54,648 nucleotides of DNA from Kineosporia sp. A_224 (GTDB lineage: Bacteria > Actinomycetota > Actinomycetes > Actinomycetales > Kineosporiaceae): contig NZ_MWLN01000204.1 in NCBI RefSeq assembly GCF_002198655.1, forward strand, positions 25,628 to 80,275. The letters run 5' to 3'. The number at the start of each line of letters is the position of its first letter. Position 1 is the first letter of the stretch. Shown here piece after piece: positions 1 to 54,648 of the stretch. Under the pieces are notes generated by a model. The model was not told the DNA's origin. It saw only the letters and a list, made by a program, of their open reading frames with translations, and made no database searches. Position numbers and translations under genes: made by a program.

Positions 1-1279
1 TCGTGGTGCGGGTCCGTGTGGTCGTCGCGGCGCTCGTCGGTGCCGCGGTCGTCGTGGTGGGCGTGCTGGGCGTGGTGGTCGGTGTCGTGACGGGGCCGGC
101 GCCCGGACGCTGCGTGGTCCGCGGTCCGGCCCCGGCGACCGTCGTCCCGCCCGGCCCGGGTGCGACGAGACCGCCGGTCGCGGCGACCCCGCCGAGCACG
201 ACCGCGGTCGACGCCGCGACGGCCGCGGCCTGCGGGACGGCCGCCGCGGCGACGCCCTGCCGGCCGATCATCGCGAGCGTGCCGAGCATCGGCAGGTTGG
301 CGAGCAGCGAGACGAGGCCGGTGGCGCGCAGCAGCCGCGGCACCGGGACGGCGAGGAGCGCGTCGACGACCTTGGGGTCGAACTGGGTGCCCCGGCAGCG
401 GACGACCTCGGCGCGGGCGGCCGGGGTCGCGAGCGGTGCGCGGTACGGCCGCGCCGCGGTCATCGACTCGTAGGCGTCCGCGAGGCCGACGACCCGGGCC
501 GCGAGCGGGATCGCGGCGCCGGCGAGACCGTCGGGGTAGCCGGTGCCGTCCCAGTGCTCGTGGTGGTTCCGGACGGCGGCGCCCCAGGGGCCGAGCCAGG
601 GCAGGAGCGGGGCGGCGAGCCGGGCGCCGTCCTCGGGGTGGCGGCGGAGCACCTGCCACTGCGCGGACGTCGGCCGGCCCGCCTTGTCGAGGATCTCGTC
701 GTCGACGGCGAGCGCGCCGACGTCGTGGAGCAGCGCGGCCCAGGCGAGCCGGTCGCGGTCCGCCGCGGGCAGCGCGAGCCGGTCGGCGAGCAGCGCGCAC
801 AGCGCGAGCACCCGTCGGGTGTGGTGCCGGTGCCGGCGGTCGTGCGCCCCGACGACGGCGAGCAGGGCGACGAGCGCGGCGGCGTTGTCGGCCGCCGTCC
901 CGGTGCGGCTGGTCCGGGCCCGGCGGACGACGGTCCGCGGGCGCTGCAGGGCGAGCGCCGTCCGGCGCGGCGCGGGGCCGGGGAAGCCGAGGCCGAGGCG
1001 CAGCAGGGACGCGAACGCGACGAACGGCCGGGCCGCCCGGCGTCCGGCGAGCGCCGCGCCCACCCCGAGCAGCACCGCCACCGCACGGCCGCCGGGCAGC
1101 GTGCTCCCGGCACCTGCGAGGGCGCGGGCCACGAGCACGCCGCCGAGGAGCGGGACGACGGTGCTCGCGGCGCGCAGCGCGACGGCGGCGACGGGACGGG
1201 CCTGCCACCGGTTCGCGTGCGGCGCGGTCGCGGGGGTGCGGTCGCCGTCCACCTGCGATGGATCGGCGTCCGGGCGCAC
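1..1279 (-). CDS. HD-GYP domain membrane protein, C-terminus cut by window edge
   Basis: This minus-strand frame stays open to position 1, so the C-terminus is missing. About 426 residues are visible. The N-terminus has hydrophobic segments (a transmembrane region around residues 30-85). An HD-GYP phosphodiesterase domain follows: LLHDVG with the HD pair near residues 185-186, then HHEHWDGTGYPDG, then LADAYESM. The visible end is a long hydrophobic stretch followed by a Thr/Pro-rich low-complexity tail. HD-GYP domains usually degrade cyclic di-GMP, so this could oppose the two diguanylate cyclases further right; that link is inference. The start is uncertain: GTG at 1279 gives the longest form, GTG at 1252 is an alternative, and neither has a clear ribosome site. 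Confidence 0.8.
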   Translation of the reverse strand, partial: MRPDADPSQVDGDRTPATAPHANRWQARPVAAVALRAASTVVPLLGGVLVARALAGAGSTLPGGRAVAVLLGVGAALAGRRAARPFVAFASLLRLGLGFPGPAPRRTALALQRPRTVVRRARTSRTGTAADNAAALVALLAVVGAHDRRHRHHTRRVLALCALLADRLALPAADRDRLAWAALLHDVGALAVDDEILDKAGRPTSAQWQVLRRHPEDGARLAAPLLPWLGPWGAAVRNHHEHWDGTGYPDGLAGAAIPLAARVVGLADAYESMTAARPYRAPLATPAARAEVVRCRGTQFDPKVVDALLAVPVPRLLRATGLVSLLANLPMLGTLAMIGRQGVAAAAVPQAAAVAASTAVVLGGVAATGGLVAPGPGGTTVAGAGPRTTQRPGAGPVTTPTTTPSTPTTTTAAPTSAATTTRTRTT

Positions 1280-1300
1280 CGTCTTGACCGTTCGCCGCCC

Positions 1301-1339
1301 GGCTCAGCCCGCCGGCTCAGCCCGCCGGCTCAGCCCGGC
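1301..1339. repeat. 13-bp tandem repeat, three copies
   Basis: The unit GGCTCAGCCCGCC occurs at 1301-1313 and 1314-1326, and again with one change at 1327-1339. It overlaps the stop of the Cys-rich gene. Each copy holds a minus-strand TGA, and because 13 is not a multiple of three the stops fall in all three frames. Confidence 0.8.
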
Positions 1340-1797
1340 GGCGCAGCGGCAGGCCGGGACGGCGGCCGCCAGCCCGCGTCGACCGGCAGCCACCGGGCGC
1401 CGTCCCACCGGCCGAGCCCCCGGGAGCTGATCTGCGACGGCCCGGCCGCGGCGGGCGCCGGCTCCAGGCAGGCGAGGCAGAGCACGGCGTGCCAGCGGCC
1501 GCCGTCGTTCTCCACGCCCCAGATCACCTCGCCCGCGGCGCCGCACGCCTCGCACGGCAGCGGGCGCGCGGACGCCAGGACCTGCGCGACGGTCGCCTGC
1601 CCGCCGCACCAGCGGCCCCAGCGCAGCTCGAGGTGCTCGACGCCGGCCCGGTCCTGCGGTGCGGGGGAGAGGAACGCCCGGTGCCGGACGCAGACCGCCT
1701 CGTCCCGCCGACCGGGGGCGCGTCGGGCGAGCACGGCCGGGCCGCCGCAGACGTCGCACGTGACGACGTCCGGCGGCCGGGCCGGAAGGTCGAGCAC
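1330..1797 (-). CDS. Cys-rich probable zinc-binding protein, function unknown
   Basis: The protein has 155 residues and no family I can name. It shows a CDVCGG knuckle near the N-terminus, a lone CVRH, then CEACG and later CLACL, a spacing that suggests one or two structural zinc sites. The C-terminal part is rich in Trp and Gly (LGRWDGARWLP), resembling short W-x-D-G-x-x-W substrate- or membrane-proximal motifs in actinobacterial proteins. GTG at 1797 is chosen because GGAGGAGG lies about ten bases upstream on the minus strand. It sits upstream of the HD-GYP gene on the same strand, separated by the tandem repeat. Longer upstream extensions of the frame lack coding character. Confidence 0.6.
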   Translation of the reverse strand: MLDLPARPPDVVTCDVCGGPAVLARRAPGRRDEAVCVRHRAFLSPAPQDRAGVEHLELRWGRWCGGQATVAQVLASARPLPCEACGAAGEVIWGVENDGGRWHAVLCLACLEPAPAAAGPSQISSRGLGRWDGARWLPVDAGWRPPSRPAAAPPG

Positions 1798-2114
1798 CGT
1801 CCGGCACCTCCTCCCCGCCACGGACGACGGCGCGCACCCGCCGCGGGGACGCGCGCCGGCACCATCCTCGCGCGGGCCTGCGACGACCCGCCGCGCCACC
1901 CCTGCTCGGAGGCCGCACGTCCCCGGTGTCGCGCCTGTTTCGTGGACGTGTCCGCCCGGGACCTCTGAGGCCTTGCTCACGTCACGGATCTGGAAGGATT
2001 GCCCCCGGAGACGCTGCAGCGCCGCAGCGCAGCGGGGCGTCGTCCAGCAGACGGCGCCGTCATCACCGCCGGGCGCGCTCGCGTACGGCGGACGATCAGC
2101 ACAGGAGCGATCGA
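1798..2114. other. Intergenic region between divergent genes
   Basis: About 317 bases separate the Cys-rich gene (minus) and fba (plus), so promoters for both should lie here. The only feature I can point to is the AGGAG ribosome site at 2103-2107 before fba. I see no convincing gene. Confidence 0.5.
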
Positions 2115-3137
2115 ATGCCCATCGCAACCCCCGAGGTCTACAACGAGATGCTCGACCGGGCGAAGGCCCAGTCGTTCGCGTACCCCGCCATCAACGTGAC
2201 CTCGTCCCAGACGCTGAACGCGGCCATCGCGGGCTTCGCCGCGGCCGAGAGCGACGGCATCGTCCAGGTGTCGACCGGTGGTGCGGAGTACCTGTCCGGC
2301 CCGACGGTCAAGGACATGGTCACCGGCTCCGTCGCGCTCGCCGCCTACGCGCACGAGGTCGCGAAGAAGTACGACGTCAACATCGCGCTGCACACCGACC
2401 ACTGCCCGAAGAACAAGCTCGACGGGTTCGTCCGCCCGCTGCTCGCGATCTCGGCCGAGCGCGTGAAGAACGGCCAGGAGCCGCTCTTCCAGTCGCACAT
2501 GTGGGACGGCTCGGCCGTGCCGCTCGGCGAGAACCTCGAGATCGGCAAGGAGCTCCTCGCCCTGACCGCGGCCGCCCGGATCATCCTCGAGGTCGAGATC
2601 GGCGTCGTCGGTGGCGAGGAGGACGGTGTCGTCGGCGAGATCAACGAGAAGCTGTACACGACGGTCGAGGACTGCATGGCCACGGCCGAGGCCCTCGGCC
2701 TCGGCGAGAAGGGCCGCTACATGGCCGCCCTGACGTTCGGCAACGTGCACGGCGTCTACAAGCCGGGCAACGTCAAGCTGCGCCCGGAGATCCTCAAGGA
2801 GGTCCAGGACGCGGTCGGCGCCAAGTACGGCAAGGACAAGCCGTTCGACCTCGTCTTCCACGGCGGCTCCGGCTCCCTGCCGCAGGAGATCTCGGACGCG
2901 GTCGACTTCGGCGTCATCAAGATGAACGTCGACACCGACACCCAGTACGCGTTCACCCGCCCCGTCGTGGACCACATGCTGAAGAACTACGACGGCGTGC
3001 TGAAGATCGACGGCGAGGTCGGCAACAAGAAGGCGTACGACCCGCGCGCCTGGGGCAAGTCCGCCGAGGCGGGCCTGTCGGCCCGCGTCGTCGAGGCCTG
3101 CGAGAACCTGCGCTCGGCCGGTACGCGGATCAAGTGA
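2115..3137 (+). CDS. fba: Class II fructose-bisphosphate aldolase
   Basis: This zinc-dependent cytosolic enzyme interconverts fructose 1,6-bisphosphate with dihydroxyacetone phosphate and glyceraldehyde 3-phosphate in glycolysis and gluconeogenesis. The product has 340 residues, the usual length for actinobacterial class II enzymes. HTDHCPK at about 93-99 carries the catalytic Asp and a zinc His. Further zinc or substrate motifs are LEVEIGVVGGEEDG, GNVHGVYKPG, VFHGGSGS and MNVDTDTQYAF. ATG at 2115 follows an AGGAG at 2103-2107. The frame is open further upstream, but that part has no similarity to aldolases. DUF3151 and purA lie nearby, as in Mycobacterium. A GC-rich hairpin follows the stop. 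Confidence 0.97.
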   Translation: MPIATPEVYNEMLDRAKAQSFAYPAINVTSSQTLNAAIAGFAAAESDGIVQVSTGGAEYLSGPTVKDMVTGSVALAAYAHEVAKKYDVNIALHTDHCPKNKLDGFVRPLLAISAERVKNGQEPLFQSHMWDGSAVPLGENLEIGKELLALTAAARIILEVEIGVVGGEEDGVVGEINEKLYTTVEDCMATAEALGLGEKGRYMAALTFGNVHGVYKPGNVKLRPEILKEVQDAVGAKYGKDKPFDLVFHGGSGSLPQEISDAVDFGVIKMNVDTDTQYAFTRPVVDHMLKNYDGVLKIDGEVGNKKAYDPRAWGKSAEAGLSARVVEACENLRSAGTRIK

Positions 3138-3177
3138 CCCGCTGACCCGCAGCACCTGCCCGACCTGCACGACCCGC

Positions 3178-3213
3178 CCGCCCGCGTCGTCCGCTCCCGG
3201 ACGGCGCGGGCGG
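3178..3213. terminator. GC-rich hairpin between convergent genes
   Basis: The stem is about 15-16 bp with one G-T wobble (CGCCCGCGTCGTCCG against CGGACGGCGCGGGCG) around a CTCC loop. It lies between the ends of fba (plus) and the lipoprotein gene (minus), so it may serve both. There is no T tract. Confidence 0.6.
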
Positions 3214-3239
3214 TCGCGCGTCCGGGCGTCCCTCGGGTG

Positions 3240-4217
3240 TCACGGCAGCCGGACCCGGATCAGCACCGGGTAGTGGTCGCTGGGGAGCTGACCGGCCGGG
3301 CTGCGGTAGGTGTTCACCGCGGCCGCGACGACCGGCAGGCCGGGGCGGGCGTAGATCCGGTCGATCCGCGGCCCGGGCAGCGGGGCGCGGCGGTCGAAGC
3401 GGTTGAACGTCGACCACGCCGGCCCGGTCCGCGCCGCCGTCGTCCAGGTGTCGACCCAGCCGGCCGCCGTGAGCACCCGGTGCGGGGCGGCGTCCGGGCC
3501 GCTGTTGAAGTCCCCGGTGAGCAGGACGGGCACGGCCGGGAAGAGCCGTTCCACGGCGTCCCGGACGACCTCGGCGCCGCGCTCGCGGGCCGGTGCCGAC
3601 GCCGCGTCGAGGTGGGTGTTGACGACGACCACCTCGGTGCCGGAGCCGTTGTGCCGCAACCGGACCCAGGTCGCCATCCGGGGGTCGCCGGCGACCCAGC
3701 CCGGCCCCGAGTCGACGCAGCCCTGCCTGGGGGCGACGTCCGACGGGCAGAACCACACCTCGCCGTGGCCGACGTCGGTGAGCACGGCCGGGTCCCAGAA
3801 CACGGCCACCGTCTCGTTGAAGTCCACCCCCGGTTCATCGATGTCGCTGACCCTGGGGCGGCCGTACCGGGAGTAGCGGACGCCGGCGCGGGCCAGGTCG
3901 GCGCGCAGGTTCTCCGCCTGCGCCGTGGTCATCTCCTGGGTGCCGATCACGTCCGGCCGCTCGTCGACGACGACCTGGGCGACGGCCGCCCGCCGTCCGG
4001 ACGACGTGTAGCGGTCGACCCCGAGGATCTGCGAGTCCTGGATGTTGAAGGTCATGACGTCGAGGTCCGTCGCCTGCCGGGGCCCGGCGAGCCGGGTCAG
4101 GCTCGGCTCACCGCCGGGGGTCACGGCGGACGACGGTGCCCCGGACGCCGGGGTGCAGGCCGCGAGCAGCGCGCTCGTGAGCAGGGTGCCTGCGATCAGC
4201 GTCCTCATCTGCGCCAT
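3240..4217 (-). CDS. Endonuclease/exonuclease/phosphatase family lipoprotein
   Basis: The protein has 325 residues. Its signal peptide ends in the lipobox LLAAC (Cys about residue 21), so it is probably anchored on the outer face of the membrane. The rest is an EEP-fold metal-dependent hydrolase: MTFNIQ near the start, IGTQEM (metal Glu), VVVNTHLDAA, LLTGDFNSGP and a final SDHYPV with the catalytic His. EEP members cut DNA, sphingomyelin or phosphoinositides, and the substrate cannot be told from sequence. ATG at 4217 is chosen; ATG at 4208 also precedes a good signal peptide. It starts only eight bases from the divergent DUF3151 gene. Confidence 0.88.
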   Translation of the reverse strand: MAQMRTLIAGTLLTSALLAACTPASGAPSSAVTPGGEPSLTRLAGPRQATDLDVMTFNIQDSQILGVDRYTSSGRRAAVAQVVVDERPDVIGTQEMTTAQAENLRADLARAGVRYSRYGRPRVSDIDEPGVDFNETVAVFWDPAVLTDVGHGEVWFCPSDVAPRQGCVDSGPGWVAGDPRMATWVRLRHNGSGTEVVVVNTHLDAASAPARERGAEVVRDAVERLFPAVPVLLTGDFNSGPDAAPHRVLTAAGWVDTWTTAARTGPAWSTFNRFDRRAPLPGPRIDRIYARPGLPVVAAAVNTYRSPAGQLPSDHYPVLIRVRLP

Positions 4218-4225
4218 GATGCAGT

Positions 4226-4642
4226 GTGAGCCTCAACGACAACCTCCTCGGCATCCCGCCCACCCATCTCGCCGACGACCCGGCGCCGCGCGACGCGCTC
4301 GCTGCCGGCACCGACCCGGCCCAGGTCGCCGCCGCGCACCCGGCGTCGAGCCTGCCGTGGACGGTCCTCGCCGAGCAGGCGCTCGAGGCCGGTCGCACGG
4401 TCGAGGGCTACGCCTACGCCCGGGTCGGCTACCACCGCGGTCTCGACGCGCTGCGCCGCTCCGGCTGGCGCGGCCAGGGCCCGGTGCCGTGGGCGCACGA
4501 GCCGAACCAGGGCTTCCTGCGCGCGCTCGCAGCGCTCGCCCGGGCCGCGGGCACGATCGGCGAGACGGCCGAGCACGAGCGCTGCCGGACGTTCCTCGCG
4601 GACTGCGACCGGTCGGCCGTCGGGACCCTCGGGCTCGCCTGA
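4226..4642 (+). CDS. DUF3151 family protein
   Basis: This is a 138-residue soluble protein of a family conserved in actinobacteria and usually found beside purA and fba, as here. Its function is unknown. Characteristic stretches are LPWTVLAEQAL, AYARVGYHRGLDALR and GPVPWAHEPNQGFLRAL. The GTG start at 4226 has no ribosome site. CATGAT ends five bases before it, which suggests a leaderless transcript. The divergent lipoprotein gene begins at 4217, so each gene's promoter must lie in the other's coding sequence. Confidence 0.9.
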   Translation: MSLNDNLLGIPPTHLADDPAPRDALAAGTDPAQVAAAHPASSLPWTVLAEQALEAGRTVEGYAYARVGYHRGLDALRRSGWRGQGPVPWAHEPNQGFLRALAALARAAGTIGETAEHERCRTFLADCDRSAVGTLGLA

Positions 4643-4650
4643 TCCTGAGA

Positions 4651-4685
4651 AGCCGGACATAGCGCTCGTTTCGACGGGTCCGGCT
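4651..4685. promoter_or_regulatory. Inverted repeat between DUF3151 and oxidoreductase genes
   Basis: Perfect 8-bp arms AGCCGGAC (4651-4658) and GTCCGGCT (4678-4685) are separated by 19 bases. The spacing could suit a weak terminator for the upstream gene or a protein-binding site before the next gene. Confidence 0.4.
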
Positions 4686-4719
4686 CGCGCCGGGACGCCC
4701 GGCACCGAAGGATGGTCCG

Positions 4720-5709
4720 GTGACCGACACCAGCGCACCCGTCGTCGTGGTCGGCGGCGGCATCTCCGGCATCTCCTGCGCCCGGGTCCTCGTCGCCCAC
4801 GGGTACGACGTCAAGGTCCTCGACCGCGGCCGCCGGATCGGCGGCCGGATGGCCGTCCGCACCGAGGACCTGGCCGGCGGCCGGCACGCGGTCGACATCG
4901 GGGCCTCGTACTTCACGGTCCGCGACGAGCGCTTCGCCAAGGTCGCCGCGGGCTGGGAGGCCGCGGGCCTCGCCGCCCCGTGGACGGACACCTTCCACCT
5001 CCTGGCCCCCGAGGGCCGGGTCGGGACGACGACCGGGCTGCCGCGCTGGTCGGCGTCCGGCGGTCTGCGCAGCCTCGTGGAGCACCTCGCCGAAGGGCTC
5101 GACGTGACGACCGGCCACGAGGTCGAGGAGGTCGACGTCGAGGGTGACCGGCTCACCGTCGACGGGGAGCCGGCGCGCGCCGTCGTCCTCGCCATGCCCG
5201 ACCCGCAGGCGGCGGACCTGCTGCCCCAGCCGGTCTCGACCTGGCTCGACCTCGACGGCGGGATGGAGTGGTCGCCGGTCATCAGCGTCTGGGCCGCCTG
5301 GTCGCAGCGCTGGTGGGGCGACCTCGACGGCGCGTTCGTCGACGGCTCGCCGGTCGTGTCCTGGGTCGCGGACGACGGCAGCCGGCGCGGCGACGGTGCG
5401 CCGGTCCTCGTGGCGCACGCGACGTCGGTCTTCTCCGCCGGCCGGCTCGAGGACCCGGGCACGGCGGTCCAGCCGGTGCTCGACGAGGTGTCCCGGCTGC
5501 TCGGCGCGGACGTGCTCCCCGAGCCCGAGCTGACCCACGCGCACCGCTGGTCCCTCGCCGCCCCGCTGCACCCGCACCGCGAGGCGTTCGCGCTGCACCC
5601 GGCGCTCGTCGGGGTCTGCGGCGACGGCTGGGGCGAGCGGGCCCGGGTCGAGCAGGCGTACCTGTCGGGCCTCCAGCTGGGCGAGGCGCTCGCCGACCGG
5701 CTCGCCTGA
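4720..5709 (+). CDS. FAD-dependent amine-oxidase-like oxidoreductase (renalase-like)
   Basis: The protein has 329 residues. The N-terminal dinucleotide-binding motif VVVGGGISGISCARVL and the following VLDRGRRIGGRM are typical of FAD proteins of the amine oxidase/protoporphyrinogen oxidase superfamily. GASYFTVRDERF is shared with the renalase-like NAD/FAD-dependent oxidoreductases. No membrane segment is visible and the substrate is unknown. GTG at 4720 follows GAAGGA by about seven bases. The next gene, purA, has its own -10-like element just after this stop. Confidence 0.85.
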   Translation: MTDTSAPVVVVGGGISGISCARVLVAHGYDVKVLDRGRRIGGRMAVRTEDLAGGRHAVDIGASYFTVRDERFAKVAAGWEAAGLAAPWTDTFHLLAPEGRVGTTTGLPRWSASGGLRSLVEHLAEGLDVTTGHEVEEVDVEGDRLTVDGEPARAVVLAMPDPQAADLLPQPVSTWLDLDGGMEWSPVISVWAAWSQRWWGDLDGAFVDGSPVVSWVADDGSRRGDGAPVLVAHATSVFSAGRLEDPGTAVQPVLDEVSRLLGADVLPEPELTHAHRWSLAAPLHPHREAFALHPALVGVCGDGWGERARVEQAYLSGLQLGEALADRLA

Positions 5710-7062
<1,353 letters not shown>

Positions 7063-7070
7063 AACCCCGA

Positions 7071-7117
7071 GTTACTAGCGCGTATGACCCATTCATCGGG
7101 TCATACGCGCTAGTAAC
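7071..7117. terminator. Perfect 20-bp-stem hairpin between purA and propeller gene
   Basis: The arms at 7071-7090 and 7098-7117 are exact inverted repeats beginning GTTACTAGCGCG, with a 7-base loop ATTCATC. It lies between two convergent genes and is AT-richer than its surroundings. ACCCC just outside the left arm and GGGGGT outside the right could extend the stem through an internal loop. It probably acts as a bidirectional terminator. Confidence 0.85.
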
Positions 7118-7127
7118 TGCGTGGGGG

Positions 7128-8057
7128 TCAGAACCTCCGGAACGAGACGACGCGGTCTTCCGCGACGGCCTGCGCGGGGGCGAAGCCAAACTTGCTGTCG
7201 ACGAGCAGCAGTCGGCCGCCGACCCGCTTGGCGGTCGTGAAGGTCCGGTCGGCCGGGGTGGCGACGACCGCCTCGGTGGTCGCCGTCCGCCAGCGGTCGT
7301 GCAGCTCGAGCCGGGTGATCTGCCGGCTGAAGTTCTGGACGACGTAGAGGGAGCGGCCCGCCAGGACGATGCCGTCCGCGTTGACGAGCGGGGCGCCGTC
7401 CACGGGCACCTCGCTGATCGCCCGGCTCCGCAGCTCGATGCGCCAGAGCTGCCCGGTCGTCCCCTGCGTCGTGAGCAGGGCCTTGCCGTCGGGGGTCGTG
7501 ACGATCCCGCCGAGGTCGAAGTCGGTGAGCGCGGGGGTGTAGGCGATCGTGCCGCTCACGTCGCGCCACAGCTCGATCTGCCACGTGCCGCCGGAGCGGA
7601 ACACCCGCCAGATCCGCGGCAGGCTCGAGTCCGTCACGTACACCGAGCCGTCGTCCGCGACCCGGACGTCGTTGAGGAACGAGCCCGCCTCGCCCGTCGG
7701 CAGCTCGGCGAGCAGGCGGCCCGAGCGGGAGAACACCCGGACCTCGGCGCTCGGCCCGCCGGCGACGAACACCCGCCCCGCGTCGTCCACGTCGATCCCG
7801 CGGCCGTTGTCGCCGGGGGTCGGGCCCTGCCAGACCTCGAGCCGGTCGTCGCCGACCTTCGCCCGGTAGATCGTCCCGCTGCGGTTCGTCGCACTGACGT
7901 AGACCAGGCCCGCGTCGTCGTCCACCCCGATGCCCTCGAGGAAGACCCCCGCCTCGGGCAGGTCCAGGTCAGGGACCGCCGCCGACGCCGGTGCTGCCGT
8001 GAGCACCGCCGACGCGGCGAGGACCCCGCTCGCCACCACCGCCAGGATCGTTCGCAT
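7128..8057 (-). CDS. Secreted SMP-30/NHL-type beta-propeller protein
   Basis: The protein has 309 residues with a classical signal peptide (MRTILAVVAS, cleavage near ASAAV). Repeated strands of the form GIGVDDDAGLVYVSA, GIDVDDAGRVFVAGG and DVRVADDGSVYVTDS mark a six-bladed SMP-30/gluconolactonase/NHL-like propeller. The family includes lactonases and binding proteins; no substrate can be assigned. ATG at 8057 is preferred because GGGAGG lies seven bases upstream; ATG at 8063 would leave almost no spacing. It is on the same strand as, and downstream of, the secreted hydrolase gene. Confidence 0.8.
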   Translation of the reverse strand: MRTILAVVASGVLAASAVLTAAPASAAVPDLDLPEAGVFLEGIGVDDDAGLVYVSATNRSGTIYRAKVGDDRLEVWQGPTPGDNGRGIDVDDAGRVFVAGGPSAEVRVFSRSGRLLAELPTGEAGSFLNDVRVADDGSVYVTDSSLPRIWRVFRSGGTWQIELWRDVSGTIAYTPALTDFDLGGIVTTPDGKALLTTQGTTGQLWRIELRSRAISEVPVDGAPLVNADGIVLAGRSLYVVQNFSRQITRLELHDRWRTATTEAVVATPADRTFTTAKRVGGRLLLVDSKFGFAPAQAVAEDRVVSFRRF

Positions 8058-8174
8058 GAGCATGCCTCCCCGTCGGGGCAGGACGCCGTCGGCCTGCCTC
8101 TGCCCAGGACGAACGTGCACGGACGACGTGGAGTTCACCTATCCGGGCAGATCCGTCCGGATCATGGCACCGGA

Positions 8175-9998
8175 TCAGGGGACGAGCGGGCTCACCGGCG
8201 CCCGCCCGGGCCGCCCGGCCGGCGCCGCCCCCGAGGGCAGCGATGCCACGGCCGGGGCCCGTCCCGCGGCCAGGGACGTGAACGGTGTGAGCGGTTCGGT
8301 GTACGGCTGGTCGAGGCCGCGGCAGCGCTTGCCGACCGGGGGCAGCCCTTGGCGCAGCAGGTAGGTCGTCACGGCACGGTCGATGCACGGCGAGGAGCCG
8401 TACGCGGTGTGCCCCCAGCTGACCCCGGTGAGCAGCCGGCTGTTCGGCAGCAGCCGCGCGACCCGGACCGCCCCCTCGTACGGCGTGGCGGGGTCCCACA
8501 GGTTGCCGACGACGAGCACGGGGGCCGCCGTGCGCCGGGTGAACGGGCCGCGGTAGGCGTCCTCGTCGCGCGCGGTCCAGGTGGACCGGGCGCACGGGGC
8601 CGAGGGCCACGCCCACAGCGGTCCGAAACCGGGGACGGCGCGGTCGGCCCGGGCCGCGTAGACCGGCCAGCGAGCGGCGAGCGACGGGTTGAGCCCGTCG
8701 GTGCACATGACGGCCTGGTAGGCGTCGATGCCGTTCTCGTACGCCGGCAGCGCCGTCCGCCCGGCCCGGCGCCAGGCGGCCCGGACCCGCGGGCTCGGCC
8801 CGGCAGTGCGGCCGAAGTCGCGGTACCGGGCGGCGATCCGGTGCAGGCCGGCGCGGGCGGCCTTCGCACGGGCCGGGCTCGTCGGGCCGCGCAGCTCGAC
8901 GAGCAGCGAGAGGAACGCGTCGACGTCGTTGGAGCCGAACGGCGAGTAGAGCATGTCGACGAGGATCGACGTGACGTCCGCGTACGTGAACCGCTCCTCG
9001 AAGTCCGGGCCGCGGACGACGATCGGGGCCGCCCGCAGTGACGTCATGAGCGAGCCGTAGATCGCCTTCGGGTCACCCGTGGCGGCGAGCGAGCAGTACG
9101 CCGGGCCGGCCGTGCGGCAGCTGACGAGGATCCGGTCCAGGGCGCGGGCCGAGGCCTTCGCCGAGCCGATCCGGGTCGTCTGCGGGGTGTTCCGGGTGGC
9201 CTGCGTGCCCGCCCAGGCGAGCGGGTCGAGGACGCCGTCGAGGGCCATCGCACGGACCCGGTCCGGGAAGAGGTTGGCGTAGACCTGCCCGAGGTAGGTG
9301 CCGTACGAGAAGCCGAGGTAGGTCAGCCGGGCGTCGCCGACGGCACGGCGCAGGACGTCCATGTCCCGGGCCACCTCCGCCGTCGAGACGGACGCCGCGA
9401 GCGGGCGGCCCGTCGTCGAGCAGGCCGTGCCGAACGCGCGGGCGGAGCGGACCGCGGCGGCGTCCTGGACGGCGCCGCGCGGGAAGGCGGCCCCGGCGCC
9501 GGCGAGGGCGCGGTCGCGGGCCGGCATCGTCGGCCAGCACCGGACGCCCGACGACAGGTTCGTCCCGCGCGGGTCGAACCCGACGACGTCGAACCGGGCG
9601 AGGACTCGCGGGTCGAGGAAGTCGCGCGCGGCTGCGGCGAGCTCCACGCCCGAACCGCCCGGGCCACCCGGGTTGACGAACAGGGTGCCGATCCGCCGGG
9701 CCGGGTCGGTGGCCCTGATGCGGAGAACGGCGACCTGCGTCGTCGGCCCCAGGGGGCGGTCGTAGTCGAGCGGCAGCGCGACGGTCGTGCACTGCGCACC
9801 CGTGGCGTAGAGCTCGCCGCAGTCCCACCACGACGGCCGCGGGGTCGGGACGCGGTCGACGCGGTCGGCCTCGATCCGGACGGTGCGGTCCGGCCGTGGC
9901 GCTTGCCGCGCCTGGGCAGGAGCGGTCGCCAGGAACGGCACCGGGGCGGCGACGCACGTCGCGAGCAGAAGGCTGACCAAACGGCGCAGCCGAACCAC
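8175..9998 (-). CDS. Secreted alpha/beta hydrolase, tripeptidyl aminopeptidase-like
   Basis: This is a peptidase family S33-type exported hydrolase of about 607 residues. The signal peptide is RRLVSLLLATCV with cleavage near AQARQ. NPGGPGGSGVE forms the oxyanion region. GFSYGTYLG carries the nucleophile Ser, NLWDPATPY the Asp and SWGHTAYG the His, so the triad is complete. Relatives in Streptomyces remove tripeptides from secreted proteins. GTG at 9998 starts directly before the signal peptide. The frame is open upstream to an ATG at 10103, but the extra 35 residues are not signal-peptide-like. TTG at 10007 is another option. Confidence 0.88.
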   Translation of the reverse strand: MVRLRRLVSLLLATCVAAPVPFLATAPAQARQAPRPDRTVRIEADRVDRVPTPRPSWWDCGELYATGAQCTTVALPLDYDRPLGPTTQVAVLRIRATDPARRIGTLFVNPGGPGGSGVELAAAARDFLDPRVLARFDVVGFDPRGTNLSSGVRCWPTMPARDRALAGAGAAFPRGAVQDAAAVRSARAFGTACSTTGRPLAASVSTAEVARDMDVLRRAVGDARLTYLGFSYGTYLGQVYANLFPDRVRAMALDGVLDPLAWAGTQATRNTPQTTRIGSAKASARALDRILVSCRTAGPAYCSLAATGDPKAIYGSLMTSLRAAPIVVRGPDFEERFTYADVTSILVDMLYSPFGSNDVDAFLSLLVELRGPTSPARAKAARAGLHRIAARYRDFGRTAGPSPRVRAAWRRAGRTALPAYENGIDAYQAVMCTDGLNPSLAARWPVYAARADRAVPGFGPLWAWPSAPCARSTWTARDEDAYRGPFTRRTAAPVLVVGNLWDPATPYEGAVRVARLLPNSRLLTGVSWGHTAYGSSPCIDRAVTTYLLRQGLPPVGKRCRGLDQPYTEPLTPFTSLAAGRAPAVASLPSGAAPAGRPGRAPVSPLVP

Positions 9999-10251
9999 GT
10001 TTCGCAAAGAGACATCCCAGGGAAGGCCGCCTGACGGCGGAAGGCGTGTCTTGGAAGCCCCCCGGCACGGATCACCCTTCCGGTGACCCAAGGTTACGTG
10101 CAACCCATTCAGAGTAACTACATGGGTGTGATTCGTGACTGCGTGCTCAGGCTTGCTTGCGCTGCGGTGAACGGTCCGGCGTGTCGACGCCCAGGGTGCT
10201 CACGTGTCGTGTCGCGAGCCATGGGCGTGTCGCTGAATGTCGGGTCGGCCG

Positions 10252-11196
10252 TCAGGCGCTCTTGCGGGAGGCCGCCTTCTTGGCGGTCTTCTTCGCCGGT
10301 GCCGCGTCGTCGTCCTCTGTCGCGGCGGCCTTCTTCGCAGCGGTCTTCTTCGCCGCCGCGGGCGCCTTGGCAGCGGTCTTCTTCGCCGCGGCGGGTGCGT
10401 CGTCCGACGTCTCGCCGCGCGCCTGCCGCGCGCGCTCGACGCTGCGCTGCAGGGCGGTGAGCAGGTCGACGACCTCGCCGGTCTCGCCGGTGTCCTCGGC
10501 CGCCGCCACGGCGGGCTCGGCGCCCTCGAGCTTGGCCTCGACGAGGTCGGTGAGCGCCTTCGTGTAGGAGTCCTCGAACTGGTCGGGCTCGAAGTCCCCG
10601 GCGAGGCTCTCGACGAGCGACTGGGCCATCGCGAGCTCCTGCGGGCGGACGTCGACGTCGGTCTCGAGGACGTCGAACTCGGCCGCGCGCACCTCGTCGG
10701 GCCACAGCAGCGTCTGCATGACGATGACCTTCTCCCGCACCCGGAGCACGGCGAGCGTCTCGCGCTGGCGCAGCGCGACCTTGACGACCGCCATCCGGTC
10801 GGTGGCCGTGAGCGCCTCGCGGAGCAGCTGGTAGGGCTTGCTCGCGCGGGCCTCGGGCTCGAGGTAGTAGGTCTTGTTGAACAGGATCGGGTCGACCTGC
10901 TCGGCGGGGACGAACTCGATGACGTCGATCTCCCGGCTCGTCGAGAGCGGCAGGTTCTCGAAGTCCTCGTCGGTGAGGATGACGAGCCGGCCGTCCGGCG
11001 ACTCGTAGCCCTTGGCGAGCTGGTCGTACGCGACCTCCTCGCCGTCGATGGAGCACGTGCGCTTCATCTTGATCCGGCCGCCGTCCTCGGCGTGGACCTG
11101 GTGGAAGCGGATGTCGTGCTCCTGCGTGGCCGAGAAGACCCGCACGGGCACGCTCACGAGACCGAAGGAGACCGAGCCCTTCCAGATCGCCCGCAT
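10252..11196 (-). CDS. ku: Ku DNA end-binding protein
   Basis: Bacterial Ku forms a homodimeric ring on double-strand ends and recruits ligase D in non-homologous end joining. The protein has 314 residues. MRAIWKGSVSFGLVSVPV is the classic N-terminus, followed by KRTCSIDGEEV, ILTDEDFENLP and YYLEPE. The last 50 or so residues are Lys/Ala-rich with AAKKTAAK repeats, a DNA-binding tail typical of actinobacterial Ku. ATG at 11196 follows a GAGGGGAG site. It is divergent from the ligase gene, with about 180 bases between starts, so repair genes probably share a control region. Confidence 0.96.
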   Translation of the reverse strand: MRAIWKGSVSFGLVSVPVRVFSATQEHDIRFHQVHAEDGGRIKMKRTCSIDGEEVAYDQLAKGYESPDGRLVILTDEDFENLPLSTSREIDVIEFVPAEQVDPILFNKTYYLEPEARASKPYQLLREALTATDRMAVVKVALRQRETLAVLRVREKVIVMQTLLWPDEVRAAEFDVLETDVDVRPQELAMAQSLVESLAGDFEPDQFEDSYTKALTDLVEAKLEGAEPAVAAAEDTGETGEVVDLLTALQRSVERARQARGETSDDAPAAAKKTAAKAPAAAKKTAAKKAAATEDDDAAPAKKTAKKAASRKSA

Positions 11197-11377
11197 GGCC
11201 GTGCTCCCCTCACCAGGTGGATGTCCTCGTCCTGACCGACGGCGGCACCCGGAGTCATCGGCCGGGCGGCGCAGGTCCTGACCCTGGCAGCATGGCTGCT
11301 CCGGCCGGGGGTGCGCCAGCCCATCGCACCCGTGTCCCCGCTGTCGCCCGCGGGCGGTGGCCGGGCAGCATGGCGGC

Positions 11378-12352
11378 GTGAAGCCGATGCTCGCCGCCCC
11401 CGTCGACCCGCGTGCCGGGCTGCCCCCGGACGGCGACGCCTGGGCCTTCGAGGTCAAGTGGGACGGCATGCGGGTGCTCGCGGACGTCCACGAGGGCCGG
11501 CTGCGGCTCACGAGCCGGCTCGGGAACGACGTCACCGCGGCCTGGCCGGAGCTCTCCGGCCTGGCCGGGCTGCACCCGGACGTGCTCCTGGACGGCGAGG
11601 TCGTCGTCCTGCGCCGCGGGGTACCGAGCTTCTGGGCGCTCGCCGAGCGGATGCACGTGCGGGACGCGCGCCGGGCCGCGGCGCTCGCCGCGGCGTCCCC
11701 CGCGACCTTCGTCGCGTTCGACGTGCTCCGGCTCGACGGCACCGAGCTCACGAAGCGGTCGTGGACGCAGCGCCGGGAGGCCCTCGAGAGGCTGGACGGC
11801 GCAGCGGCCGGGCTGCGCGGCTGGCAGCTCTCGCCGGTCTACGACGACGGGCAGGTGCTCCTCGCCGCGACGCTCGAGCAGGGGCTGGAGGGGGTCGTCG
11901 CCAAGCGCAGGGCGTCCCGGTACGCCCCCGGGGCGCGCAACGGGGACTGGCTCAAGCTGCCGCACCGCCGCGTCCAGACGTGCGTCGTCGGCGGCTGGCG
12001 GACCGAGACGGACGACGCCCGCCGGCTCGGGGCGCTGCTCCTCGGCATCTGGGACCTCGAGCCGCCCGGCGGCGGCGAGCCGGTGCTGCGCTTCGTCGGC
12101 CGGGTCGGCTCGGGCCTGGCGACCGCGGACCAGGGCGACGTCCTGGCGCTGCTCGCGCCGCACGCCCGGGAGACCTCGCCGTTCGGGTCGTCCGAGGTGC
12201 CGCGGGTCGACGCGACCGGCACCCGCTGGCTCGACCCGCAGGTCGTCGTCGACGTCCGGCACATCGGCCACAGCGAGAACGGCCGGATCCGGCAGCCGGT
12301 GTTCCTCGGTGTCCGGACGGACGTCGACCCGGCGACGGTGACAGCGGGGTAG
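11378..12352 (+). CDS. ATP-dependent DNA ligase (LigD ligase-domain type)
   Basis: The protein has 324 residues and seals nicks in end joining. EVKWDGMR contains the adenylated Lys of the KxDG motif. LLDGEVVVL, FVAFDVLRLDG, GLEGVVAKR and GDWLKLPH are the other nucleotidyltransferase motifs. The OB-fold part ends with HIGHSENGRIRQPVFLGVR. It corresponds to the ligase domain of LigD without the polymerase or phosphoesterase domains. GTG at 11378 is supported by CAGCAT ending six bases earlier (leaderless); GTG at 11357 is possible. The polymerase-domain gene follows at 12409. Confidence 0.93.
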   Translation: MKPMLAAPVDPRAGLPPDGDAWAFEVKWDGMRVLADVHEGRLRLTSRLGNDVTAAWPELSGLAGLHPDVLLDGEVVVLRRGVPSFWALAERMHVRDARRAAALAAASPATFVAFDVLRLDGTELTKRSWTQRREALERLDGAAAGLRGWQLSPVYDDGQVLLAATLEQGLEGVVAKRRASRYAPGARNGDWLKLPHRRVQTCVVGGWRTETDDARRLGALLLGIWDLEPPGGGEPVLRFVGRVGSGLATADQGDVLALLAPHARETSPFGSSEVPRVDATGTRWLDPQVVVDVRHIGHSENGRIRQPVFLGVRTDVDPATVTAG

Positions 12353-12408
12353 GGCCGGAGCGGCACCGACGCTGTGGCGCGGGCGGCGGGCCGTGGAACA
12401 GTTGGCGC

Positions 12409-13335
12409 ATGGCACGCGCGTCCAAGGCCGACCACGGGCCCGACACCCCGGTCGAGGTCGACGGCCGGCGGATCGTGCTGCGCAACCTCGACAAGGTGCT
12501 CTACCCGGCGACCGGGACGACGAAGGGCGAGGTGCTCGCCTACTACACGGCGGTCGCGGCGCCGCTGCTCGCCGTCGTCAGGGACCGGCCGCTGACCCGC
12601 AAGCGCTGGCCCGAGGGCGTCGACGGCCTCGTCTTCTTCGAGAAGAACCTGCCGCCCGGGACGCCGTCGTGGGTGCGGCACGTGACGCTGCCGGTGCCCG
12701 GTTCGACGCGGGCGCGCGAGACGATCACCTACCCGCTGCTCGACGACATGGCCGGGCTCGTCTGGGTGGCCAACCTCGCCGCCCTCGAGCTGCACGTGCC
12801 GCAGTGGACCGTGGGCCCGCGGGGCGCCGTCCACGCCCCGGACCGGCTCGTCGTCGACCTCGACCCGGGCGCGCCGGCCGGGCTGCCGGAGTGCGCCGAG
12901 GTCGCGCACCTGGTGCGGGAGCGGCTCGCCGCCGACGGGCTCGAGTGCCACCCGGTCACGAGCGGCAGCAAGGGGATGCAGCTCTACGCGCCGGTCTCCG
13001 GGAAGCAGGACGCCGAGCACGTCCACGGCTACGCGCGCCGGGTCGCCGAGGAGCTGGAGCGGGCCCGGCCCAAGCTCGTGACGTCGAAGATGACCAAGGC
13101 GCTGCGGCCCGGCAAGGTGCTCATCGACTGGTCGCAGAACAGCCCCACGAAGACGACGATCGCGCCGTACTCGCTGCGCGGCAGGACGTTGCCGCACGCC
13201 GCGGCACCGCGCACCTGGGACGAGCTCGACGACACCCTGGTCCAGCTCGACCACTCCGAGGTCGTCGAGCGGCTGCACGCGGACGGCGACCTGCTGGCGG
13301 TGCTCGCCGAGCCCGGCCCGCGGGTGCCGGTGTGA
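12409..13335 (+). CDS. LigD polymerase-domain protein (primase-like repair polymerase)
   Basis: This is an archaeo-eukaryotic-primase-type polymerase that fills gaps and adds nucleotides at broken ends. It has 308 residues. NLDKVLYPATGTTKGEVLAYY is the family N-terminus. The metal motif is VVDLDPG, then TSGSKGMQLYAP (motif II) and LIDWSQNSPTKTTIAPYSLR (motif III). Together with the separate ligase it forms a split LigD, and no 3'-phosphoesterase domain is encoded nearby. The ATG at 12409 lacks a ribosome site and AACAGT ends six bases before it. A hairpin follows. Confidence 0.93.
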   Translation: MARASKADHGPDTPVEVDGRRIVLRNLDKVLYPATGTTKGEVLAYYTAVAAPLLAVVRDRPLTRKRWPEGVDGLVFFEKNLPPGTPSWVRHVTLPVPGSTRARETITYPLLDDMAGLVWVANLAALELHVPQWTVGPRGAVHAPDRLVVDLDPGAPAGLPECAEVAHLVRERLAADGLECHPVTSGSKGMQLYAPVSGKQDAEHVHGYARRVAEELERARPKLVTSKMTKALRPGKVLIDWSQNSPTKTTIAPYSLRGRTLPHAAAPRTWDELDDTLVQLDHSEVVERLHADGDLLAVLAEPGPRVPV

Positions 13336-13368
13336 CACCCGGTGCGGCACCCCGTGCGACACAGCAGA

Positions 13369-13400
13369 GCCGGCCCGGGGGTGCGGGTCCCCGGGCCGGC
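13369..13400. terminator. GC hairpin after the LigD polymerase gene
   Basis: GCCGGCCCGGGG at 13369-13380 pairs perfectly with CCCCGGGCCGGC at 13389-13400 around an 8-base loop. It lies between the convergent polymerase and membrane-protein genes. There is no T tract. Confidence 0.7.
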
Positions 13401-13426
13401 CGACCTGCGCTACGTCGTCCGGTGCC

Positions 13427-13789
13427 TCAATCGACGTAGTGGTTGACGACGAGCATCGCCAGCGCCGTGAGGGCACTGCCGACCATGATGGCCATGGGCT
13501 CGCCGACGAAGTGGTACATCAGGACCGCGACGCCTGCGACGACGAGCATCGCCCCGACCGGCCACGCGGCCTGGGTCAGCCCCTCCGGCCCGCGGGCCCG
13601 AGGCGCCGAGCGGTCGGTGCCGGGGTCGTACTGGTTCTGCCAGAACGGCCGATCGACCGGTGCCGGCGCCGACGGCTTGCGCTCGGCGACGACGCCGGAC
13701 CCGTTGCCCTCGTAGGCGTCCGACGTGAACGCCTCGGTGAAGGTGTCGCGCTCGTCGTCCGGCGTCGACGCCCCCAGGGTGCCGTTCAC
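13427..13789 (-). CDS. Small membrane protein, two C-terminal helices
   Basis: The protein has 120 residues of no recognised family. The N-terminal half is hydrophilic and acidic, then rich in Pro and Arg, including WQNQYDPGTDR. The C-terminal half has two hydrophobic helices (AAWPVGAMLVVAGVAVLMYH and MVGSALTALAMLVVNHYVD). GTG at 13789 is chosen because it overlaps the TGA of the upstream small gene (GTGA), implying coupled translation. Upstream extensions of the frame run through that gene and look non-coding. Confidence 0.65.
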   Translation of the reverse strand: MNGTLGASTPDDERDTFTEAFTSDAYEGNGSGVVAERKPSAPAPVDRPFWQNQYDPGTDRSAPRARGPEGLTQAAWPVGAMLVVAGVAVLMYHFVGEPMAIMVGSALTALAMLVVNHYVD

Positions 13790-13953
13790 GACCCGCTCCA
13801 GAAGAGGGCCTGGAGTGCCCCGGAGCCGAGGACGATGCCGACGGCGAGCAGCCAGGCCGACACCCCCGGCAGCGGGAACTGCTCCCGGACGCCGATGCGC
13901 CACAACGGTGTACGGCCTTGGAGTATGCGCGGTCCGCGCGTAAGGTGGTCCAT
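13786..13953 (-). CDS. 55-residue single-pass membrane microprotein
   Basis: This short gene reads MDHLTRGPRILQGRTPLWR, then a hydrophobic segment (VSAWLLAVGIVLGSGALQAL) and ends FWSGS. GAAGGAG lies five bases before the ATG. Its stop overlaps the start of the downstream membrane gene by the four bases GTGA, so the two are an operon and may form a complex. A plus-strand promoter and a terminator-bounded transcript overlap its 5' end. Confidence 0.65.
   Translation of the reverse strand: MDHLTRGPRILQGRTPLWRIGVREQFPLPGVSAWLLAVGIVLGSGALQALFWSGS
13918..13946 (+). promoter_or_regulatory. Strong predicted promoter with palindromic spacer
   Basis: TTGGAG (13918-13923) and TAAGGT (13941-13946) are separated by exactly 17 bases. 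The spacer contains the perfect inverted repeat GCGCGG-T-CCGCGC (13927-13939), a possible operator. It points away from the polymerase gene and into the short transcript listed next. Confidence 0.55.
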
Positions 13954-14048
13954 GTTCGTCTCCTTCGAGTGCGCTCATCGCTGGGTGGCTTTCGAGAGGC
14001 GACTGGGCGGGCCCCTGGTGTTCCAGCACCGGGGCCCGTCGCCTTTTT
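13952..14048 (+). ncRNA. Candidate small RNA or leaderless leader, antisense to membrane gene
   Basis: Transcription from the promoter above would start near 13952 and stop at a long hairpin (13998-14043) followed by TTTTT at 14044-14048. The hairpin pairs CGGGCCCC-T-GGTG with CACCGGGGCCCG around TTCCAG, with GGCGAC/GTCGCC at its base. It is the only hairpin noted here with a clear T tract. The RNA would be about 97 bases and complementary to the leader region of the minus-strand membrane operon. It also begins with an ATG six bases after the -10, so a leaderless reading frame or attenuator is an alternative. No known RNA family was recognised. Confidence 0.45.
13998..14048 (+). terminator. 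Intrinsic terminator with T5 tract
   Basis: A stem of 12 pairs with one bulge, extended by GGCGAC/GTCGCC, is followed directly by five T on the plus strand. Read on the minus strand the same hairpin would lie in the 5' leader of the small membrane operon. Confidence 0.7.
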
Positions 14049-14747
14049 GGGGTCAGCGAAACGCTGCGACCGGCCGGGGCGGCGATGCCACCGTTGGTCA
14101 GCTGCAGCGTTCGTCAGTTCTGTGGTTCGGGTGTCGTCTCGCGGGCCGACGACGGCGATGTCGTCGAGAACGTCCGCGGCCGGGCGCGTGCGCTGCCGGC
14201 TCTAAGCGGTGTCCACCATGTCCTGCCTCCCCTCCCGCGGCCGGAAGGGTCGGTCGTTCGACTGTGCTGTCGCGAGCACCGGGTGCCGGTGCGAGCTGCT
14301 CAGTTCGAGGACGAGGACCTTCCGCCGGTTTCTATTCCCTGTGATGTCAATGTGACGCAGGAAGTTCCCCATGGCAAGCAGCAATTCGCTTTGTGACTGT
14401 GGCAATTGCCAAGATCGCAGATCGGTGCGTGACCGTGCGGGGTTGACGCAACGGTGGGTGATCGGCGGCGTCCGGCTCGAGCCACTATGAAACGTCATAC
14501 ATCCTGCCGTGCAACGTTTGCAGCGTCGAATCTCGTCGATCGGGCCGTGAATGACCGATGATTTCCGTTGTGCCGGCTCCGGCGGGCGCGATGATCGCCT
14601 GCGGCTCTTGTGCACATTTCTGCATGCATGCGACCGTGGAGGGCCCCACGGTCGCCACCGTGAGCGGCCGGGGGACCAGCACCGGTGCGGGTCGGTGGCG
14701 TCAGCGTCGATGGTTGTCCGGCCCGTGCCTGTCGAAGGGATACGGGG
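14049..14747. other. AT-richer stretch without a convincing gene
   Basis: Roughly 700 bases of clearly lower GC content than the flanks. Open frames exist on both strands but none has family similarity or the third-position GC bias. It contains the 12-bp palindrome TGGCAATTGCCA at 14400-14411. On the minus strand a strong GGAGGGGAGG precedes a five-codon frame (MVDTA, stop at 14202), possibly the remnant of a gene. The region probably belongs to the acquired island that follows. Confidence 0.45.
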
Positions 14748-14966
14748 ATGACGGCAGCTGGGTACGAGGCGACGTCCGACGAGGGTGTCGTATGGCGGCG
14801 CGCCGCAGCCTGTGGGGAAGCGGCCTGCGTAGAGGTTGGTGCGACGCTTGAGTCGGTAGCCATCCGCGACTCCAAGAATCGATGCGGTGGCTCGCTCACC
14901 TTCACCCGGGCCGAGTGGGCCGCATTTGTTGAGGGTGTGCGTCGTGGGGAGTTCGACGACCTCTAG
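14748..14966 (+). CDS. DUF397 family protein (copy 1)
   Basis: The protein has 72 residues. DUF397 hallmarks are visible: VWRRAAACGEAACVEVG, SVAIRDSKN, then SLTFTRAEWAAFVEGV and the ending RRGEFDDL. In Streptomyces such small proteins are encoded beside WhiJ/Scr1-type regulators and are thought to bind and antagonise them. ATG at 14748 follows GAAGGGA by about seven bases. The Scr1-like gene lies downstream, and a second DUF397 gene follows it. Confidence 0.88.
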   Translation: MTAAGYEATSDEGVVWRRAAACGEAACVEVGATLESVAIRDSKNRCGGSLTFTRAEWAAFVEGVRRGEFDDL

Positions 14967-14979
14967 GTCGCCGCGAAGA

Positions 14980-15007
14980 TTACTGAATGTAACATCTTGG
15001 TTACAAT
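14980..15007 (+). promoter_or_regulatory. Promoter with overlapping palindrome before the HTH gene
   Basis: TTACTG (14980-14985) and the near-consensus TACAAT (15002-15007) are 16 bases apart. The inverted repeat TGTAAC (14988-14993) - six bases - GTTACA (15000-15005) overlaps the -10. This is a good candidate site for autoregulation by the HTH protein that starts at 15116. Confidence 0.55.
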
Positions 15008-15115
15008 GGGCGATTCTGCGGACGCGAGGGGTGCGATCAGGATAGGAACCTGGCTGGAGCCTTGCCAAGAGCAACAGCCCATGGCAAATGACAGCGTCAT
15101 GTGTGAGGAGGCGAT

Positions 15116-15991
15116 GTGGCCGCCGCGCCGCGTAGCACGCCCACCACGCGGATGCGGGAGTTGGCCGAGCGACTGCGTGAGTTGCGACTTGCCAAGGACC
15201 TCACAGTCGAGGCTGTAGCTGCGAATCTCCTTGTCTCAGCATCGAAAATCTCCCGACTCGAGACCGCGGCGCGACGCGCTTCGCCGCGTGACGTCCGCGA
15301 CCTGTGCTTGCTGTACGGAGTGTCGCTGGATGAGCGTGACCGGCTCATGTCTCTGGCGGCGCAGGCGTTGGAAACTTCCTGGTACCAGGATGCAGAGATC
15401 GACGCGGACTACGAGACCTTTGTGGGACTCGAACAGGCTGCATCGGATATCTCCGTCAACCATGCCCATCTAGTGCCCGGCCTCCTGCAGACCGAGGCCT
15501 ACGCGCGCGCTCTGCTGTCCGTCCTGCGGCCACCAGGACAGTTAACGCCTGACCGCATCGACGAGATCGTTCGCGTGCGACTGCGGCGGCAGATGTTGCT
15601 GACGTCAGCCAACCCGCCGAAGCTACATGTCGTCCTAGATGAGTCTGTGTTCCGACGAATGCCAGGCGACGAGCGAGTTGGACGTGAGCAGATCAACGCC
15701 GTGCTCGAACGAATGGATCTTGCGAACCTCGTCGTGCAGATCGTCCCGCAGGCGGTGCGTGTGCACCCTGGACTCGATGGACGCTTCGCCGTCCTGCGCT
15801 TCGCCGATTCGTCGATTCGGGACACGGTCTACATCGAGGGACTGCTCGGCCAGCTCTTCCTCGACAAGGACAGTGACGTGTCCCGGTACCTGGAGATCTT
15901 TGATTTCCTCACACAGTCGGTGGCCCTCAGTGAGCGATCCTCGCGTGAGCTGCTCAGCACCATCCGCAGTGAACTGTCCCCGTCCAACTAG
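15116..15991 (+). CDS. Scr1/WhiJ-like XRE-family regulator with DUF5753
   Basis: The protein has 291 residues. An N-terminal XRE helix-turn-helix (RELAERLRELRLAKDLTVEA, VSASKISRLETAARR) covers about residues 13-70. The DUF5753 domain follows: DYETFVGLEQAASDI, HLVPGLLQTEAYARALL, LDESVFRR and VQIVP. Proteins of this kind act with DUF397 partners in actinobacterial development and antibiotic control. GTG at 15116 is preceded by GAGGAGG; an overlapping out-of-frame ATG at 15114 is a decoy. Flanking DUF397 genes on both sides suggest one regulatory module. Base composition is AT-richer than its neighbours, consistent with transfer. Confidence 0.93.
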   Translation: MAAAPRSTPTTRMRELAERLRELRLAKDLTVEAVAANLLVSASKISRLETAARRASPRDVRDLCLLYGVSLDERDRLMSLAAQALETSWYQDAEIDADYETFVGLEQAASDISVNHAHLVPGLLQTEAYARALLSVLRPPGQLTPDRIDEIVRVRLRRQMLLTSANPPKLHVVLDESVFRRMPGDERVGREQINAVLERMDLANLVVQIVPQAVRVHPGLDGRFAVLRFADSSIRDTVYIEGLLGQLFLDKDSDVSRYLEIFDFLTQSVALSERSSRELLSTIRSELSPSN

Positions 15992-16043
15992 TCAAAGCCA
16001 GCGGCCAGCGGCGGAGACGCGCTGGCCGTTCCCAGGAGGAGCG

Positions 16044-16259
16044 TTGTCCAGCAGTTCAGCACGAGAGTCCCTTCCAGACGCTCTCTGGAAGCGGTCGTCG
16101 TTTTGTGCCGCAGACGGATGCGTCGAGGTTGCTGTCCGGCCCGACGCCATCGGTGTAAGGGACTCCAAGGACGGCGCCAGCCCCGTCCTCTCGTTCAACC
16201 GTCAGGAATGGGAGGCGTTCGTCCTCGGCGTGAAGCGTGGGGAGTTCGACTTGATCTGA
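16044..16259 (+). CDS. DUF397 family protein (copy 2), TTG start
   Basis: The protein has 71 residues. LWKRSSFCAADGCVEVAV, IGVRDSKDG, VLSFNRQEWEAFVLGV and KRGEFDLI match DUF397 in order. The TTG at 16044 is chosen because AGGAGG (16034-16039) lies just upstream and other starts would be internal to the regulator gene. It lies 52 bases after the Scr1-like stop and probably shares its transcript. It is clearly related to copy 1 but diverged, so the two may differ in partner or timing. Confidence 0.85.
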   Translation: MSSSSARESLPDALWKRSSFCAADGCVEVAVRPDAIGVRDSKDGASPVLSFNRQEWEAFVLGVKRGEFDLI

Positions 16260-16826
16260 CTCTTTGTGCGTGCGGATGGGTCGGGCGGGGTCGGCGAACG
16301 GCTGCCGGTCCTCGGTCCGGCCGGTGCTTCAGACTGGACTCGAGTGAGCGTCACTCGCCCAGACCCGAACGACGTCGCCGATCTCCGGAGCCTGAATCCA
16401 CCAGGTCCACATCGAGATGGCTGCGGGCATGACGCTGGTGAGCCCTCGACGGCGACCGCTAGCACGAACCGAACGGCCGACCGGGTGACACTCCGGTCGG
16501 CCGTTCGGCTGTCCGGGGGCCGGATTTCCTGCCACACAAGGGCTTCGTCCGTGCTCAGCGCGGCGGTTCGGGCCCACGCCCGGTCACGCGACACCCGGTC
16601 GGGCTATCACACGACGGGCCGACGCGGCGACTGGTGAGGGGCACCCATGCTGGCCGAAGAGGGCCGACAAGGGTGTCGGTCATCCGCCGTGAGCCGCCTG
16701 TTCCCACCGCGTCGGGGTGGGGACAGGTGGCGGCGGGAGGACCGGCCGGCAGTCGTGGGGGCGCTGGCGGAATCGAGGCGCGGGGGAGTCGACCTGTCCA
16801 GGAACTGTGATGCCCGAGGAGAACGC
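16260..16826. other. Intergenic region with one strong hairpin
   Basis: About 567 bases with no supported gene. It includes the terminator at 16469-16508 that closes the island. The rest shows only short frames without family features. The ribosome site GAGGAG for the next gene lies at its right end. Confidence 0.45.
16469..16508 (+). terminator. Perfect 16-bp-stem hairpin at end of regulatory island
   Basis: CCGAACGGCCGACCGG (16469-16484) pairs exactly with CCGGTCGGCCGTTCGG (16493-16508), with loop GTGACACT. It is followed by CTGTCC rather than a T tract. Confidence 0.65.
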
Positions 16827-17399
16827 ATGTCCATGGAGGCGATGGCCGTCGTCGGTCTGCCCTTGTCCGTGGTGGAGACGCAGCTGTGGGACATCACCCA
16901 GTGGCCGACCTTCCTGGCCGGGCTCCAGACCGCCACCCGGTCCTCGCACGAGCGGTACGTGTTCACGGTCCGGCAGGGGCGCAAGGACTACGACGTTCTC
17001 GTCGCGGTCCGCTGGCAGGCCCGTGACCACCGCTTCACGTGGCGCTCGCTCGAGGGACCGCCCTGGGACGGCACGCTCCGGCTCGCCCCGGTGAACGGCC
17101 GCCGGACGAGGGTCTTCCTGCAGCGCAAGGCGTACCCGCGCAGCTTCTTCGCGAGCATGGCCGAGCTGCTCGGCGCCGGTGTCGCCGACCCGGGCCTGGA
17201 CCTGCAGCGGCTCCAGGACCGGCTCGCCGTCCTGCCGGCCCCCGCCCGCCCTGCGCGGCTGCGCACGGTGGACGCCGCGGAGCGGGCGGCCCGCACGCAG
17301 CGGATCGCCGACGAGTCCGGCCGTGGCGGTGCGGTGACGACCCACGGGCTCCCGAAGCCTCGCGTCCCCTCCGACCTGGTGGTCCCGGACCCCGCCTGA
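16827..17399 (+). CDS. SRPBCC-family protein, long form
   Basis: The protein has 190 residues. The first 130 or so match the START/polyketide-cyclase-like SRPBCC fold: VVETQLWDITQWPTFLAGL, ERYVFTVRQGRKDYDV, HRFTWRSLEGPPWDGTLRL. The C-terminal 55 residues are Arg/Ala/Pro-rich and lack similarity. A shorter paralogue is encoded at 21898. Such proteins bind a hydrophobic ligand in a helix-grip pocket; the ligand is unknown. ATG at 16827 follows GAGGAG by about five bases. Confidence 0.75.
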   Translation: MSMEAMAVVGLPLSVVETQLWDITQWPTFLAGLQTATRSSHERYVFTVRQGRKDYDVLVAVRWQARDHRFTWRSLEGPPWDGTLRLAPVNGRRTRVFLQRKAYPRSFFASMAELLGAGVADPGLDLQRLQDRLAVLPAPARPARLRTVDAAERAARTQRIADESGRGGAVTTHGLPKPRVPSDLVVPDPA

Positions 17400-17410
17400 T
17401 CCGTCAGCCC

Positions 17411-17433
17411 CGGTCCGGCCGCACGGCCGACCG
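17411..17433 (+). terminator. Hairpin after SRPBCC gene
   Basis: CGGTCCGGCC pairs with GGCCGACCG around GCAC with one bulged base, directly downstream of the stop. There is no T tract. Confidence 0.5.
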
Positions 17434-17623
17434 ACCCGAGAACGTCCCCTGGTGGCCGGTGGCCCTGTCTACCGAGCCGGACCGGTCCGCCGGCCGCCAG
17501 GGGCGCCAGACCGACCGGTCTGCACCCCTTGGGGTGGTCTCACTCCCGGCCCGCCGACACAGTGACGGCTATGGGTGCCTCAGGTTGACGGTGTGCTCCC
17601 TGGGCGTCGCCGCCGGGGCGGCC

Positions 17624-17629
17624 TAGGCT
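17624..17629 (+). promoter_or_regulatory. -10 element for leaderless aminotransferase gene
   Basis: TAGGCT ends six bases before the ATG at 17636, so transcription should begin at or near the start codon. Confidence 0.5.
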
Positions 17630-17635
17630 GCCGCC

Positions 17636-19090
17636 ATGACGAGCACCGTGCCTGCCCCGAGCGCCGCCTCGACCCGCCCGCCGCTGCCCTCCACGGCGCC
17701 GACGCCGACCCCCGACCCGGCCGGGTCGGCCCGGGCGTACGACCTGGACCGGGCGCACGTCTTCCACTCGTGGTCGGCGCAGGCCGCCCTCAAGCCGTTC
17801 GTCGCCGCGGGCGCCGAGGGTTCGTGGGTGTGGGACGGCGAGGGCCGCCCGTTCCTCGACTTCTCCAGCCAGCTCGTCTTCACGAACATCGGGTTCCAGC
17901 ACCCGAAGGTCGTCGCGGCGATCCAGGACCAGGCGGCGAAGCTCTGCACGATCGCGCCGCAGCACGTCAACGACGCCCGCTCCGAGGCCGCCCGGCTCAT
18001 CGTCGAGCGCGCGCCGGGCGCCTCGTTCAGCCACGTCTTCTTCACCAACGGCGGCGCGGACGCCATCGAGAACGCCGTCCGGATGGCCCGCCTGCACACC
18101 GGCCGCCGCAAGGTGCTCGCCCGCTACCGCAGCTACCACGGCAACACCACGACGGCGATCAACCTCACCGGCGACCCGCGGCGCTGGCCGAACGACTACG
18201 GCGCCGAGGGCGTCGTCCACTTCTTCGGGCCGTTCCTCTACCGCTCGCACTTCCACGCGACGACCGAGGCCGAGGAGTGCGCCCGCGCCCTCGAGCACCT
18301 CGAGCAGACGATCGTCCTCGAGGGGGCCTCGACGATCGCCGCGATCGTCCTGGAGTCGATCCCCGGCACCGCGGGCATCATGATCCCGCCGCCCGGCTAC
18401 CTGCGCGGCGTGCGCGAGCTGTGCGACAAGTACGGGATCCTCTGGATCGCCGACGAGGTCATGAGCGGCTTCGGCCGCGCCGGCCGCTGGTTCGCCTGCG
18501 AGCTCGGCGACGAGGACGGCGCCGGCAACCGGGTCGACGACACCCGCACCGAGCCTGACCTCGTGACCTTCGCCAAGGGCGTCAACTCAGGCTACGTCCC
18601 GCTCGGCGGCGTCATCGTCTCCGAGAAGGTGTACGAGACGTTCTCGAACCGGGTCTTCCCCGGCGGCCTCACGTACTCCGGCCACCCGCTCGCGTGCGCG
18701 GCCGCCGTCGCGACGATCAACGTCATGGCCGACGAGGGCGTCGTCGAGAACGCCGACCGGCTCGGCCGCGAGATCTTCGGGCCGGCCCTGGCCGACCTGC
18801 AGGCCCGGCACGAGATCGTCGGCGAGGTCCGCGGCTCCGGCGCCTTCTGGGCGCTCGAGCTGGTGCGGGACAAGGCCACCCGCACCCCGCTCGTGCCGTT
18901 CAACGCGGCCGGCGAGGCGAACGCACCGATCCTCGCGCTCGGTGCGGCGTGCAAGGAGCGCGGTCTGCTCCCGTTCATCAACGGCAGCCGCACCCACGTC
19001 GTCCCCGCTCTGAACATCACGGACGACGAGGCGCGCTACGGCCTGGCCCTGCTCGACGAGGCGCTCACGGCCGTCGAGGGCACGCTCTGA
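17636..19090 (+). CDS. Class III PLP-dependent aminotransferase
   Basis: The protein has 484 residues and makes a PLP-linked transfer of an amino group, probably between an omega-amine or beta-amino acid and a keto acid. After a Pro/Ser/Thr-rich leader of about 30 residues come FTNGGADAIENAVRMAR, YRSYHGNTTTAINLTGD, WIADEVMSGFGRAGRWF and TFAKGVNSGYVPLGG, whose Lys forms the Schiff base. The exact substrate is not deducible. The stop overlaps the start of the isochorismatase-family gene by one base, so the two enzymes probably act in one catabolic pathway. Confidence 0.92.
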   Translation: MTSTVPAPSAASTRPPLPSTAPTPTPDPAGSARAYDLDRAHVFHSWSAQAALKPFVAAGAEGSWVWDGEGRPFLDFSSQLVFTNIGFQHPKVVAAIQDQAAKLCTIAPQHVNDARSEAARLIVERAPGASFSHVFFTNGGADAIENAVRMARLHTGRRKVLARYRSYHGNTTTAINLTGDPRRWPNDYGAEGVVHFFGPFLYRSHFHATTEAEECARALEHLEQTIVLEGASTIAAIVLESIPGTAGIMIPPPGYLRGVRELCDKYGILWIADEVMSGFGRAGRWFACELGDEDGAGNRVDDTRTEPDLVTFAKGVNSGYVPLGGVIVSEKVYETFSNRVFPGGLTYSGHPLACAAAVATINVMADEGVVENADRLGREIFGPALADLQARHEIVGEVRGSGAFWALELVRDKATRTPLVPFNAAGEANAPILALGAACKERGLLPFINGSRTHVVPALNITDDEARYGLALLDEALTAVEGTL

Positions 19091-19731
19091 TGGCGGTCCC
19101 CGCGCGGGCCCTCGTCGTCATCGACGTCCAGCAGGAGTACGACCCCGGGGTCTTCCCCGGGGCCGGCCTGCCGATCACGCACCCGCCGCTCGACGTGTCG
19201 ACGGCGAACGTCGCGAAGGCGATGGACGCCGCGACCGCGGCGGGTGTGCCCGTCGTCGTCGTCCAGCACACCGACGCCCCGGACGACGCGGTCTTCGCCG
19301 AGGGCAGCGACGGCTGGAAGCTGCACCCGTTCGTCGAGGACCGGCCCCGCGACCACCTGGTGCGCAAGGCCTACCCCGGGTCGTTCACCGGGACGGACCT
19401 CGAGGAGTGGTTGCGCGCCAACGACATCGCGACGCTGACGATCGTCGGGTACATGACCCAGCTCTGCGTCGACACGACGGCGCGGCAGGCGGCGCACCTC
19501 GGCTTCGGCGTCGAGGTGCTCTCCGACGCGACCGGCACCCTGCCGCTCGCGGTCGGCGCCGAGACGGTCGAGGCGCACGCGCTGCACGCCGCGGTTCTCG
19601 TGGCTCTCGGCAGCGCGTTCGCGAGCGTCGCGACGACGGCCGAGTGGCTCGCGGCCCTCGCCGCCGGTGACGGCCTCCCGGCACCGGACCTGCTCGCGGC
19701 CGCCGAGCAGGGGCGTGCGCTCGCGGGGTGA
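19090..19731 (+). CDS. Isochorismatase-family cysteine hydrolase
   Basis: The protein has 213 residues. The family triad is visible: Asp in LVVIDVQQEY (about residue 12), Lys in LVRKAYPGSF and Cys in GYMTQLCVDTTARQA. Members hydrolyse amides or enol ethers (nicotinamide, N-carbamoyl compounds, ureidoacrylate). The ATG overlaps the TGA of the aminotransferase gene, which argues for coupled expression and linked amine or amide breakdown. The substrate remains unknown. Confidence 0.9.
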   Translation: MAVPARALVVIDVQQEYDPGVFPGAGLPITHPPLDVSTANVAKAMDAATAAGVPVVVVQHTDAPDDAVFAEGSDGWKLHPFVEDRPRDHLVRKAYPGSFTGTDLEEWLRANDIATLTIVGYMTQLCVDTTARQAAHLGFGVEVLSDATGTLPLAVGAETVEAHALHAAVLVALGSAFASVATTAEWLAALAAGDGLPAPDLLAAAEQGRALAG

Positions 19732-19752
19732 GCCGCGCGGCAGGATGACGGC

Positions 19753-20547
19753 ATGACGCCACAGTTCGGGCCGCACCGCTTCGACGCCGGCCCCTTCGGG
19801 CCCGAGCACACCGACGCCCACCGCGGTGCGCGCCTGGAGGTCCGCGACCTCACGGGCGCGCGCTTCGTCGACTGCGACCTCACGGGTGTCCGGGTCCGGG
19901 ACGGCGTCCTCGTCGACGTCGACCTCTCCGGCTACGTCGAGCGGCTCGTCGTCAACGGCGTCGACGTCACCGACTTCGTCGCGGCCGAGCTCGACCGGCG
20001 TCACCCAGAGCGCGTCCAGCTGCGCAGCATGCGGACGGCGGGCGACTTCCGCGCGATGTGGGCCACCCTCGAGGGCCTCTGGGCCGGCGCGGTCGAGCGG
20101 GCGCGCGGGCTCGGCGACGCGGCGCTCGACGAGCGGGTCGACGAGGAGTGGTCCTTCCTGGAGACGTTGCGGCACCTGGTGTTCGTCACCGACGCCTGGG
20201 TGAGCCGCACGGTCCTCGACGAGGAGCGGCCCTACCACCGGCTCGGCCTGCCCCAGAGCTGGTACCCGGCCGCGGACGGCGCCGCGCTCGGCATCGACGT
20301 CGACGCCCGGCCCTCGTCCGACGAGGTGCTCGCCGCGCTCGCCTCCCGCCGCGAGGTCCTGCGGAACGTCCTGGGGGCGCTGACGGACGACGTCCTCGGC
20401 CGGCCCTGCCGGCGGCCGCCGGCCCCCGGCTACCCCGAGGAGGAGCGGCCGGTCTGGGAGTGCCTGGCCGTGACCCTCGAGGAGGAGGTCGAGCACCTGC
20501 GCTACGCCACCCGCGACCTCGCGGTCCTCGAGGCGCGCGCGGGCTGA
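19753..20547 (+). CDS. DinB-superfamily protein with pentapeptide-like N-terminus
   Basis: The protein has 264 residues. Residues 25-75 contain strand-like repeats (RLEVRDLTGARFVDCDLTGV) reminiscent of pentapeptide repeats. The rest is a DinB-like four-helix domain: FRAMWATLEGLWAGAVERAR, EWSFLETLRHLVFVTDAWV and a closing EEVEHLRYATRDL. DinB proteins are metal-binding thiol-dependent enzymes or stress proteins. CAGGAT ends six bases before the ATG (leaderless). It is 21 bases after the isochorismatase gene but may have its own promoter. Confidence 0.75.
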   Translation: MTPQFGPHRFDAGPFGPEHTDAHRGARLEVRDLTGARFVDCDLTGVRVRDGVLVDVDLSGYVERLVVNGVDVTDFVAAELDRRHPERVQLRSMRTAGDFRAMWATLEGLWAGAVERARGLGDAALDERVDEEWSFLETLRHLVFVTDAWVSRTVLDEERPYHRLGLPQSWYPAADGAALGIDVDARPSSDEVLAALASRREVLRNVLGALTDDVLGRPCRRPPAPGYPEEERPVWECLAVTLEEEVEHLRYATRDLAVLEARAG

Positions 20548-20563
20548 CTCCAGCTGGCTAGCG

Positions 20564-21787
20564 CTACCGCGGCAGCTTCGCCCGCGCCTCGTGCTCGGGG
20601 ACGCCCGGCACCTGGATGAGGTCGACGACCGCCGACCGGACCTGCGCGACGATGACGGTCGCGTTCATCGTCGGCATCTCCAGCCGCTCCGGGCGCAGCC
20701 GGTCGGTGACGTCGTCGAGCGCCGCGACGGCCCGGCGTCCGCCCTCGCCGTCCCGGTCCCGCAGCGCTCCCGGCAGCGTGTAGAACACCGACGCCAGCCC
20801 GTCGAGGACCTCGACCACCGACGGCGGCAGCAGGTGCGCCGGGCTGCCCGCCACCACGGGCAGCGGGCTCGTCGACGCCCCGTCGTCCCGGTCGGCGGGT
20901 GTCGCAGCGGACGACCCGGCGGCCGACGGGTCCGCCCGGCCGCCGAGCGCCTGCTCGTCCTCGGCCGCCGCGACCGCCCGGCGCAGCGCGACCCGGACGT
21001 TGCGGATCGCCCGGTCCACCGGCGCCAGCGCCGCCCGGTGCGCGGAGATCTCCGCGAGGGCGTGCCGGCGCAGCGGCGACAGCCGGCTCACCTCCTCGCC
21101 CGCCCGGACGGCGTCCCGCCAGCGGTCGATGGCCGGCTGGGTCGCGCGGGCCTGCTCGAGCGCGTCGAACGCGCGCTCGACGTCCCCGACCCGGGCGGCG
21201 GTCGCCGACTGCCGCAGCGCGTCGGCGATCGGGTGGACGACGGCGCCGCCGGCGTCCCGCATCGCCGGGCGCGGGTCGGACGGCAGCGCGAACGCGACGA
21301 CGAGGGCCACGACACCGCCGACGAGGGCGTCCTCCCAGCGGGCGACGTACCCGTTGACCGGCGGCGGCAGCGCCGTGACGAAGACGGCCTGCAGGGCGGC
21401 CTGGTTGATGATGAGGGGTGCCCCGTCGAGGAGCAGCGCGACGAGCATCGCGACGAGGACGACGGCGCCGATCTGCCAGCCGCCGCGGCCGATCTCCCGG
21501 ACGACGGCGTCCCCGATCGCGACCCCGAGGGTCACGCCGATGCCCATCTCGACGACCCGACGGAGCCGGTTGAGGTACGTCGTCGACAGGCACACGATCG
21601 CGGCGACCGCGGCGAAGAACGGCCCGCTGTGACCGAGCACGTGGACGGCGAACTCCCAGGCGAGCGCCCCGGCCAGGGCGCTCTGGGCGGCACCCCACCA
21701 GGTCAGGCGCAGCCGGGTCAGGCCGAGCCGGGTGCGTCGCCGCAGGGTGGTGCGGGCACCGGACGTCACCCGGTCGGCGAGGCTCAC
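20564..21787 (-). CDS. FUSC/aromatic-acid-exporter-like membrane protein
   Basis: The protein has 407 residues. The N-terminal 190 contain about six hydrophobic helices (WWGAAQSALAGALAWEFAV, PFFAAVAAIVCLSTTY, IGAVVLVAMLVALLLDG, ALVGGVVALVVAFALP). RRVVEMGIGVTLGVAIGD is the signature seen in YgaE/ArAE/FUSC transporters. The C-terminal half is soluble and helical with an acidic linker. It is probably an efflux or mechanosensitive-type permease, with substrate unknown. GTG at 21787 is used; upstream parts of the frame look non-coding. It is divergent from the SRPBCC gene at 21898. Confidence 0.8.
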   Translation of the reverse strand: MSLADRVTSGARTTLRRRTRLGLTRLRLTWWGAAQSALAGALAWEFAVHVLGHSGPFFAAVAAIVCLSTTYLNRLRRVVEMGIGVTLGVAIGDAVVREIGRGGWQIGAVVLVAMLVALLLDGAPLIINQAALQAVFVTALPPPVNGYVARWEDALVGGVVALVVAFALPSDPRPAMRDAGGAVVHPIADALRQSATAARVGDVERAFDALEQARATQPAIDRWRDAVRAGEEVSRLSPLRRHALAEISAHRAALAPVDRAIRNVRVALRRAVAAAEDEQALGGRADPSAAGSSAATPADRDDGASTSPLPVVAGSPAHLLPPSVVEVLDGLASVFYTLPGALRDRDGEGGRRAVAALDDVTDRLRPERLEMPTMNATVIVAQVRSAVVDLIQVPGVPEHEARAKLPR

Positions 21788-21897
21788 GCGACGATCGTCC
21801 CCCAGCCGGGCCACCACCGCAGTCCTAGCGTGAACGTGTCGGCGGCCGCCGGGGCCGACGGCGCCCGACGTCGACGCACCGCCTGGAGGTGGTAGCC

Positions 21898-22329
21898 ATG
21901 ACACGTCAGGAAGCCTCGAGCGTGGTCGACCTGCCCGTCGAGCACGTGTACGCACGGCTCTCGGCCGTGGAGGAGTGGCCCCGGTTCCTCACCGGGGTGC
22001 GGTCGGTGCGCCGGACGTCGTTCGAACGGTTCGTCTTCACCGTCACCGGCGGGGTCGACGGCCCGGGACGCACCCGGGACGTCGAGGTCGCGGTGGGCCA
22101 CCACCCCAAGGAGCACCGGATCGCCTGGCACGCGCTCGCCGGCCCCGCGTTCGACGGTGAGCTCCGGATGGCCGAGGCCGGCCCGGGGCACACCCGGGTC
22201 GCGCTGACCCTCGTGGCGGAGCCCACGGGCTTCATCGCCGGGGTGTCGGAGATGGTCGGCGCGACGAGCCCGGCCGCGGTGCTCGACGTCCAGCGCCTCG
22301 AGGAGCTGCTGACGGCGCCGGCCGGCTGA
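21898..22329 (+). CDS. SRPBCC-family protein, short form
   Basis: The protein has 143 residues and is paralogous to the protein encoded at 16827. Shared features are VVDLPVEHVYARLSAVEEWPRF, FERFVFTVTGG, EHRIAWHALAGPAFDGELRM and a closing DVQRLEELL. It lacks the long basic tail of its paralogue. The fold suggests hydrophobic ligand binding. ATG at 21898 follows GGAGG by eight bases. The two copies bracket the aminotransferase operon and the FUSC gene. Confidence 0.78.
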   Translation: MTRQEASSVVDLPVEHVYARLSAVEEWPRFLTGVRSVRRTSFERFVFTVTGGVDGPGRTRDVEVAVGHHPKEHRIAWHALAGPAFDGELRMAEAGPGHTRVALTLVAEPTGFIAGVSEMVGATSPAAVLDVQRLEELLTAPAG

Positions 22330-22396
22330 CCGGCGTCCCCGGCGCGCGGGAGCGCCCCACGGACGTCCGGCGGGCCCGACCGGTAGGGCGGGCGCG

Positions 22397-22445
22397 GCCC
22401 GCCGGGCCCGCGCGCGTCCTGCCCGCCGGGCCCGCGCGCCGTCCT
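22397..22445. repeat. 24/25-bp tandem duplication upstream of purD
   Basis: GCCCGCCGGGCCCGCGCG... occurs at 22397-22420 and again at 22421-22445, the second copy with one inserted C. It lies between the SRPBCC stop and the purD promoter. Confidence 0.75.
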
Positions 22446-22484
22446 GACCTGCGGACGCCGTCCGGGCGGGGGCCGCACAGCCTC

Positions 22485-22490
22485 TAGGGT
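22485..22490 (+). promoter_or_regulatory. -10 element of leaderless purD
   Basis: TAGGGT ends eight bases before the GTG at 22499, and there is no ribosome site. Confidence 0.45.
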
Positions 22491-22498
22491 TGAGCGCC

Positions 22499-23788
22499 GT
22501 GAAGGTCCTCGTCATCGGTACCGGCGCGCGTGAGCACGCCCTCGTGAGGTCGCTCGCCGCGGACCCGGCCGTGGAGGCCGTCGTCGCGGCACCCGGCAAC
22601 CCCGGCATGGCGGTCGCGGCCGAGCTGCGGTCGGTCGACCCGCTCGACCCGCAGGCCGTCGCCGCGCTCGCCGCGGAGGTCGCCGCCGACCTCGTCGTCG
22701 TCGGCCCTGAGGCCCCGCTCGTCGCGGGGGTGGCGGACGCCGTCCGGGCCGCGGGCATCGCCTGTTTCGGCCCGTCGGGCGAGGCGGCGCAGCTCGAGGG
22801 CAGCAAGGCGTTCGCCAAGGAGGTCATGGCCGCCGCCGGCGTGCCGACCGCGATGGCGCACGTCTGCGAGACCGTCGACGAGGTCGCCGACGCGCTCGAC
22901 GCCTTCGGCGGCCCCTACGTCGTCAAGGACGACGGGCTCGCCGCCGGCAAGGGCGTCGTCGTCACCGACGACCGCGCCGCCGCCCTCGAGCACGCCGCCG
23001 GGTGCCTCGCGCGGCCGGGCGGCCGGGTCGTCGTCGAGGAGTTCCTCGACGGGCCCGAGGTGTCGCTCTTCTGCATCACGGACGGCGTGACCGTCGTCCC
23101 GCTGGCGCCGGCCCAGGACTTCAAGCGCGTCGGGGACGACGACGCCGGCCCGAACACCGGCGGCATGGGCGCCTACTCGCCGCTGCCGTGGGCGGCGCCC
23201 GACCTGACCCGGACCGTCGTCGACCGTGTCGCCCAGCCGACCGTCGACGAGATGGCCCGCCGCGGCACCCCCTTCGCCGGGGTGCTCTACTGCGGCCTCG
23301 CGATGACGTCGCGCGGCGTGCGGGTCATCGAGTTCAACGCCCGCTTCGGCGACCCGGAGACGCAGGTCGTCCTGGCCCGGCTCGCGACGCCGCTGGCCGG
23401 CCTGCTGAACGCCGCCGCGACCGGCACCCTCGCGACGTTCCCGACGCTGCGCTGGCGGGACGCCGCCGCCGTGACCGTCGTCGTCGCCTCGCAGGGCTAC
23501 CCCGCGTCGCCGCGGACCGGTGACCCGATCGGCGGGCTCGACGAGGCCGCCGCGGTCCCCGGCGCCTGGGTGCTCCACGCGGGCACCACGGCCGGCCCGG
23601 ACGGCGCCGTGCTCAGCGCGGGAGGCCGGGTGCTGTCCGTCGTCGGCACCGGCCCGGACCTCGCCGCCGCCCGCGACGTCGCCTACGCGGCGGTCTCGCA
23701 CCTCTCGCTCGCCGGGGCGCACCACCGCTCCGACATCGCGGCCCGGGCCGCGGCCGGGGACGTCGCGCTCGCGGGCGGCCCCGCGTGA
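22499..23788 (+). CDS. purD: Phosphoribosylamine-glycine ligase
   Basis: This is the second step of de novo purine synthesis, an ATP-grasp enzyme joining phosphoribosylamine and glycine. It has 429 residues. VLVIGTGAREHAL is the N-terminal signature, then GPSGEAAQLEGSKAFAKEVM, YVVKDDGLAAGKGV, GMGAYSPLPW and IEFNARFGDPETQ (metal and ATP site). GTG at 22499 is preferred over TTG at 22490 because the family starts there. It overlaps purC by four bases (GTGA), so purD and purC form an operon. Confidence 0.97.
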   Translation: MKVLVIGTGAREHALVRSLAADPAVEAVVAAPGNPGMAVAAELRSVDPLDPQAVAALAAEVAADLVVVGPEAPLVAGVADAVRAAGIACFGPSGEAAQLEGSKAFAKEVMAAAGVPTAMAHVCETVDEVADALDAFGGPYVVKDDGLAAGKGVVVTDDRAAALEHAAGCLARPGGRVVVEEFLDGPEVSLFCITDGVTVVPLAPAQDFKRVGDDDAGPNTGGMGAYSPLPWAAPDLTRTVVDRVAQPTVDEMARRGTPFAGVLYCGLAMTSRGVRVIEFNARFGDPETQVVLARLATPLAGLLNAAATGTLATFPTLRWRDAAAVTVVVASQGYPASPRTGDPIGGLDEAAAVPGAWVLHAGTTAGPDGAVLSAGGRVLSVVGTGPDLAAARDVAYAAVSHLSLAGAHHRSDIAARAAAGDVALAGGPA

Positions 23789-24717
23789 GCGAGGTCGCCG
23801 CGGCGCCCGGCGGACCGGCCGGACCTGTTGCGCCGCAGGAGGTCCCGGGCTGGCGTCATGTGTACTCCGGCAAGGTCCGCGACCTCTACGTGCCGGACGG
23901 CGGCCCCGCGGCGGAGGCGTCGCAGACCGTGCTCGTCGTCGCGAGCGACCGGATCTCGGCGTACGACCACGTGCTCTCGACGCCGGTGCCGGACAAGGGC
24001 CGGATCCTCACGGCGCTGTCGACGTGGTGGTTCGAGCGGCTCACCGACCTCGTCCCGAACCACGTCGTGAGCCTCGACGTCCCGGCGGTCGTCGCCGGGC
24101 GCGCGATGGTCTGCCGCCGGCTCGAGATGTACCCCGTCGAGTGCGTCGCCCGCGGCTACCTCGCCGGCTCCGGGCTCGTCGAGTACCGGGCGGCCGGCGC
24201 CGTCTGCGGCGTCCCGCTGCCGCCCGGCCTCGAGGACGGCTCCCGCCTGCCCGAGCCGATCTTCACCCCGGCGACCAAGGCCGACCTCGGCGAGCACGAC
24301 GAGAACGTCACCTTCGAGCAGGTCGCGGCGACGATCGGGGCGGACGACGCGTCCCGGCTGCGGGTGCTCACGCTCGCGGTCTACCGGCGCGCCGAGGAGC
24401 TCTCCCGGGAGCGCGGGATCGTCCTCGCCGACACCAAGCTCGAGTTCGGCCGCGACGCGGCGGGTGCCGTCGTCCTCGGCGACGAGGTGCTCACCCCGGA
24501 CTCGTCCCGGTTCTGGCCGGCCGACGGGTGGCGGCCGGGGCGGGTGCAGCCGAGCTTCGACAAGCAGTACGTGCGCGACTGGCTGACGTCCCCGGGGTCC
24601 GGCTGGGACCGCGCCTCCGACGTCCCGCCGCCCCCGCTGCCCGACGACGTCGTCGAGCGGACCCGGGCGCGCTACGTCGAGGCGTACGAGCGCCTCACCG
24701 GGCGCACGTTCGTCTAG
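23785..24717 (+). CDS. purC: SAICAR synthase
   Basis: The enzyme couples CAIR and aspartate with ATP to form SAICAR. It has 310 residues, as in other actinobacteria with the longer yeast-like type. HVYSGKVRDLY, VASDRISAYDHVL, YPVECVARGYLAGS, ILADTKLEFG (here VLADTKLEFG) and PDSSRFWPA are family motifs in order. The start overlaps the purD stop. Its TAG stop shares the palindromic CTAG with the stop of the convergent metallo-hydrolase gene. Confidence 0.97.
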   Translation: MSEVAAAPGGPAGPVAPQEVPGWRHVYSGKVRDLYVPDGGPAAEASQTVLVVASDRISAYDHVLSTPVPDKGRILTALSTWWFERLTDLVPNHVVSLDVPAVVAGRAMVCRRLEMYPVECVARGYLAGSGLVEYRAAGAVCGVPLPPGLEDGSRLPEPIFTPATKADLGEHDENVTFEQVAATIGADDASRLRVLTLAVYRRAEELSRERGIVLADTKLEFGRDAAGAVVLGDEVLTPDSSRFWPADGWRPGRVQPSFDKQYVRDWLTSPGSGWDRASDVPPPPLPDDVVERTRARYVEAYERLTGRTFV

Positions 24718-25358
24718 AGCTGCGTCGCGCCGTCCAGCTCCAGGCGCTGCGACCCCTCCGGTGCCAGGCTCCCGCCGACCCGCAGGAACACCCCGCGCCC
24801 GACGTCCGACAGCAGCGCCTCGTGGATCGGGAACCACGACCGCGGTGCCACCGCCCGCAGGAAGTCCACCGTCTCCTTGAGTGCCGACCACGGGGCCGCG
24901 AGCGGCAGGGCGAGGACGTCGACGCCCTCGGGGACGGTGTCGATCGCATCGCCGGGGTGGAACAGCCGCGGCCCGGACTCCTCGGCGAGGACGAACCCGG
25001 TGTTGCCGATCCGGGGCACGTCGGTGTGGATGAGCGCGTGCTCGCCGCCGACCGCGGTGACCGTGAGGCCGGCGAGCGGGAGGGTCTCGCCGGGGTGCAG
25101 GGGCGCGGCCTCGATGCCGGCCCGGGTCAGCTCGGCGGCCGTCTCGGGCTCGACGACGAGACGGGCGCCGTCGTTCGCCTCGAGCAGCTGCGGGAGCCGC
25201 TCCACGTCGAGATGGTCGACGTGCTGGTGCGTGACGAGGACGGCGTCGAGGTCCGTGAGCTCCTCGAAGCCGTGGCTGAACGCCCCGGGGTCGACGAGCA
25301 CCCGGACGCCGGACGCCTCGACGAGCAGGCACGAGTGACCGAGGTGGGTGACGCGCAT
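24714..25358 (-). CDS. MBL-fold metallo-hydrolase (UlaG-like)
   Basis: The protein has 214 residues. MRVTHLGHSCLLVEASGVRV begins the fold, THQHVDHLD is the metal-binding HxHxDH motif, GGEHALIHTDVPRIGNTGFV follows and FHPGDA carries a further ligand. This small type resembles UlaG lactonases and other beta-lactamase-fold hydrolases; the substrate is unknown. ATG at 25358 is chosen because the fold starts there. The stop lies within the last bases of purC on the opposite strand. Confidence 0.88.
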   Translation of the reverse strand: MRVTHLGHSCLLVEASGVRVLVDPGAFSHGFEELTDLDAVLVTHQHVDHLDVERLPQLLEANDGARLVVEPETAAELTRAGIEAAPLHPGETLPLAGLTVTAVGGEHALIHTDVPRIGNTGFVLAEESGPRLFHPGDAIDTVPEGVDVLALPLAAPWSALKETVDFLRAVAPRSWFPIHEALLSDVGRGVFLRVGGSLAPEGSQRLELDGATQL

Positions 25359-25464
25359 GCAGGTACCCAAGCACTCCGCGCCCGGCCGGTCGAGCCGATG
25401 TCGGTCGTCGGGCCGACGTCGATAGGCTGGCCGCAGACCCCGACCGGCAGGAGAGCCGAACACC

Positions 25465-25713
25465 ATGGGACGTGTCGTCGTCGACGTCATGCCGAAGCCG
25501 GAGATCCTCGACCCGCAGGGCAAGGCCGTGGCCGGCGCCCTGGCCCGGCTCGGGTTCGCCGAGCTCGCGAGCGTGCGGCAGGGCAAGCGCTTCGAGCTCG
25601 AGGTGACCGGCGAGGTCACCGACGAGGTGCTCGCCCGGGTCCGTGAGGCCGCCGAGACGCTGCTGTCCAACCCGGTCATCGAGGACGTCGTCCGGGTCGT
25701 CGCCGCGGACTGA
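25465..25713 (+). CDS. purS: Phosphoribosylformylglycinamidine synthase subunit PurS
   Basis: This 82-residue small subunit of the three-part FGAM synthase bridges PurL and PurQ. Typical features are the N-terminal strand VVVDVMPKPEILDPQGKAV and LARLGFAELASVRQGKRFEL, ending with PVIEDVVRVV. ATG at 25465 follows GGAGAG. TAGGCT upstream (about 25425) resembles the -10 of purQ. Unusually, purQ is not next to it: about 4.1 kb of unrelated genes separates them, and a hairpin follows this stop. Confidence 0.96.
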   Translation: MGRVVVDVMPKPEILDPQGKAVAGALARLGFAELASVRQGKRFELEVTGEVTDEVLARVREAAETLLSNPVIEDVVRVVAAD

Positions 25714-25748
25714 CCCGAACGGGCGCACCAGCGCTCGGCCGTTCGGGT
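25713..25748 (+). terminator. Hairpin after purS
   Basis: ACCCGAACGG (25713-25722) pairs perfectly with CCGTTCGGGT (25739-25748) around 16 bases. It shows that purS is not co-transcribed strongly with the genes that follow. Confidence 0.6.
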
Positions 25749-25814
25749 ATCTGCGCAGGTCATCGGCCCTTCGGCAGGGTCAAGACACAACGGCTGCCTG
25801 CCGATAGGTCACCT

Positions 25815-26846
25815 GTGGGGCCATCCACTCGAGGCGTCGTCGTGCCCGCGCGCCGGCGAGCCGTGACCGCGGGGCGCCAGTCCCTGGTCGTGGCGTGCCT
25901 CGTGCTCCTCGTCGGCTTCGCCTGGGCGTTCGCGTCCCCTGCCGCTGGTGCCGAGTCCGAGGGCGGCGTCTCGCTCTTCGACGACGACGGCGGCCGGGCC
26001 CTGTTCACCGCCGCGGACCGGCTCGCCCCGGGCCGGCCGCTGTCCGCATGCGTACGGGTCGGCACCCGGACGGCGCGGGCGGGCGACGCGGTCTGGTTCG
26101 CCGCCGTCGACGTGTCGGGGGCGCTCGCCCCGCACGTCACCGTGACGCTGGAGTCGGGCGAGGGCGGTCGCTTCGGGGACTGCACCGGCTTCACCGGGAC
26201 GACGCTGTGGACCGGCACCCTCGACCGGCTCGCTGCGGCGTCCGCGGGGAACGGCCTGGCGACCGGCTGGGCCCCCGCCGCGGAGCCGGTCCGCAGCTTC
26301 CGCGTCACCGTCCTCATGGACCCCGACCTGCAGGTGCAGGGGCTCACGGCCCGCGGGGACCTCGTCTGGCGGCTCGACCGCGACGTCGTCGTCGACCCGC
26401 CCGGGCCGACCGACACCCCGACGACCGAGCCCCCGAAGACGCCGCCCGTCGTCGACCCGACGCCGCCCCCGACGCAGTCCCCCACGCAGTCGCCCACCCA
26501 GACCCCGACCGGGACGCCGACCCCGGCCCCGACGACGACCGTCACCCCGGGCCCGACCGGGACCCCGGCCGTCGACGAGCCCGACGTCGACCTCGACGCC
26601 GGCGCCCCGTTCCTGCGGGCTGTCCGGGAGGCCGCCCAGCGCGCGAGCGCCGTCGCGGTCGCGGTCGTCCGGGAGCCGCAGTACCCGCTCGCCGCCCTGC
26701 TCGTCGCGGGCCTGTTCCTGCTCGTCCAGGACTTCATCGACCGGCGCGACCCCAAGCTCGCCGCGGCCAGCACGACCCGGCGGGAGACCAACACGGTCTT
26801 CCCCGACGTGTTCGCCCCGGGCCGGGCCGGCGGGCGGACCGGATGA
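25815..26846 (+). CDS. Membrane-anchored TasA/camelysin-like surface protein
   Basis: The protein has 343 residues. A signal peptide (VVACLVLLVGFAWAFASPAA) is followed by a beta-rich domain of about 130 residues whose landmarks match the TasA-like protein encoded at 29050: LFTAADRLAPGRPLSACVRV, LAPHVTVTLESGEGGRFGDC, TLWTGTLDRLA, AEPVRSFRVTVLMDPDLQVQ. A long Pro/Thr/Gln linker follows, then a hydrophobic segment (YPLAALLVAGLFLLVQDF) and a basic tail. This suggests a TasA-fold domain held on the membrane, perhaps an anchor for fibres of the secreted relative. The TasA relation is my alignment by eye. It overlaps the diguanylate cyclase gene by four bases. GTG at 25842 is an alternative start. 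Confidence 0.7.
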   Translation: MGPSTRGVVVPARRRAVTAGRQSLVVACLVLLVGFAWAFASPAAGAESEGGVSLFDDDGGRALFTAADRLAPGRPLSACVRVGTRTARAGDAVWFAAVDVSGALAPHVTVTLESGEGGRFGDCTGFTGTTLWTGTLDRLAAASAGNGLATGWAPAAEPVRSFRVTVLMDPDLQVQGLTARGDLVWRLDRDVVVDPPGPTDTPTTEPPKTPPVVDPTPPPTQSPTQSPTQTPTGTPTPAPTTTVTPGPTGTPAVDEPDVDLDAGAPFLRAVREAAQRASAVAVAVVREPQYPLAALLVAGLFLLVQDFIDRRDPKLAAASTTRRETNTVFPDVFAPGRAGGRTG

Positions 26847-28513
26847 GCGCGGCCGCCAAGGGCGCCGCCGGCGTCGAGATCGTGCCGCTCGGCGACCGCG
26901 TCGCGGCGATGGTCGGCTTCCGGGTGCTCTACCTCGTCGTCCTGCACGGCATGCTGCTCGCGCTGCACCTGCCGCAGCTGCGCACGGTGCTCGTGGCGAG
27001 CGCCGTCTACCTCGCGCTGACGACGCTGCTCAGCCTCGCCGTCCGGGTCGCCAGCACACCGGTCGCCGCCCGCTGCTTCGGCGTTGCTCTCCTCGTCGAC
27101 GGGCTGTTCGTCACGTACCTGCGGGAGACCCTCGGGCACCGCGCCGGCGTCGACATCGGCCCGCTCGCCCTGCTCGTCGCCGTCGTCCTCCTCGCCTCGT
27201 TCCGCACCGGGATCAAGGTGGCGCTGTGGCTCTCGGTGCTCTTCCTCGTGGCGCTGCGCAGCCAGGAGACCGGCCTGCTCCCGCCCCCCGCCGTCCTGCC
27301 CGGCGGTCTGGACGGCGAGCAGCGGCTGGCCGTCGACCTGCTGAGCCTGTGGCTCGTGACGATCACGACCGCCGCGGCCGCGGCGGCGGCGGAGCGCGAG
27401 CTGCGCCGTCGCCGCTTCGACGCCGAGGCGCTCGCCCGCTTCGCCGAGCGGCTCCACCTCGCCACCCGGGTCGAGGAGGTCGCCGGGCACCTCGCCGGGT
27501 TCGCCGGCGTGAGCATCGGCGCGACCCGCGCCGTCGTGCTGCGGACCGTCGGGGGCTCCGTCCAGCTCGTCGCGGACGTCGCCTCCGACCGTCGCGGGCA
27601 GGGCTCCGGCGCCGACCGGCGGCGGCTGCCGGTCGTCGTCGCGGACGCCGGCACGTCCGCCCTCCTCGACCTGCCCCGCAGCGCCGACAACCTGGCGCTC
27701 GCGCTGCGGCTCGACCCGGAGCGGGACCCGTGGCTGAGCGCCCTGCTCCCGGACGCGCGGCGGATCGCCGTCGCGGACATCACGGACGCACCGGGCGAGC
27801 GGATCGTCCTCGTCGTCGCCCTGCGCGGCCGCGGGGACCGCACCGAGAACCGTGCCCTGGAGACCTTCGCGCAGGCGACGGCCACTGCGTCCCTCGCCTG
27901 GTCGCGTGCCGACCTGCTCGTGGCGGCCGAGCGCCGGGCCTCGACCGACGGCCTCACCGGCCTGGCGAACCGCCGCACCTTCGACGACATGCTCGCCCGG
28001 CTGCACGAAGGCTGGACGACGTCCGGCACGCCGTACGCGCTCGTCCTCACCGACGTGGACAAGTTCAAGTCCGTCAACGACCGGTACGGGCACCAGGCCG
28101 GTGACGAGGTGCTCCAGATCGTCGCGCGGGTCCTCATGGAGCACGCCGGGGCGTTCGGTGCGACGGCGGCCCGGTACGGCGGCGAGGAGTTCGGCGTCCT
28201 GCTGCCGGGCGGCACGACCGACGAGGCGATGGCGCTCGCGGAGAAGGTCCGGCTCGCGCTCCACGGCGTCACCGAGCCGGTGCCCGTCACGTCGAGCTTC
28301 GGGGTCGCGGCGGTGCCCGAGCACTGCACCGAGCCGGCCGCGCTCGTGCACGCGAGCGACGCGGCGCTCATCCACGCGAAGAACACCGGCCGGGACCGGG
28401 TCGTGGCCGCAGGCGACTACGCGATGCCTGCGGGCGGGTCGGCCGCTCCACCGTCCGGTGCCGTGCCGCCCCCGCGGCGCAGGGACCTGCGGGCCCCGGC
28501 CCCCGGGAGCTGA
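26843..28513 (+). CDS. Membrane GAF-like/GGDEF diguanylate cyclase
   Basis: The protein has 556 residues. The first 190 contain about six hydrophobic helices. A GAF-like sensor region follows (RFAERLHLATRVEEVAGHLA). The GGDEF domain has STDGLTGLANRRTFDDML, LTDVDKFKSVNDRYGHQAGD and the active site YGGEEFGVLLPGG (GGEEF at residues 446-450). It should make cyclic di-GMP from two GTP. The RxxD inhibitory site is absent: FGAT stands at the RxxD position before the GGEEF, so product inhibition is probably lost. It is translationally coupled to the TasA-like anchor gene, suggesting that cyclic di-GMP controls surface structure. Confidence 0.92.
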   Translation: MSAAAKGAAGVEIVPLGDRVAAMVGFRVLYLVVLHGMLLALHLPQLRTVLVASAVYLALTTLLSLAVRVASTPVAARCFGVALLVDGLFVTYLRETLGHRAGVDIGPLALLVAVVLLASFRTGIKVALWLSVLFLVALRSQETGLLPPPAVLPGGLDGEQRLAVDLLSLWLVTITTAAAAAAAERELRRRRFDAEALARFAERLHLATRVEEVAGHLAGFAGVSIGATRAVVLRTVGGSVQLVADVASDRRGQGSGADRRRLPVVVADAGTSALLDLPRSADNLALALRLDPERDPWLSALLPDARRIAVADITDAPGERIVLVVALRGRGDRTENRALETFAQATATASLAWSRADLLVAAERRASTDGLTGLANRRTFDDMLARLHEGWTTSGTPYALVLTDVDKFKSVNDRYGHQAGDEVLQIVARVLMEHAGAFGATAARYGGEEFGVLLPGGTTDEAMALAEKVRLALHGVTEPVPVTSSFGVAAVPEHCTEPAALVHASDAALIHAKNTGRDRVVAAGDYAMPAGGSAAPPSGAVPPPRRRDLRAPAPGS

Positions 28514-28517
28514 GCCG

Positions 28518-29048
28518 TCAGCGGCCCGCGGGCCGCACGACGCCGAGCGTCAGGCAGGCGAGGACGGCGACGCCCGCCCATGCGAGGTCGCCGCGGGTCG
28601 GCCCGTGGCGGAGCATCGCGAGCCGGCCCGCGGCCGGCACGACGAGGCGGACCCGGCCGACGACGTCGGCCGGGTGCCGGGGCGCGCGGTCCGCGGTGGG
28701 GTTCGCGTCGCCCTTCGTCACGAGGTCGCCGTTGCCCTTGACCTCGACGACGCGGTGCGCGACCCGGCCGGAGGGCTGGGACGCGTCACGGACGAGGACG
28801 ATCTCGCCGCGGTGCAGGCCGGTCGCGCCGGGGTCGACGACGACGACGTCGCCGGGGCGGATCGTCGGGAGCATCGAGCCGGTGACGACGACGGCGGGAC
28901 GCCAGCCGACCACGAGCGGCCCGAGCGACCACAGCGCGAGGCACGCGAGGACGAACAGCCACGCGACGGCCGCCGTCAGCGCGACCGGTTCGGCGCGCTC
29001 GCGCAGACCCGGTGCGGGCGCGAGGTCGACGCAGACGCCGGACTGCAC
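28518..29048 (-). CDS. SipW-type signal peptidase I
   Basis: The protein has 176 residues with an N-terminal helix (VAWLFVLACLALWSLGPLVV) and a C-terminal helix. VVVTGSMLPTIRPGD contains the catalytic Ser. RVAHRVVEV places a His where ordinary bacterial type I enzymes have Lys, and LVTKGDANPTAD follows; this Ser-His pattern marks the ER/SipW class. Such enzymes process TasA-type precursors. Its GTG lies one base after the TGA of the TasA-like gene, so substrate and protease are co-expressed. It converges with the diguanylate cyclase gene, four bases apart. Confidence 0.92.
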   Translation of the reverse strand: MQSGVCVDLAPAPGLRERAEPVALTAAVAWLFVLACLALWSLGPLVVGWRPAVVVTGSMLPTIRPGDVVVVDPGATGLHRGEIVLVRDASQPSGRVAHRVVEVKGNGDLVTKGDANPTADRAPRHPADVVGRVRLVVPAAGRLAMLRHGPTRGDLAWAGVAVLACLTLGVVRPAGR

Positions 29049-29049
29049 G

Positions 29050-29682
29050 TCAGGAGTTCTGCGCTTCCCAGACGAACGTCGCGGCGGCCGACTGGCCCAT
29101 CGCGGAGTTCGTGTCCTGGAGCGTGTACGTGACCCGGTAGCTCCGGGCCTCGGGCGAGGCGCCGGTCGGCGCCCACGACGAGACCCCGGAGCCGAAGTCG
29201 GTGTGCGCGGTCGCGAACGAGGTGAGGGTCTGGCCGCCGGCGCTGAGCGTCGACGTCGCGGAGAAGCCCGAGCACGACAGCGTCGCGCCGCCGGTCGCCC
29301 CCGTGCCCTCCTCGACGGTGAGGTCGAGGTACTGGCCGAGGGTGCCGGACGGGGACGTCACGTAGAGCCGGACGCCGCCCGCGAGCGTGCCGGAGTAGGT
29401 GACGTTGATGCACTTGATCCCGGTGTCGCCGGGCTTGAGGCCGGTCGCCTGGAACATCACCGAGCTCGAGTCGTCGTCGGAGATCGCGACCGTGCCGGAG
29501 GACCACGTGTTCGAGCCGTTGTCGGTCGACGCCGTGAACGCGGCGTTCGAGGCCTGGTAGACGAGGGCGCTGCTCGCGACGAGCGCGAGGGGGAGGGCCA
29601 CGACCATCGTGCGGCGGCGGCCGCCGTCCCGGCGGCGACCGCGGCGGTTGCCGCGGGGCCGGTGCTGCACGCTGGCGGTCAT
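29050..29682 (-). CDS. Secreted TasA/camelysin-like (SipW-dependent) protein
   Basis: The protein has 210 residues. A very basic N-terminus (RGNRRGRRRDGGRRR) precedes a hydrophobic stretch and SNAAFTASTDNGSNTWSSGT, the SipW-dependent signal region. The mature beta-sandwich has FQATGLKPGDTGIKCINVTY, LGQYLDLTVEEG, TLSCSGFS and YRVTYTLQDTNSAMGQSAAA, as in TasA/camelysin (M73-like) proteins. TasA builds amyloid-like biofilm fibres in Bacillus; the actinobacterial relatives are poorly known. ATG at 29682 follows GGAAGGA. The next gene encodes its likely signal peptidase. Confidence 0.88.
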   Translation of the reverse strand: MTASVQHRPRGNRRGRRRDGGRRRTMVVALPLALVASSALVYQASNAAFTASTDNGSNTWSSGTVAISDDDSSSVMFQATGLKPGDTGIKCINVTYSGTLAGGVRLYVTSPSGTLGQYLDLTVEEGTGATGGATLSCSGFSATSTLSAGGQTLTSFATAHTDFGSGVSSWAPTGASPEARSYRVTYTLQDTNSAMGQSAAATFVWEAQNS

Positions 29683-29836
29683 GGTGGGGTCCTTCCCGAG
29701 TCGATCTCCTGCCAGACAGATCGGCATCCGCGGGGTGCCGGTTGACGGTTCGCGGGCCGCCGCCGGGGCGGTGCGGGGCGGACCATCCGGACGGCGGTAC
29801 GCCCGCCCGGTCGCCGCCACGAAGGGTGACGCCGGA

Positions 29837-29842
29837 TAGGCT
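29837..29842 (+). promoter_or_regulatory. -10 element of leaderless purQ
   Basis: TAGGCT, in the context GATAGGCTG shared with the purS upstream region, ends six bases before the GTG at 29849. Confidence 0.5.
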
Positions 29843-29848
29843 GCCCGC

Positions 29849-30565
29849 GTGAGGATCGGAATCGTCACCTTCCCCGGCACGCTCGACGACGTGGACGCCG
29901 CGCGCGCCGTCCGGGTGGCGGGCGGCGAGGCCGTCGCCCTGTGGCACGGCGACGCGGACGTCAGGGATGTCGACGCCGTCGTCCTGCCCGGCGGGTTCTC
30001 CTACGGGGACTACCTGCGCTGCGGTGCGATCGCCCGGTTCTCCCCGGTGATGAGCGAGATCGTCCGGCTCGCCGGCCCGCCGGAGCAGACTGCTCCCGGC
30101 CTGCCCGTGCTGGGCATCTGCAACGGCTTCCAGGTGCTCTGCGAGTCGCACCTGCTGCCGGGGGCGCTGATCCGCAACGACCACCGCAAGTTCGTCTGCA
30201 AGGACCAGCGGCTGCGGGTCGAGCGGACGTCGACGGTCTGGACGAGCGAGTACGCGGCGGGCGAGGAGATCGTCGTCCCGCTGAAGAACGGCGAGGGCGG
30301 CTTCGTCGCGGACGACGCGACGCTCGACCGGCTCGAGGGCGAGGGCCGCGTCGTGTTCCGCTACCTCGACGGCAACCCGAACGGCTCGTACCGGGACATC
30401 GCGGGGATCGCCAACGCGAGCGGGACCGTCGTCGGCCTCATGCCGCACCCCGAGCACGCCGTCGAGGCGCTCTTCGGCACCGACCGCGACGCCCGGGGCC
30501 GCTACGACGGCACCGACGGCCTGCGGTTCTTCACGTCGGCGCTGGGCGCGGTGCTCTCCGCCTGA
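29849..30565 (+). CDS. purQ: FGAM synthase glutaminase subunit PurQ
   Basis: This class I glutamine amidotransferase supplies ammonia to PurL in the fourth purine step. It has 238 residues. [19 protein letters not shown] begins the protein, [17 protein letters not shown] follows, [10 protein letters not shown] holds the catalytic Cys, and [11 protein letters not shown] holds the His and Glu of the triad. The GTG at 29849 appears leaderless. It is divergent from the TasA/SipW operon and separated from purS and purL, its complex partners. Confidence 0.97.
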
Positions 30566-30671
30566 CCGTCCCCGCGGGCGACGTCGGGAGCCGATGTCGA
30601 GAACGGGACGGCGGCTCCGTCCTGGGTCTGTGAGGCTGCCACCCCGGCACCTCGACGACGAGGAGGACACC

Positions 30672-31076
30672 ATGCCCCGCTTCATGCTGCTGCAGAACTT
30701 CGAGGGCGGCGCCGGCTGCGACGTCCCGATGTACGAATGGGCCCCGCAGGACGTCGAGGCGCACATCCGGTTCCAGGTCGACCTCAACGCCGAGCTCGAC
30801 GCGGCCGGCGAGCTCGTCGACGCCCAGGGCCTGTCCGGCCCGGACCTCGCGAAGGTCGTCACCGCCGACGGCGTCTGCGCGCCGGTCGTCACCGACGGCC
30901 CGTACCTGGAGGCCAAGGAGTTCCTCGCCGGGTACCGGGTCGTCGACGTCGACTCCCTCGACCGGGCGCTGGAGATCGCCGCCCGGGCCTCGGCGGCGCC
31001 CGGTGCGAAGGGCGTCCCGATCCAGCAGCCGATCCACGTGCGCCAGATCATGGCCGTGCCCGGGTCGGACTCCTGA
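30672..31076 (+). CDS. YCII/DGPF-family protein
   Basis: The protein has 134 residues. RFMLLQNFEGG, VDLNAELDAAGELVDAQGL, VTDGPYLEAKEFLAGYRVVD and the closing PIHVRQIM are typical of the YCII-related family called DGPF, here with DGPY in place of DGPF. Genes for these proteins regularly precede ECF42-type sigma factors and are needed for their function in some systems. ATG at 30672 follows GAGGAGG. The sigma factor gene begins 22 bases after the stop, so they are probably one operon. Confidence 0.88.
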   Translation: MPRFMLLQNFEGGAGCDVPMYEWAPQDVEAHIRFQVDLNAELDAAGELVDAQGLSGPDLAKVVTADGVCAPVVTDGPYLEAKEFLAGYRVVDVDSLDRALEIAARASAAPGAKGVPIQQPIHVRQIMAVPGSDS

Positions 31077-31098
31077 CCGCAGCCCCGCCGGCGCCGTC

Positions 31099-32325
31099 GT
31101 GACCGACCGCACCGAGGACCTGCTGCGCGACCTCGCGCCGCGGGTCCTCGGCGCGCTCGCCCGGCGCTGGGGCGACTTCGCGGCGTGCGAGGACGCCGTC
31201 CAGGAGGCGCTGCTCGCCGCCGTCGGCGCCTGGGCCCCGCCGCCCGGCGGGGCCGGCGTGCCCGCCGACCCGACGGCCTGGCTGCTCCAGGTGGCGCACC
31301 ACCGGCTCGTCGACCACTGGCGCAGCGAGACGGCGCGGCGCCGGCGGGAGGAGGTCGTGGCGGTCGAACCGCCGCCCGCGGACGCGACGGCGACCGACGA
31401 CACGCTCGTCCTGCTCCTGCTGTGCTGCCACCCGGCCCTCACCCCGGCGTCCGCGGTGGCGCTCACGCTGCGCGCCGTCGGCGGCCTGACGACGGCGGAG
31501 GTCGCCCGGGCCTTCCTCGTGCCGGAGAGCACGATGGCGCAACGGATCTCGCGGGCCAAGGCGACCTTGCGGGCGCAGGCGGCACCGTTCGCGATGCCGC
31601 CCGCCGACGAGCTCGCCGACCGGCTGCGCGTCGTCCTGCACGTGCTGTACCTCGTCTTCAACGAGGGCTACACGAGCACGGGCGGGGAGGGGCTGCACCG
31701 GGTCGAGCTCTCCGCGGAGTCGATCCGGCTGACCCGGCTGCTGCACCAGGCCCGACCGGACGACGGCGAGGTCGCCGGGCTCCTCGCGCTCATGCTCCTC
31801 ACCGACGCCCGGCGCCCGGCACGCACCGGGCCCGCCGGTGAGCTCGTCCCGCTGCCCGAGCAGGACCGCTCGCTGTGGGACGCCGCCCTCGTCGCCGAGG
31901 GGGCCGCCCTCGCCGACGCCGCGCTGGCCCGGCGCCCGATCGGCGAGTACGCGCTGCAGGCCGCGATCGCCGCCGTCCACGACCGGGCGCCGTCCGCGGC
32001 CGCGACGGACTGGCGGCAGGTGCTCGCGCTCTACGCGGCGCTCGAGCGGCTGTCGGGCAACCCGGTCGTCACGCTCAACAAGGCGGTGGCGCTCTCGATG
32101 GTCGAGGGCCCGGACGCCGCCCTCGCGCTGCTCGCCACCCTCGACGGCGGCCCGCTGGCCGCCGGGCACCGGCTCGACGCCGTCCGGGCGCACCTGCACG
32201 AGAGCGCCGGCGACCACGTCGCGGCCGCCGCCGCGTACGCCCGCGCGGCCGGCCGGACGACGAACGTCGCCGAGCGCGACTACCTCACGCTGCGTGCCGC
32301 GCAGCTGCGCATCACGGGGCCGTGA
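31099..32325 (+). CDS. ECF42-like sigma factor with C-terminal TPR-like extension
   Basis: The protein has 408 residues. The sigma-2 region is RWGDFAACEDAVQEALLAAV and the sigma-4 region is GLTTAEVARAFLVPESTMAQRISRAK. A long helical extension (DUF6596/TPR-like) follows with LVFNEGYTSTGGEGLHRVEL, LLALMLLTDARRPARTG and NPVVTLNKAVALSMVEGPD. There is no anti-sigma gene nearby. ECF42 members are controlled through their extension and the adjacent DGPF protein, matching the gene before this one. GTG at 31099 is chosen by family length. Confidence 0.92.
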   Translation: MTDRTEDLLRDLAPRVLGALARRWGDFAACEDAVQEALLAAVGAWAPPPGGAGVPADPTAWLLQVAHHRLVDHWRSETARRRREEVVAVEPPPADATATDDTLVLLLLCCHPALTPASAVALTLRAVGGLTTAEVARAFLVPESTMAQRISRAKATLRAQAAPFAMPPADELADRLRVVLHVLYLVFNEGYTSTGGEGLHRVELSAESIRLTRLLHQARPDDGEVAGLLALMLLTDARRPARTGPAGELVPLPEQDRSLWDAALVAEGAALADAALARRPIGEYALQAAIAAVHDRAPSAAATDWRQVLALYAALERLSGNPVVTLNKAVALSMVEGPDAALALLATLDGGPLAAGHRLDAVRAHLHESAGDHVAAAAAYARAAGRTTNVAERDYLTLRAAQLRITGP

Positions 32326-32388
32326 ACCTTTCGGGCCCGGCGGTCCTCCTACCGTGTGTCGTCCGTCCGGCCATGACCAGGAGTCCCG

Positions 32389-33570
32389 ATGCGCACCGTG
32401 ACCGCCCCCGCCCGCCCGCTGCTCGCCGTCGCCGCCCTCGGGCTCGCCGTGGCTCTCACCGGCTGCAGCGGGGCGGGCGTCCGGTTCACCCCCGCGACCT
32501 CGACGGCCGCCGAGGGCGCCGCCGGGGCCGACGCGCCGGGCGCCGCCGGCGGCACCGACGCGGCCGCGAGCACCGACGAGATCCGGCTCCCCGAGTTCCC
32601 CGTCTACCGGGTGCCGGACGTCTCCGCGCTCACCGCCGCCGCGACCCGCACCCGCTCCGCGATCGCTGCCGCCGTGCCGCTCCCGCCCGGGGTCGAGGTG
32701 ACCGGGGCCCGTTGCGACGCGAAGGGTGCCGTGGTCAACCGGGCGGGCGCCAGCGGCGAGGGGCAGACGATCACCGACGCGGGCGTCAGCGACATCGACG
32801 CCGACGGCGGCGGCCAGCTCGTCGGCGACGAGGTGATCTACGACGTGGCCGCGGACGGGTCGGGCCAGATCACCGCACCGGACGCCGTCCTGGCCGTCGA
32901 GGCCGACGGCAGCGGTCAGTACACCGGGGAGATCGTCTACCAGGTGGAGGCCGACGGCTCCGGCTCGGTCGTCGGCGAGGACTCCTACGACGTCGCGGCG
33001 GACGGGTCCGGCCGCTGGGTCGGCGCGGCGGGCGTCGTCGAGAACAACGGCGACGGGTCCGGTAGCTGGATCGGGGAGTACGGCGAGGTGGTCGTCAACG
33101 GTGACGGCACGGGGACGATGAACGACGCCCCGATCACCATCGCGCCGATGCCGAAGTTCGCCCTCCTCGGGACGCTCCCGAAGCTGGCGAAGCTCAAGCC
33201 CGTCGGCCGGCCCTGCGGCACCCTGATCCGGATCTCGGCGGGCCTGCTCTTCGACTTCGACTCCGACGCCGTCCGACCCGAGGCGCAGGAGGTGCTCGCG
33301 GGCGTCGCGACAGCCCTGGGCGGCACCACGAAGCGCGTGCAGGTCGACGGCCACACCGACTCCAAGGGCAGCGACGCCTACAACGAGGACCTCTCGCTGC
33401 GCCGGGCGCAGGCCGTCGTCGACGCGCTCACCGCGGCCGGGCTCGACGCCCCGATGACGGCGCGTGGCTTCGGCGAGACCCGGCCGGTCGCCGCGAACAG
33501 CACGGGCGGCAAGGACGACCCGGCGGGCCGGCAGCTCAACCGCCGCGTCGAGATCGTCGTCCCGTCCTGA
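32389..33570 (+). CDS. OmpA-family lipoprotein with seven DGSG repeats
   Basis: The protein has 393 residues. The lipobox ALTGC places the lipidated Cys at about residue 26. Residues 132-250 hold seven short repeats, each centred on (A/G)DG(S/G/T)G and spaced 16-17 residues apart (ADGGGQL, ADGSGQI, ADGSGQY, ADGSGSV, ADGSGRW, GDGSGSW, GDGTGTM), which suggests a beta-solenoid or hairpin stack. Residues 270-393 are an OmpA-like peptidoglycan-binding domain: FDFDSDAVRPEAQEVL, VDGHTDSKGSDAYNEDLSLR, GFGETRPVA, NRRVEIV. It should tie the membrane or repeat module to peptidoglycan. Confidence 0.88.
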   Translation: MRTVTAPARPLLAVAALGLAVALTGCSGAGVRFTPATSTAAEGAAGADAPGAAGGTDAAASTDEIRLPEFPVYRVPDVSALTAAATRTRSAIAAAVPLPPGVEVTGARCDAKGAVVNRAGASGEGQTITDAGVSDIDADGGGQLVGDEVIYDVAADGSGQITAPDAVLAVEADGSGQYTGEIVYQVEADGSGSVVGEDSYDVAADGSGRWVGAAGVVENNGDGSGSWIGEYGEVVVNGDGTGTMNDAPITIAPMPKFALLGTLPKLAKLKPVGRPCGTLIRISAGLLFDFDSDAVRPEAQEVLAGVATALGGTTKRVQVDGHTDSKGSDAYNEDLSLRRAQAVVDALTAAGLDAPMTARGFGETRPVAANSTGGKDDPAGRQLNRRVEIVVPS

Positions 33571-33593
33571 GCCCGACCGGTCCAGATGCTCGC

Positions 33594-33622
33594 TTGCTAG
33601 CACTCTAGCTCAGAGGTACGCT
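33594..33622 (+). promoter_or_regulatory. Promoter with operator-like palindrome before RHH gene
   Basis: TTGCTA (33594-33599) and TACGCT (33617-33622) have a 17-base spacer. GCTAG-CACT-CTAGC (33596-33609) lies across the -35 and spacer. The -10 ends seven bases before the GTG at 33630. A binding site here would block transcription, fitting autoregulation by the small DNA-binding protein. Confidence 0.55.
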
Positions 33623-33629
33623 CGGCCTC

Positions 33630-33788
33630 GTGCCGGACGACGACAAGCAGCAGTTCAACGTCTACCTGCCGGGGACCCTGGTCCGGCAGGTGAAGCACGC
33701 CGCGGTCGACGCCGAGCAGTCGCTGTCGAGGTTCGTCGAGGAGGCGCTTCGGGAGCACCTCGCGCGCCTGGGCGAGGAGCCGTCGTGA
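33630..33788 (+). CDS. 52-residue ribbon-helix-helix protein
   Basis: The protein reads [19 protein letters not shown] (beta strand then helix A) and [20 protein letters not shown] (helix B), the plan of CopG/Arc-type dimeric repressors. Such proteins often autoregulate or act as antitoxins. No toxin gene follows; the next gene encodes a VOC protein. The GTG start is leaderless from the promoter above. The stop lies in a 13-bp repeat. Confidence 0.78.
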
Positions 33789-33818
33789 GGGGCCGTCGTG
33801 AGGGGCCGTCGTGAGGGA
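33780..33818. repeat. 13-bp tandem repeat, three copies
   Basis: CCGTCGTGAGGGG at 33780-33792 and 33793-33805, and CCGTCGTGAGGGA at 33806-33818. The last copy supplies the GAGGGAG ribosome site of the next gene, so expansion may have created or moved that site. Confidence 0.8.
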
Positions 33819-33824
33819 GCAGCC

Positions 33825-34199
33825 GTGAGAGTCATGCCGATCCGGTACAGCGCCGACGTCGCGGCGGCGATCGCCTTCTACCGGGTGCTGGGGCTGGACC
33901 CGGGCGCCACCGCCGCGTCGGGCGTCTGGGCCGACCTGCCCGCGACCTCCGGCTCGCTCGCGCTGCACCGGGCCGAGCCGCCGGCCGACCGCGGCCCGGC
34001 CGGGGAGCACGGGCCCGGCTGGTGCGAGCTCGCGCTCGTCACGGACGAGCCGCTCGGCGCCGTCCACGCCCGGCTCGTCGCGGCCGGCTACGCGCCCGAC
34101 GCCGTCGTCGACGAGGCGTTCGGCCGGTCGTTCCGGGTCGCGGACCCGGACGGCGTCGTGGTCCAGGTCAACGAGCACGACGAGAACCTGCACGGCTGA
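33825..34199 (+). CDS. VOC (glyoxalase/bleomycin-resistance) family protein
   Basis: The protein has 124 residues with one betaalphabetabetabeta pair: IRYSADVAAAIAFYRVLGLD at the start, then WADLPATSGSLALH, and near the end FGRSFRVADPDGVVVQVNEHD. The family binds metals and small molecules; the substrate is unknown. GTG at 33825 follows GAGGGAG by five bases; ATG at 33834 is an alternative. Confidence 0.85.
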   Translation: MRVMPIRYSADVAAAIAFYRVLGLDPGATAASGVWADLPATSGSLALHRAEPPADRGPAGEHGPGWCELALVTDEPLGAVHARLVAAGYAPDAVVDEAFGRSFRVADPDGVVVQVNEHDENLHG

Positions 34200-34244
34200 C
34201 CACTCTCCTGACACCTGCCCGCGCCCCGGGCTAGCGTCGGTCGC

Positions 34245-34514
34245 ATGTGCCGAAACATCCGCCCCCTGCACAACTTCGCGCCGCCGGCGACGCCGGACGA
34301 GGTGCATGCGGCCGCCGTCCAGTACGTCCGCAAGGTGAGTGGCTCGCCGAAGCCGGCCAAGGACAACACCGAGGCGTTCGACCGGGCCGTCGAGGAGGTC
34401 GCCGCGGCGACCCAGCGGCTGCTCGACGCCCTCGTCGCGCACGGCGCGCCCAAGGACCGGGAGGTCGAGGCGGCCAAGGCGCGGGCGCGGGCCGCGGAGC
34501 GGTACGCGCGCTGA
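34245..34514 (+). CDS. DUF2277 family protein
   Basis: The protein has 89 residues. MCRNIRPLHNFAPPATPDEV, AVQYVRKVSGSPKPAKDN and AFDRAVEEVAAATQRLLDAL are diagnostic of DUF2277, a widespread small family of unknown role. TAGCGT (34232-34237) ends seven bases before the ATG, so it is probably leaderless. Confidence 0.93.
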   Translation: MCRNIRPLHNFAPPATPDEVHAAAVQYVRKVSGSPKPAKDNTEAFDRAVEEVAAATQRLLDALVAHGAPKDREVEAAKARARAAERYAR

Positions 34515-34515
34515 G

Positions 34516-34559
34516 TGCGACGGGGCTGCGACGGGGCTGCGACGGGGCTGCGACCGGGA
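34516..34559. repeat. 11-bp tandem repeat, three copies plus partial
   Basis: TGCGACGGGGC at 34516, 34527 and 34538, then a degenerate fourth copy. It lies directly after the DUF2277 stop region. Confidence 0.75.
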
Positions 34560-34623
34560 CCGCGCCCGGGCGGTGACCCGCTGGTGACCCGGCGGTGACC
34601 GCGGCTGCCTAGCGTCCGGCCGC

Positions 34624-35718
34624 ATGACCTCGACGACCCTCCGCCGTGCCCTGCCCGCGGCCCTCGTCCCCGTTCTGCTGCTGTCCGGCTGCGCCCTGCC
34701 GTTCGGGGCGGGCGCCGGCACCGCCGGTCCCACGGACAGCGGTTCCGCCGCACCGTCCCGGCCCGCGCCGAGCGTCACACCGCTCGCGGTGCCGGGCCCA
34801 CCGGCACCCGTCGACTACGCGGGGATGGAGTACACCGTCACCCAGGTCGTCCTCCACGCGCCCTTCGCCGTCGGCGACGCGGTCACCGGGTCGACGGCTG
34901 TCCCGGCACCGTTCCCGTCCGGTGAGCAGCCCGGGGTGCTCGTCCGGTTCAAGGTGCGGAACACCACCGAGACGTGGCAGCTGTCCTTGGCGCAGATCGG
35001 GCTGACGAAGGGCGGTGACTCCGTCGAGGCGCAGATCCGCCCGTCGCGGGGCGACGAGGTCGTGCAGTCCGGGACGACGGTCGAGGCCTACGCGTACCTC
35101 GACACCGTCGACCCGGCGTCGCTCGACGGCTGGACCCTCGACGTCCACGAGTCCGGGACCGTCCCCGCGGTCTTCCCGGCCGCGGGTGCGCCGGCCGCCA
35201 CCCCGGCCTACCCGGTGCCGGCGACCGTCGGGCCGGTCGGGAAGGTCCTCACCGGCAACGGCGGCGGTGGCGCCACGGTCACGGTGACGGACGCCGCGTA
35301 CGGGCTCGACGGGCTGCCCGCGTACGGCGGCCGGGCCCGCACGGGGACCCGCTTCCTGAACCTGCGGCTGCGGGTGGCCCACCGCCAGGTCCCGACGTAC
35401 TACGCCACCGGCGTCTACTTCACCTTCCGCCAGGACCTGCGGGCCGTGGTCGACGGGGTCTCGGTGCCGATGAAGCGCTGCGAGGACGCCGCCAACGGCC
35501 AGGAGAACAGCACCCTGCTCCAGGTCGGGGCCACGGCCGAGGTCGTCTGCGCCGTGGAGGTGCCGGTCGGCGCGGCCACCGTGGCGGTGTCGGCCGGCGA
35601 CCCCGGCAGGGGCAGAGCCGCCGTGCGGACCGCGCCGGTGACGTCCCCGGCGCTGCCACCGGTCGACTCCGAGGCACCCGCGGCGTCCGGTTCCGCGTCC
35701 CCGACCGCGGCGGCCTGA
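34624..35718 (+). CDS. Lipoprotein with tandem beta-sandwich domains (DUF4352-like)
   Basis: The protein has 364 residues. The lipobox LLSGC gives a lipidated Cys at about residue 22. After a Thr/Pro/Ser-rich linker come two similar beta-rich units beginning VDYAGMEYTVTQVVLHAPF and GGGGATVTVTDAAYGLDGLP, each with a FKVRN- or LNLRLRV-type strand, resembling the immunoglobulin-like DUF4352 fold. A Ser/Thr/Ala-rich tail ends it. The role is probably extracytoplasmic binding. TAGCGT (34610-34615) ends eight bases before the ATG. Confidence 0.75.
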   Translation: MTSTTLRRALPAALVPVLLLSGCALPFGAGAGTAGPTDSGSAAPSRPAPSVTPLAVPGPPAPVDYAGMEYTVTQVVLHAPFAVGDAVTGSTAVPAPFPSGEQPGVLVRFKVRNTTETWQLSLAQIGLTKGGDSVEAQIRPSRGDEVVQSGTTVEAYAYLDTVDPASLDGWTLDVHESGTVPAVFPAAGAPAATPAYPVPATVGPVGKVLTGNGGGGATVTVTDAAYGLDGLPAYGGRARTGTRFLNLRLRVAHRQVPTYYATGVYFTFRQDLRAVVDGVSVPMKRCEDAANGQENSTLLQVGATAEVVCAVEVPVGAATVAVSAGDPGRGRAAVRTAPVTSPALPPVDSEAPAASGSASPTAAA

Positions 35719-35720
35719 CC

Positions 35721-36266
35721 GTGGCCGCGCGCGTCGTCGTCCAGCTGCCGACCGGGCCGCTGCTCCCGGCCCCGCCGCCGGTCGCGGGACCGCCGCAGGA
35801 CGTCGTCTGGAGGCTCGCCGTGCGCTCGGAGACGGCGTCCGTCATGGTCGCCCAGACCGTGACGATCGCGCAGGACGGTGAGTGGGAGCTGCGGACCCGG
35901 GTGGACGTCGCCGCCGGCGCCGCGCGGCGCCGGCGGCAGGTGCAGGGCCGGGTCGTCCTCGACCTCGACGGGCCCGGCGGCGGCCGCGTCGTCCTCATCG
36001 GCAGGCCGCAGACGCTCGCCAGGACGACACCGTCCGCGGTGTGGTTCGACCGCGGCACGGAACCCGGGCTCGGGTCGCTGCTCCCGCTGCTGCGGGCCGG
36101 GGGCCGGGCGCACCACGGGATCGCCACCTCGACCCGCCGGCACCTGTTCCTGTGGTCGACGGAGCACGACGTCGGCCCGACGACGACGTGGGGCGCCCGG
36201 GCGTCGGTGCGCCGGACGCCGCCCGGGTGCCGGGCGGCGCCCGGGCCGCCCCACCCGTCGCGATAG
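35721..36266 (+). CDS. Hypothetical protein
   Basis: The product has 181 residues of no recognised family. The start GTG follows the lipoprotein stop by two bases, which implies an operon. It has beta-strand-like stretches ([53 protein letters not shown]) and a basic, Pro-rich C-terminus. No signal peptide or membrane segment is visible. The codon pattern fits a real gene, but the C-terminal 30 residues overlap the promoter region of purL. Confidence 0.5.
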
Positions 36267-36310
36267 CGTGGGCGCCGTCCGACCCCGCGCATCCCCCTGG
36301 ACCGGAGACC

Positions 36311-38662
36311 GTGACCAGCGCCGAGACGACCGAGTCGACCGCACCGACCCCATCGACCGTCGGCGGACCGACCCTCGACACCGTCGAGCAGGCCACGACG
36401 ACGCCCGACGTCGTCCAGCCGTACCGCGACCTCGGCCTCAAGGAGGACGAGTACGACCGGATCCGGGAGATCCTCGGCCGCCGCCCGACGTCGTCCGAGC
36501 TCGCCATGTACTCGGTCATGTGGTCCGAGCACTGCTCGTACAAGTCGAGCAAGGTGCACCTGCGCCAGTTCGGCGACAAGACGACCGAGGAGATGCGCTC
36601 CAAGCTCCTCGTCGGGATCGGCGAGAACGCCGGCGTCATCGACATCGGCAACGGCTGGGCCGTGACCTTCAAGGTCGAGAGTCACAACCACCCGTCGTTC
36701 GTCGAGCCCTACCAGGGCGCCGCGACGGGCGTCGGCGGCATCGTCCGGGACATCATCTCGATGGGCGCCCGGCCGGTCGCCGTCATGGACTCCCTGCGCT
36801 TCGGCGACCTGCACCACCCGGACACCCAGCGGGTCGCGCCCGGTGTCGTCGCCGGCGTCGGCGGCTACGGCAACTGCCTGGGCCTGGCGAACATCGGCGG
36901 CGAGGTCGCGTTCGACCCCTGCTACCAGGGCAACCCGCTCGTCAACGCGCTCGCCCTCGGCGTCCTGCGGCACGACGAGATCCACCTCGCGAACGCGACC
37001 GGCCTGGGCAACCTCGTCGTCCTCTTCGGCGCCCGCACCGGCGGCGACGGCATCGGCGGCGCCTCGATCCTCGCGAGCGAGACCTTCGAGGAGGGCGGCC
37101 CGACGAAGCGCCCGGCCGTCCAGGTCGGGGACCCGTTCGCGGAGAAGGTGCTCATCGAGTGCTGCCTCGAGCTCTTCGCGGCCGAGGTCGTCACGGGGAT
37201 CCAGGACCTCGGCGCGGCCGGGCTGTCGTGCGCGTTCAGCGAGCTCGCGAGCAACGGGGACGGCGGCATGCTCGCCATGCTCGACGACGTCCCGCTGCGC
37301 GACCCCTCGCTGCGCCCCGAGGAGATCCTCATGAGCGAGTCGCAGGAGCGGATGATGGCCGTCGTCCGGCCCGCCGACCTCGACACGTTCCTGAAGATCA
37401 CGACGAAATGGGACGTCGAGGCGACCGTCGTCGGCGAGGTCACCGACACCGGGCGGCTCGTCGTCCGCTGGCGCGGGCAGACGATCGTCGACGTCCCGCC
37501 GCGGACCGTCGCCCACGAGGGCCCGGTCTACCACCGCCCGTACGCCCGGCCGGCCTGGCTCGACGCGCGGCAGGCGGACGTCCCCGACGCGCTGCCCCGG
37601 CCCGCCTCCGGTGACGAGCTGCGGGCCCTCCTGCTCCGGATGGTCGGCTCGCCGAACCTCTGCAGCCGGGCGTGGGTCACCGACCAGTACGACCGGTACG
37701 TCCGCGGCAACACGGCGCTCGCGATGCCGGACGACGCGGGCGTCGTGCGGGTCGACGAGGAGACCGGGCTCGGCGTCGCGATCGCCATGGACTGCAACGG
37801 CCGCTTCGGTGCGCTCGACCCCTACGAGGGGGCGCGCCTGGCGCTCGCGGAGGCGTACCGCAACGTCGTCACCGCCGGCGCCCGGCCGGCCGGTGTCACC
37901 GACTGCCTGAACTTCGGCTCGCCCGAGCACCCGGACTCGATGTGGCAGTTCGAGCGGGCCGTCACGGGCCTGGCCGACGGCTGCCTCGAGCTGGGGATCC
38001 CGGTGACCGGCGGCAACGTGTCGTTCTACAACTCCACGGGCGACGTCGCGATCCACCCGACGCCCGTCGTCGGCGTCCTCGGGGTGCTCGACGACGTCGC
38101 GCGCCGGACGCCGTCCGGCTGGCGCGAGCCCGGGCAGGCGGTCTACCTGCTGGGCACGACCCGCGAGGAGCTGGCCGGTTCGGAGTGGGCGTGGGTCGAG
38201 CACGCCCACCTCGGCGGCCTGCCCCCGGCGGTCGACCTCGGCGCCGAGCGCACCCTCGGCGACGTGCTCGTCGCGGCGGCGCACGAGGGCCTCGTGTCGG
38301 CCGCCCACGACGTCTCCGACGGCGGCCTCGCGCAGACCCTCGTCGAGGCCTGCCTGCGGTACGGCGTCGGCGCCCGGGTGCGGCTCGACGAGGTCTGCGC
38401 GCGGGACGGCGTCACGCCCTTCGTCGCGCTCTTCGCCGAGTCGACGGCGCGCGCTGTCGTCGCCGTGCCGGCGGACCGGCAGGCCCGGTTCGCCGACCTG
38501 TGCGCCGCGCAGGGCTACCCGCTCGCCCGGATCGGCAGCGTCGACGACGCCGCCGGGCCGGACGGCGGCCCGGGCCTGACCGTCGAGGGCCTGTTCACGC
38601 TGTCGCTCGAGGAGCTGGCGGCGGCCCACAGCGGGACGCTGCCGGCGGTCTTCGGCGCCTGA
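36311..38662 (+). CDS. purL: FGAM synthase large subunit PurL
   Basis: This catalytic subunit works with PurS and PurQ to turn FGAR into FGAM using ATP and ammonia. It has 783 residues, the size of small-type Pur[19 protein letters not shown] near residue 75, [44 protein letters not shown] and [15 protein letters not shown] are family motifs. The first 30 residues are Thr/Ser-rich and variable. GTG at 36311 follows a GGAG; TAGCGT about 45 bases upstream (36264) may be its -10. Confidence 0.97.
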
Positions 38663-38677
38663 GGGCCGGACGGTCGG

Positions 38678-39523
38678 TCAGACGGCGCGGACCAGCGCGA
38701 GCTGGTGGCCGACGGCGACGAGCCGGCCGGTCGAGTCCCAGACGTCCGTCGTCTCGTCGACCGCACCCGCGCCGACGCTGCGGGCGACGTGCCGGACGAC
38801 GACCGGTCCGGGCGCGGGGACGGCCCGGACGAACACCGACAGCTGGAGCGTCGGGACCCAGCCCAGGTGCAGCCCGGGCACGTCGAAGGTCGCCGGTGGC
38901 AGGGCGTCCGCGACGAGGAGCAGGGCGAGCGGGTCGAGGTCGCGGCCGTCGTCGAAGGTCACGTAGCCGCGCAGCTCGCCCGCACCGCTCGGGCTGCCCA
39001 TCGCGAAGCCGAGGGTGGCCGGGTCGAGGCGCTGGTCGAGCGGGCCCATGAGCGGGACGTCGAAGCCCGGCCCCTTCGGCGGCAGCCGGACGCACGCCTC
39101 GCGGTCCGGCATCGGGGGCCGCGCGGGGCCGGGCACGAGCGGGTCGTCCGGCCCGAGGGTGCCCGCCGTGACGAGCGTCTCCAGGCAGGTCGCGCCGTCC
39201 GCGACGAGCCGCGCCCGGACGACGGCCGTCGACCGCCCGCGGCGCAGCACCTCGGTCTCGACGGTGGCCGGGCCGAACGCAGCGGCGGCGGCGAAGGCCC
39301 CCGTGACCGCGACCGGCTCGAGCGCGGGCCGGGCGGCGTCACCGTCGGTGGCCGCACCGCCGCCCGCCGCCGCCAGGGCGGTCATCGCGGCCCGTGTCGT
39401 CACGCTGAGCAGATACCCACCGTTCGCCCGGCCGCCGATCGACCACTGCGGGTCTATCGTGATCGCGAACGTGCCCCCGCCCGTGGCCCGTACCGCTGTC
39501 GCGTCGTCGAAGGCGCTCGTCAC
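38678..39523 (-). CDS. Acyl-CoA thioesterase-like hotdog-fold protein
   Basis: The protein has 281 residues built as a double hotdog. The N-terminal half contains WSIGGRANGGYLLSVTTRAA, typical of TesB-like acyl-CoA thioesterases, and VETEVLRRGRSTAVVRARLV. The C-terminal half has TFDVPGLHLGWVPTLQLSVF and VWDSTGRLVAVGHQLALVR, the ending seen in this family. It should hydrolyse acyl-CoA; chain length is unknown. It converges with purL and is divergent from the second diguanylate cyclase gene. Confidence 0.87.
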   Translation of the reverse strand: MTSAFDDATAVRATGGGTFAITIDPQWSIGGRANGGYLLSVTTRAAMTALAAAGGGAATDGDAARPALEPVAVTGAFAAAAAFGPATVETEVLRRGRSTAVVRARLVADGATCLETLVTAGTLGPDDPLVPGPARPPMPDREACVRLPPKGPGFDVPLMGPLDQRLDPATLGFAMGSPSGAGELRGYVTFDDGRDLDPLALLLVADALPPATFDVPGLHLGWVPTLQLSVFVRAVPAPGPVVVRHVARSVGAGAVDETTDVWDSTGRLVAVGHQLALVRAV

Positions 39524-39591
39524 AGCCGCAGCCTAGGGCGGTCATCCGGGTGCGCCATCAAGGGGGAGCCCGGGGAGGCCGACTCAGGAGC

Positions 39592-41139
39592 ATGAGGCCG
39601 CAGCAGCCAGGTGCCGCGGCCCTGGTGCGGCGGGCCGCCCTCGTCGCGACCGGGGTCTACCTGAGCGCGCTCCTCGTCGGGCCGAGCGGTCACCACATCT
39701 GGCGCGAGCTGGTCCTGCAGGTCCTGGCGATCGAGCTGTGCGCCGCGTACGTCTGGGTGCTCGCGGCCCGTGACCGCAGGCACCGCGGCTGGCGGGTCCC
39801 GGTCGCCGTGTGGATCACCTTCTTCGGGCTCGGGAACGTCGTCGCGAACGCGCACACCGGCGACGTGCAGCCGCAGTGGACCGTCGTCCCCAGCCTGCTC
39901 CTCTACGTCGTCTGCTACCCGTTCGCCGTCGTCGCGGTCGCCATGCTCCTGCGCGGCCGGCTGCGGGCCGCCCGCCCGGGCCCGGCGGTCGACGCCGTCG
40001 TCGGCGCGCTCGCCATCGGGGCCGCGTTCGTCTGCTTCGTCGTCCCGCCGGCGGTGGAGTCGGCGCGCGCGGGCGGCGTCCCGGTGGCGCTGATCCTCGC
40101 CTTCCCGATCTGCGACGTCGTCGTCCTCACGCTGCTCGTCGCCGGGATCGCCGTCTCCGGCCCGGAGCGGATCTCCGGCTGGTTCGCCCTGGGGATCGCC
40201 CTGTTCGGCTCTGCGGACTGGTGGTTCGTCGTCCGGATCAGCCTGGGCGACTGGCAGACCGGGACACCCGTCGACGGCGTCTGGGTGCTCGGCGCCGCCG
40301 TCGTCTCGCTGCTCGCCGCGCCGGTGCCCGACGGCAACGGCCGCACGGCGAGCCGCACCTGGAGCGCGGCCGCGCTCGTCGTCCCGTTCGCCGCGTCGTT
40401 GACCGCCCTGACGATCCTCGCGGTCGGCTCCCGGGCCCGGCTGCCGATGGCGGGAGTGGTCCTCGCGGTGACCGCGATCCTCGCCGCCCTCTCCCGGCTG
40501 GCCCTCGCCTACACGTCCGAGCGCCGGCACGCCGAGGCCCACGTGCAGGCCCGCACCGACGAGCTCACCGGGCTGGCGAACCGGCGCGGCCTCTACGAGG
40601 CGCTGGACGCCGCCCTCGAGCCGCCGCTCGCCGTGCCGGTCGTCGTCCTGCTCGGGGACCTCGACCGGTTCAAGCAGGTCAACGACACCCTGGGGCACTC
40701 CGCCGGGGACGACCTGCTCCGCGAGGCGGCGCTGCGGCTGCTGGCCTGCGTGCCGGAGGACGCCGTGCTCGCCCGTCTCGGCGGCGACGAGTTCGCGGTC
40801 CTCCTGCCCGTGCCGGACGGCGACCCGCGCGACGGCGGGCACGCCCTCGCGCTGGCGCTGGTGCGCACGCTGGACGCGCCGTTCTCGGTCGGCGGCGTGC
40901 GGGTGTCGGTCTCGGTGACGTTCGGCGTGGCGCACGCCCCGGACGACGACGGGCCGGTCGCGCGCGGCGACCTGCTGCACCGGGCCGACCTGGCGATGTA
41001 CTCGGCGAAGCGGACGCCGCGCCGTGTCGCCGTGCACGGGCGGCCTCCCGGCGACGCGCCGCAGGACGTCCACGCGGGCACGCACGGCGTCCCGCGGCCG
41101 GCCGGCGAGCCCTCCGGACTGCCCGCTCCCGGGGCCTGA
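39592..41139 (+). CDS. Membrane GGDEF diguanylate cyclase
   Basis: The protein has 515 residues. The N-terminal 300 carry about eight to nine hydrophobic helices (VVPSLLLYVVCYPFAVVAVA, ALILAFPICDVVVLTLLVAG, WSAAALVVPFAASLTALTIL). The C-terminal GGDEF domain shows RTDELTGLANRRGLYEAL, LLGDLDRFKQVNDTLGHSAGD and LARLGGDEFAVLLP (GGDEF at 397-401). It should synthesise cyclic di-GMP; no clear RxxD inhibitory site precedes the active site. No periplasmic sensor domain is recognisable. The ATG at 39592 is very close to an AGGAG (39586-39590), so the start is slightly uncertain. Confidence 0.9.
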   Translation: MRPQQPGAAALVRRAALVATGVYLSALLVGPSGHHIWRELVLQVLAIELCAAYVWVLAARDRRHRGWRVPVAVWITFFGLGNVVANAHTGDVQPQWTVVPSLLLYVVCYPFAVVAVAMLLRGRLRAARPGPAVDAVVGALAIGAAFVCFVVPPAVESARAGGVPVALILAFPICDVVVLTLLVAGIAVSGPERISGWFALGIALFGSADWWFVVRISLGDWQTGTPVDGVWVLGAAVVSLLAAPVPDGNGRTASRTWSAAALVVPFAASLTALTILAVGSRARLPMAGVVLAVTAILAALSRLALAYTSERRHAEAHVQARTDELTGLANRRGLYEALDAALEPPLAVPVVVLLGDLDRFKQVNDTLGHSAGDDLLREAALRLLACVPEDAVLARLGGDEFAVLLPVPDGDPRDGGHALALALVRTLDAPFSVGGVRVSVSVTFGVAHAPDDDGPVARGDLLHRADLAMYSAKRTPRRVAVHGRPPGDAPQDVHAGTHGVPRPAGEPSGLPAPGA

Positions 41140-41178
41140 CCCGGCGCTGACCCGGCCCTGCCGCCGCCGGGCCGGCCG

Positions 41179-42243
41179 TCAGCGCGGCGGCGGGATCTCG
41201 CCCGAGCCCCGGCGCACGAGCGTCGTCGGCACGACGTGCAGCTGGGTCGGTGACGTGTCGCCGGCGAGCCGGGAGAACAGGACGCTCGCGGCGAGCTTGC
41301 CGATCGCCGTCGGGTCCTGGGCGACGACGGTGACGCCGGGCGTCACGAGGTCGGCGAGCGGGAAGTCGTCGAAGCCGACGAGCGCGACCGTGCGCTCGGC
41401 GCCGAGCCGGCGCAGCGCGCGCAGGGCCCCGATCGTCACGAGGTTCTGCGCGGTGAACAGCGCCGTCGGCGGGTTCGGCCGGGTGAGCAGCGTGGACGTC
41501 GCGCCGTCCGCGACCCCGGTGTCGGTGAGGTCGTGGACGACGATCGACGGGTCGATCTCGAAGCCCGCGGCGGCGAACGCGTCGAGGTAACCCTGGTAGC
41601 GCTCGCTCGCCGTCCAGATCGCCTGCCGGTCCCCGAGGAAGGCGACCCGGCGATGGCCGCCGGCGAACAGGTGCCGGACGCCCTCGGCGGCACCGCTGCG
41701 GTTCGTCGCGACGACGGAGTCGACGTCGACACCGCGGCAGGCCCGGTCGACGCAGACGACCGCCGTCCCGGCCCGCACCTCAGCCTCGAGGTAGGACTGG
41801 TCGTCGCTCGCGGGCACGAGGATGAGGCCGTCGGCGCGGCGGGCGGCGAAGGCCCGGGCCAGCTCCCGCTCGCGCTCCGGGTCCTCGTCGAGGCTCGCGG
41901 AGAAGACGACGACGCCGCGCGGCATGGCGACGTCCTCGACCGCGCGCTGCAGCGCCGACGAGAACGGGTTGGCGACGTCCTCGACGAGCAGGCCGACCGT
42001 CGCCGTCTTGCCGTCGGCGCGGCGCAGGCTGCTCGCCCCGACGTTCGGGCGGAAGTCCAGCTCGGCGACCGCACGCCGGACCCGGTCGGCGAGGGCGGGG
42101 GAGACGCCCGGCTCTGCGTTGACGACCCGGGAGACGGTCTTGAGGCTCACCCCGGCGCGGGCGGCGACGTCCCGCATCGTCGGGCGGCGGAACTCGCCCC
42201 CGTCGACGCCCGCTCGGGCGGTGTCGTCGGTGGAGGCGCTCAT
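41179..42243 (-). CDS. LacI-family transcriptional regulator
   Basis: The protein has 354 residues. The N-terminal HTH and hinge are PTMRDVAARAGVSLKTVSRV and NAEPGVSPALADRVRRAVAE. The sugar-binding-type domain follows with VGLLVEDVANPFSSALQRAV, GLILVPASDDQSYL and TVALVGFDDFPLADLVTPGV. No sugar transport genes are adjacent, so the target is unclear. A palindrome about 125 bases upstream of its start is a candidate autoregulatory site. Confidence 0.94.
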   Translation of the reverse strand: MSASTDDTARAGVDGGEFRRPTMRDVAARAGVSLKTVSRVVNAEPGVSPALADRVRRAVAELDFRPNVGASSLRRADGKTATVGLLVEDVANPFSSALQRAVEDVAMPRGVVVFSASLDEDPERERELARAFAARRADGLILVPASDDQSYLEAEVRAGTAVVCVDRACRGVDVDSVVATNRSGAAEGVRHLFAGGHRRVAFLGDRQAIWTASERYQGYLDAFAAAGFEIDPSIVVHDLTDTGVADGATSTLLTRPNPPTALFTAQNLVTIGALRALRRLGAERTVALVGFDDFPLADLVTPGVTVVAQDPTAIGKLAASVLFSRLAGDTSPTQLHVVPTTLVRRGSGEIPPPR

Positions 42244-42367
42244 CTCGTGGGACCCCTGTCGGCTGTCGCGCCGCGCGGCGCACGTGCATCACGGTCTGGG
42301 GCCGAACCCGACGGGGCGGGGCCGTCGCCACTGACGGTGTCCGGAAGGGCTCATCGTCGCGACTGGC

Positions 42368-42381
42368 TGACAAGGTTGTCA
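42368..42381. promoter_or_regulatory. Palindromic LacI-type operator candidate
   Basis: TGACAA-GG-TTGTCA is a perfect 14-bp palindrome. On the minus strand its edge forms TTGACA, a consensus -35, 125 bases before the LacI-family start. Binding there would block the promoter. Confidence 0.45.
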
Positions 42382-42499
42382 ACCGGTGGCGTGCTCAGGG
42401 ATGCCGTCGTGGCCCCGGGTGCGGGGCACGTCCGGGGGTCGTGCCGGGTCTGCGGTGGATCACGCGTGTTCGCGCCCGCGACCACGTTGTCTGCGACGG

Positions 42500-43288
42500 T
42501 CAGTACGCGGGCTTGCGGTACGCCTGGGCGCTGCCCCGGTCCGGGGCGAAGCCGACGCTGCGGTAGACCCGGCCGGCCGGGTTGGTCGCCTCGGTGACGA
42601 TGACCCAGCGGCGGGCCCCGCGGTCGGCCGCCCAGCGGGCGGCGACGCCGAGCAGGTGGCCCGCCAGGCCGCGGCGCCGGTGCTCGAGCTCGGTCCCGAC
42701 CGACTGGTACCGGGCGTCGTCCCCGCAGCGCACGATCCCGAGGTCGGCGACGAGCACGCCCTCGTGGAAGGCCCCGAACCAGGCCGCGTCGCCGCGCTCG
42801 CAGACGACCCGGCGGGACGCCGTCTGCGCCCGGACGAAGCGTTCGTGCCCTTCGGCGGGGTACTCGCCGGTGCGGGCGTTCTCGCGCTGCTCGTGGGCGG
42901 TGTGCTGCTCCCAGTCCTCGTCCGTGACGAGCCGGTGGACGGTGTAGCCCGGCGGGGCCGGCAGCAGCTCCGGCAGCTCCCGGGTCGTCAGGACGTCGTC
43001 GAGCCCGACCTCGAGGCCGAGGGCTGTCCACGGGGCGAGGTCGGCCGGCAGCCGGGGCAGCCCGAGCGCGACCCACCTCGCCTCGGGGAAGGTCTGCGCG
43101 AAGACGCCGAGCCAGTGCCCGGGGTCGTCGATCCGCGCGTCGTCGAGCACGAAGAGGCAGTGCCCCCAGTGGAAGCTCGGGTTGTTCGGCGTCCGGACGA
43201 CGAGGTGGTCGCCGCGGTCCTCGACGGTCGAGCCCATGAGCACGTCGACGGCGAGGTCGGTGGCCCAGCCGGGCGGGAGGTCGCGCAT
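42500..43288 (-). CDS. GNAT-family N-acetyltransferase
   Basis: The protein has 262 residues. The C-terminal GNAT domain contains VGTELEHRRRGLAGHLLGVA (acetyl-CoA pyrophosphate loop, R-R-x-x-G-L/A) and TNPAGRVYRSVGFAPDRG. The N-terminal half is related to two-domain acetyltransferases (MGSTVEDRGDHLVVRTPNNP). The substrate is unknown. TAGCGT at 43301-43296 on the minus strand ends seven bases before the ATG at 43288, so a leaderless start is favoured over GTG at 43294. Confidence 0.85.
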   Translation of the reverse strand: MRDLPPGWATDLAVDVLMGSTVEDRGDHLVVRTPNNPSFHWGHCLFVLDDARIDDPGHWLGVFAQTFPEARWVALGLPRLPADLAPWTALGLEVGLDDVLTTRELPELLPAPPGYTVHRLVTDEDWEQHTAHEQRENARTGEYPAEGHERFVRAQTASRRVVCERGDAAWFGAFHEGVLVADLGIVRCGDDARYQSVGTELEHRRRGLAGHLLGVAARWAADRGARRWVIVTEATNPAGRVYRSVGFAPDRGSAQAYRKPAY

Positions 43289-43322
43289 GCGCACGACGCT
43301 AGCGGCGGCCGGGCCCGCGGGC

Positions 43323-43994
43323 TCAGGGGTTTACGGCCGGACCGCCGCCTCCGGCGAGCAGCGCCACCGCCGCGGACACGGCCGCGGCCGGGCTGGCGAG
43401 CACCGGGACGCCGCCGCCGGCGAACCGGGCCGCGACCGGGGCCATGCTCGCCTGGGCCAGGACGACGACGTCCACCGTGCCGGAGCGCACGAGGGCCCCG
43501 ACGTGGGCGGCGACTGCGTCGAGGTAGCCGTGCACGTCGCCGGCCTCGAAGAGCGGCCACGCCGCCGGGCACGGTGCGTCGACGAGCGTCGCCCCGCTGC
43601 CCACGGCCGCCGCCTCCGCGCGCAGCAGCGCCCGGGTCGGGCCGACCGTCGACCCCACCGCCGCGACGACACCGACCCGCCCGCCGCCGGCGACCGCGGC
43701 GCGGGCCATCGGCCGGTCGACCCGCAGCACAGGCACGCCTGCCGGCGCCTGCTCGGCCACGGCCCCGATCGTCGAGCAGGTGCAGACGACGACGTCGGCG
43801 CCGGCCGCCGCGAGCTCGCCGACCCGTTCGGCGACCCGGGCCCGGACGGCGTCCACGCCGTCCGCGCGGGCGTCGGCGAGCAGGTCCGCGTCGACGACGT
43901 GCACGTCGTCGACGCCGGGCGCGGCCGCCCGGGAGAGGCCGCGGAACGTCTCCACATGGACCGGCGCGGTGTGCAGGAACCCGAGCGTCGGCAT
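43323..43994 (-). CDS. Asp/Glu/hydantoin racemase-like protein
   Basis: The protein has 223 residues. [16 protein letters not shown] holds the first catalytic-type Cys, [21 protein letters not shown] resembles the central motif, and [15 protein letters not shown] stands where a second Cys motif is usual; the Ala-Gln-Ala-Ser there lacks Cys, so racemase activity is doubtful and a decarboxylase- or isomerase-like role is possible. It lies upstream of the GNAT gene on the same strand, about 34 bases apart. ATG at 43994 begins the fold. Confidence 0.72.
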
Positions 43995-44085
43995 GGCGGT
44001 AGTGCACCACGCCGTCGGGGGCGACCACCGGACCGCGGCATCCCCGTGTGGACCGTGCCCCGGCCCGCTTGGCAGGATCGGCGCC

Positions 44086-44454
44086 GTGCCGCCGCGCCGC
44101 AGGATCGACCCCGCCGACGGGCTCGCCGCCGTCACGGCCTGGCGGACGGCGCCCGACGGCGTCCCGCCGCCGCGCCCGGTGCTCGCGACCGCCGTCCGCT
44201 GGACCCTCGCCGAGCTCGCCGACCGCTACCCCGGCGGGGCGTGCGAGGTCCGGGTGCCGCCGTTCGGGGTCGTCCAGTGCATCCCCGGCCCCCGGCACAC
44301 CCGCGGCACCCCGCCGAACGTCGTCGAGACGGACGCCGACACCTGGCTCGCCCTCGCGACCGGCCGCACGACGTGGGCGGACGCCGTCGCGACCGGCCGG
44401 GTCAGCGCGAGCGGCGAGCGGGCCGACCTCTCCGGCCTGCTCCCCCTGGAGTGA
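44086..44454 (+). CDS. Sterol-carrier-family (SCP2-like) protein
   Basis: The protein has 122 residues. [20 protein letters not shown] and [20 protein letters not shown], then [20 protein letters not shown], match the bacterial sterol-carrier family found beside purF in many actinobacteria. It probably binds a lipid or hydrophobic ligand. GTG at 44086 is preceded by CAGGAT ending seven bases earlier. A strong inverted repeat follows the stop. Confidence 0.85.
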
Positions 44455-44463
44455 TCCGCTCCT

Positions 44464-44503
44464 GTCGACCCGATCCGGGCTGCGGACCCGGGATCGGGTC
44501 GAC
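44464..44503. terminator. Perfect 13-bp inverted repeat upstream of purF group
   Basis: GTCGACCCGATCC (44464-44476) and GGATCGGGTCGAC (44491-44503) flank 14 bases that can also pair internally (GGG/CCC). It lies just after the sterol-carrier gene and likely ends its transcript. The core word GACCCGATC recurs after purF. Confidence 0.6.
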
Positions 44504-44550
44504 GAGCGCGGACCGTGCGGGGCGGCGGCCCGTCGGCTAGCGTCGTCCGG

Positions 44551-44835
44551 GTGAGCGACACCCCCGCGGCCGACCCGGCACCGCAGCCGAAGCTGCCCGA
44601 CGGCGCCGTCGAGGTCCGGCTGCGCCGGGCGCCGAGGTACGCCCCGTTCGTCGGGACCGGGGTCGTCGTGGGGGTCGTCCTCGGCGTCGTCGTGGCGCTC
44701 GCGTTCGACGACCCGGCCCAGACCGCGGAGTTCTCGACGGGCACCCTGGTGCGCTACTTCGCGGCGATCCTCGGCCTCGTCGGCGGCGTCGTCGGCGCCG
44801 CGGCCGCCCTGCTCGTCGAGCGCCGCCGCCGGTAG
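44551..44835 (+). CDS. Small two-helix membrane protein
   Basis: The protein has 94 residues. After a Pro-rich acidic N-terminus and basic VEVRLRRAPRY come two hydrophobic helices (APFVGTGVVVGVVLGVVVAL and LVRYFAAILGLVGGVVGAAA), ending LLVERRRR. It matches no named family, but similar small membrane genes precede purF in actinobacteria. TAGCGT (44538-44543) ends seven bases before the GTG, so it is probably leaderless. Confidence 0.75.
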   Translation: MSDTPAADPAPQPKLPDGAVEVRLRRAPRYAPFVGTGVVVGVVLGVVVALAFDDPAQTAEFSTGTLVRYFAAILGLVGGVVGAAAALLVERRRR

Positions 44836-44863
44836 GCCCCTGCGGCTGTGTGACACTGGACCC

Positions 44864-46456
44864 GTGGCTCGCGGCGACGGACGGCTCTCCCACGACCTCA
44901 TGCCCGGCGAGAAGGGCCCCCAGGACGCATGCGGCGTCTTCGGGGTCTGGGCCCCCGGTGAAGAGGTCGCCAAGCTCACCTACTTCGGGCTCTACGCACT
45001 GCAGCACCGCGGCCAGGAGGCCGCCGGGATCGCGGTGAGCAACGGCCGCCAGCTCCTCGTCTACAAGGACATGGGCCTGGTCGCCCAGGTCTTCGACGAG
45101 AACGCGCTGTCGACGCTCCAGGGGCACATCGCCGTCGGGCACTGCCGCTACTCCACGACCGGCGGTTCGACGTGGGAGAACGCGCAGCCGACGATCGGTG
45201 ACACCGCCTCCGGCACCGTGGCGCTGGCCCACAACGGCAACCTGACGAACTCCAAGGACCTGCGCCGCTGGCTCCTCGACCACCTCGGCGAGGGCGTCGA
45301 CGAGCAGAACCGGGCCGAGTGGCAGCGCGGCAACTCCACGGACACCGCGCTCGTCACGGCGATGCTCGCCGGCGACCCGGACCGCACCCTCGAGGCCACC
45401 GCGCTGGAGATCCTGCCGTTGCTCAAGGGCGCGTTCAGCCTCGTCTTCATGGACGAGGAGACCCTCTACGCCGCCCGTGACCCGCACGGCATCCGCCCGC
45501 TCGTCCTCGGCCGCCTCGACCGCGGCTGGGTCGTCGCGAGCGAGACCCCCGCGCTGGCGACCATCGGCGCGAGCTACATCCGCGAGATCGAGCCCGGCGA
45601 GCTCGTCGCGATCGACCGCGACGGCCTGCGCTCCAGCCGGTTCGCCGAGGCGACCCCGAGCGGCTGCGTCTTCGAGTACGTCTACCTCGCGCGGCCGGAC
45701 ACGACGATCGCCGGCCGCAGCGTGCACGCCTCCCGGATCGACATGGGCCGCCGGCTCGCCGCCGAGCACCCGGTCGAGGCCGACCTCGTCATCGGTGTCC
45801 CGGAGTCCGGCGTGCCCGCGGCGGTCGGCTACGCCGAGGCGAGCGGGATCCCGTACGGCCAGGGCTTCGTGAAGAACTCCTACGTCGGCCGGACCTTCAT
45901 CCAGCCGAGCCAGACCCTGCGCCAGCTCGGCATCCGGCTCAAGCTCAACCCGCTCACCGACGTCATCAAGGGCAAGCGGCTCGTCGTCGTCGACGACTCG
46001 ATCGTCCGCGGCAACACCCAGCGCGCCCAGATCCGGATGCTCCGCGAGGCCGGCGCCGCCGAGATCCACGTCCGGATCTCCAGCGCGCCGGTCACCTGGC
46101 CCTGCTTCTACGGCATCGACTTCGCCAGCCGCGCCGAGCTCATCGCCAACGGCCTCAAGGTCGAGGAGATCCGCGCGAGCATCGGCGCCGACAGCCTCGG
46201 CTACATCTCGCTCGAGGGCATGGTCGCCGCGACCCACCAGCCGGTCGAGCGGCTCTGCACGGCCTGCTTCACCGGCGTCTACCCGGTGGCCCTGCCGGAC
46301 GCCGCCCAGCTCGGCAAGCACTCCCTCGAGGACGCCGCCGAGCAGCCCGAGCTGCCCTTCGAGCGGAGCAACGGCGTCCGGGTCACGGGCCGGGACGCCG
46401 AGGGTGTCAGCACCGGCCTGGCCGGTGGCGCACCGGACGCGCTCACCCGCCCCTGA
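44864..46456 (+). CDS. purF: Amidophosphoribosyltransferase
   Basis: This is the committing step of purine synthesis, making phosphoribosylamine from PRPP and glutamine. It has 530 residues. DACGVFG places the nucleophile Cys at residue 23 after a propeptide of 22, so processing is expected. GLYALQHRGQEAAGIA and CRYSTTGGSTWENAQP belong to the glutaminase domain, and VVVDDSIVRGNT is the PRPP site. CTACFTGVYP provides Cys residues of an iron-sulfur cluster. The last 60 residues are variable. GACACT ends six bases before the GTG. purM, often next in actinobacteria, does not follow. Confidence 0.97.
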   Translation: MARGDGRLSHDLMPGEKGPQDACGVFGVWAPGEEVAKLTYFGLYALQHRGQEAAGIAVSNGRQLLVYKDMGLVAQVFDENALSTLQGHIAVGHCRYSTTGGSTWENAQPTIGDTASGTVALAHNGNLTNSKDLRRWLLDHLGEGVDEQNRAEWQRGNSTDTALVTAMLAGDPDRTLEATALEILPLLKGAFSLVFMDEETLYAARDPHGIRPLVLGRLDRGWVVASETPALATIGASYIREIEPGELVAIDRDGLRSSRFAEATPSGCVFEYVYLARPDTTIAGRSVHASRIDMGRRLAAEHPVEADLVIGVPESGVPAAVGYAEASGIPYGQGFVKNSYVGRTFIQPSQTLRQLGIRLKLNPLTDVIKGKRLVVVDDSIVRGNTQRAQIRMLREAGAAEIHVRISSAPVTWPCFYGIDFASRAELIANGLKVEEIRASIGADSLGYISLEGMVAATHQPVERLCTACFTGVYPVALPDAAQLGKHSLEDAAEQPELPFERSNGVRVTGRDAEGVSTGLAGGAPDALTRP

Positions 46457-46472
46457 CCTGCGGCGGCGAATC

Positions 46473-46488
46473 TGACCCGATCGGGTCA
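46473..46488. promoter_or_regulatory. 16-bp perfect palindrome after purF
   Basis: TGACCCGATCGGGTCA is fully palindromic, and GACCCGATC appears again at 46495. It lies in the gap between purF and the XdhC-like gene and shares its core with the inverted repeat at 44464-44503. It could be a short terminator or a protein-binding site. Confidence 0.5.
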
Positions 46489-46543
46489 CGGAGGACCCGA
46501 TCGACAGCGTGCACCACGGGTCCGGCCCACCTACGCTCGAAAC

Positions 46544-47470
46544 GTGTACGACATCGCCTTCAGCGTGCTCGGCTGCCTGCGCGCAGGCACGCGGGTCGAT
46601 GTCGCCTGGCTGGTCGACAGCGAAGGGCTGGACGGCGCCGAGCCCGGTGCCGCGCTCGCGCTGACGGCGGGCGGCGGCCGGGTCGGGTCGGTGCTCGGCG
46701 GCGTCTTCGACGCCCGGCTCGCGGACGTCGCGCCGCAGCGCGGCGTCCCGCGGCTCGTCACCCTCACGGTCGGGGTCACCGAGGCGCTCGTCGCCGGGCT
46801 GCCCACCGACGCTCGGGCCCGGTTCGTCGTCACCCCCGCGGACGCCCTGCCCGCCGAGTTCTGGGACCGGGTCCGGGACCGCCGGCCGGCCGGGCTGGTC
46901 CTCGACCTGCCCGTGGACGGCGAGCCCGCCGTCCGGTTCGTCGACCCGGACGACGCGCAGTCCGGCCTCCAGGCGGGCGGGAGCAGCACGCAGGCGTCCG
47001 GTGACCGGGTCGTCACCGTGCTGCGCCCGGTGCCCGCGCTCGTCCTCGTCGGTGGCGGCCCGGTCGTCGCCGCGCTGCAGCCGGCCGCGGTGTTGCTCGG
47101 CTGGCAGCCGCGGGTCTTCGGCAACGGCGCCGAGGCCGCGGCCGTCGTCGCCGGCCTGTCGTCGCTCGACAAGGTCGTCGTCGTCGGTCACGACCCGGAG
47201 GTCGCCGGCCCCGCGCTCGTCGGTGCCCTCGCGTCGTCCGTCGGCTACGTCGGGCTCGTCGGCGGCCGGCGGGCGATCGGCGCGTGCGTCGACTGGCTCG
47301 GCTACCGCGGCGTGACCGACCTGTCCGCGCTGCACGCGCCGGCCGGGCTCGACATCGGCGCCGGCCCGCCCGCCGAGGTCGCGCTCGCCGTCCTCGCCGA
47401 GGCGGTCGCCGTCGCGGCCGGCAAGGACCCGTCCCCGGCCGTCCCGGCGGCCCGCACCGCCACCCCCTGA
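46544..47470 (+). CDS. XdhC/CoxI-family molybdenum enzyme maturation protein
   Basis: The protein has 308 residues. XdhC proteins bind molybdenum cofactor and help insert the sulfurated form into xanthine- or CO-dehydrogenase-type enzymes. Visible features are SVLGCLRAGTRVDVAWLVDS at the N-terminus, a Rossmann-like LVLVGGGPVVAALQPAAVLL, KVVVVGHDPEVAGPALVGAL, YVGLVGGRRAIGA and HAPAGLDIGAGPPAEVALAV. TACGCT (46532-46537) ends six bases before the GTG, so it is leaderless and opens the plus-strand accessory operon. Confidence 0.92.
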   Translation: MYDIAFSVLGCLRAGTRVDVAWLVDSEGLDGAEPGAALALTAGGGRVGSVLGGVFDARLADVAPQRGVPRLVTLTVGVTEALVAGLPTDARARFVVTPADALPAEFWDRVRDRRPAGLVLDLPVDGEPAVRFVDPDDAQSGLQAGGSSTQASGDRVVTVLRPVPALVLVGGGPVVAALQPAAVLLGWQPRVFGNGAEAAAVVAGLSSLDKVVVVGHDPEVAGPALVGALASSVGYVGLVGGRRAIGACVDWLGYRGVTDLSALHAPAGLDIGAGPPAEVALAVLAEAVAVAAGKDPSPAVPAARTATP

Positions 47471-47480
47471 AGGAGGCACC

Positions 47481-47708
47481 GTGACCGAGACCCCGGTCGG
47501 GTCCGCCGCCGACGCGTCCGGCCCCCAGGACGACGACTGCGGCCCGGCGAAGATCTGCCGCAACATGCGCGACTTCAGCTTCGACGGGATGGCCGAGCCG
47601 GGCACCGACCTGCGGTCCGCCTGGAAGGACCTGCTCGCCCGCGAGGGCAAGACCGGCGAGGGCTCGCTGCGCGACCTCGTCCTCGGGCCGACGCCCTCCG
47701 ACGGCTGA
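47481..47708 (+). CDS. Small protein of cox-type operon, unknown function
   Basis: The protein has 75 residues with no known family. It begins with an acidic stretch, then CGPAKICRNMRDFSFDGMAE (two Cys four residues apart) and DLRSAWKDLLAREGKTGEG. GTG at 47481 follows AGGAGG closely, which supports it as a real gene. Its place between xdhC and the MoxR gene suggests a part in enzyme maturation, as a metal- or thiol-active adaptor. That is inference. Confidence 0.6.
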   Translation: MTETPVGSAADASGPQDDDCGPAKICRNMRDFSFDGMAEPGTDLRSAWKDLLAREGKTGEGSLRDLVLGPTPSDG

Positions 47709-47717
47709 CCGCACCAC

Positions 47718-47741
47718 CGCACGTACGCCCGCACGTACGCC
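47718..47741. repeat. 12-bp tandem duplication
   Basis: CGCACGTACGCC occurs twice in tandem between the small gene and the MoxR ATPase gene. Confidence 0.75.
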
Positions 47742-47769
47742 CCGCGGGGGCGCGACCCGAGAGGACCCG

Positions 47770-48645
47770 ATGACGCGTCCCACCAGCGTGGCCGACCTGA
47801 CCGAGCGGCTGCGGCAGGAGCGCTACCTCGCGGACCGCGGCCTGGCCACGGCCGCCTACGTCGCGCTGTCCCTGGACCGCCCGCTCCTGCTCGAGGGCGA
47901 GGTCGGCGTCGGCAAGACCGAGATCGCCAAGGTGCTCGCGACGATGCTCGGGCGCCGGCTGATCCGGCTGCAGTGCTACGAGGGGATCGACCCGGCGCAG
48001 GCGCTCTACGAGTGGGACTACGCCCGGCAGCTGCTCCAGGTCCGCGCGCTCTCCCAGCACGACCTCACCGACGACGGCACCGTGGACCGGCTCTACGGCC
48101 CCGAGTTCCTCGTCGAGCGGCCGCTGCTCGCCGCCGTCCGGGCGGGGGACGGCGCCGTCCTGCTCATCGACGAGGTCGACCGGGCCGACGACGAGTTCGA
48201 GGCGTTCCTGCTCGAGGTGCTGTCGGACTTCCAGATCAGCATCCCCGAGATCGGCACCGTGGTGGCCCCGAGCCCGCCGCTCGTCGTCCTCACCTCGAAC
48301 CGGACCCGGGAGCTGCACGACGCCCTCAAGCGGCGCTGCCTCTACCACTGGGTCGGCTACCCGACGCCCGAGCGGGAGGCCGAGATCATCCTGGCCCGGG
48401 CCCCGGAGGCCGCCGACGGCCTCGTGGCGCAGGTCGTCGCCGCGGTGAACCGGCTGCGCGACATGGAGCTGTCCAAGCCGCCGGGCGTCGCGGAGTCGAT
48501 CGACTGGGTCCGCACCCTGCAGGTGCTCGACGAGCCCGAGCTCACCGCCGACGCGCTGCGCGACTCGCTCGGCGCCGTCGTCAAGGAGCGCGACGACCTC
48601 GACCTCGTGCTGTCCCGGATCGACGGTGTCCTCGACGGTGGCTGA
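47770..48645 (+). CDS. MoxR-family AAA+ ATPase (CoxD-like)
   Basis: The protein has 291 residues. Walker A is GEVGVGKT (residues 43-50) and Walker B is AVLLIDEVDRAD (about 129-140). FQISIPEIGTVV and the sensor region LTSNRTRELHDALKRRC follow. The pairing with a VWA gene is the classic MoxR module. In CO oxidisers CoxD and CoxE mature the copper-sulfur-molybdenum site of the dehydrogenase. It overlaps the following VWA gene. Confidence 0.93.
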   Translation: MTRPTSVADLTERLRQERYLADRGLATAAYVALSLDRPLLLEGEVGVGKTEIAKVLATMLGRRLIRLQCYEGIDPAQALYEWDYARQLLQVRALSQHDLTDDGTVDRLYGPEFLVERPLLAAVRAGDGAVLLIDEVDRADDEFEAFLLEVLSDFQISIPEIGTVVAPSPPLVVLTSNRTRELHDALKRRCLYHWVGYPTPEREAEIILARAPEAADGLVAQVVAAVNRLRDMELSKPPGVAESIDWVRTLQVLDEPELTADALRDSLGAVVKERDDLDLVLSRIDGVLDGG

Positions 48646-49792
48646 GCCGGGGCCGGCGGCAGGAGCGGACGAGGTGCCGGCCCCGGTCCGGCTCCTCGTC
48701 GACTTCGCCCAGGCGCTGCGCGAGGAGGGCCTGCCCGTCGGGTCCGGTGACGTCCTCACGTACGCCCGGGCGATGGCGGTGCTCCGGCTGTCGGACGTCG
48801 AGGACCTCTACTGGGGCGGTCGGACGACGCTCGTCACCCGGCGCGACCAGATCCCGGTCTACGACGCGGTCTTCCGCCGCTTCTTCCTCCACGAGGCGGA
48901 CCGCAGGCCGGAGCCGGAGCGGACCGTGCTCCGGGCCGCGGCCCGGGTCGTCGCCGAGCTCACCGTGCCGCAGAACGAGCCCGGCGACGAGGAGCAGGAG
49001 GGCGAGCAGACCCCGATGGGGCACGTCGCCGCGAACGCGGAGATCCTGCGCCGCAAGGCGTTCGCGCTCTGCACGCCGGACGAGCTGCTCGCCGTCCGGC
49101 GAATGATCTCGGCGATCCGGCTCGCCCCGCCGCGGCGGCGCAGCCGGCGGACGGCGTCCGACCGGTCCGGCCGCCGGCCCGACGTCCGGCGCACCGTCCG
49201 GGAGGCGCTGCGCCGGCAGGGCGAGGTCGGTGAGCTGCGCAGGCTGCGGCACCGGCGCCGCACCCGGCGGCTCGTGCTCGTGCTCGACGTCTCCGGCTCG
49301 ATGTCGGACTACTCGCGCAACCTGCTGCACTTCGCCTACTCGACGCGACGCGCGACGACCCGGGTCGAGGTGTTCTGCTTCGGCACCCGGCTGACCCGGA
49401 TCACCCGCTCGCTCGACCGGCGCCGCCCGGACGACGCGCTCTCACGGGCCGCGGACGCCGTCTTCGACTGGGAGGGCGGCACCCGGATCGGCGACTCGCT
49501 GCGGGCGTTCGTCCGGGACCACGGCCGGCGTGGCGTGTGCCGCGGGGGTGTCGTCGTCATCTGCTCGGACGGGCTCGACCGCGGCGACCCGGCCGTCCTC
49601 GCGGACGCGATGGAGCGGCTCTCGCGGCTCTGCCGGACGGTCGTCTGGCTCAACCCGCACAAGGGCGACGCCGTGGACTTCGTCCCGAGCACGATGGGGA
49701 TGATGGTCGCCGCCCCGTACGTCGACCTGCTGCTGTCGGGCCACGACCTGCGCAGCCTCGAGGACTTCGCCGGCATCCTGCCGACGCTGTGA
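48626..49792 (+). CDS. VWA-domain CoxE-like protein
   Basis: The protein has 388 residues. The N-terminal CoxE region has LLVDFAQALREEGLPVGSGD and YDAVFRRFFLHEADRRPEPE, then an acidic patch (EPGDEEQEGEQTP) and a very basic segment (PRRRSRRTASDRSGRR). The VWA domain follows with LVLDVSGSMSDYSRNLL as MIDAS motif and FDWEGGTRIGDSLRAFV. It partners the MoxR ATPase. GTG at 48626 overlaps the upstream gene by 20 bases; GTG at 48638 is an equally plausible start. Confidence 0.92.
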   Translation: MSSTVAEPGPAAGADEVPAPVRLLVDFAQALREEGLPVGSGDVLTYARAMAVLRLSDVEDLYWGGRTTLVTRRDQIPVYDAVFRRFFLHEADRRPEPERTVLRAAARVVAELTVPQNEPGDEEQEGEQTPMGHVAANAEILRRKAFALCTPDELLAVRRMISAIRLAPPRRRSRRTASDRSGRRPDVRRTVREALRRQGEVGELRRLRHRRRTRRLVLVLDVSGSMSDYSRNLLHFAYSTRRATTRVEVFCFGTRLTRITRSLDRRRPDDALSRAADAVFDWEGGTRIGDSLRAFVRDHGRRGVCRGGVVVICSDGLDRGDPAVLADAMERLSRLCRTVVWLNPHKGDAVDFVPSTMGMMVAAPYVDLLLSGHDLRSLEDFAGILPTL

Positions 49793-49834
49793 CGCCCGAC
49801 GAGTGAAGCCGTTGCGGGACAAGGAGGAGCTGTC

Positions 49835-50128
49835 GTGAGGTGGAGCGTCTCGGTCGTCGCCGAGGGGGACCGCGTGGTGACCCGCGAGGAGGTCGTCGAG
49901 CTCGCCGACGCCGTCGCCGGGCACGGCGGGATCGCGTCCGGGCTGGGCACCCCGCGCTACGGCGCGCAGCTCGTCGTCGAGGCGGGCTCCCGGGAGGACG
50001 CGCTGACCCGTGGCCGCGAGCTCTTCGCCGACGCCGCCGGGAAGGCCGGGCTGCCCGCGTGGCCGGTCGTGCACGAGGACGCGGTCAGCGAGGACGAGGA
50101 CGACGAGGGCTGGGACCGGCCCGCATGA
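49835..50128 (+). CDS. Small acidic-tailed protein, unknown
   Basis: The protein has 97 residues and no recognised family. The body looks like a ferredoxin-like or ACT-like alpha/beta fold (WSVSVVAEGDRVVTREEVVE, YGAQLVVEAGSREDALTRGR), and the tail is acidic (SEDEDDEGWD). GTG at 49835 has AAGGAGG about ten bases upstream. Its stop overlaps the next start by four bases (ATGA), so the two are coupled. Confidence 0.65.
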   Translation: MRWSVSVVAEGDRVVTREEVVELADAVAGHGGIASGLGTPRYGAQLVVEAGSREDALTRGRELFADAAGKAGLPAWPVVHEDAVSEDEDDEGWDRPA

Positions 50129-50568
50129 TCCGCCTCGGGACGCTCTCGGGCTACTTCTTCGAGGGGCCGCGCGTGCTCGCCGGCTTCACCGCGCCGGCCA
50201 AGCCGGGCGTCTACGTCGTCATGGCGAAGACCGACCCCGCCCGCGAGCAGTTCGCGGTCATCTACGCCTGGCACGCCGACGACCTCTCGACCGTGGGCTT
50301 CCCGTTCCAGCACAAGCACTCCGCACGCTGGGTCAAGCGCGCCGGCGACCGCTTCAAGCTCTTCGTCGCCTGGTTCGAGGTGCCCGGCGGTCTGCCGTCG
50401 CACCGCGAGCAGATCGTCCACGAGCTGCTCGCGGTGTACAAGCCGTCCTGCAACGACGAGCAGTACGAGTCGACCTGGCGGCAGGAGTGGATCGGTGGCT
50501 ACAGCACCCCGGCGACCACGGGACCCCTGACGACTCCGAAGACGCCGACGGACGAGGCCTCCGGGTGA
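50125..50568 (+). CDS. Hypothetical protein, possible degenerate GIY-YIG fold
   Basis: The protein has 147 residues. KPGVYVVMAK, FAVIYAWHADDLS and a later REQIVHELLAVYKPSCN lie in the order and spacing of GIY-YIG nucleases, but the GIY-YIG tyrosines are only partly kept, so this is a weak call. The C-terminal 25 residues are Thr/Pro-rich. It is coupled to the upstream small gene and ends the plus-strand cox-type operon. Confidence 0.5.
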   Translation: MIRLGTLSGYFFEGPRVLAGFTAPAKPGVYVVMAKTDPAREQFAVIYAWHADDLSTVGFPFQHKHSARWVKRAGDRFKLFVAWFEVPGGLPSHREQIVHELLAVYKPSCNDEQYESTWRQEWIGGYSTPATTGPLTTPKTPTDEASG

Positions 50569-50574
50569 CAACAA

Positions 50575-50588
50575 CGGGCGTATGCCCG
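50575..50588. terminator. Short hairpin between convergent genes
   Basis: CGGGC-GTAT-GCCCG, a 5-bp stem, lies between the stops of the plus-strand operon and the AlbA_2 gene. It is weak and lacks a T tract. Confidence 0.35.
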
Positions 50589-50592
50589 CCGA

Positions 50593-52302
50593 TCACGGCA
50601 GGACGTACGTGCTCCAACGCCGCTCGCCGCGCATGACCAGGTTGCCCTTGTCGGACAGCCTGCGGAGCAGACGACCGGCTTGCTCGGGTGCGAGCGAGCA
50701 CAGGTCGCCGGCCTGGGCCCGAGTGATGCTCCCGTGAGCCTCGACGTACTGCAGCACCATCTGCTCTTGCTGGAGCGGTTCGAATCCTCGGGTGCGGACG
50801 TACCCGGCAGGTGACTCCAACGCTCGGTAGACAGCGGCCGACAGGTGCCAGCTGCGCCCCCTGCCCTCGCCGCGGGCCTCGACCCAACCTCGCTCGACCA
50901 TTCGTGTCAGGAGCCGTCGGGCCTCCGCCTCGCTGCGCTGCAGCACGATCGCGAGCTCACCCGTAGAGGCTCGGCGCTCACGGCTGAGCTCGGTCAGGAC
51001 CTGAAGGTCCGACAGGTCGATCGGGCGGCCTCGGGTTGCCTCCTGTTCGAGCACCCAGCGAGTCATCGCAAGGTTGGCGGGCCCTCCGGGAAGGACTGCC
51101 ACCACGTGGTCGGCTGAACTCCTGCCGTAGTCAGGTGCCTCGCGGCCGACGCGCAACTGCTCGGCGAACATGCGGTTGATGCCGCGGCCGGTTCGCTCCA
51201 CGAGACCCGCGCGTTTGAACGTATCGGAGAGCAACGGGCTTCGAGGGTGAGGTGGTGCGACGAGGAGGTTGTCGACCCGAATTCCGCCCGGGAAGCCGCC
51301 AGGGCTCGAGATCTCGAGCTGATGTTCGCTCCACTGGACGTGCACCGCACCGCGCCGGGTGTAGTCGCGGTGGATGAGTGCATTCGCCAATGCTTCGCGG
51401 AACGCGGTCTGGGAGTACGACGCCACGGGGATACGGAGCAGACCGAAGTCGAGTTCCTCCTCGCTGTTGCGAGCGCGGAACCGGGCGAACAACTCCTCGG
51501 CCAGGCGCAGAAGGGGAGCCCGGGAGAACTCGTTCGTCTCCACCTCGAGGCCGCGCAGCACTTGAAAGGCTGCCTCGTGCGTCGGTAGGAAGCGTGCGAG
51601 AGCGTCGTCCTTGCCGAAGAGGAGCAGCGCGCCGGACGTCACGCTCCCGTCATGGGTGGCGAGCCCGAGAGCGCTCACGATCTCCTCGTCGGACAGCTCT
51701 GCGAGGACGTGGTCCGACGTCCCGGTGGCTGTCTTGACGAGTCGCCGGAGTCTGTGGAATTCGAGGGGATCGAGATCGCTGGCCGTGGCGCCGCTGACGG
51801 TCAGCCGAGCCCAATCGACGGCGCCCCGGTCGACCTCGTGGGCCAGCATCTCGTGCGCGTGGTACGGCAGGCAGGTGGGTCGACCGTCAGCGCCCACTGC
51901 GCGCCGCACGTAGGTGCCACGGCTGGTGCCGACGACGCGAGGACTGTCAGGTACATGAACGACGAGGACGACCTTGTCGTCCACGTCGACGAGCGTCGCC
52001 GTCGTGGACACGGGGGGCTGCGTGTGGTTCGCAATGAGCGCCTGGACCCGGAGCGTGTCGGTTCGCCCGGACTCGTGCCGAGGCCGGGAGCCCGTGATCG
52101 TCCCGTCGTCCTCTACGCCGAGGAGGAGTACTCCCCCCGAGCCGTTGGCGAGGCAGACCACTGCTTCGACGAGGTCGCGGTCGTTGATCCTCTCGCGCTG
52201 CTCGCTCTTGAACTCCAGGGTGTAGGACTCGCCGCCCTCGGTCCACTGCTTGACGCGAGCGGCGTCGTCCGGCACCTGCTCCTGGCTGCCCGAAAGGGTC
52301 AC
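50593..52302 (-). CDS. AlbA_2/Schlafen-type DNA-binding protein with C-terminal winged helices
   Basis: The protein has 569 residues. The N-terminal AlbA_2 domain has GESYTLEFKSEQRERINDRD and CLANGSGGVLLLGVEDDGTI. The central part has AFREALANALIHRDYTRRGA, SPGGFPGG and RTGRGINRMFAEQL, the HATPase_c_4-like arrangement once called RecG-like. Two or three winged-helix segments close it (STGELAIVLQRSEAEARRLL, ITRAQAGDLCSLAPEQAGRL). Such proteins regulate transcription or act in phage defence; no partner is adjacent. GC content is visibly lower than its neighbours, suggesting transfer. The start is GTG at 52302. Confidence 0.85.
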   Translation of the reverse strand: MTLSGSQEQVPDDAARVKQWTEGGESYTLEFKSEQRERINDRDLVEAVVCLANGSGGVLLLGVEDDGTITGSRPRHESGRTDTLRVQALIANHTQPPVSTTATLVDVDDKVVLVVHVPDSPRVVGTSRGTYVRRAVGADGRPTCLPYHAHEMLAHEVDRGAVDWARLTVSGATASDLDPLEFHRLRRLVKTATGTSDHVLAELSDEEIVSALGLATHDGSVTSGALLLFGKDDALARFLPTHEAAFQVLRGLEVETNEFSRAPLLRLAEELFARFRARNSEEELDFGLLRIPVASYSQTAFREALANALIHRDYTRRGAVHVQWSEHQLEISSPGGFPGGIRVDNLLVAPPHPRSPLLSDTFKRAGLVERTGRGINRMFAEQLRVGREAPDYGRSSADHVVAVLPGGPANLAMTRWVLEQEATRGRPIDLSDLQVLTELSRERRASTGELAIVLQRSEAEARRLLTRMVERGWVEARGEGRGRSWHLSAAVYRALESPAGYVRTRGFEPLQQEQMVLQYVEAHGSITRAQAGDLCSLAPEQAGRLLRRLSDKGNLVMRGERRWSTYVLP

Positions 52303-52322
52303 GCGGTGAGCCTATGGCTCGT

Positions 52323-52373
52323 TATGAATAGAATCCATAGCGACACGTGCCATCGACATAGAAGTTCATAGAA
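52323..52373. promoter_or_regulatory. AT-rich repeats upstream of the AlbA_2 gene
   Basis: An imperfect palindrome TATGAATAGAATCCATA (52323-52339) and two direct copies of CATAGAA ten bases apart (52357, 52367) stand out in a GC-rich chromosome. They lie 20-70 bases before the AlbA_2 start, so a promoter and operator bound by its own winged helices is plausible. Confidence 0.5.
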
Positions 52374-52406
52374 TAGATTCGGGGTCCGGCTGCACTCTGG
52401 GCGCCG

Positions 52407-52787
52407 TCAGGCCGGCAGCTTCTCCGGGTCGTAGCCGACGCCCTCGTGCAGCCGGGTGCGGCGACGGCCCATCGCGGGCCGGGCCGGGGCCGGGTGCGCG
52501 AGCTCCTCCGCGGGGGCGGGCTCGTACGTGACCCCGGCGACGATGCCCTCGGCCATCCCGTAGAGCAGCGGCAGCGCGCCGGCGACGACGCCACCGGTGC
52601 GGGTGACCTGCTGCAGCCCCGGTTCGATCGCCTCGGCGTTGCGCTTGATCGTGCGCACCAGCTCGGCGCAGTCCTCGAGGTTCGTCGCGACCCGGCCGAG
52701 CTGGCCGCCGACGATCCACAGGTAGAGCGCCAGCCCTGCGACGAGCAGGACGACGTCGACGACGGAGAGCACGACGAGCGTGGTCAT
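52407..52787 (-). CDS. Single-pass membrane microprotein 5 of coxG-linked array
   Basis: The protein has 126 residues. One N-terminal transmembrane helix (VVDVVLLVAGLALYLWIVGG) leads into a helical segment (LEDCAELVRTIKRNAEAIEP) and a soluble tail with EPAPAEELAHPAPARP and GYDPEKLPA. It matches no family known to me. It is the last gene of the array and its ATG overlaps the upstream stop by four bases. Confidence 0.72.
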   Translation of the reverse strand: MTTLVVLSVVDVVLLVAGLALYLWIVGGQLGRVATNLEDCAELVRTIKRNAEAIEPGLQQVTRTGGVVAGALPLLYGMAEGIVAGVTYEPAPAEELAHPAPARPAMGRRRTRLHEGVGYDPEKLPA

Positions 52788-53083
52788 GTGCGGACCTTCC
52801 CGAGGACGCGGCCGAGGAACAGGTGGTGCTCGAGGCCTTCGGCGAGGACGGCGTCCACACCGGCCGCGGTCTGCGCGAGCAGCGCGGTGTCGGCGGTGTT
52901 CGCGGCGGCCTGGGCCAGGGTGGCCTTGACCGCGGCGACCCGCTGGTCGATGGTCCGGACCAGCAGCACGAGGACGGTGAGCAGGGCCGCGACGGCGAGG
53001 ACGACGACGAGCCCGGCGATGATCGCGCCCCACCACAGCTGGCGCTGGGTGTCGGTCAGGGCGAGGGCGACGGTGGCGTTCAC
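52784..53083 (-). CDS. Single-pass membrane microprotein 4 of coxG-linked array
   Basis: The protein has 99 residues. WWGAIIAGLVVVLAVAALLT starts a single helix near the N-terminus, followed by an amphipathic Ala-rich helix (RTIDQRVAAVKATLAQAAAN) and LEHHLFLGRVLGKV. The plan resembles DUF948-like membrane proteins. Four bases overlap with microprotein 5, and three bases separate it from microprotein 3, so translation is likely coupled. Confidence 0.72.
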   Translation of the reverse strand: MNATVALALTDTQRQLWWGAIIAGLVVVLAVAALLTVLVLLVRTIDQRVAAVKATLAQAAANTADTALLAQTAAGVDAVLAEGLEHHLFLGRVLGKVRT

Positions 53084-53086
53084 GGG

Positions 53087-53359
53087 TCAGCCTCCCAGCC
53101 GGGCGCGGCCGCGCTGCAGCCCCGCGACGATGACGGGCACGTGCTCGTTCGTGGTGCGCAGCCCGGCGAGGGCCGCCGTGTTGCGCACCGACTCCTGCAG
53201 GGAGTCGTCGATCGCCTGCGCCTGGCCGCCGATCCGGCGGGCCAGCAGGAGGATGGGGACGACGAGTGCGACGACGACGAGGACGACGACGACCCCGATC
53301 GTGTAGCCGACGACCCAGCCGGTCGTCGACCCCTCGCCGGCGGCGTGAAGGACGGACAT
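53087..53359 (-). CDS. Single-pass membrane microprotein 3 of coxG-linked array
   Basis: The protein has 90 residues. A long helix (YTIGVVVVLVVVALVVPILL) is followed by RRIGGQAQAIDDSLQESVRN and a basic end. ATG at 53359 follows GAGGAGC on the minus strand. The gene plan matches the other four members, although sequence identity between them is low. Confidence 0.7.
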   Translation of the reverse strand: MSVLHAAGEGSTTGWVVGYTIGVVVVLVVVALVVPILLLARRIGGQAQAIDDSLQESVRNTAALAGLRTTNEHVPVIVAGLQRGRARLGG

Positions 53360-53367
53360 CGGGCTCC

Positions 53368-53595
53368 TCAGATCGTTTCGCAGAAGTCGCGGACGGGCTT
53401 CAGGCTGGCGTTGACCGACGGCACGACGGTCGGCACCGTGCTGGTCCGGTCGGCGACCGCCCGGACCCCGCCGATGACGGCGTCCAGGGTGCCGGCGACG
53501 GCCTTCAGGTGGCCGATGACCCGGGCGAGCCCGAGCGCGGCGGCGGCGATGATGACGGTGGCGATCACGAGCGTGACCACGGCGACGGCAGGCAT
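53368..53595 (-). CDS. Single-pass membrane microprotein 2 of coxG-linked array
   Basis: The protein has 75 residues: helix VVTLVIATVIIAAAALGLAR, then HLKAVAGTLDAVIGGVRAVA and a tail with VPTVVPSVNASLKPVRDFC. A single Cys lies near the C-terminus. AGGAG precedes the ATG at 53595. Eight bases separate it from microprotein 3. Confidence 0.7.
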   Translation of the reverse strand: MPAVAVVTLVIATVIIAAAALGLARVIGHLKAVAGTLDAVIGGVRAVADRTSTVPTVVPSVNASLKPVRDFCETI

Positions 53596-53606
53596 GTCGG
53601 CTCCTC

Positions 53607-53861
53607 TCAGCCCAGCAGCTTCGCGACCGAGCCGGCGTACCGGACGGCGCCCTGGGCGACGGCGGCGACCGTCGTGTCGGTCTTGGCGAGCAGTGCCGGA
53701 GCGGGCTCCAGCTCCCCGACGAGCGCGACGCCGCCGGCGAGGATGTCGTCCGCGGCACCGCGGATCCGTTCGAGGGCGGCGAGCACCCGGTTGAGCAGCG
53801 CGACGAGCACGGGGGCCACGACGAGCAGCAGCAGGGCGTTGCCGATCCACCAGAGAGTCAT
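53607..53861 (-). CDS. Single-pass membrane microprotein 1 of coxG-linked array
   Basis: The protein has 84 residues: MTLWWIGNALLLLVVAPVLV begins the membrane helix, then NRVLAALERIRGAADDILAG and ALLAKTDTTVAAVAQGAVRY. It is the first of five similar genes after coxG, ten bases from its stop, with AGGAG before the ATG. All five proteins probably face the cytoplasm or periplasm with an amphipathic helix and may assemble together. Confidence 0.72.
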   Translation of the reverse strand: MTLWWIGNALLLLVVAPVLVALLNRVLAALERIRGAADDILAGGVALVGELEPAPALLAKTDTTVAAVAQGAVRYAGSVAKLLG

Positions 53862-53871
53862 CAGGAGCTCC

Positions 53872-54456
53872 TCAGCTCGTCGCCGGGCGGTAGGGCAGGA
53901 AGAACCGGCGGAACACCCGCAGCAGCGCCATCCGAACGGCCTGCAGGCCGATGGCCAGGCCGCTGGCGGCCGCCGCGGTGCCGACCGAGTCGGGGTCGCG
54001 GCCCTCGGCGATGGCGGTGATCCGGTTCTGGACGTTGACCGAGAAGTCCCGCAGCAGGACGGCGTTGACGTCGTTGATCATGCCGCGGCCGTACTGCGCG
54101 GCCGCGCCGGACAGCTGCAGGTCCTGCTCGACGACGACCTTCGTGGCGCCGCCGGCCGCGGACAGCCGGGCGGTGACGAGCATCGCGGCCTGGCCGCGGC
54201 CCTTCTCGTCCGCCCCGGACGCGTCGATGACGATCCGGTGCGCCGCCTCGTCCCGCTCGGTGATCGCGGCCTTGCCGGCGAACTGCATCTTCACCGGGCC
54301 CATCCGGATCCCGACGTGGCCGCCGTACGTGTCGTTGCCGAGGTCGTCGGTCATGGCCGCGCCGGGCAGGCAGGCGGCGACCTGCGGGATGTTCCCGAAG
54401 AACTCCCAGACCCGTTGCAGCGGCTGGGAGACCTCGAACGTGTTCGTGATCAGCAC
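53872..54456 (-). CDS. CoxG-type SRPBCC protein
   Basis: The protein has 194 residues. ITNTFEVSQPLQRVWEFFGN, PQVAACLPGAAMTDDLGNDT, VGIRMGPVKMQFAGKAAITE and LSGAAAQYGRGMINDVNAVL are typical of CoxG (carbon monoxide dehydrogenase subunit G). The C-terminal 50 residues end with a hydrophobic/basic stretch (MALLRVFRRFFLPYRP) that may touch the membrane. CoxG proteins bind quinone-like lipids and help pass electrons from CO dehydrogenase to the respiratory chain. GTG at 54456 follows GGAGGG and overlaps the YHS stop. Confidence 0.93.
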   Translation of the reverse strand: MLITNTFEVSQPLQRVWEFFGNIPQVAACLPGAAMTDDLGNDTYGGHVGIRMGPVKMQFAGKAAITERDEAAHRIVIDASGADEKGRGQAAMLVTARLSAAGGATKVVVEQDLQLSGAAAQYGRGMINDVNAVLLRDFSVNVQNRITAIAEGRDPDSVGTAAAASGLAIGLQAVRMALLRVFRRFFLPYRPATS

Positions 54457-54648
54457 CGCGAACCCTCCGGGAGGTAGTCGTTGGGGGCCTTGGAGAACGC
54501 CGTCCGGCAGCCGGCGCAGCAGAAGTGGTAGGTGGTGCCGTCGAGCTCGTAGGGGAACGCGGCGGGCGACGGCCGGACCGTCATCCCGCACACCGGGTCG
54601 ACGACGTCGGCAGCGGCGGCAGCGGCGGCAGCGGCGGCAGCGGCGGGC
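54450..54648 (-). CDS. YHS-domain protein, N-terminus outside window
   Basis: Only the last 65 residues are visible. A run of Ala coded by a 9-bp repeat is followed by VVDPVCGMTVRPSPAAFPYE and FCCAGCRTAFSKAPNDYL, the Cys-rich YHS metal-binding domain common near copper or CO dehydrogenase genes. The TGA overlaps the start of coxG, so the two are co-translated. The upstream part, beyond the right edge, is unknown and may be a fused domain. Confidence 0.85.
   Translation of the reverse strand, partial: PAAAAAAAAAAAADVVDPVCGMTVRPSPAAFPYELDGTTYHFCCAGCRTAFSKAPNDYLPEGSRC
54612..54648. repeat. 9-bp microsatellite coding polyalanine
   Basis: Repeats of GGCAGCGGC in tandem run to the window edge and encode an Ala-only tract before the YHS domain on the minus strand. 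The full length cannot be seen. Confidence 0.8.

Follow-up and report, generated by a model that had tools for sequence, protein, structure and literature searches.

Between purS and purQ in Kineosporia sp. A_224 lie two pairs of genes, one encoding a TasA-like secreted protein and a SipW-type signal peptidase, the other a membrane protein with a TasA-like domain (the anchor) and a membrane diguanylate cyclase (DGC). What would a cell do with a second, membrane-bound protein of the fibre fold whose gene overlaps that of a cyclic di-GMP-synthesizing enzyme? We addressed this question within a stretch of 54,648 nucleotides (the window; positions in Table 1 refer to it) and in related genomes.

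The locus and its gene products

All four open reading frames were found in the predicted places, as were the two close spacings that had been claimed: a single base (29049) separates the stop of the TasA-like gene from the start of SipW, and the DGC gene, which starts with ATG, shares 4 bases (ATGA) with the anchor gene at the stop of the latter. The pairs are convergent, with 4 bases between the DGC and SipW stops. The GTG start of the anchor is uncertain, GTG 25842 being an alternative. A scan of 25400-30000 found no promoter; the same scan gave one weak terminator-like stem.

Table 1. Features of the cassette and the genes flanking it
Feature	Position	Strand	Basis or remark
purS	25465-25713		PF02700; upstream of cassette
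TasA-fold membrane anchor, 343 aa	25815..26846	+	kept in G011, G012, G002; start codon uncertain
Signal peptide / first hydrophobic segment of anchor, residues 23-41	25881..25937	+	hydropathy
TasA-like beta domain of anchor, two conserved cysteines	25941..26381	+	sequence comparison, predicted fold
Proline/threonine-rich linker of anchor	26399..26590 (limits approximate)	+	sequence
C-terminal transmembrane helix of anchor (residues 290-308) and tail Q-D-F-I-D-R-R-D-P-K-L-A	26682..26843	+	
Membrane diguanylate cyclase (DGC), 556 aa	26843..28513	+	PF00990
N-terminal membrane domain of DGC, about five to six helices	26843..27442	+	homologues match PF25323 6TM_PilS
GGDEF domain of DGC, motif GGEEF, no RxxD inhibitory site	27938..28399	+	
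SipW-type signal peptidase, 176 aa	28518..29048	-	TIGR02228 above cut-off
Free TasA-like secreted protein P0004, 210 aa, A-A-F segment after signal peptide	29050..29682	-	
purQ	29849-30565		GATase_5; downstream of cassette

The DGC is a predicted diguanylate cyclase, matching PF00990 at E 1e-37 with its GGDEF signature intact as GGEEF. The absence of the RxxD inhibitory site, part of the original prediction, is real for this enzyme but does not characterize the system: RxxD is kept in 30 of 32 DGCs with this membrane domain and is missing only from the window's DGC and that of L021, a member of the same family. We therefore rejected its loss as a design feature, as it is confined to the window's family. 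The SipW protein scored 65.2 bits against TIGR02228 (archaeal-ER type signal peptidase I; cut-off 51.85) and fell below the cut-off of the Bacillus SipW model NF046067 (40 versus 190). The free protein reached 18.0 bits against camelysin PF12389 (cut-off 22.5) and 14.2 against NF046066 (cut-off 450). Since these curated cut-offs were missed, it is named TasA-like here rather than a TasA/camelysin member by sequence. At E <= 0.1, PF12389 was matched by 7 of 17 free TasA-like relatives (best 1.4e-7) and by none of 11 anchors. For the anchor itself there was no meaningful family match, only a 9.5-bit low-complexity match of the linker.

The anchor and the free protein share a predicted TasA-like fold

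Structure models of both proteins, of moderate confidence (pLDDT 75–76), were compared with solved structures. With VIA-align, the anchor beta domain matched 5of2 best (Z 9.1, rmsd 3.0, 124 aligned), followed by 5of1 (8.9) and 8aur (8.1), the next unrelated structure scoring 7.4. With Foldseek, 8aur was the top match both for the anchor domain (E 5.3e-4) and for the free protein (E 1.4e-4). In these models, TasA is thus the best match of the anchor beta domain among solved structures, as the original prediction required. A PDB sequence search with TasA-like profiles gave no TasA and only 2 and 1 unrelated matches (E 0.36 or worse), and so the TasA link rests on the fold and on the PF12389 matches of the free relatives. 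The two proteins are also related to each other by BLASTP (1e-11, 34% identity over 149 columns), and a profile comparison of 11 anchors with 17 free TasA-like proteins gave 99.9%. The proposed combination of an anchored and a free TasA-fold protein is well supported.

The four-gene set recurs in other families and in another class

G011 and G012 preserve the arrangement (92–100% identity in the matched pieces), as does G002, which belongs to another genus (43–65%). More widely, the four genes were found within about 7 kb of each other in nine genomes from six families and two classes, in differing gene orders. The original prediction had made such recurrence a test of itself. Together with the sequence and fold matches, the kept arrangement is far beyond chance. 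Matches listed from a scan of named genomes included Blastococcus and Amycolatopsis. The idea that the pairing is an accident of one clade was rejected after wider genome surveys. Among the open-access titles and abstracts listed, none dealt with an anchor–DGC pairing.

A TasA/SipW pair accompanies the TasA-type anchor in each of the 13 genomes where such an anchor was found, lying within about 7 kb of it in nine and farther away or on another contig in four. At E <= 1e-26, SipW was present in 11/11 TasA-type genomes (where the E limit is 1.3e-28, in G076) versus 2/29 genomes that have another type of anchor or the sensor alone (Fisher 3e-8); without the profile-source genomes or those of the same genus, the comparison was 5/5 versus 2/29 (Fisher 7.5e-5). 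These counts include genomes that share a family or genus and are not independent (G091 and G076 belong to the family of G105), and the samples of the separate surveys overlap, so that counts are not summed.

Genes for a conserved anchor tail are paired with a sensor gene

The anchor ends in one helix and a conserved tail, VQ(D/N)RIDRRDPKLA; this end, with the motif Q-x-x-I-D-R-R-D-P-K-L-A in its tail, defines a wider family. We infer that the tail lies on the cytoplasmic side. A membrane sensor gene lay directly downstream in 40 of the 45 tail genes surveyed, with an in-frame NTGA 4-base stop/start overlap in 32 of these 40. Conversely, a tail gene lay upstream of 18 of 21 decidable sensor genes in the class sample. 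The window's genome has 56 GGDEF places; the partner of the tail gene is therefore not just any cyclase. Five tail genes are not directly followed by a sensor: those of L128, L129 and L130, one of L131, and that of L151, whose sensor is two genes upstream. Three class genomes (G048, G121 and G132) have the sensor but no anchor, and in G718 (84% complete) a TasA-type anchor was found and no sensor, in a search that likewise overlooked a cut sensor which another search shows in G778.

The outer part of the tail proteins is TasA-like, Ig-like or made of short repeats, where L052 and L061 were classed by Pfam and the other non-TasA ectodomains, those with short repeats included, by eye. The output of the sensor is GGDEF or, in one clade, a histidine kinase. 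On a 41-row sensor tree (excluding L054, L066, L127 and L137, which are cut, frameshifted or masked), the ectodomain state changes at least six times, counting anchorless rows as a state, while the tail is constant; the output switches a single time, to histidine kinase. The coupling of anchor and DGC claimed in the original prediction thus stands as a pairing but not as something specific to TasA, as proteins with Ig-like or short ectodomains and the histidine kinase clade share the tail and sensor.

The sensor membrane domains of 8 of 12 relatives matched PF25323 6TM_PilS at E <= 1 (best 1.7e-8); that of the window gave no match at this level. Scores above the cut-off of 27 bits were seen in L112, L118, L115 and L057, the last of which has a TasA-type anchor. 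At E 0.01 there was no match in L062, L119, L131, L151 or L152. Three of these, L062, L151 and L152, are TasA-type DGCs that were scanned in full length; another DGC of this type, L122, reached only 16.3 bits. In PilS, according to excerpts of PMC6058289, the six transmembrane segments allow direct interaction with the pilin PilA.

Which way does the signal run?

The tail and the membrane domain stay constant between an outer part and an output that both vary, which is how a receptor interface looks. We put it at just short of an even chance that the anchor and the DGC together form a single transmembrane receptor of two subunits, and that the TasA-like/SipW pair makes the fibre which this receptor reads. 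The synteny would be equally expected from a regulatory instead of a physical link.

Such a receptor might instead be one for surface contact that does not touch the fibre, its TasA-like ectodomain binding some other ligand (wall, polysaccharide or other cells) and the TasA/SipW genes being neighbours through shared regulation. The exchangeable ectodomain class fits this reading, as do the TasA/SipW pairs with no anchor beside them (L023, L024, L027 and L035). We consider it unlikely, however, given that the pair accompanies every TasA-type anchor found, even when not adjacent, and that SipW is so rare among the other 29 genomes. The Ig-like ectodomains presumably do bind ligands of this kind.

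Cyclic di-GMP usually favours matrix production. Together with the linkage of the DGC to TasA, SipW and the anchor in nine genomes, this would suit a system running from inside to outside, where the local cyclic di-GMP pool of the DGC controls the making or anchoring of the fibre and the anchor is a structural foot. Against it, one clade uses the tail and membrane domain with a histidine kinase, non-TasA ectodomains share the DGC type, and the anchor has a short tail and no cyclic di-GMP binding domain that the family search could find; this, too, seems to us improbable. Because the tail and sensor also occur with non-TasA ectodomains and with a histidine kinase, sensing from outside to inside is favoured over control of the fibre by cyclic di-GMP. 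The cyclic di-GMP-linked surface-fibre system of the original prediction, which corresponds to the inside-to-outside direction, keeps its gene set and its TasA fold.

Anchors appear to lack the donor strand

In Bacillus, TasA polymerizes in that each subunit lends its N-terminal strand to the one that follows. Judged from the sequences, an aromatic-start segment after the signal peptide, the putative donor, directly precedes the first strand in 22 of 23 free proteins; in the remaining one (L034) the segment precedes a long linker. No N-terminal donor segment was seen by eye in any of 13 anchors, which therefore appear to be without a donor strand. This argument is weakest in the window's own anchor family (f1), where some doubt remains because A-F ends the hydrophobic core.

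In a tree of TasA domains (excluding L025, a near copy, and TasA matches weaker than 1e-8), the window's anchor groups with an anchor of another class (96/91) and not with its own free TasA. The tree is poorly resolved, with 12 of 34 inner branches starred. Its best version has 2 changes; a single anchor clade is not rejected (p-AU 0.545) and occurs in 12% of the bootstrap trees. The anchor domains have the look of a paralogue that separated long ago.

An anchor that shares its fold with the fibre subunit could also act in the manner of TapA or CapP, helping TasA-like fibres to form or ending them, the overlap with the DGC being an operon convenience. In Bacillus subtilis, TapA, which is encoded in the TasA operon, helps to start filaments (excerpts of PMC10151520 and PMC9674648), and CapP has a similar job in B. 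cereus (excerpt of PMC13082335). We regard this as very unlikely: TapA donates an N-terminal strand, which no anchor seems to have, and the overlap of 4 bases with genes of a single sensor family persists where the ectodomain is not TasA-like.

A model for the proposed transmembrane receptor

Under the receptor reading, SipW would process the free TasA-like protein, which would polymerize by giving its N-terminal strand to the next subunit. The anchor, having the same fold and apparently no donor strand, could take up a fibre subunit without extending the chain any further, and may be either the cell-bound end of the fibre or a probe for it; the anchoring and polymerization roles are both inferred. 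As the gene pairing suggests, the helix and tail of the anchor may attach to its own DGC at the multi-helix membrane domain, and binding of the fibre or a pull on it would alter cyclic di-GMP synthesis. More generally, it is possible, if on balance doubtful, that actinobacteria have a class of two-protein receptors with a shared helix-and-tail coupling on a PilS-like domain and exchangeable outer domains and outputs, the TasA branch of which would be an acceptor-only foot of a donor-strand fibre by which the cell's own matrix fibre is read directly into cyclic di-GMP.

To our knowledge, how bacteria sense the assembly and attachment of matrix fibres is largely open. If the receptor reading is true, a TasA-related membrane anchor could let a cell monitor the fibres on its own surface. 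With the gene for a fibre-fold protein welded to that of its own signalling enzyme, four small genes are enough to put the question to a direct test, and the conserved tail offers a handle for finding such receptors in many actinobacteria and for building chimeric ones.

Comparison with known systems

The TasA-SipW-TapA system of B. subtilis, like TasA/CalY/CapP of B. cereus, has in common with this locus the TasA fold, a SipW-type peptidase adjoining the fibre gene and another locus-encoded protein that deals with the fibre, a role proposed here for the anchor. The anchor differs in being TasA-like and membrane-spanning, and in its gene overlapping that of a DGC. TapA donates its N terminus (excerpt of PMC10151520), whereas a donor segment was not seen in the anchor sequences; CapP, once exported, is retained in the cell wall (excerpt of PMC13082335).

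The Blastococcus locus L034 (TasA-SipW-GGDEF-TasA) likewise has SipW and TasA-like genes, one of which overlaps a GGDEF gene. There, however, the DGC gave no match with the model of the sensor domain, and the second of the TasA-like proteins lacks a tail and carries its linker N-terminally.

Sinorhizobium RgsP-RgsM also combines a multi-helix cyclic di-GMP protein with a membrane-anchored partner on the outer face: RgsP is a 7TM receptor with GGDEF-EAL and RgsM a membrane-anchored peptidase. As far as the excerpts of PMC6107284 go, that system differs in its 7TMR-DISMED2 domain, its phosphodiesterase and the absence of a fibre.

Pseudomonas PilS-PilA likewise joins a multi-helix sensor to a single-helix subunit of a surface fibre. 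Direct contact is known there (excerpts of PMC6058289), while the link seen here is one of gene pairing and overlap. The Pseudomonas pair consists of a kinase, PilS, and a type IV pilin, PilA, whereas the partner described here has a TasA fold or is Ig-like, ends in a C-terminal helix and tail, and belongs to a sensor whose output is mainly GGDEF.

Organization of the cassette between purS and purQ

The purS–purQ interval of the window is occupied by two convergent gene pairs. As had been claimed in the original prediction, the TasA-like gene lies one base from the gene for a SipW-type peptidase, and the protein with a TasA-like domain facing them (the anchor) has a P/T-rich linker and a membrane helix and is overlapped by a membrane diguanylate cyclase (DGC). 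In family-model searches, the DGC and SipW were clear members of their families. The TasA-like protein did not reach the camelysin cut-off, and no meaningful match was obtained for the anchor. The window's genome contains 56 GGDEF places.

Genes of the purS–purQ interval and other genes in the window
Feature	Position	Strand
Anchor, 343 residues: signal peptide, beta domain, P/T-rich linker, one C-terminal helix, short tail	25815-26846	+
Membrane DGC, start within the anchor stop codon	26843-28513	+
SipW-type peptidase, one base after the TasA-like gene	28518-29048	-
TasA-like secreted protein (P0004)	29050-29682	-
YCII-related protein, then sigma-70-like protein with DUF6596 (downstream of purQ)	30672-32325	
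Second GGDEF protein, without the membrane domain of the first	39550-41139	

Relationship of the anchor to TasA

The anchor is TasA-like in its modelled fold. It aligned pairwise with P0004 at 34% identity over 149 columns (E 1e-11), and 11 anchors compared with 17 free TasA-like proteins scored 99.9% in hhalign. A structural likeness of the beta domain at 25815 to TasA had been set beforehand as a test. When the PDB was searched with a domain model built from five sequences, taken from the window and from a scan of named genomes (pLDDT 75, pTM 0.74), TasA was the best match both in Foldseek (8aur, E 5.3e-4) and in VIA-align (5of2, Z 9.1, rmsd 3.0, 124 aligned), where the runners-up were 5of1 (8.9) and 8aur (8.1) and the best unrelated structure reached 7.4. 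Camelysin (PF12389) was matched by 7 of the 17 free relatives at E <= 0.1 (best 1.4e-7) and by none of the 11 anchors.

The donor strand of B. subtilis TasA comprises residues 28–38 (PMC9674648). An aromatic segment just past the signal peptide, at this position, was present in 22 of 23 free TasA-like proteins; the 23rd also has one, but with a long linker in between. By sequence inspection, 0 of 13 anchors had an aromatic segment before the first strand, although those of the window's family (f1) have A-F closing the hydrophobic core.

In a tree of 37 TasA domains (12 anchors and 25 free), the window anchor paired with the anchor of G789, a genome from another class (96/91), rather than with the free TasA beside it. 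Two changes of anchor/free label are needed on the best tree, and a single anchor clade was not rejected (p-AU 0.545; present in 12% of bootstrap trees). None of 500 label shuffles was equally clustered, although near-copies contribute to this clustering.

The tail family and its sensors

The anchor genes belong to a group of 'tail genes', whose proteins end in a helix and a Q-x-x-I-D-R-R-D-P-K-L-A tail. The Q and I-D-R-R-D-P-K-L-A were invariant in 12 aligned tails, and the motif varied in more distant members. With the anchor helix and tail alone as query, 14 of 394 class genomes were found; a broader tail alignment found 19 of 396 phylum genomes, 3/5 and 3/30 in two orders and 6/66 in another class, these samples overlapping.

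A gene for a membrane sensor directly followed the tail gene in 40 of 45 cases surveyed, with an NTGA overlap in 32 of the 40. The L066 locus has an NTGA start as well, but its DGC is split across two frames. The sensor membrane domain as query found 19 of the 394 class genomes, including all 14 found by the tail. The 22 sensor genes in this sample comprised 18 with a tail gene, three without (G048, G121 and G132) and one cut by a contig end (L137). Three loci (L132, L133 and L134) have DGCs of the same sensor family and no anchor gene upstream; tail proteins at L128 (4754-4903) and L129 (5165-6091) adjoin no sensor gene, and a sensor is encoded elsewhere in their genomes.

Co-occurrence with TasA and SipW

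Co-occurrence of the four genes elsewhere, also set beforehand as a test, was borne out: counting the window's genome, the set was found in 9 genomes from 6 families and two classes, with varying gene order. Within the window's family, G011 and G012 have the cassette between the same pur genes. G002, from another genus of this family, also has it, with MBL/purC/purD on a contig whose start falls inside the anchor gene and with no purQ seen next to TasA. The arrangements in other genomes were TasA and SipW with a further TasA facing away, anchor and DGC (G105); two TasA, SipW, anchor and DGC (G182); SipW, TasA, anchor and DGC (G484); DGC, TasA, SipW and anchor (G774, another class); and TasA, SipW, exported protein, anchor and DGC (G789). 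At L152, 8905-10986 encodes an exported protein between SipW and anchor that appears FN3-like by eye and has a SipW-type start. Four genomes with a TasA-type anchor (G091, G076, G052 and G718) have the TasA/SipW pair more distant or on another contig.

At E <= 1e-26, SipW was found in 11 of 11 searched genomes with a TasA-type anchor versus 2 of 29 others bearing a tail or sensor gene (Fisher, 3e-8); at a looser E <= 1e-8, 12 of the 29 were positive, including these two. When the TasA-type genomes were restricted to the five that neither fed the profile nor share a genus with those that did, the Fisher value was 7.5e-5; two of these five belong to a family that fed the profile. The converse fails, as TasA/SipW pairs without an adjoining anchor exist, including in the window's genome (L027) and family (L023 and L024). 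L027 (G000:C113, 893-4869) is a second fibre locus with two TasA-like genes and SipW; a neighbouring gene resembles flagellar flhA by eye, and no DGC match was found on its 7.5 kb contig.

LamG/lectin-like proteins, recognized by eye, adjoin TasA with a SipW-type aromatic start at L022 (7761-9347) and occupy a single open frame with SipW at L023 (6509-7759); these are possible fibre-tip adhesins. In Blastococcus, L034 (9821-13546) encodes TasA, SipW, a DGC and a second TasA-like protein and, like the window, has a 4-base overlap between the DGC frame and a TasA frame. Unlike the window, it has a different DGC, no tail and an N-terminal proline-rich linker in the second TasA-like protein. It may represent the same idea arrived at independently.

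Exchangeable ectodomains and outputs

The ectodomain was TasA-like in 13 genomes. Others were Ig-like repeats (Big_13 by Pfam in L061 and L052; further cases, and the FN3-like L153, by eye) or, by eye, short repeats. The sensor output was either GGDEF or HisKA_3 with HATPase, the latter by Pfam in L112, L115, L118, L119, L126 and L131 and by sequence in L127. At these seven kinase loci the anchor is a short repeat protein. No response-regulator gene was seen by eye directly adjoining the kinase loci in the stretches viewed; L119 has an OmpR-type one in the vicinity. A sensor tree of 41 rows shows one switch of output and at least six of ectodomain, counting anchor-less rows as a state.

At E <= 1, 8 of 12 sensor membrane domains matched PF25323 (6TM_PilS), and the window's own did not. 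With whole sensors, L112, L118, L115 and L057 scored above the cut-off and L126 and L122 below; none of L062, L119, L131, L151 and L152 matched at E 0.01. The DGC had also been predicted to lack its inhibitory site. RxxD is indeed absent in the window, but this is not general: 30 of the 32 DGCs listed retain it, and its absence is confined to the window's family.

A model for the anchor and sensor

The genes, fold, pairing, overlap, exchangeable ends and co-occurrence form the observed part of our model. Beyond these, the anchor tail would dock on the sensor's membrane domain, the ectodomain would meet the TasA-like fibre via its own acceptor groove, and the state of the fibre would alter cyclase output. 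Because a kinase variant and swapped ectodomains exist, we favour outside-in signalling, a direction argued for rather than proved.

None of the open-access titles and abstracts listed in our literature searches described the tail family or the pairing of a TasA-fold anchor with a DGC. The individual parts are of known kinds; what looks new is the way they are combined, together with the modular receptor family. A precedent for the proposed contact between membrane sensor and fibre protein is PilS/PilA, where six transmembrane segments of PilS allow contact with the pilin PilA (PMC6058289). RgsP/RgsM (PMC6107284) is a further precedent for the proposed mechanism.
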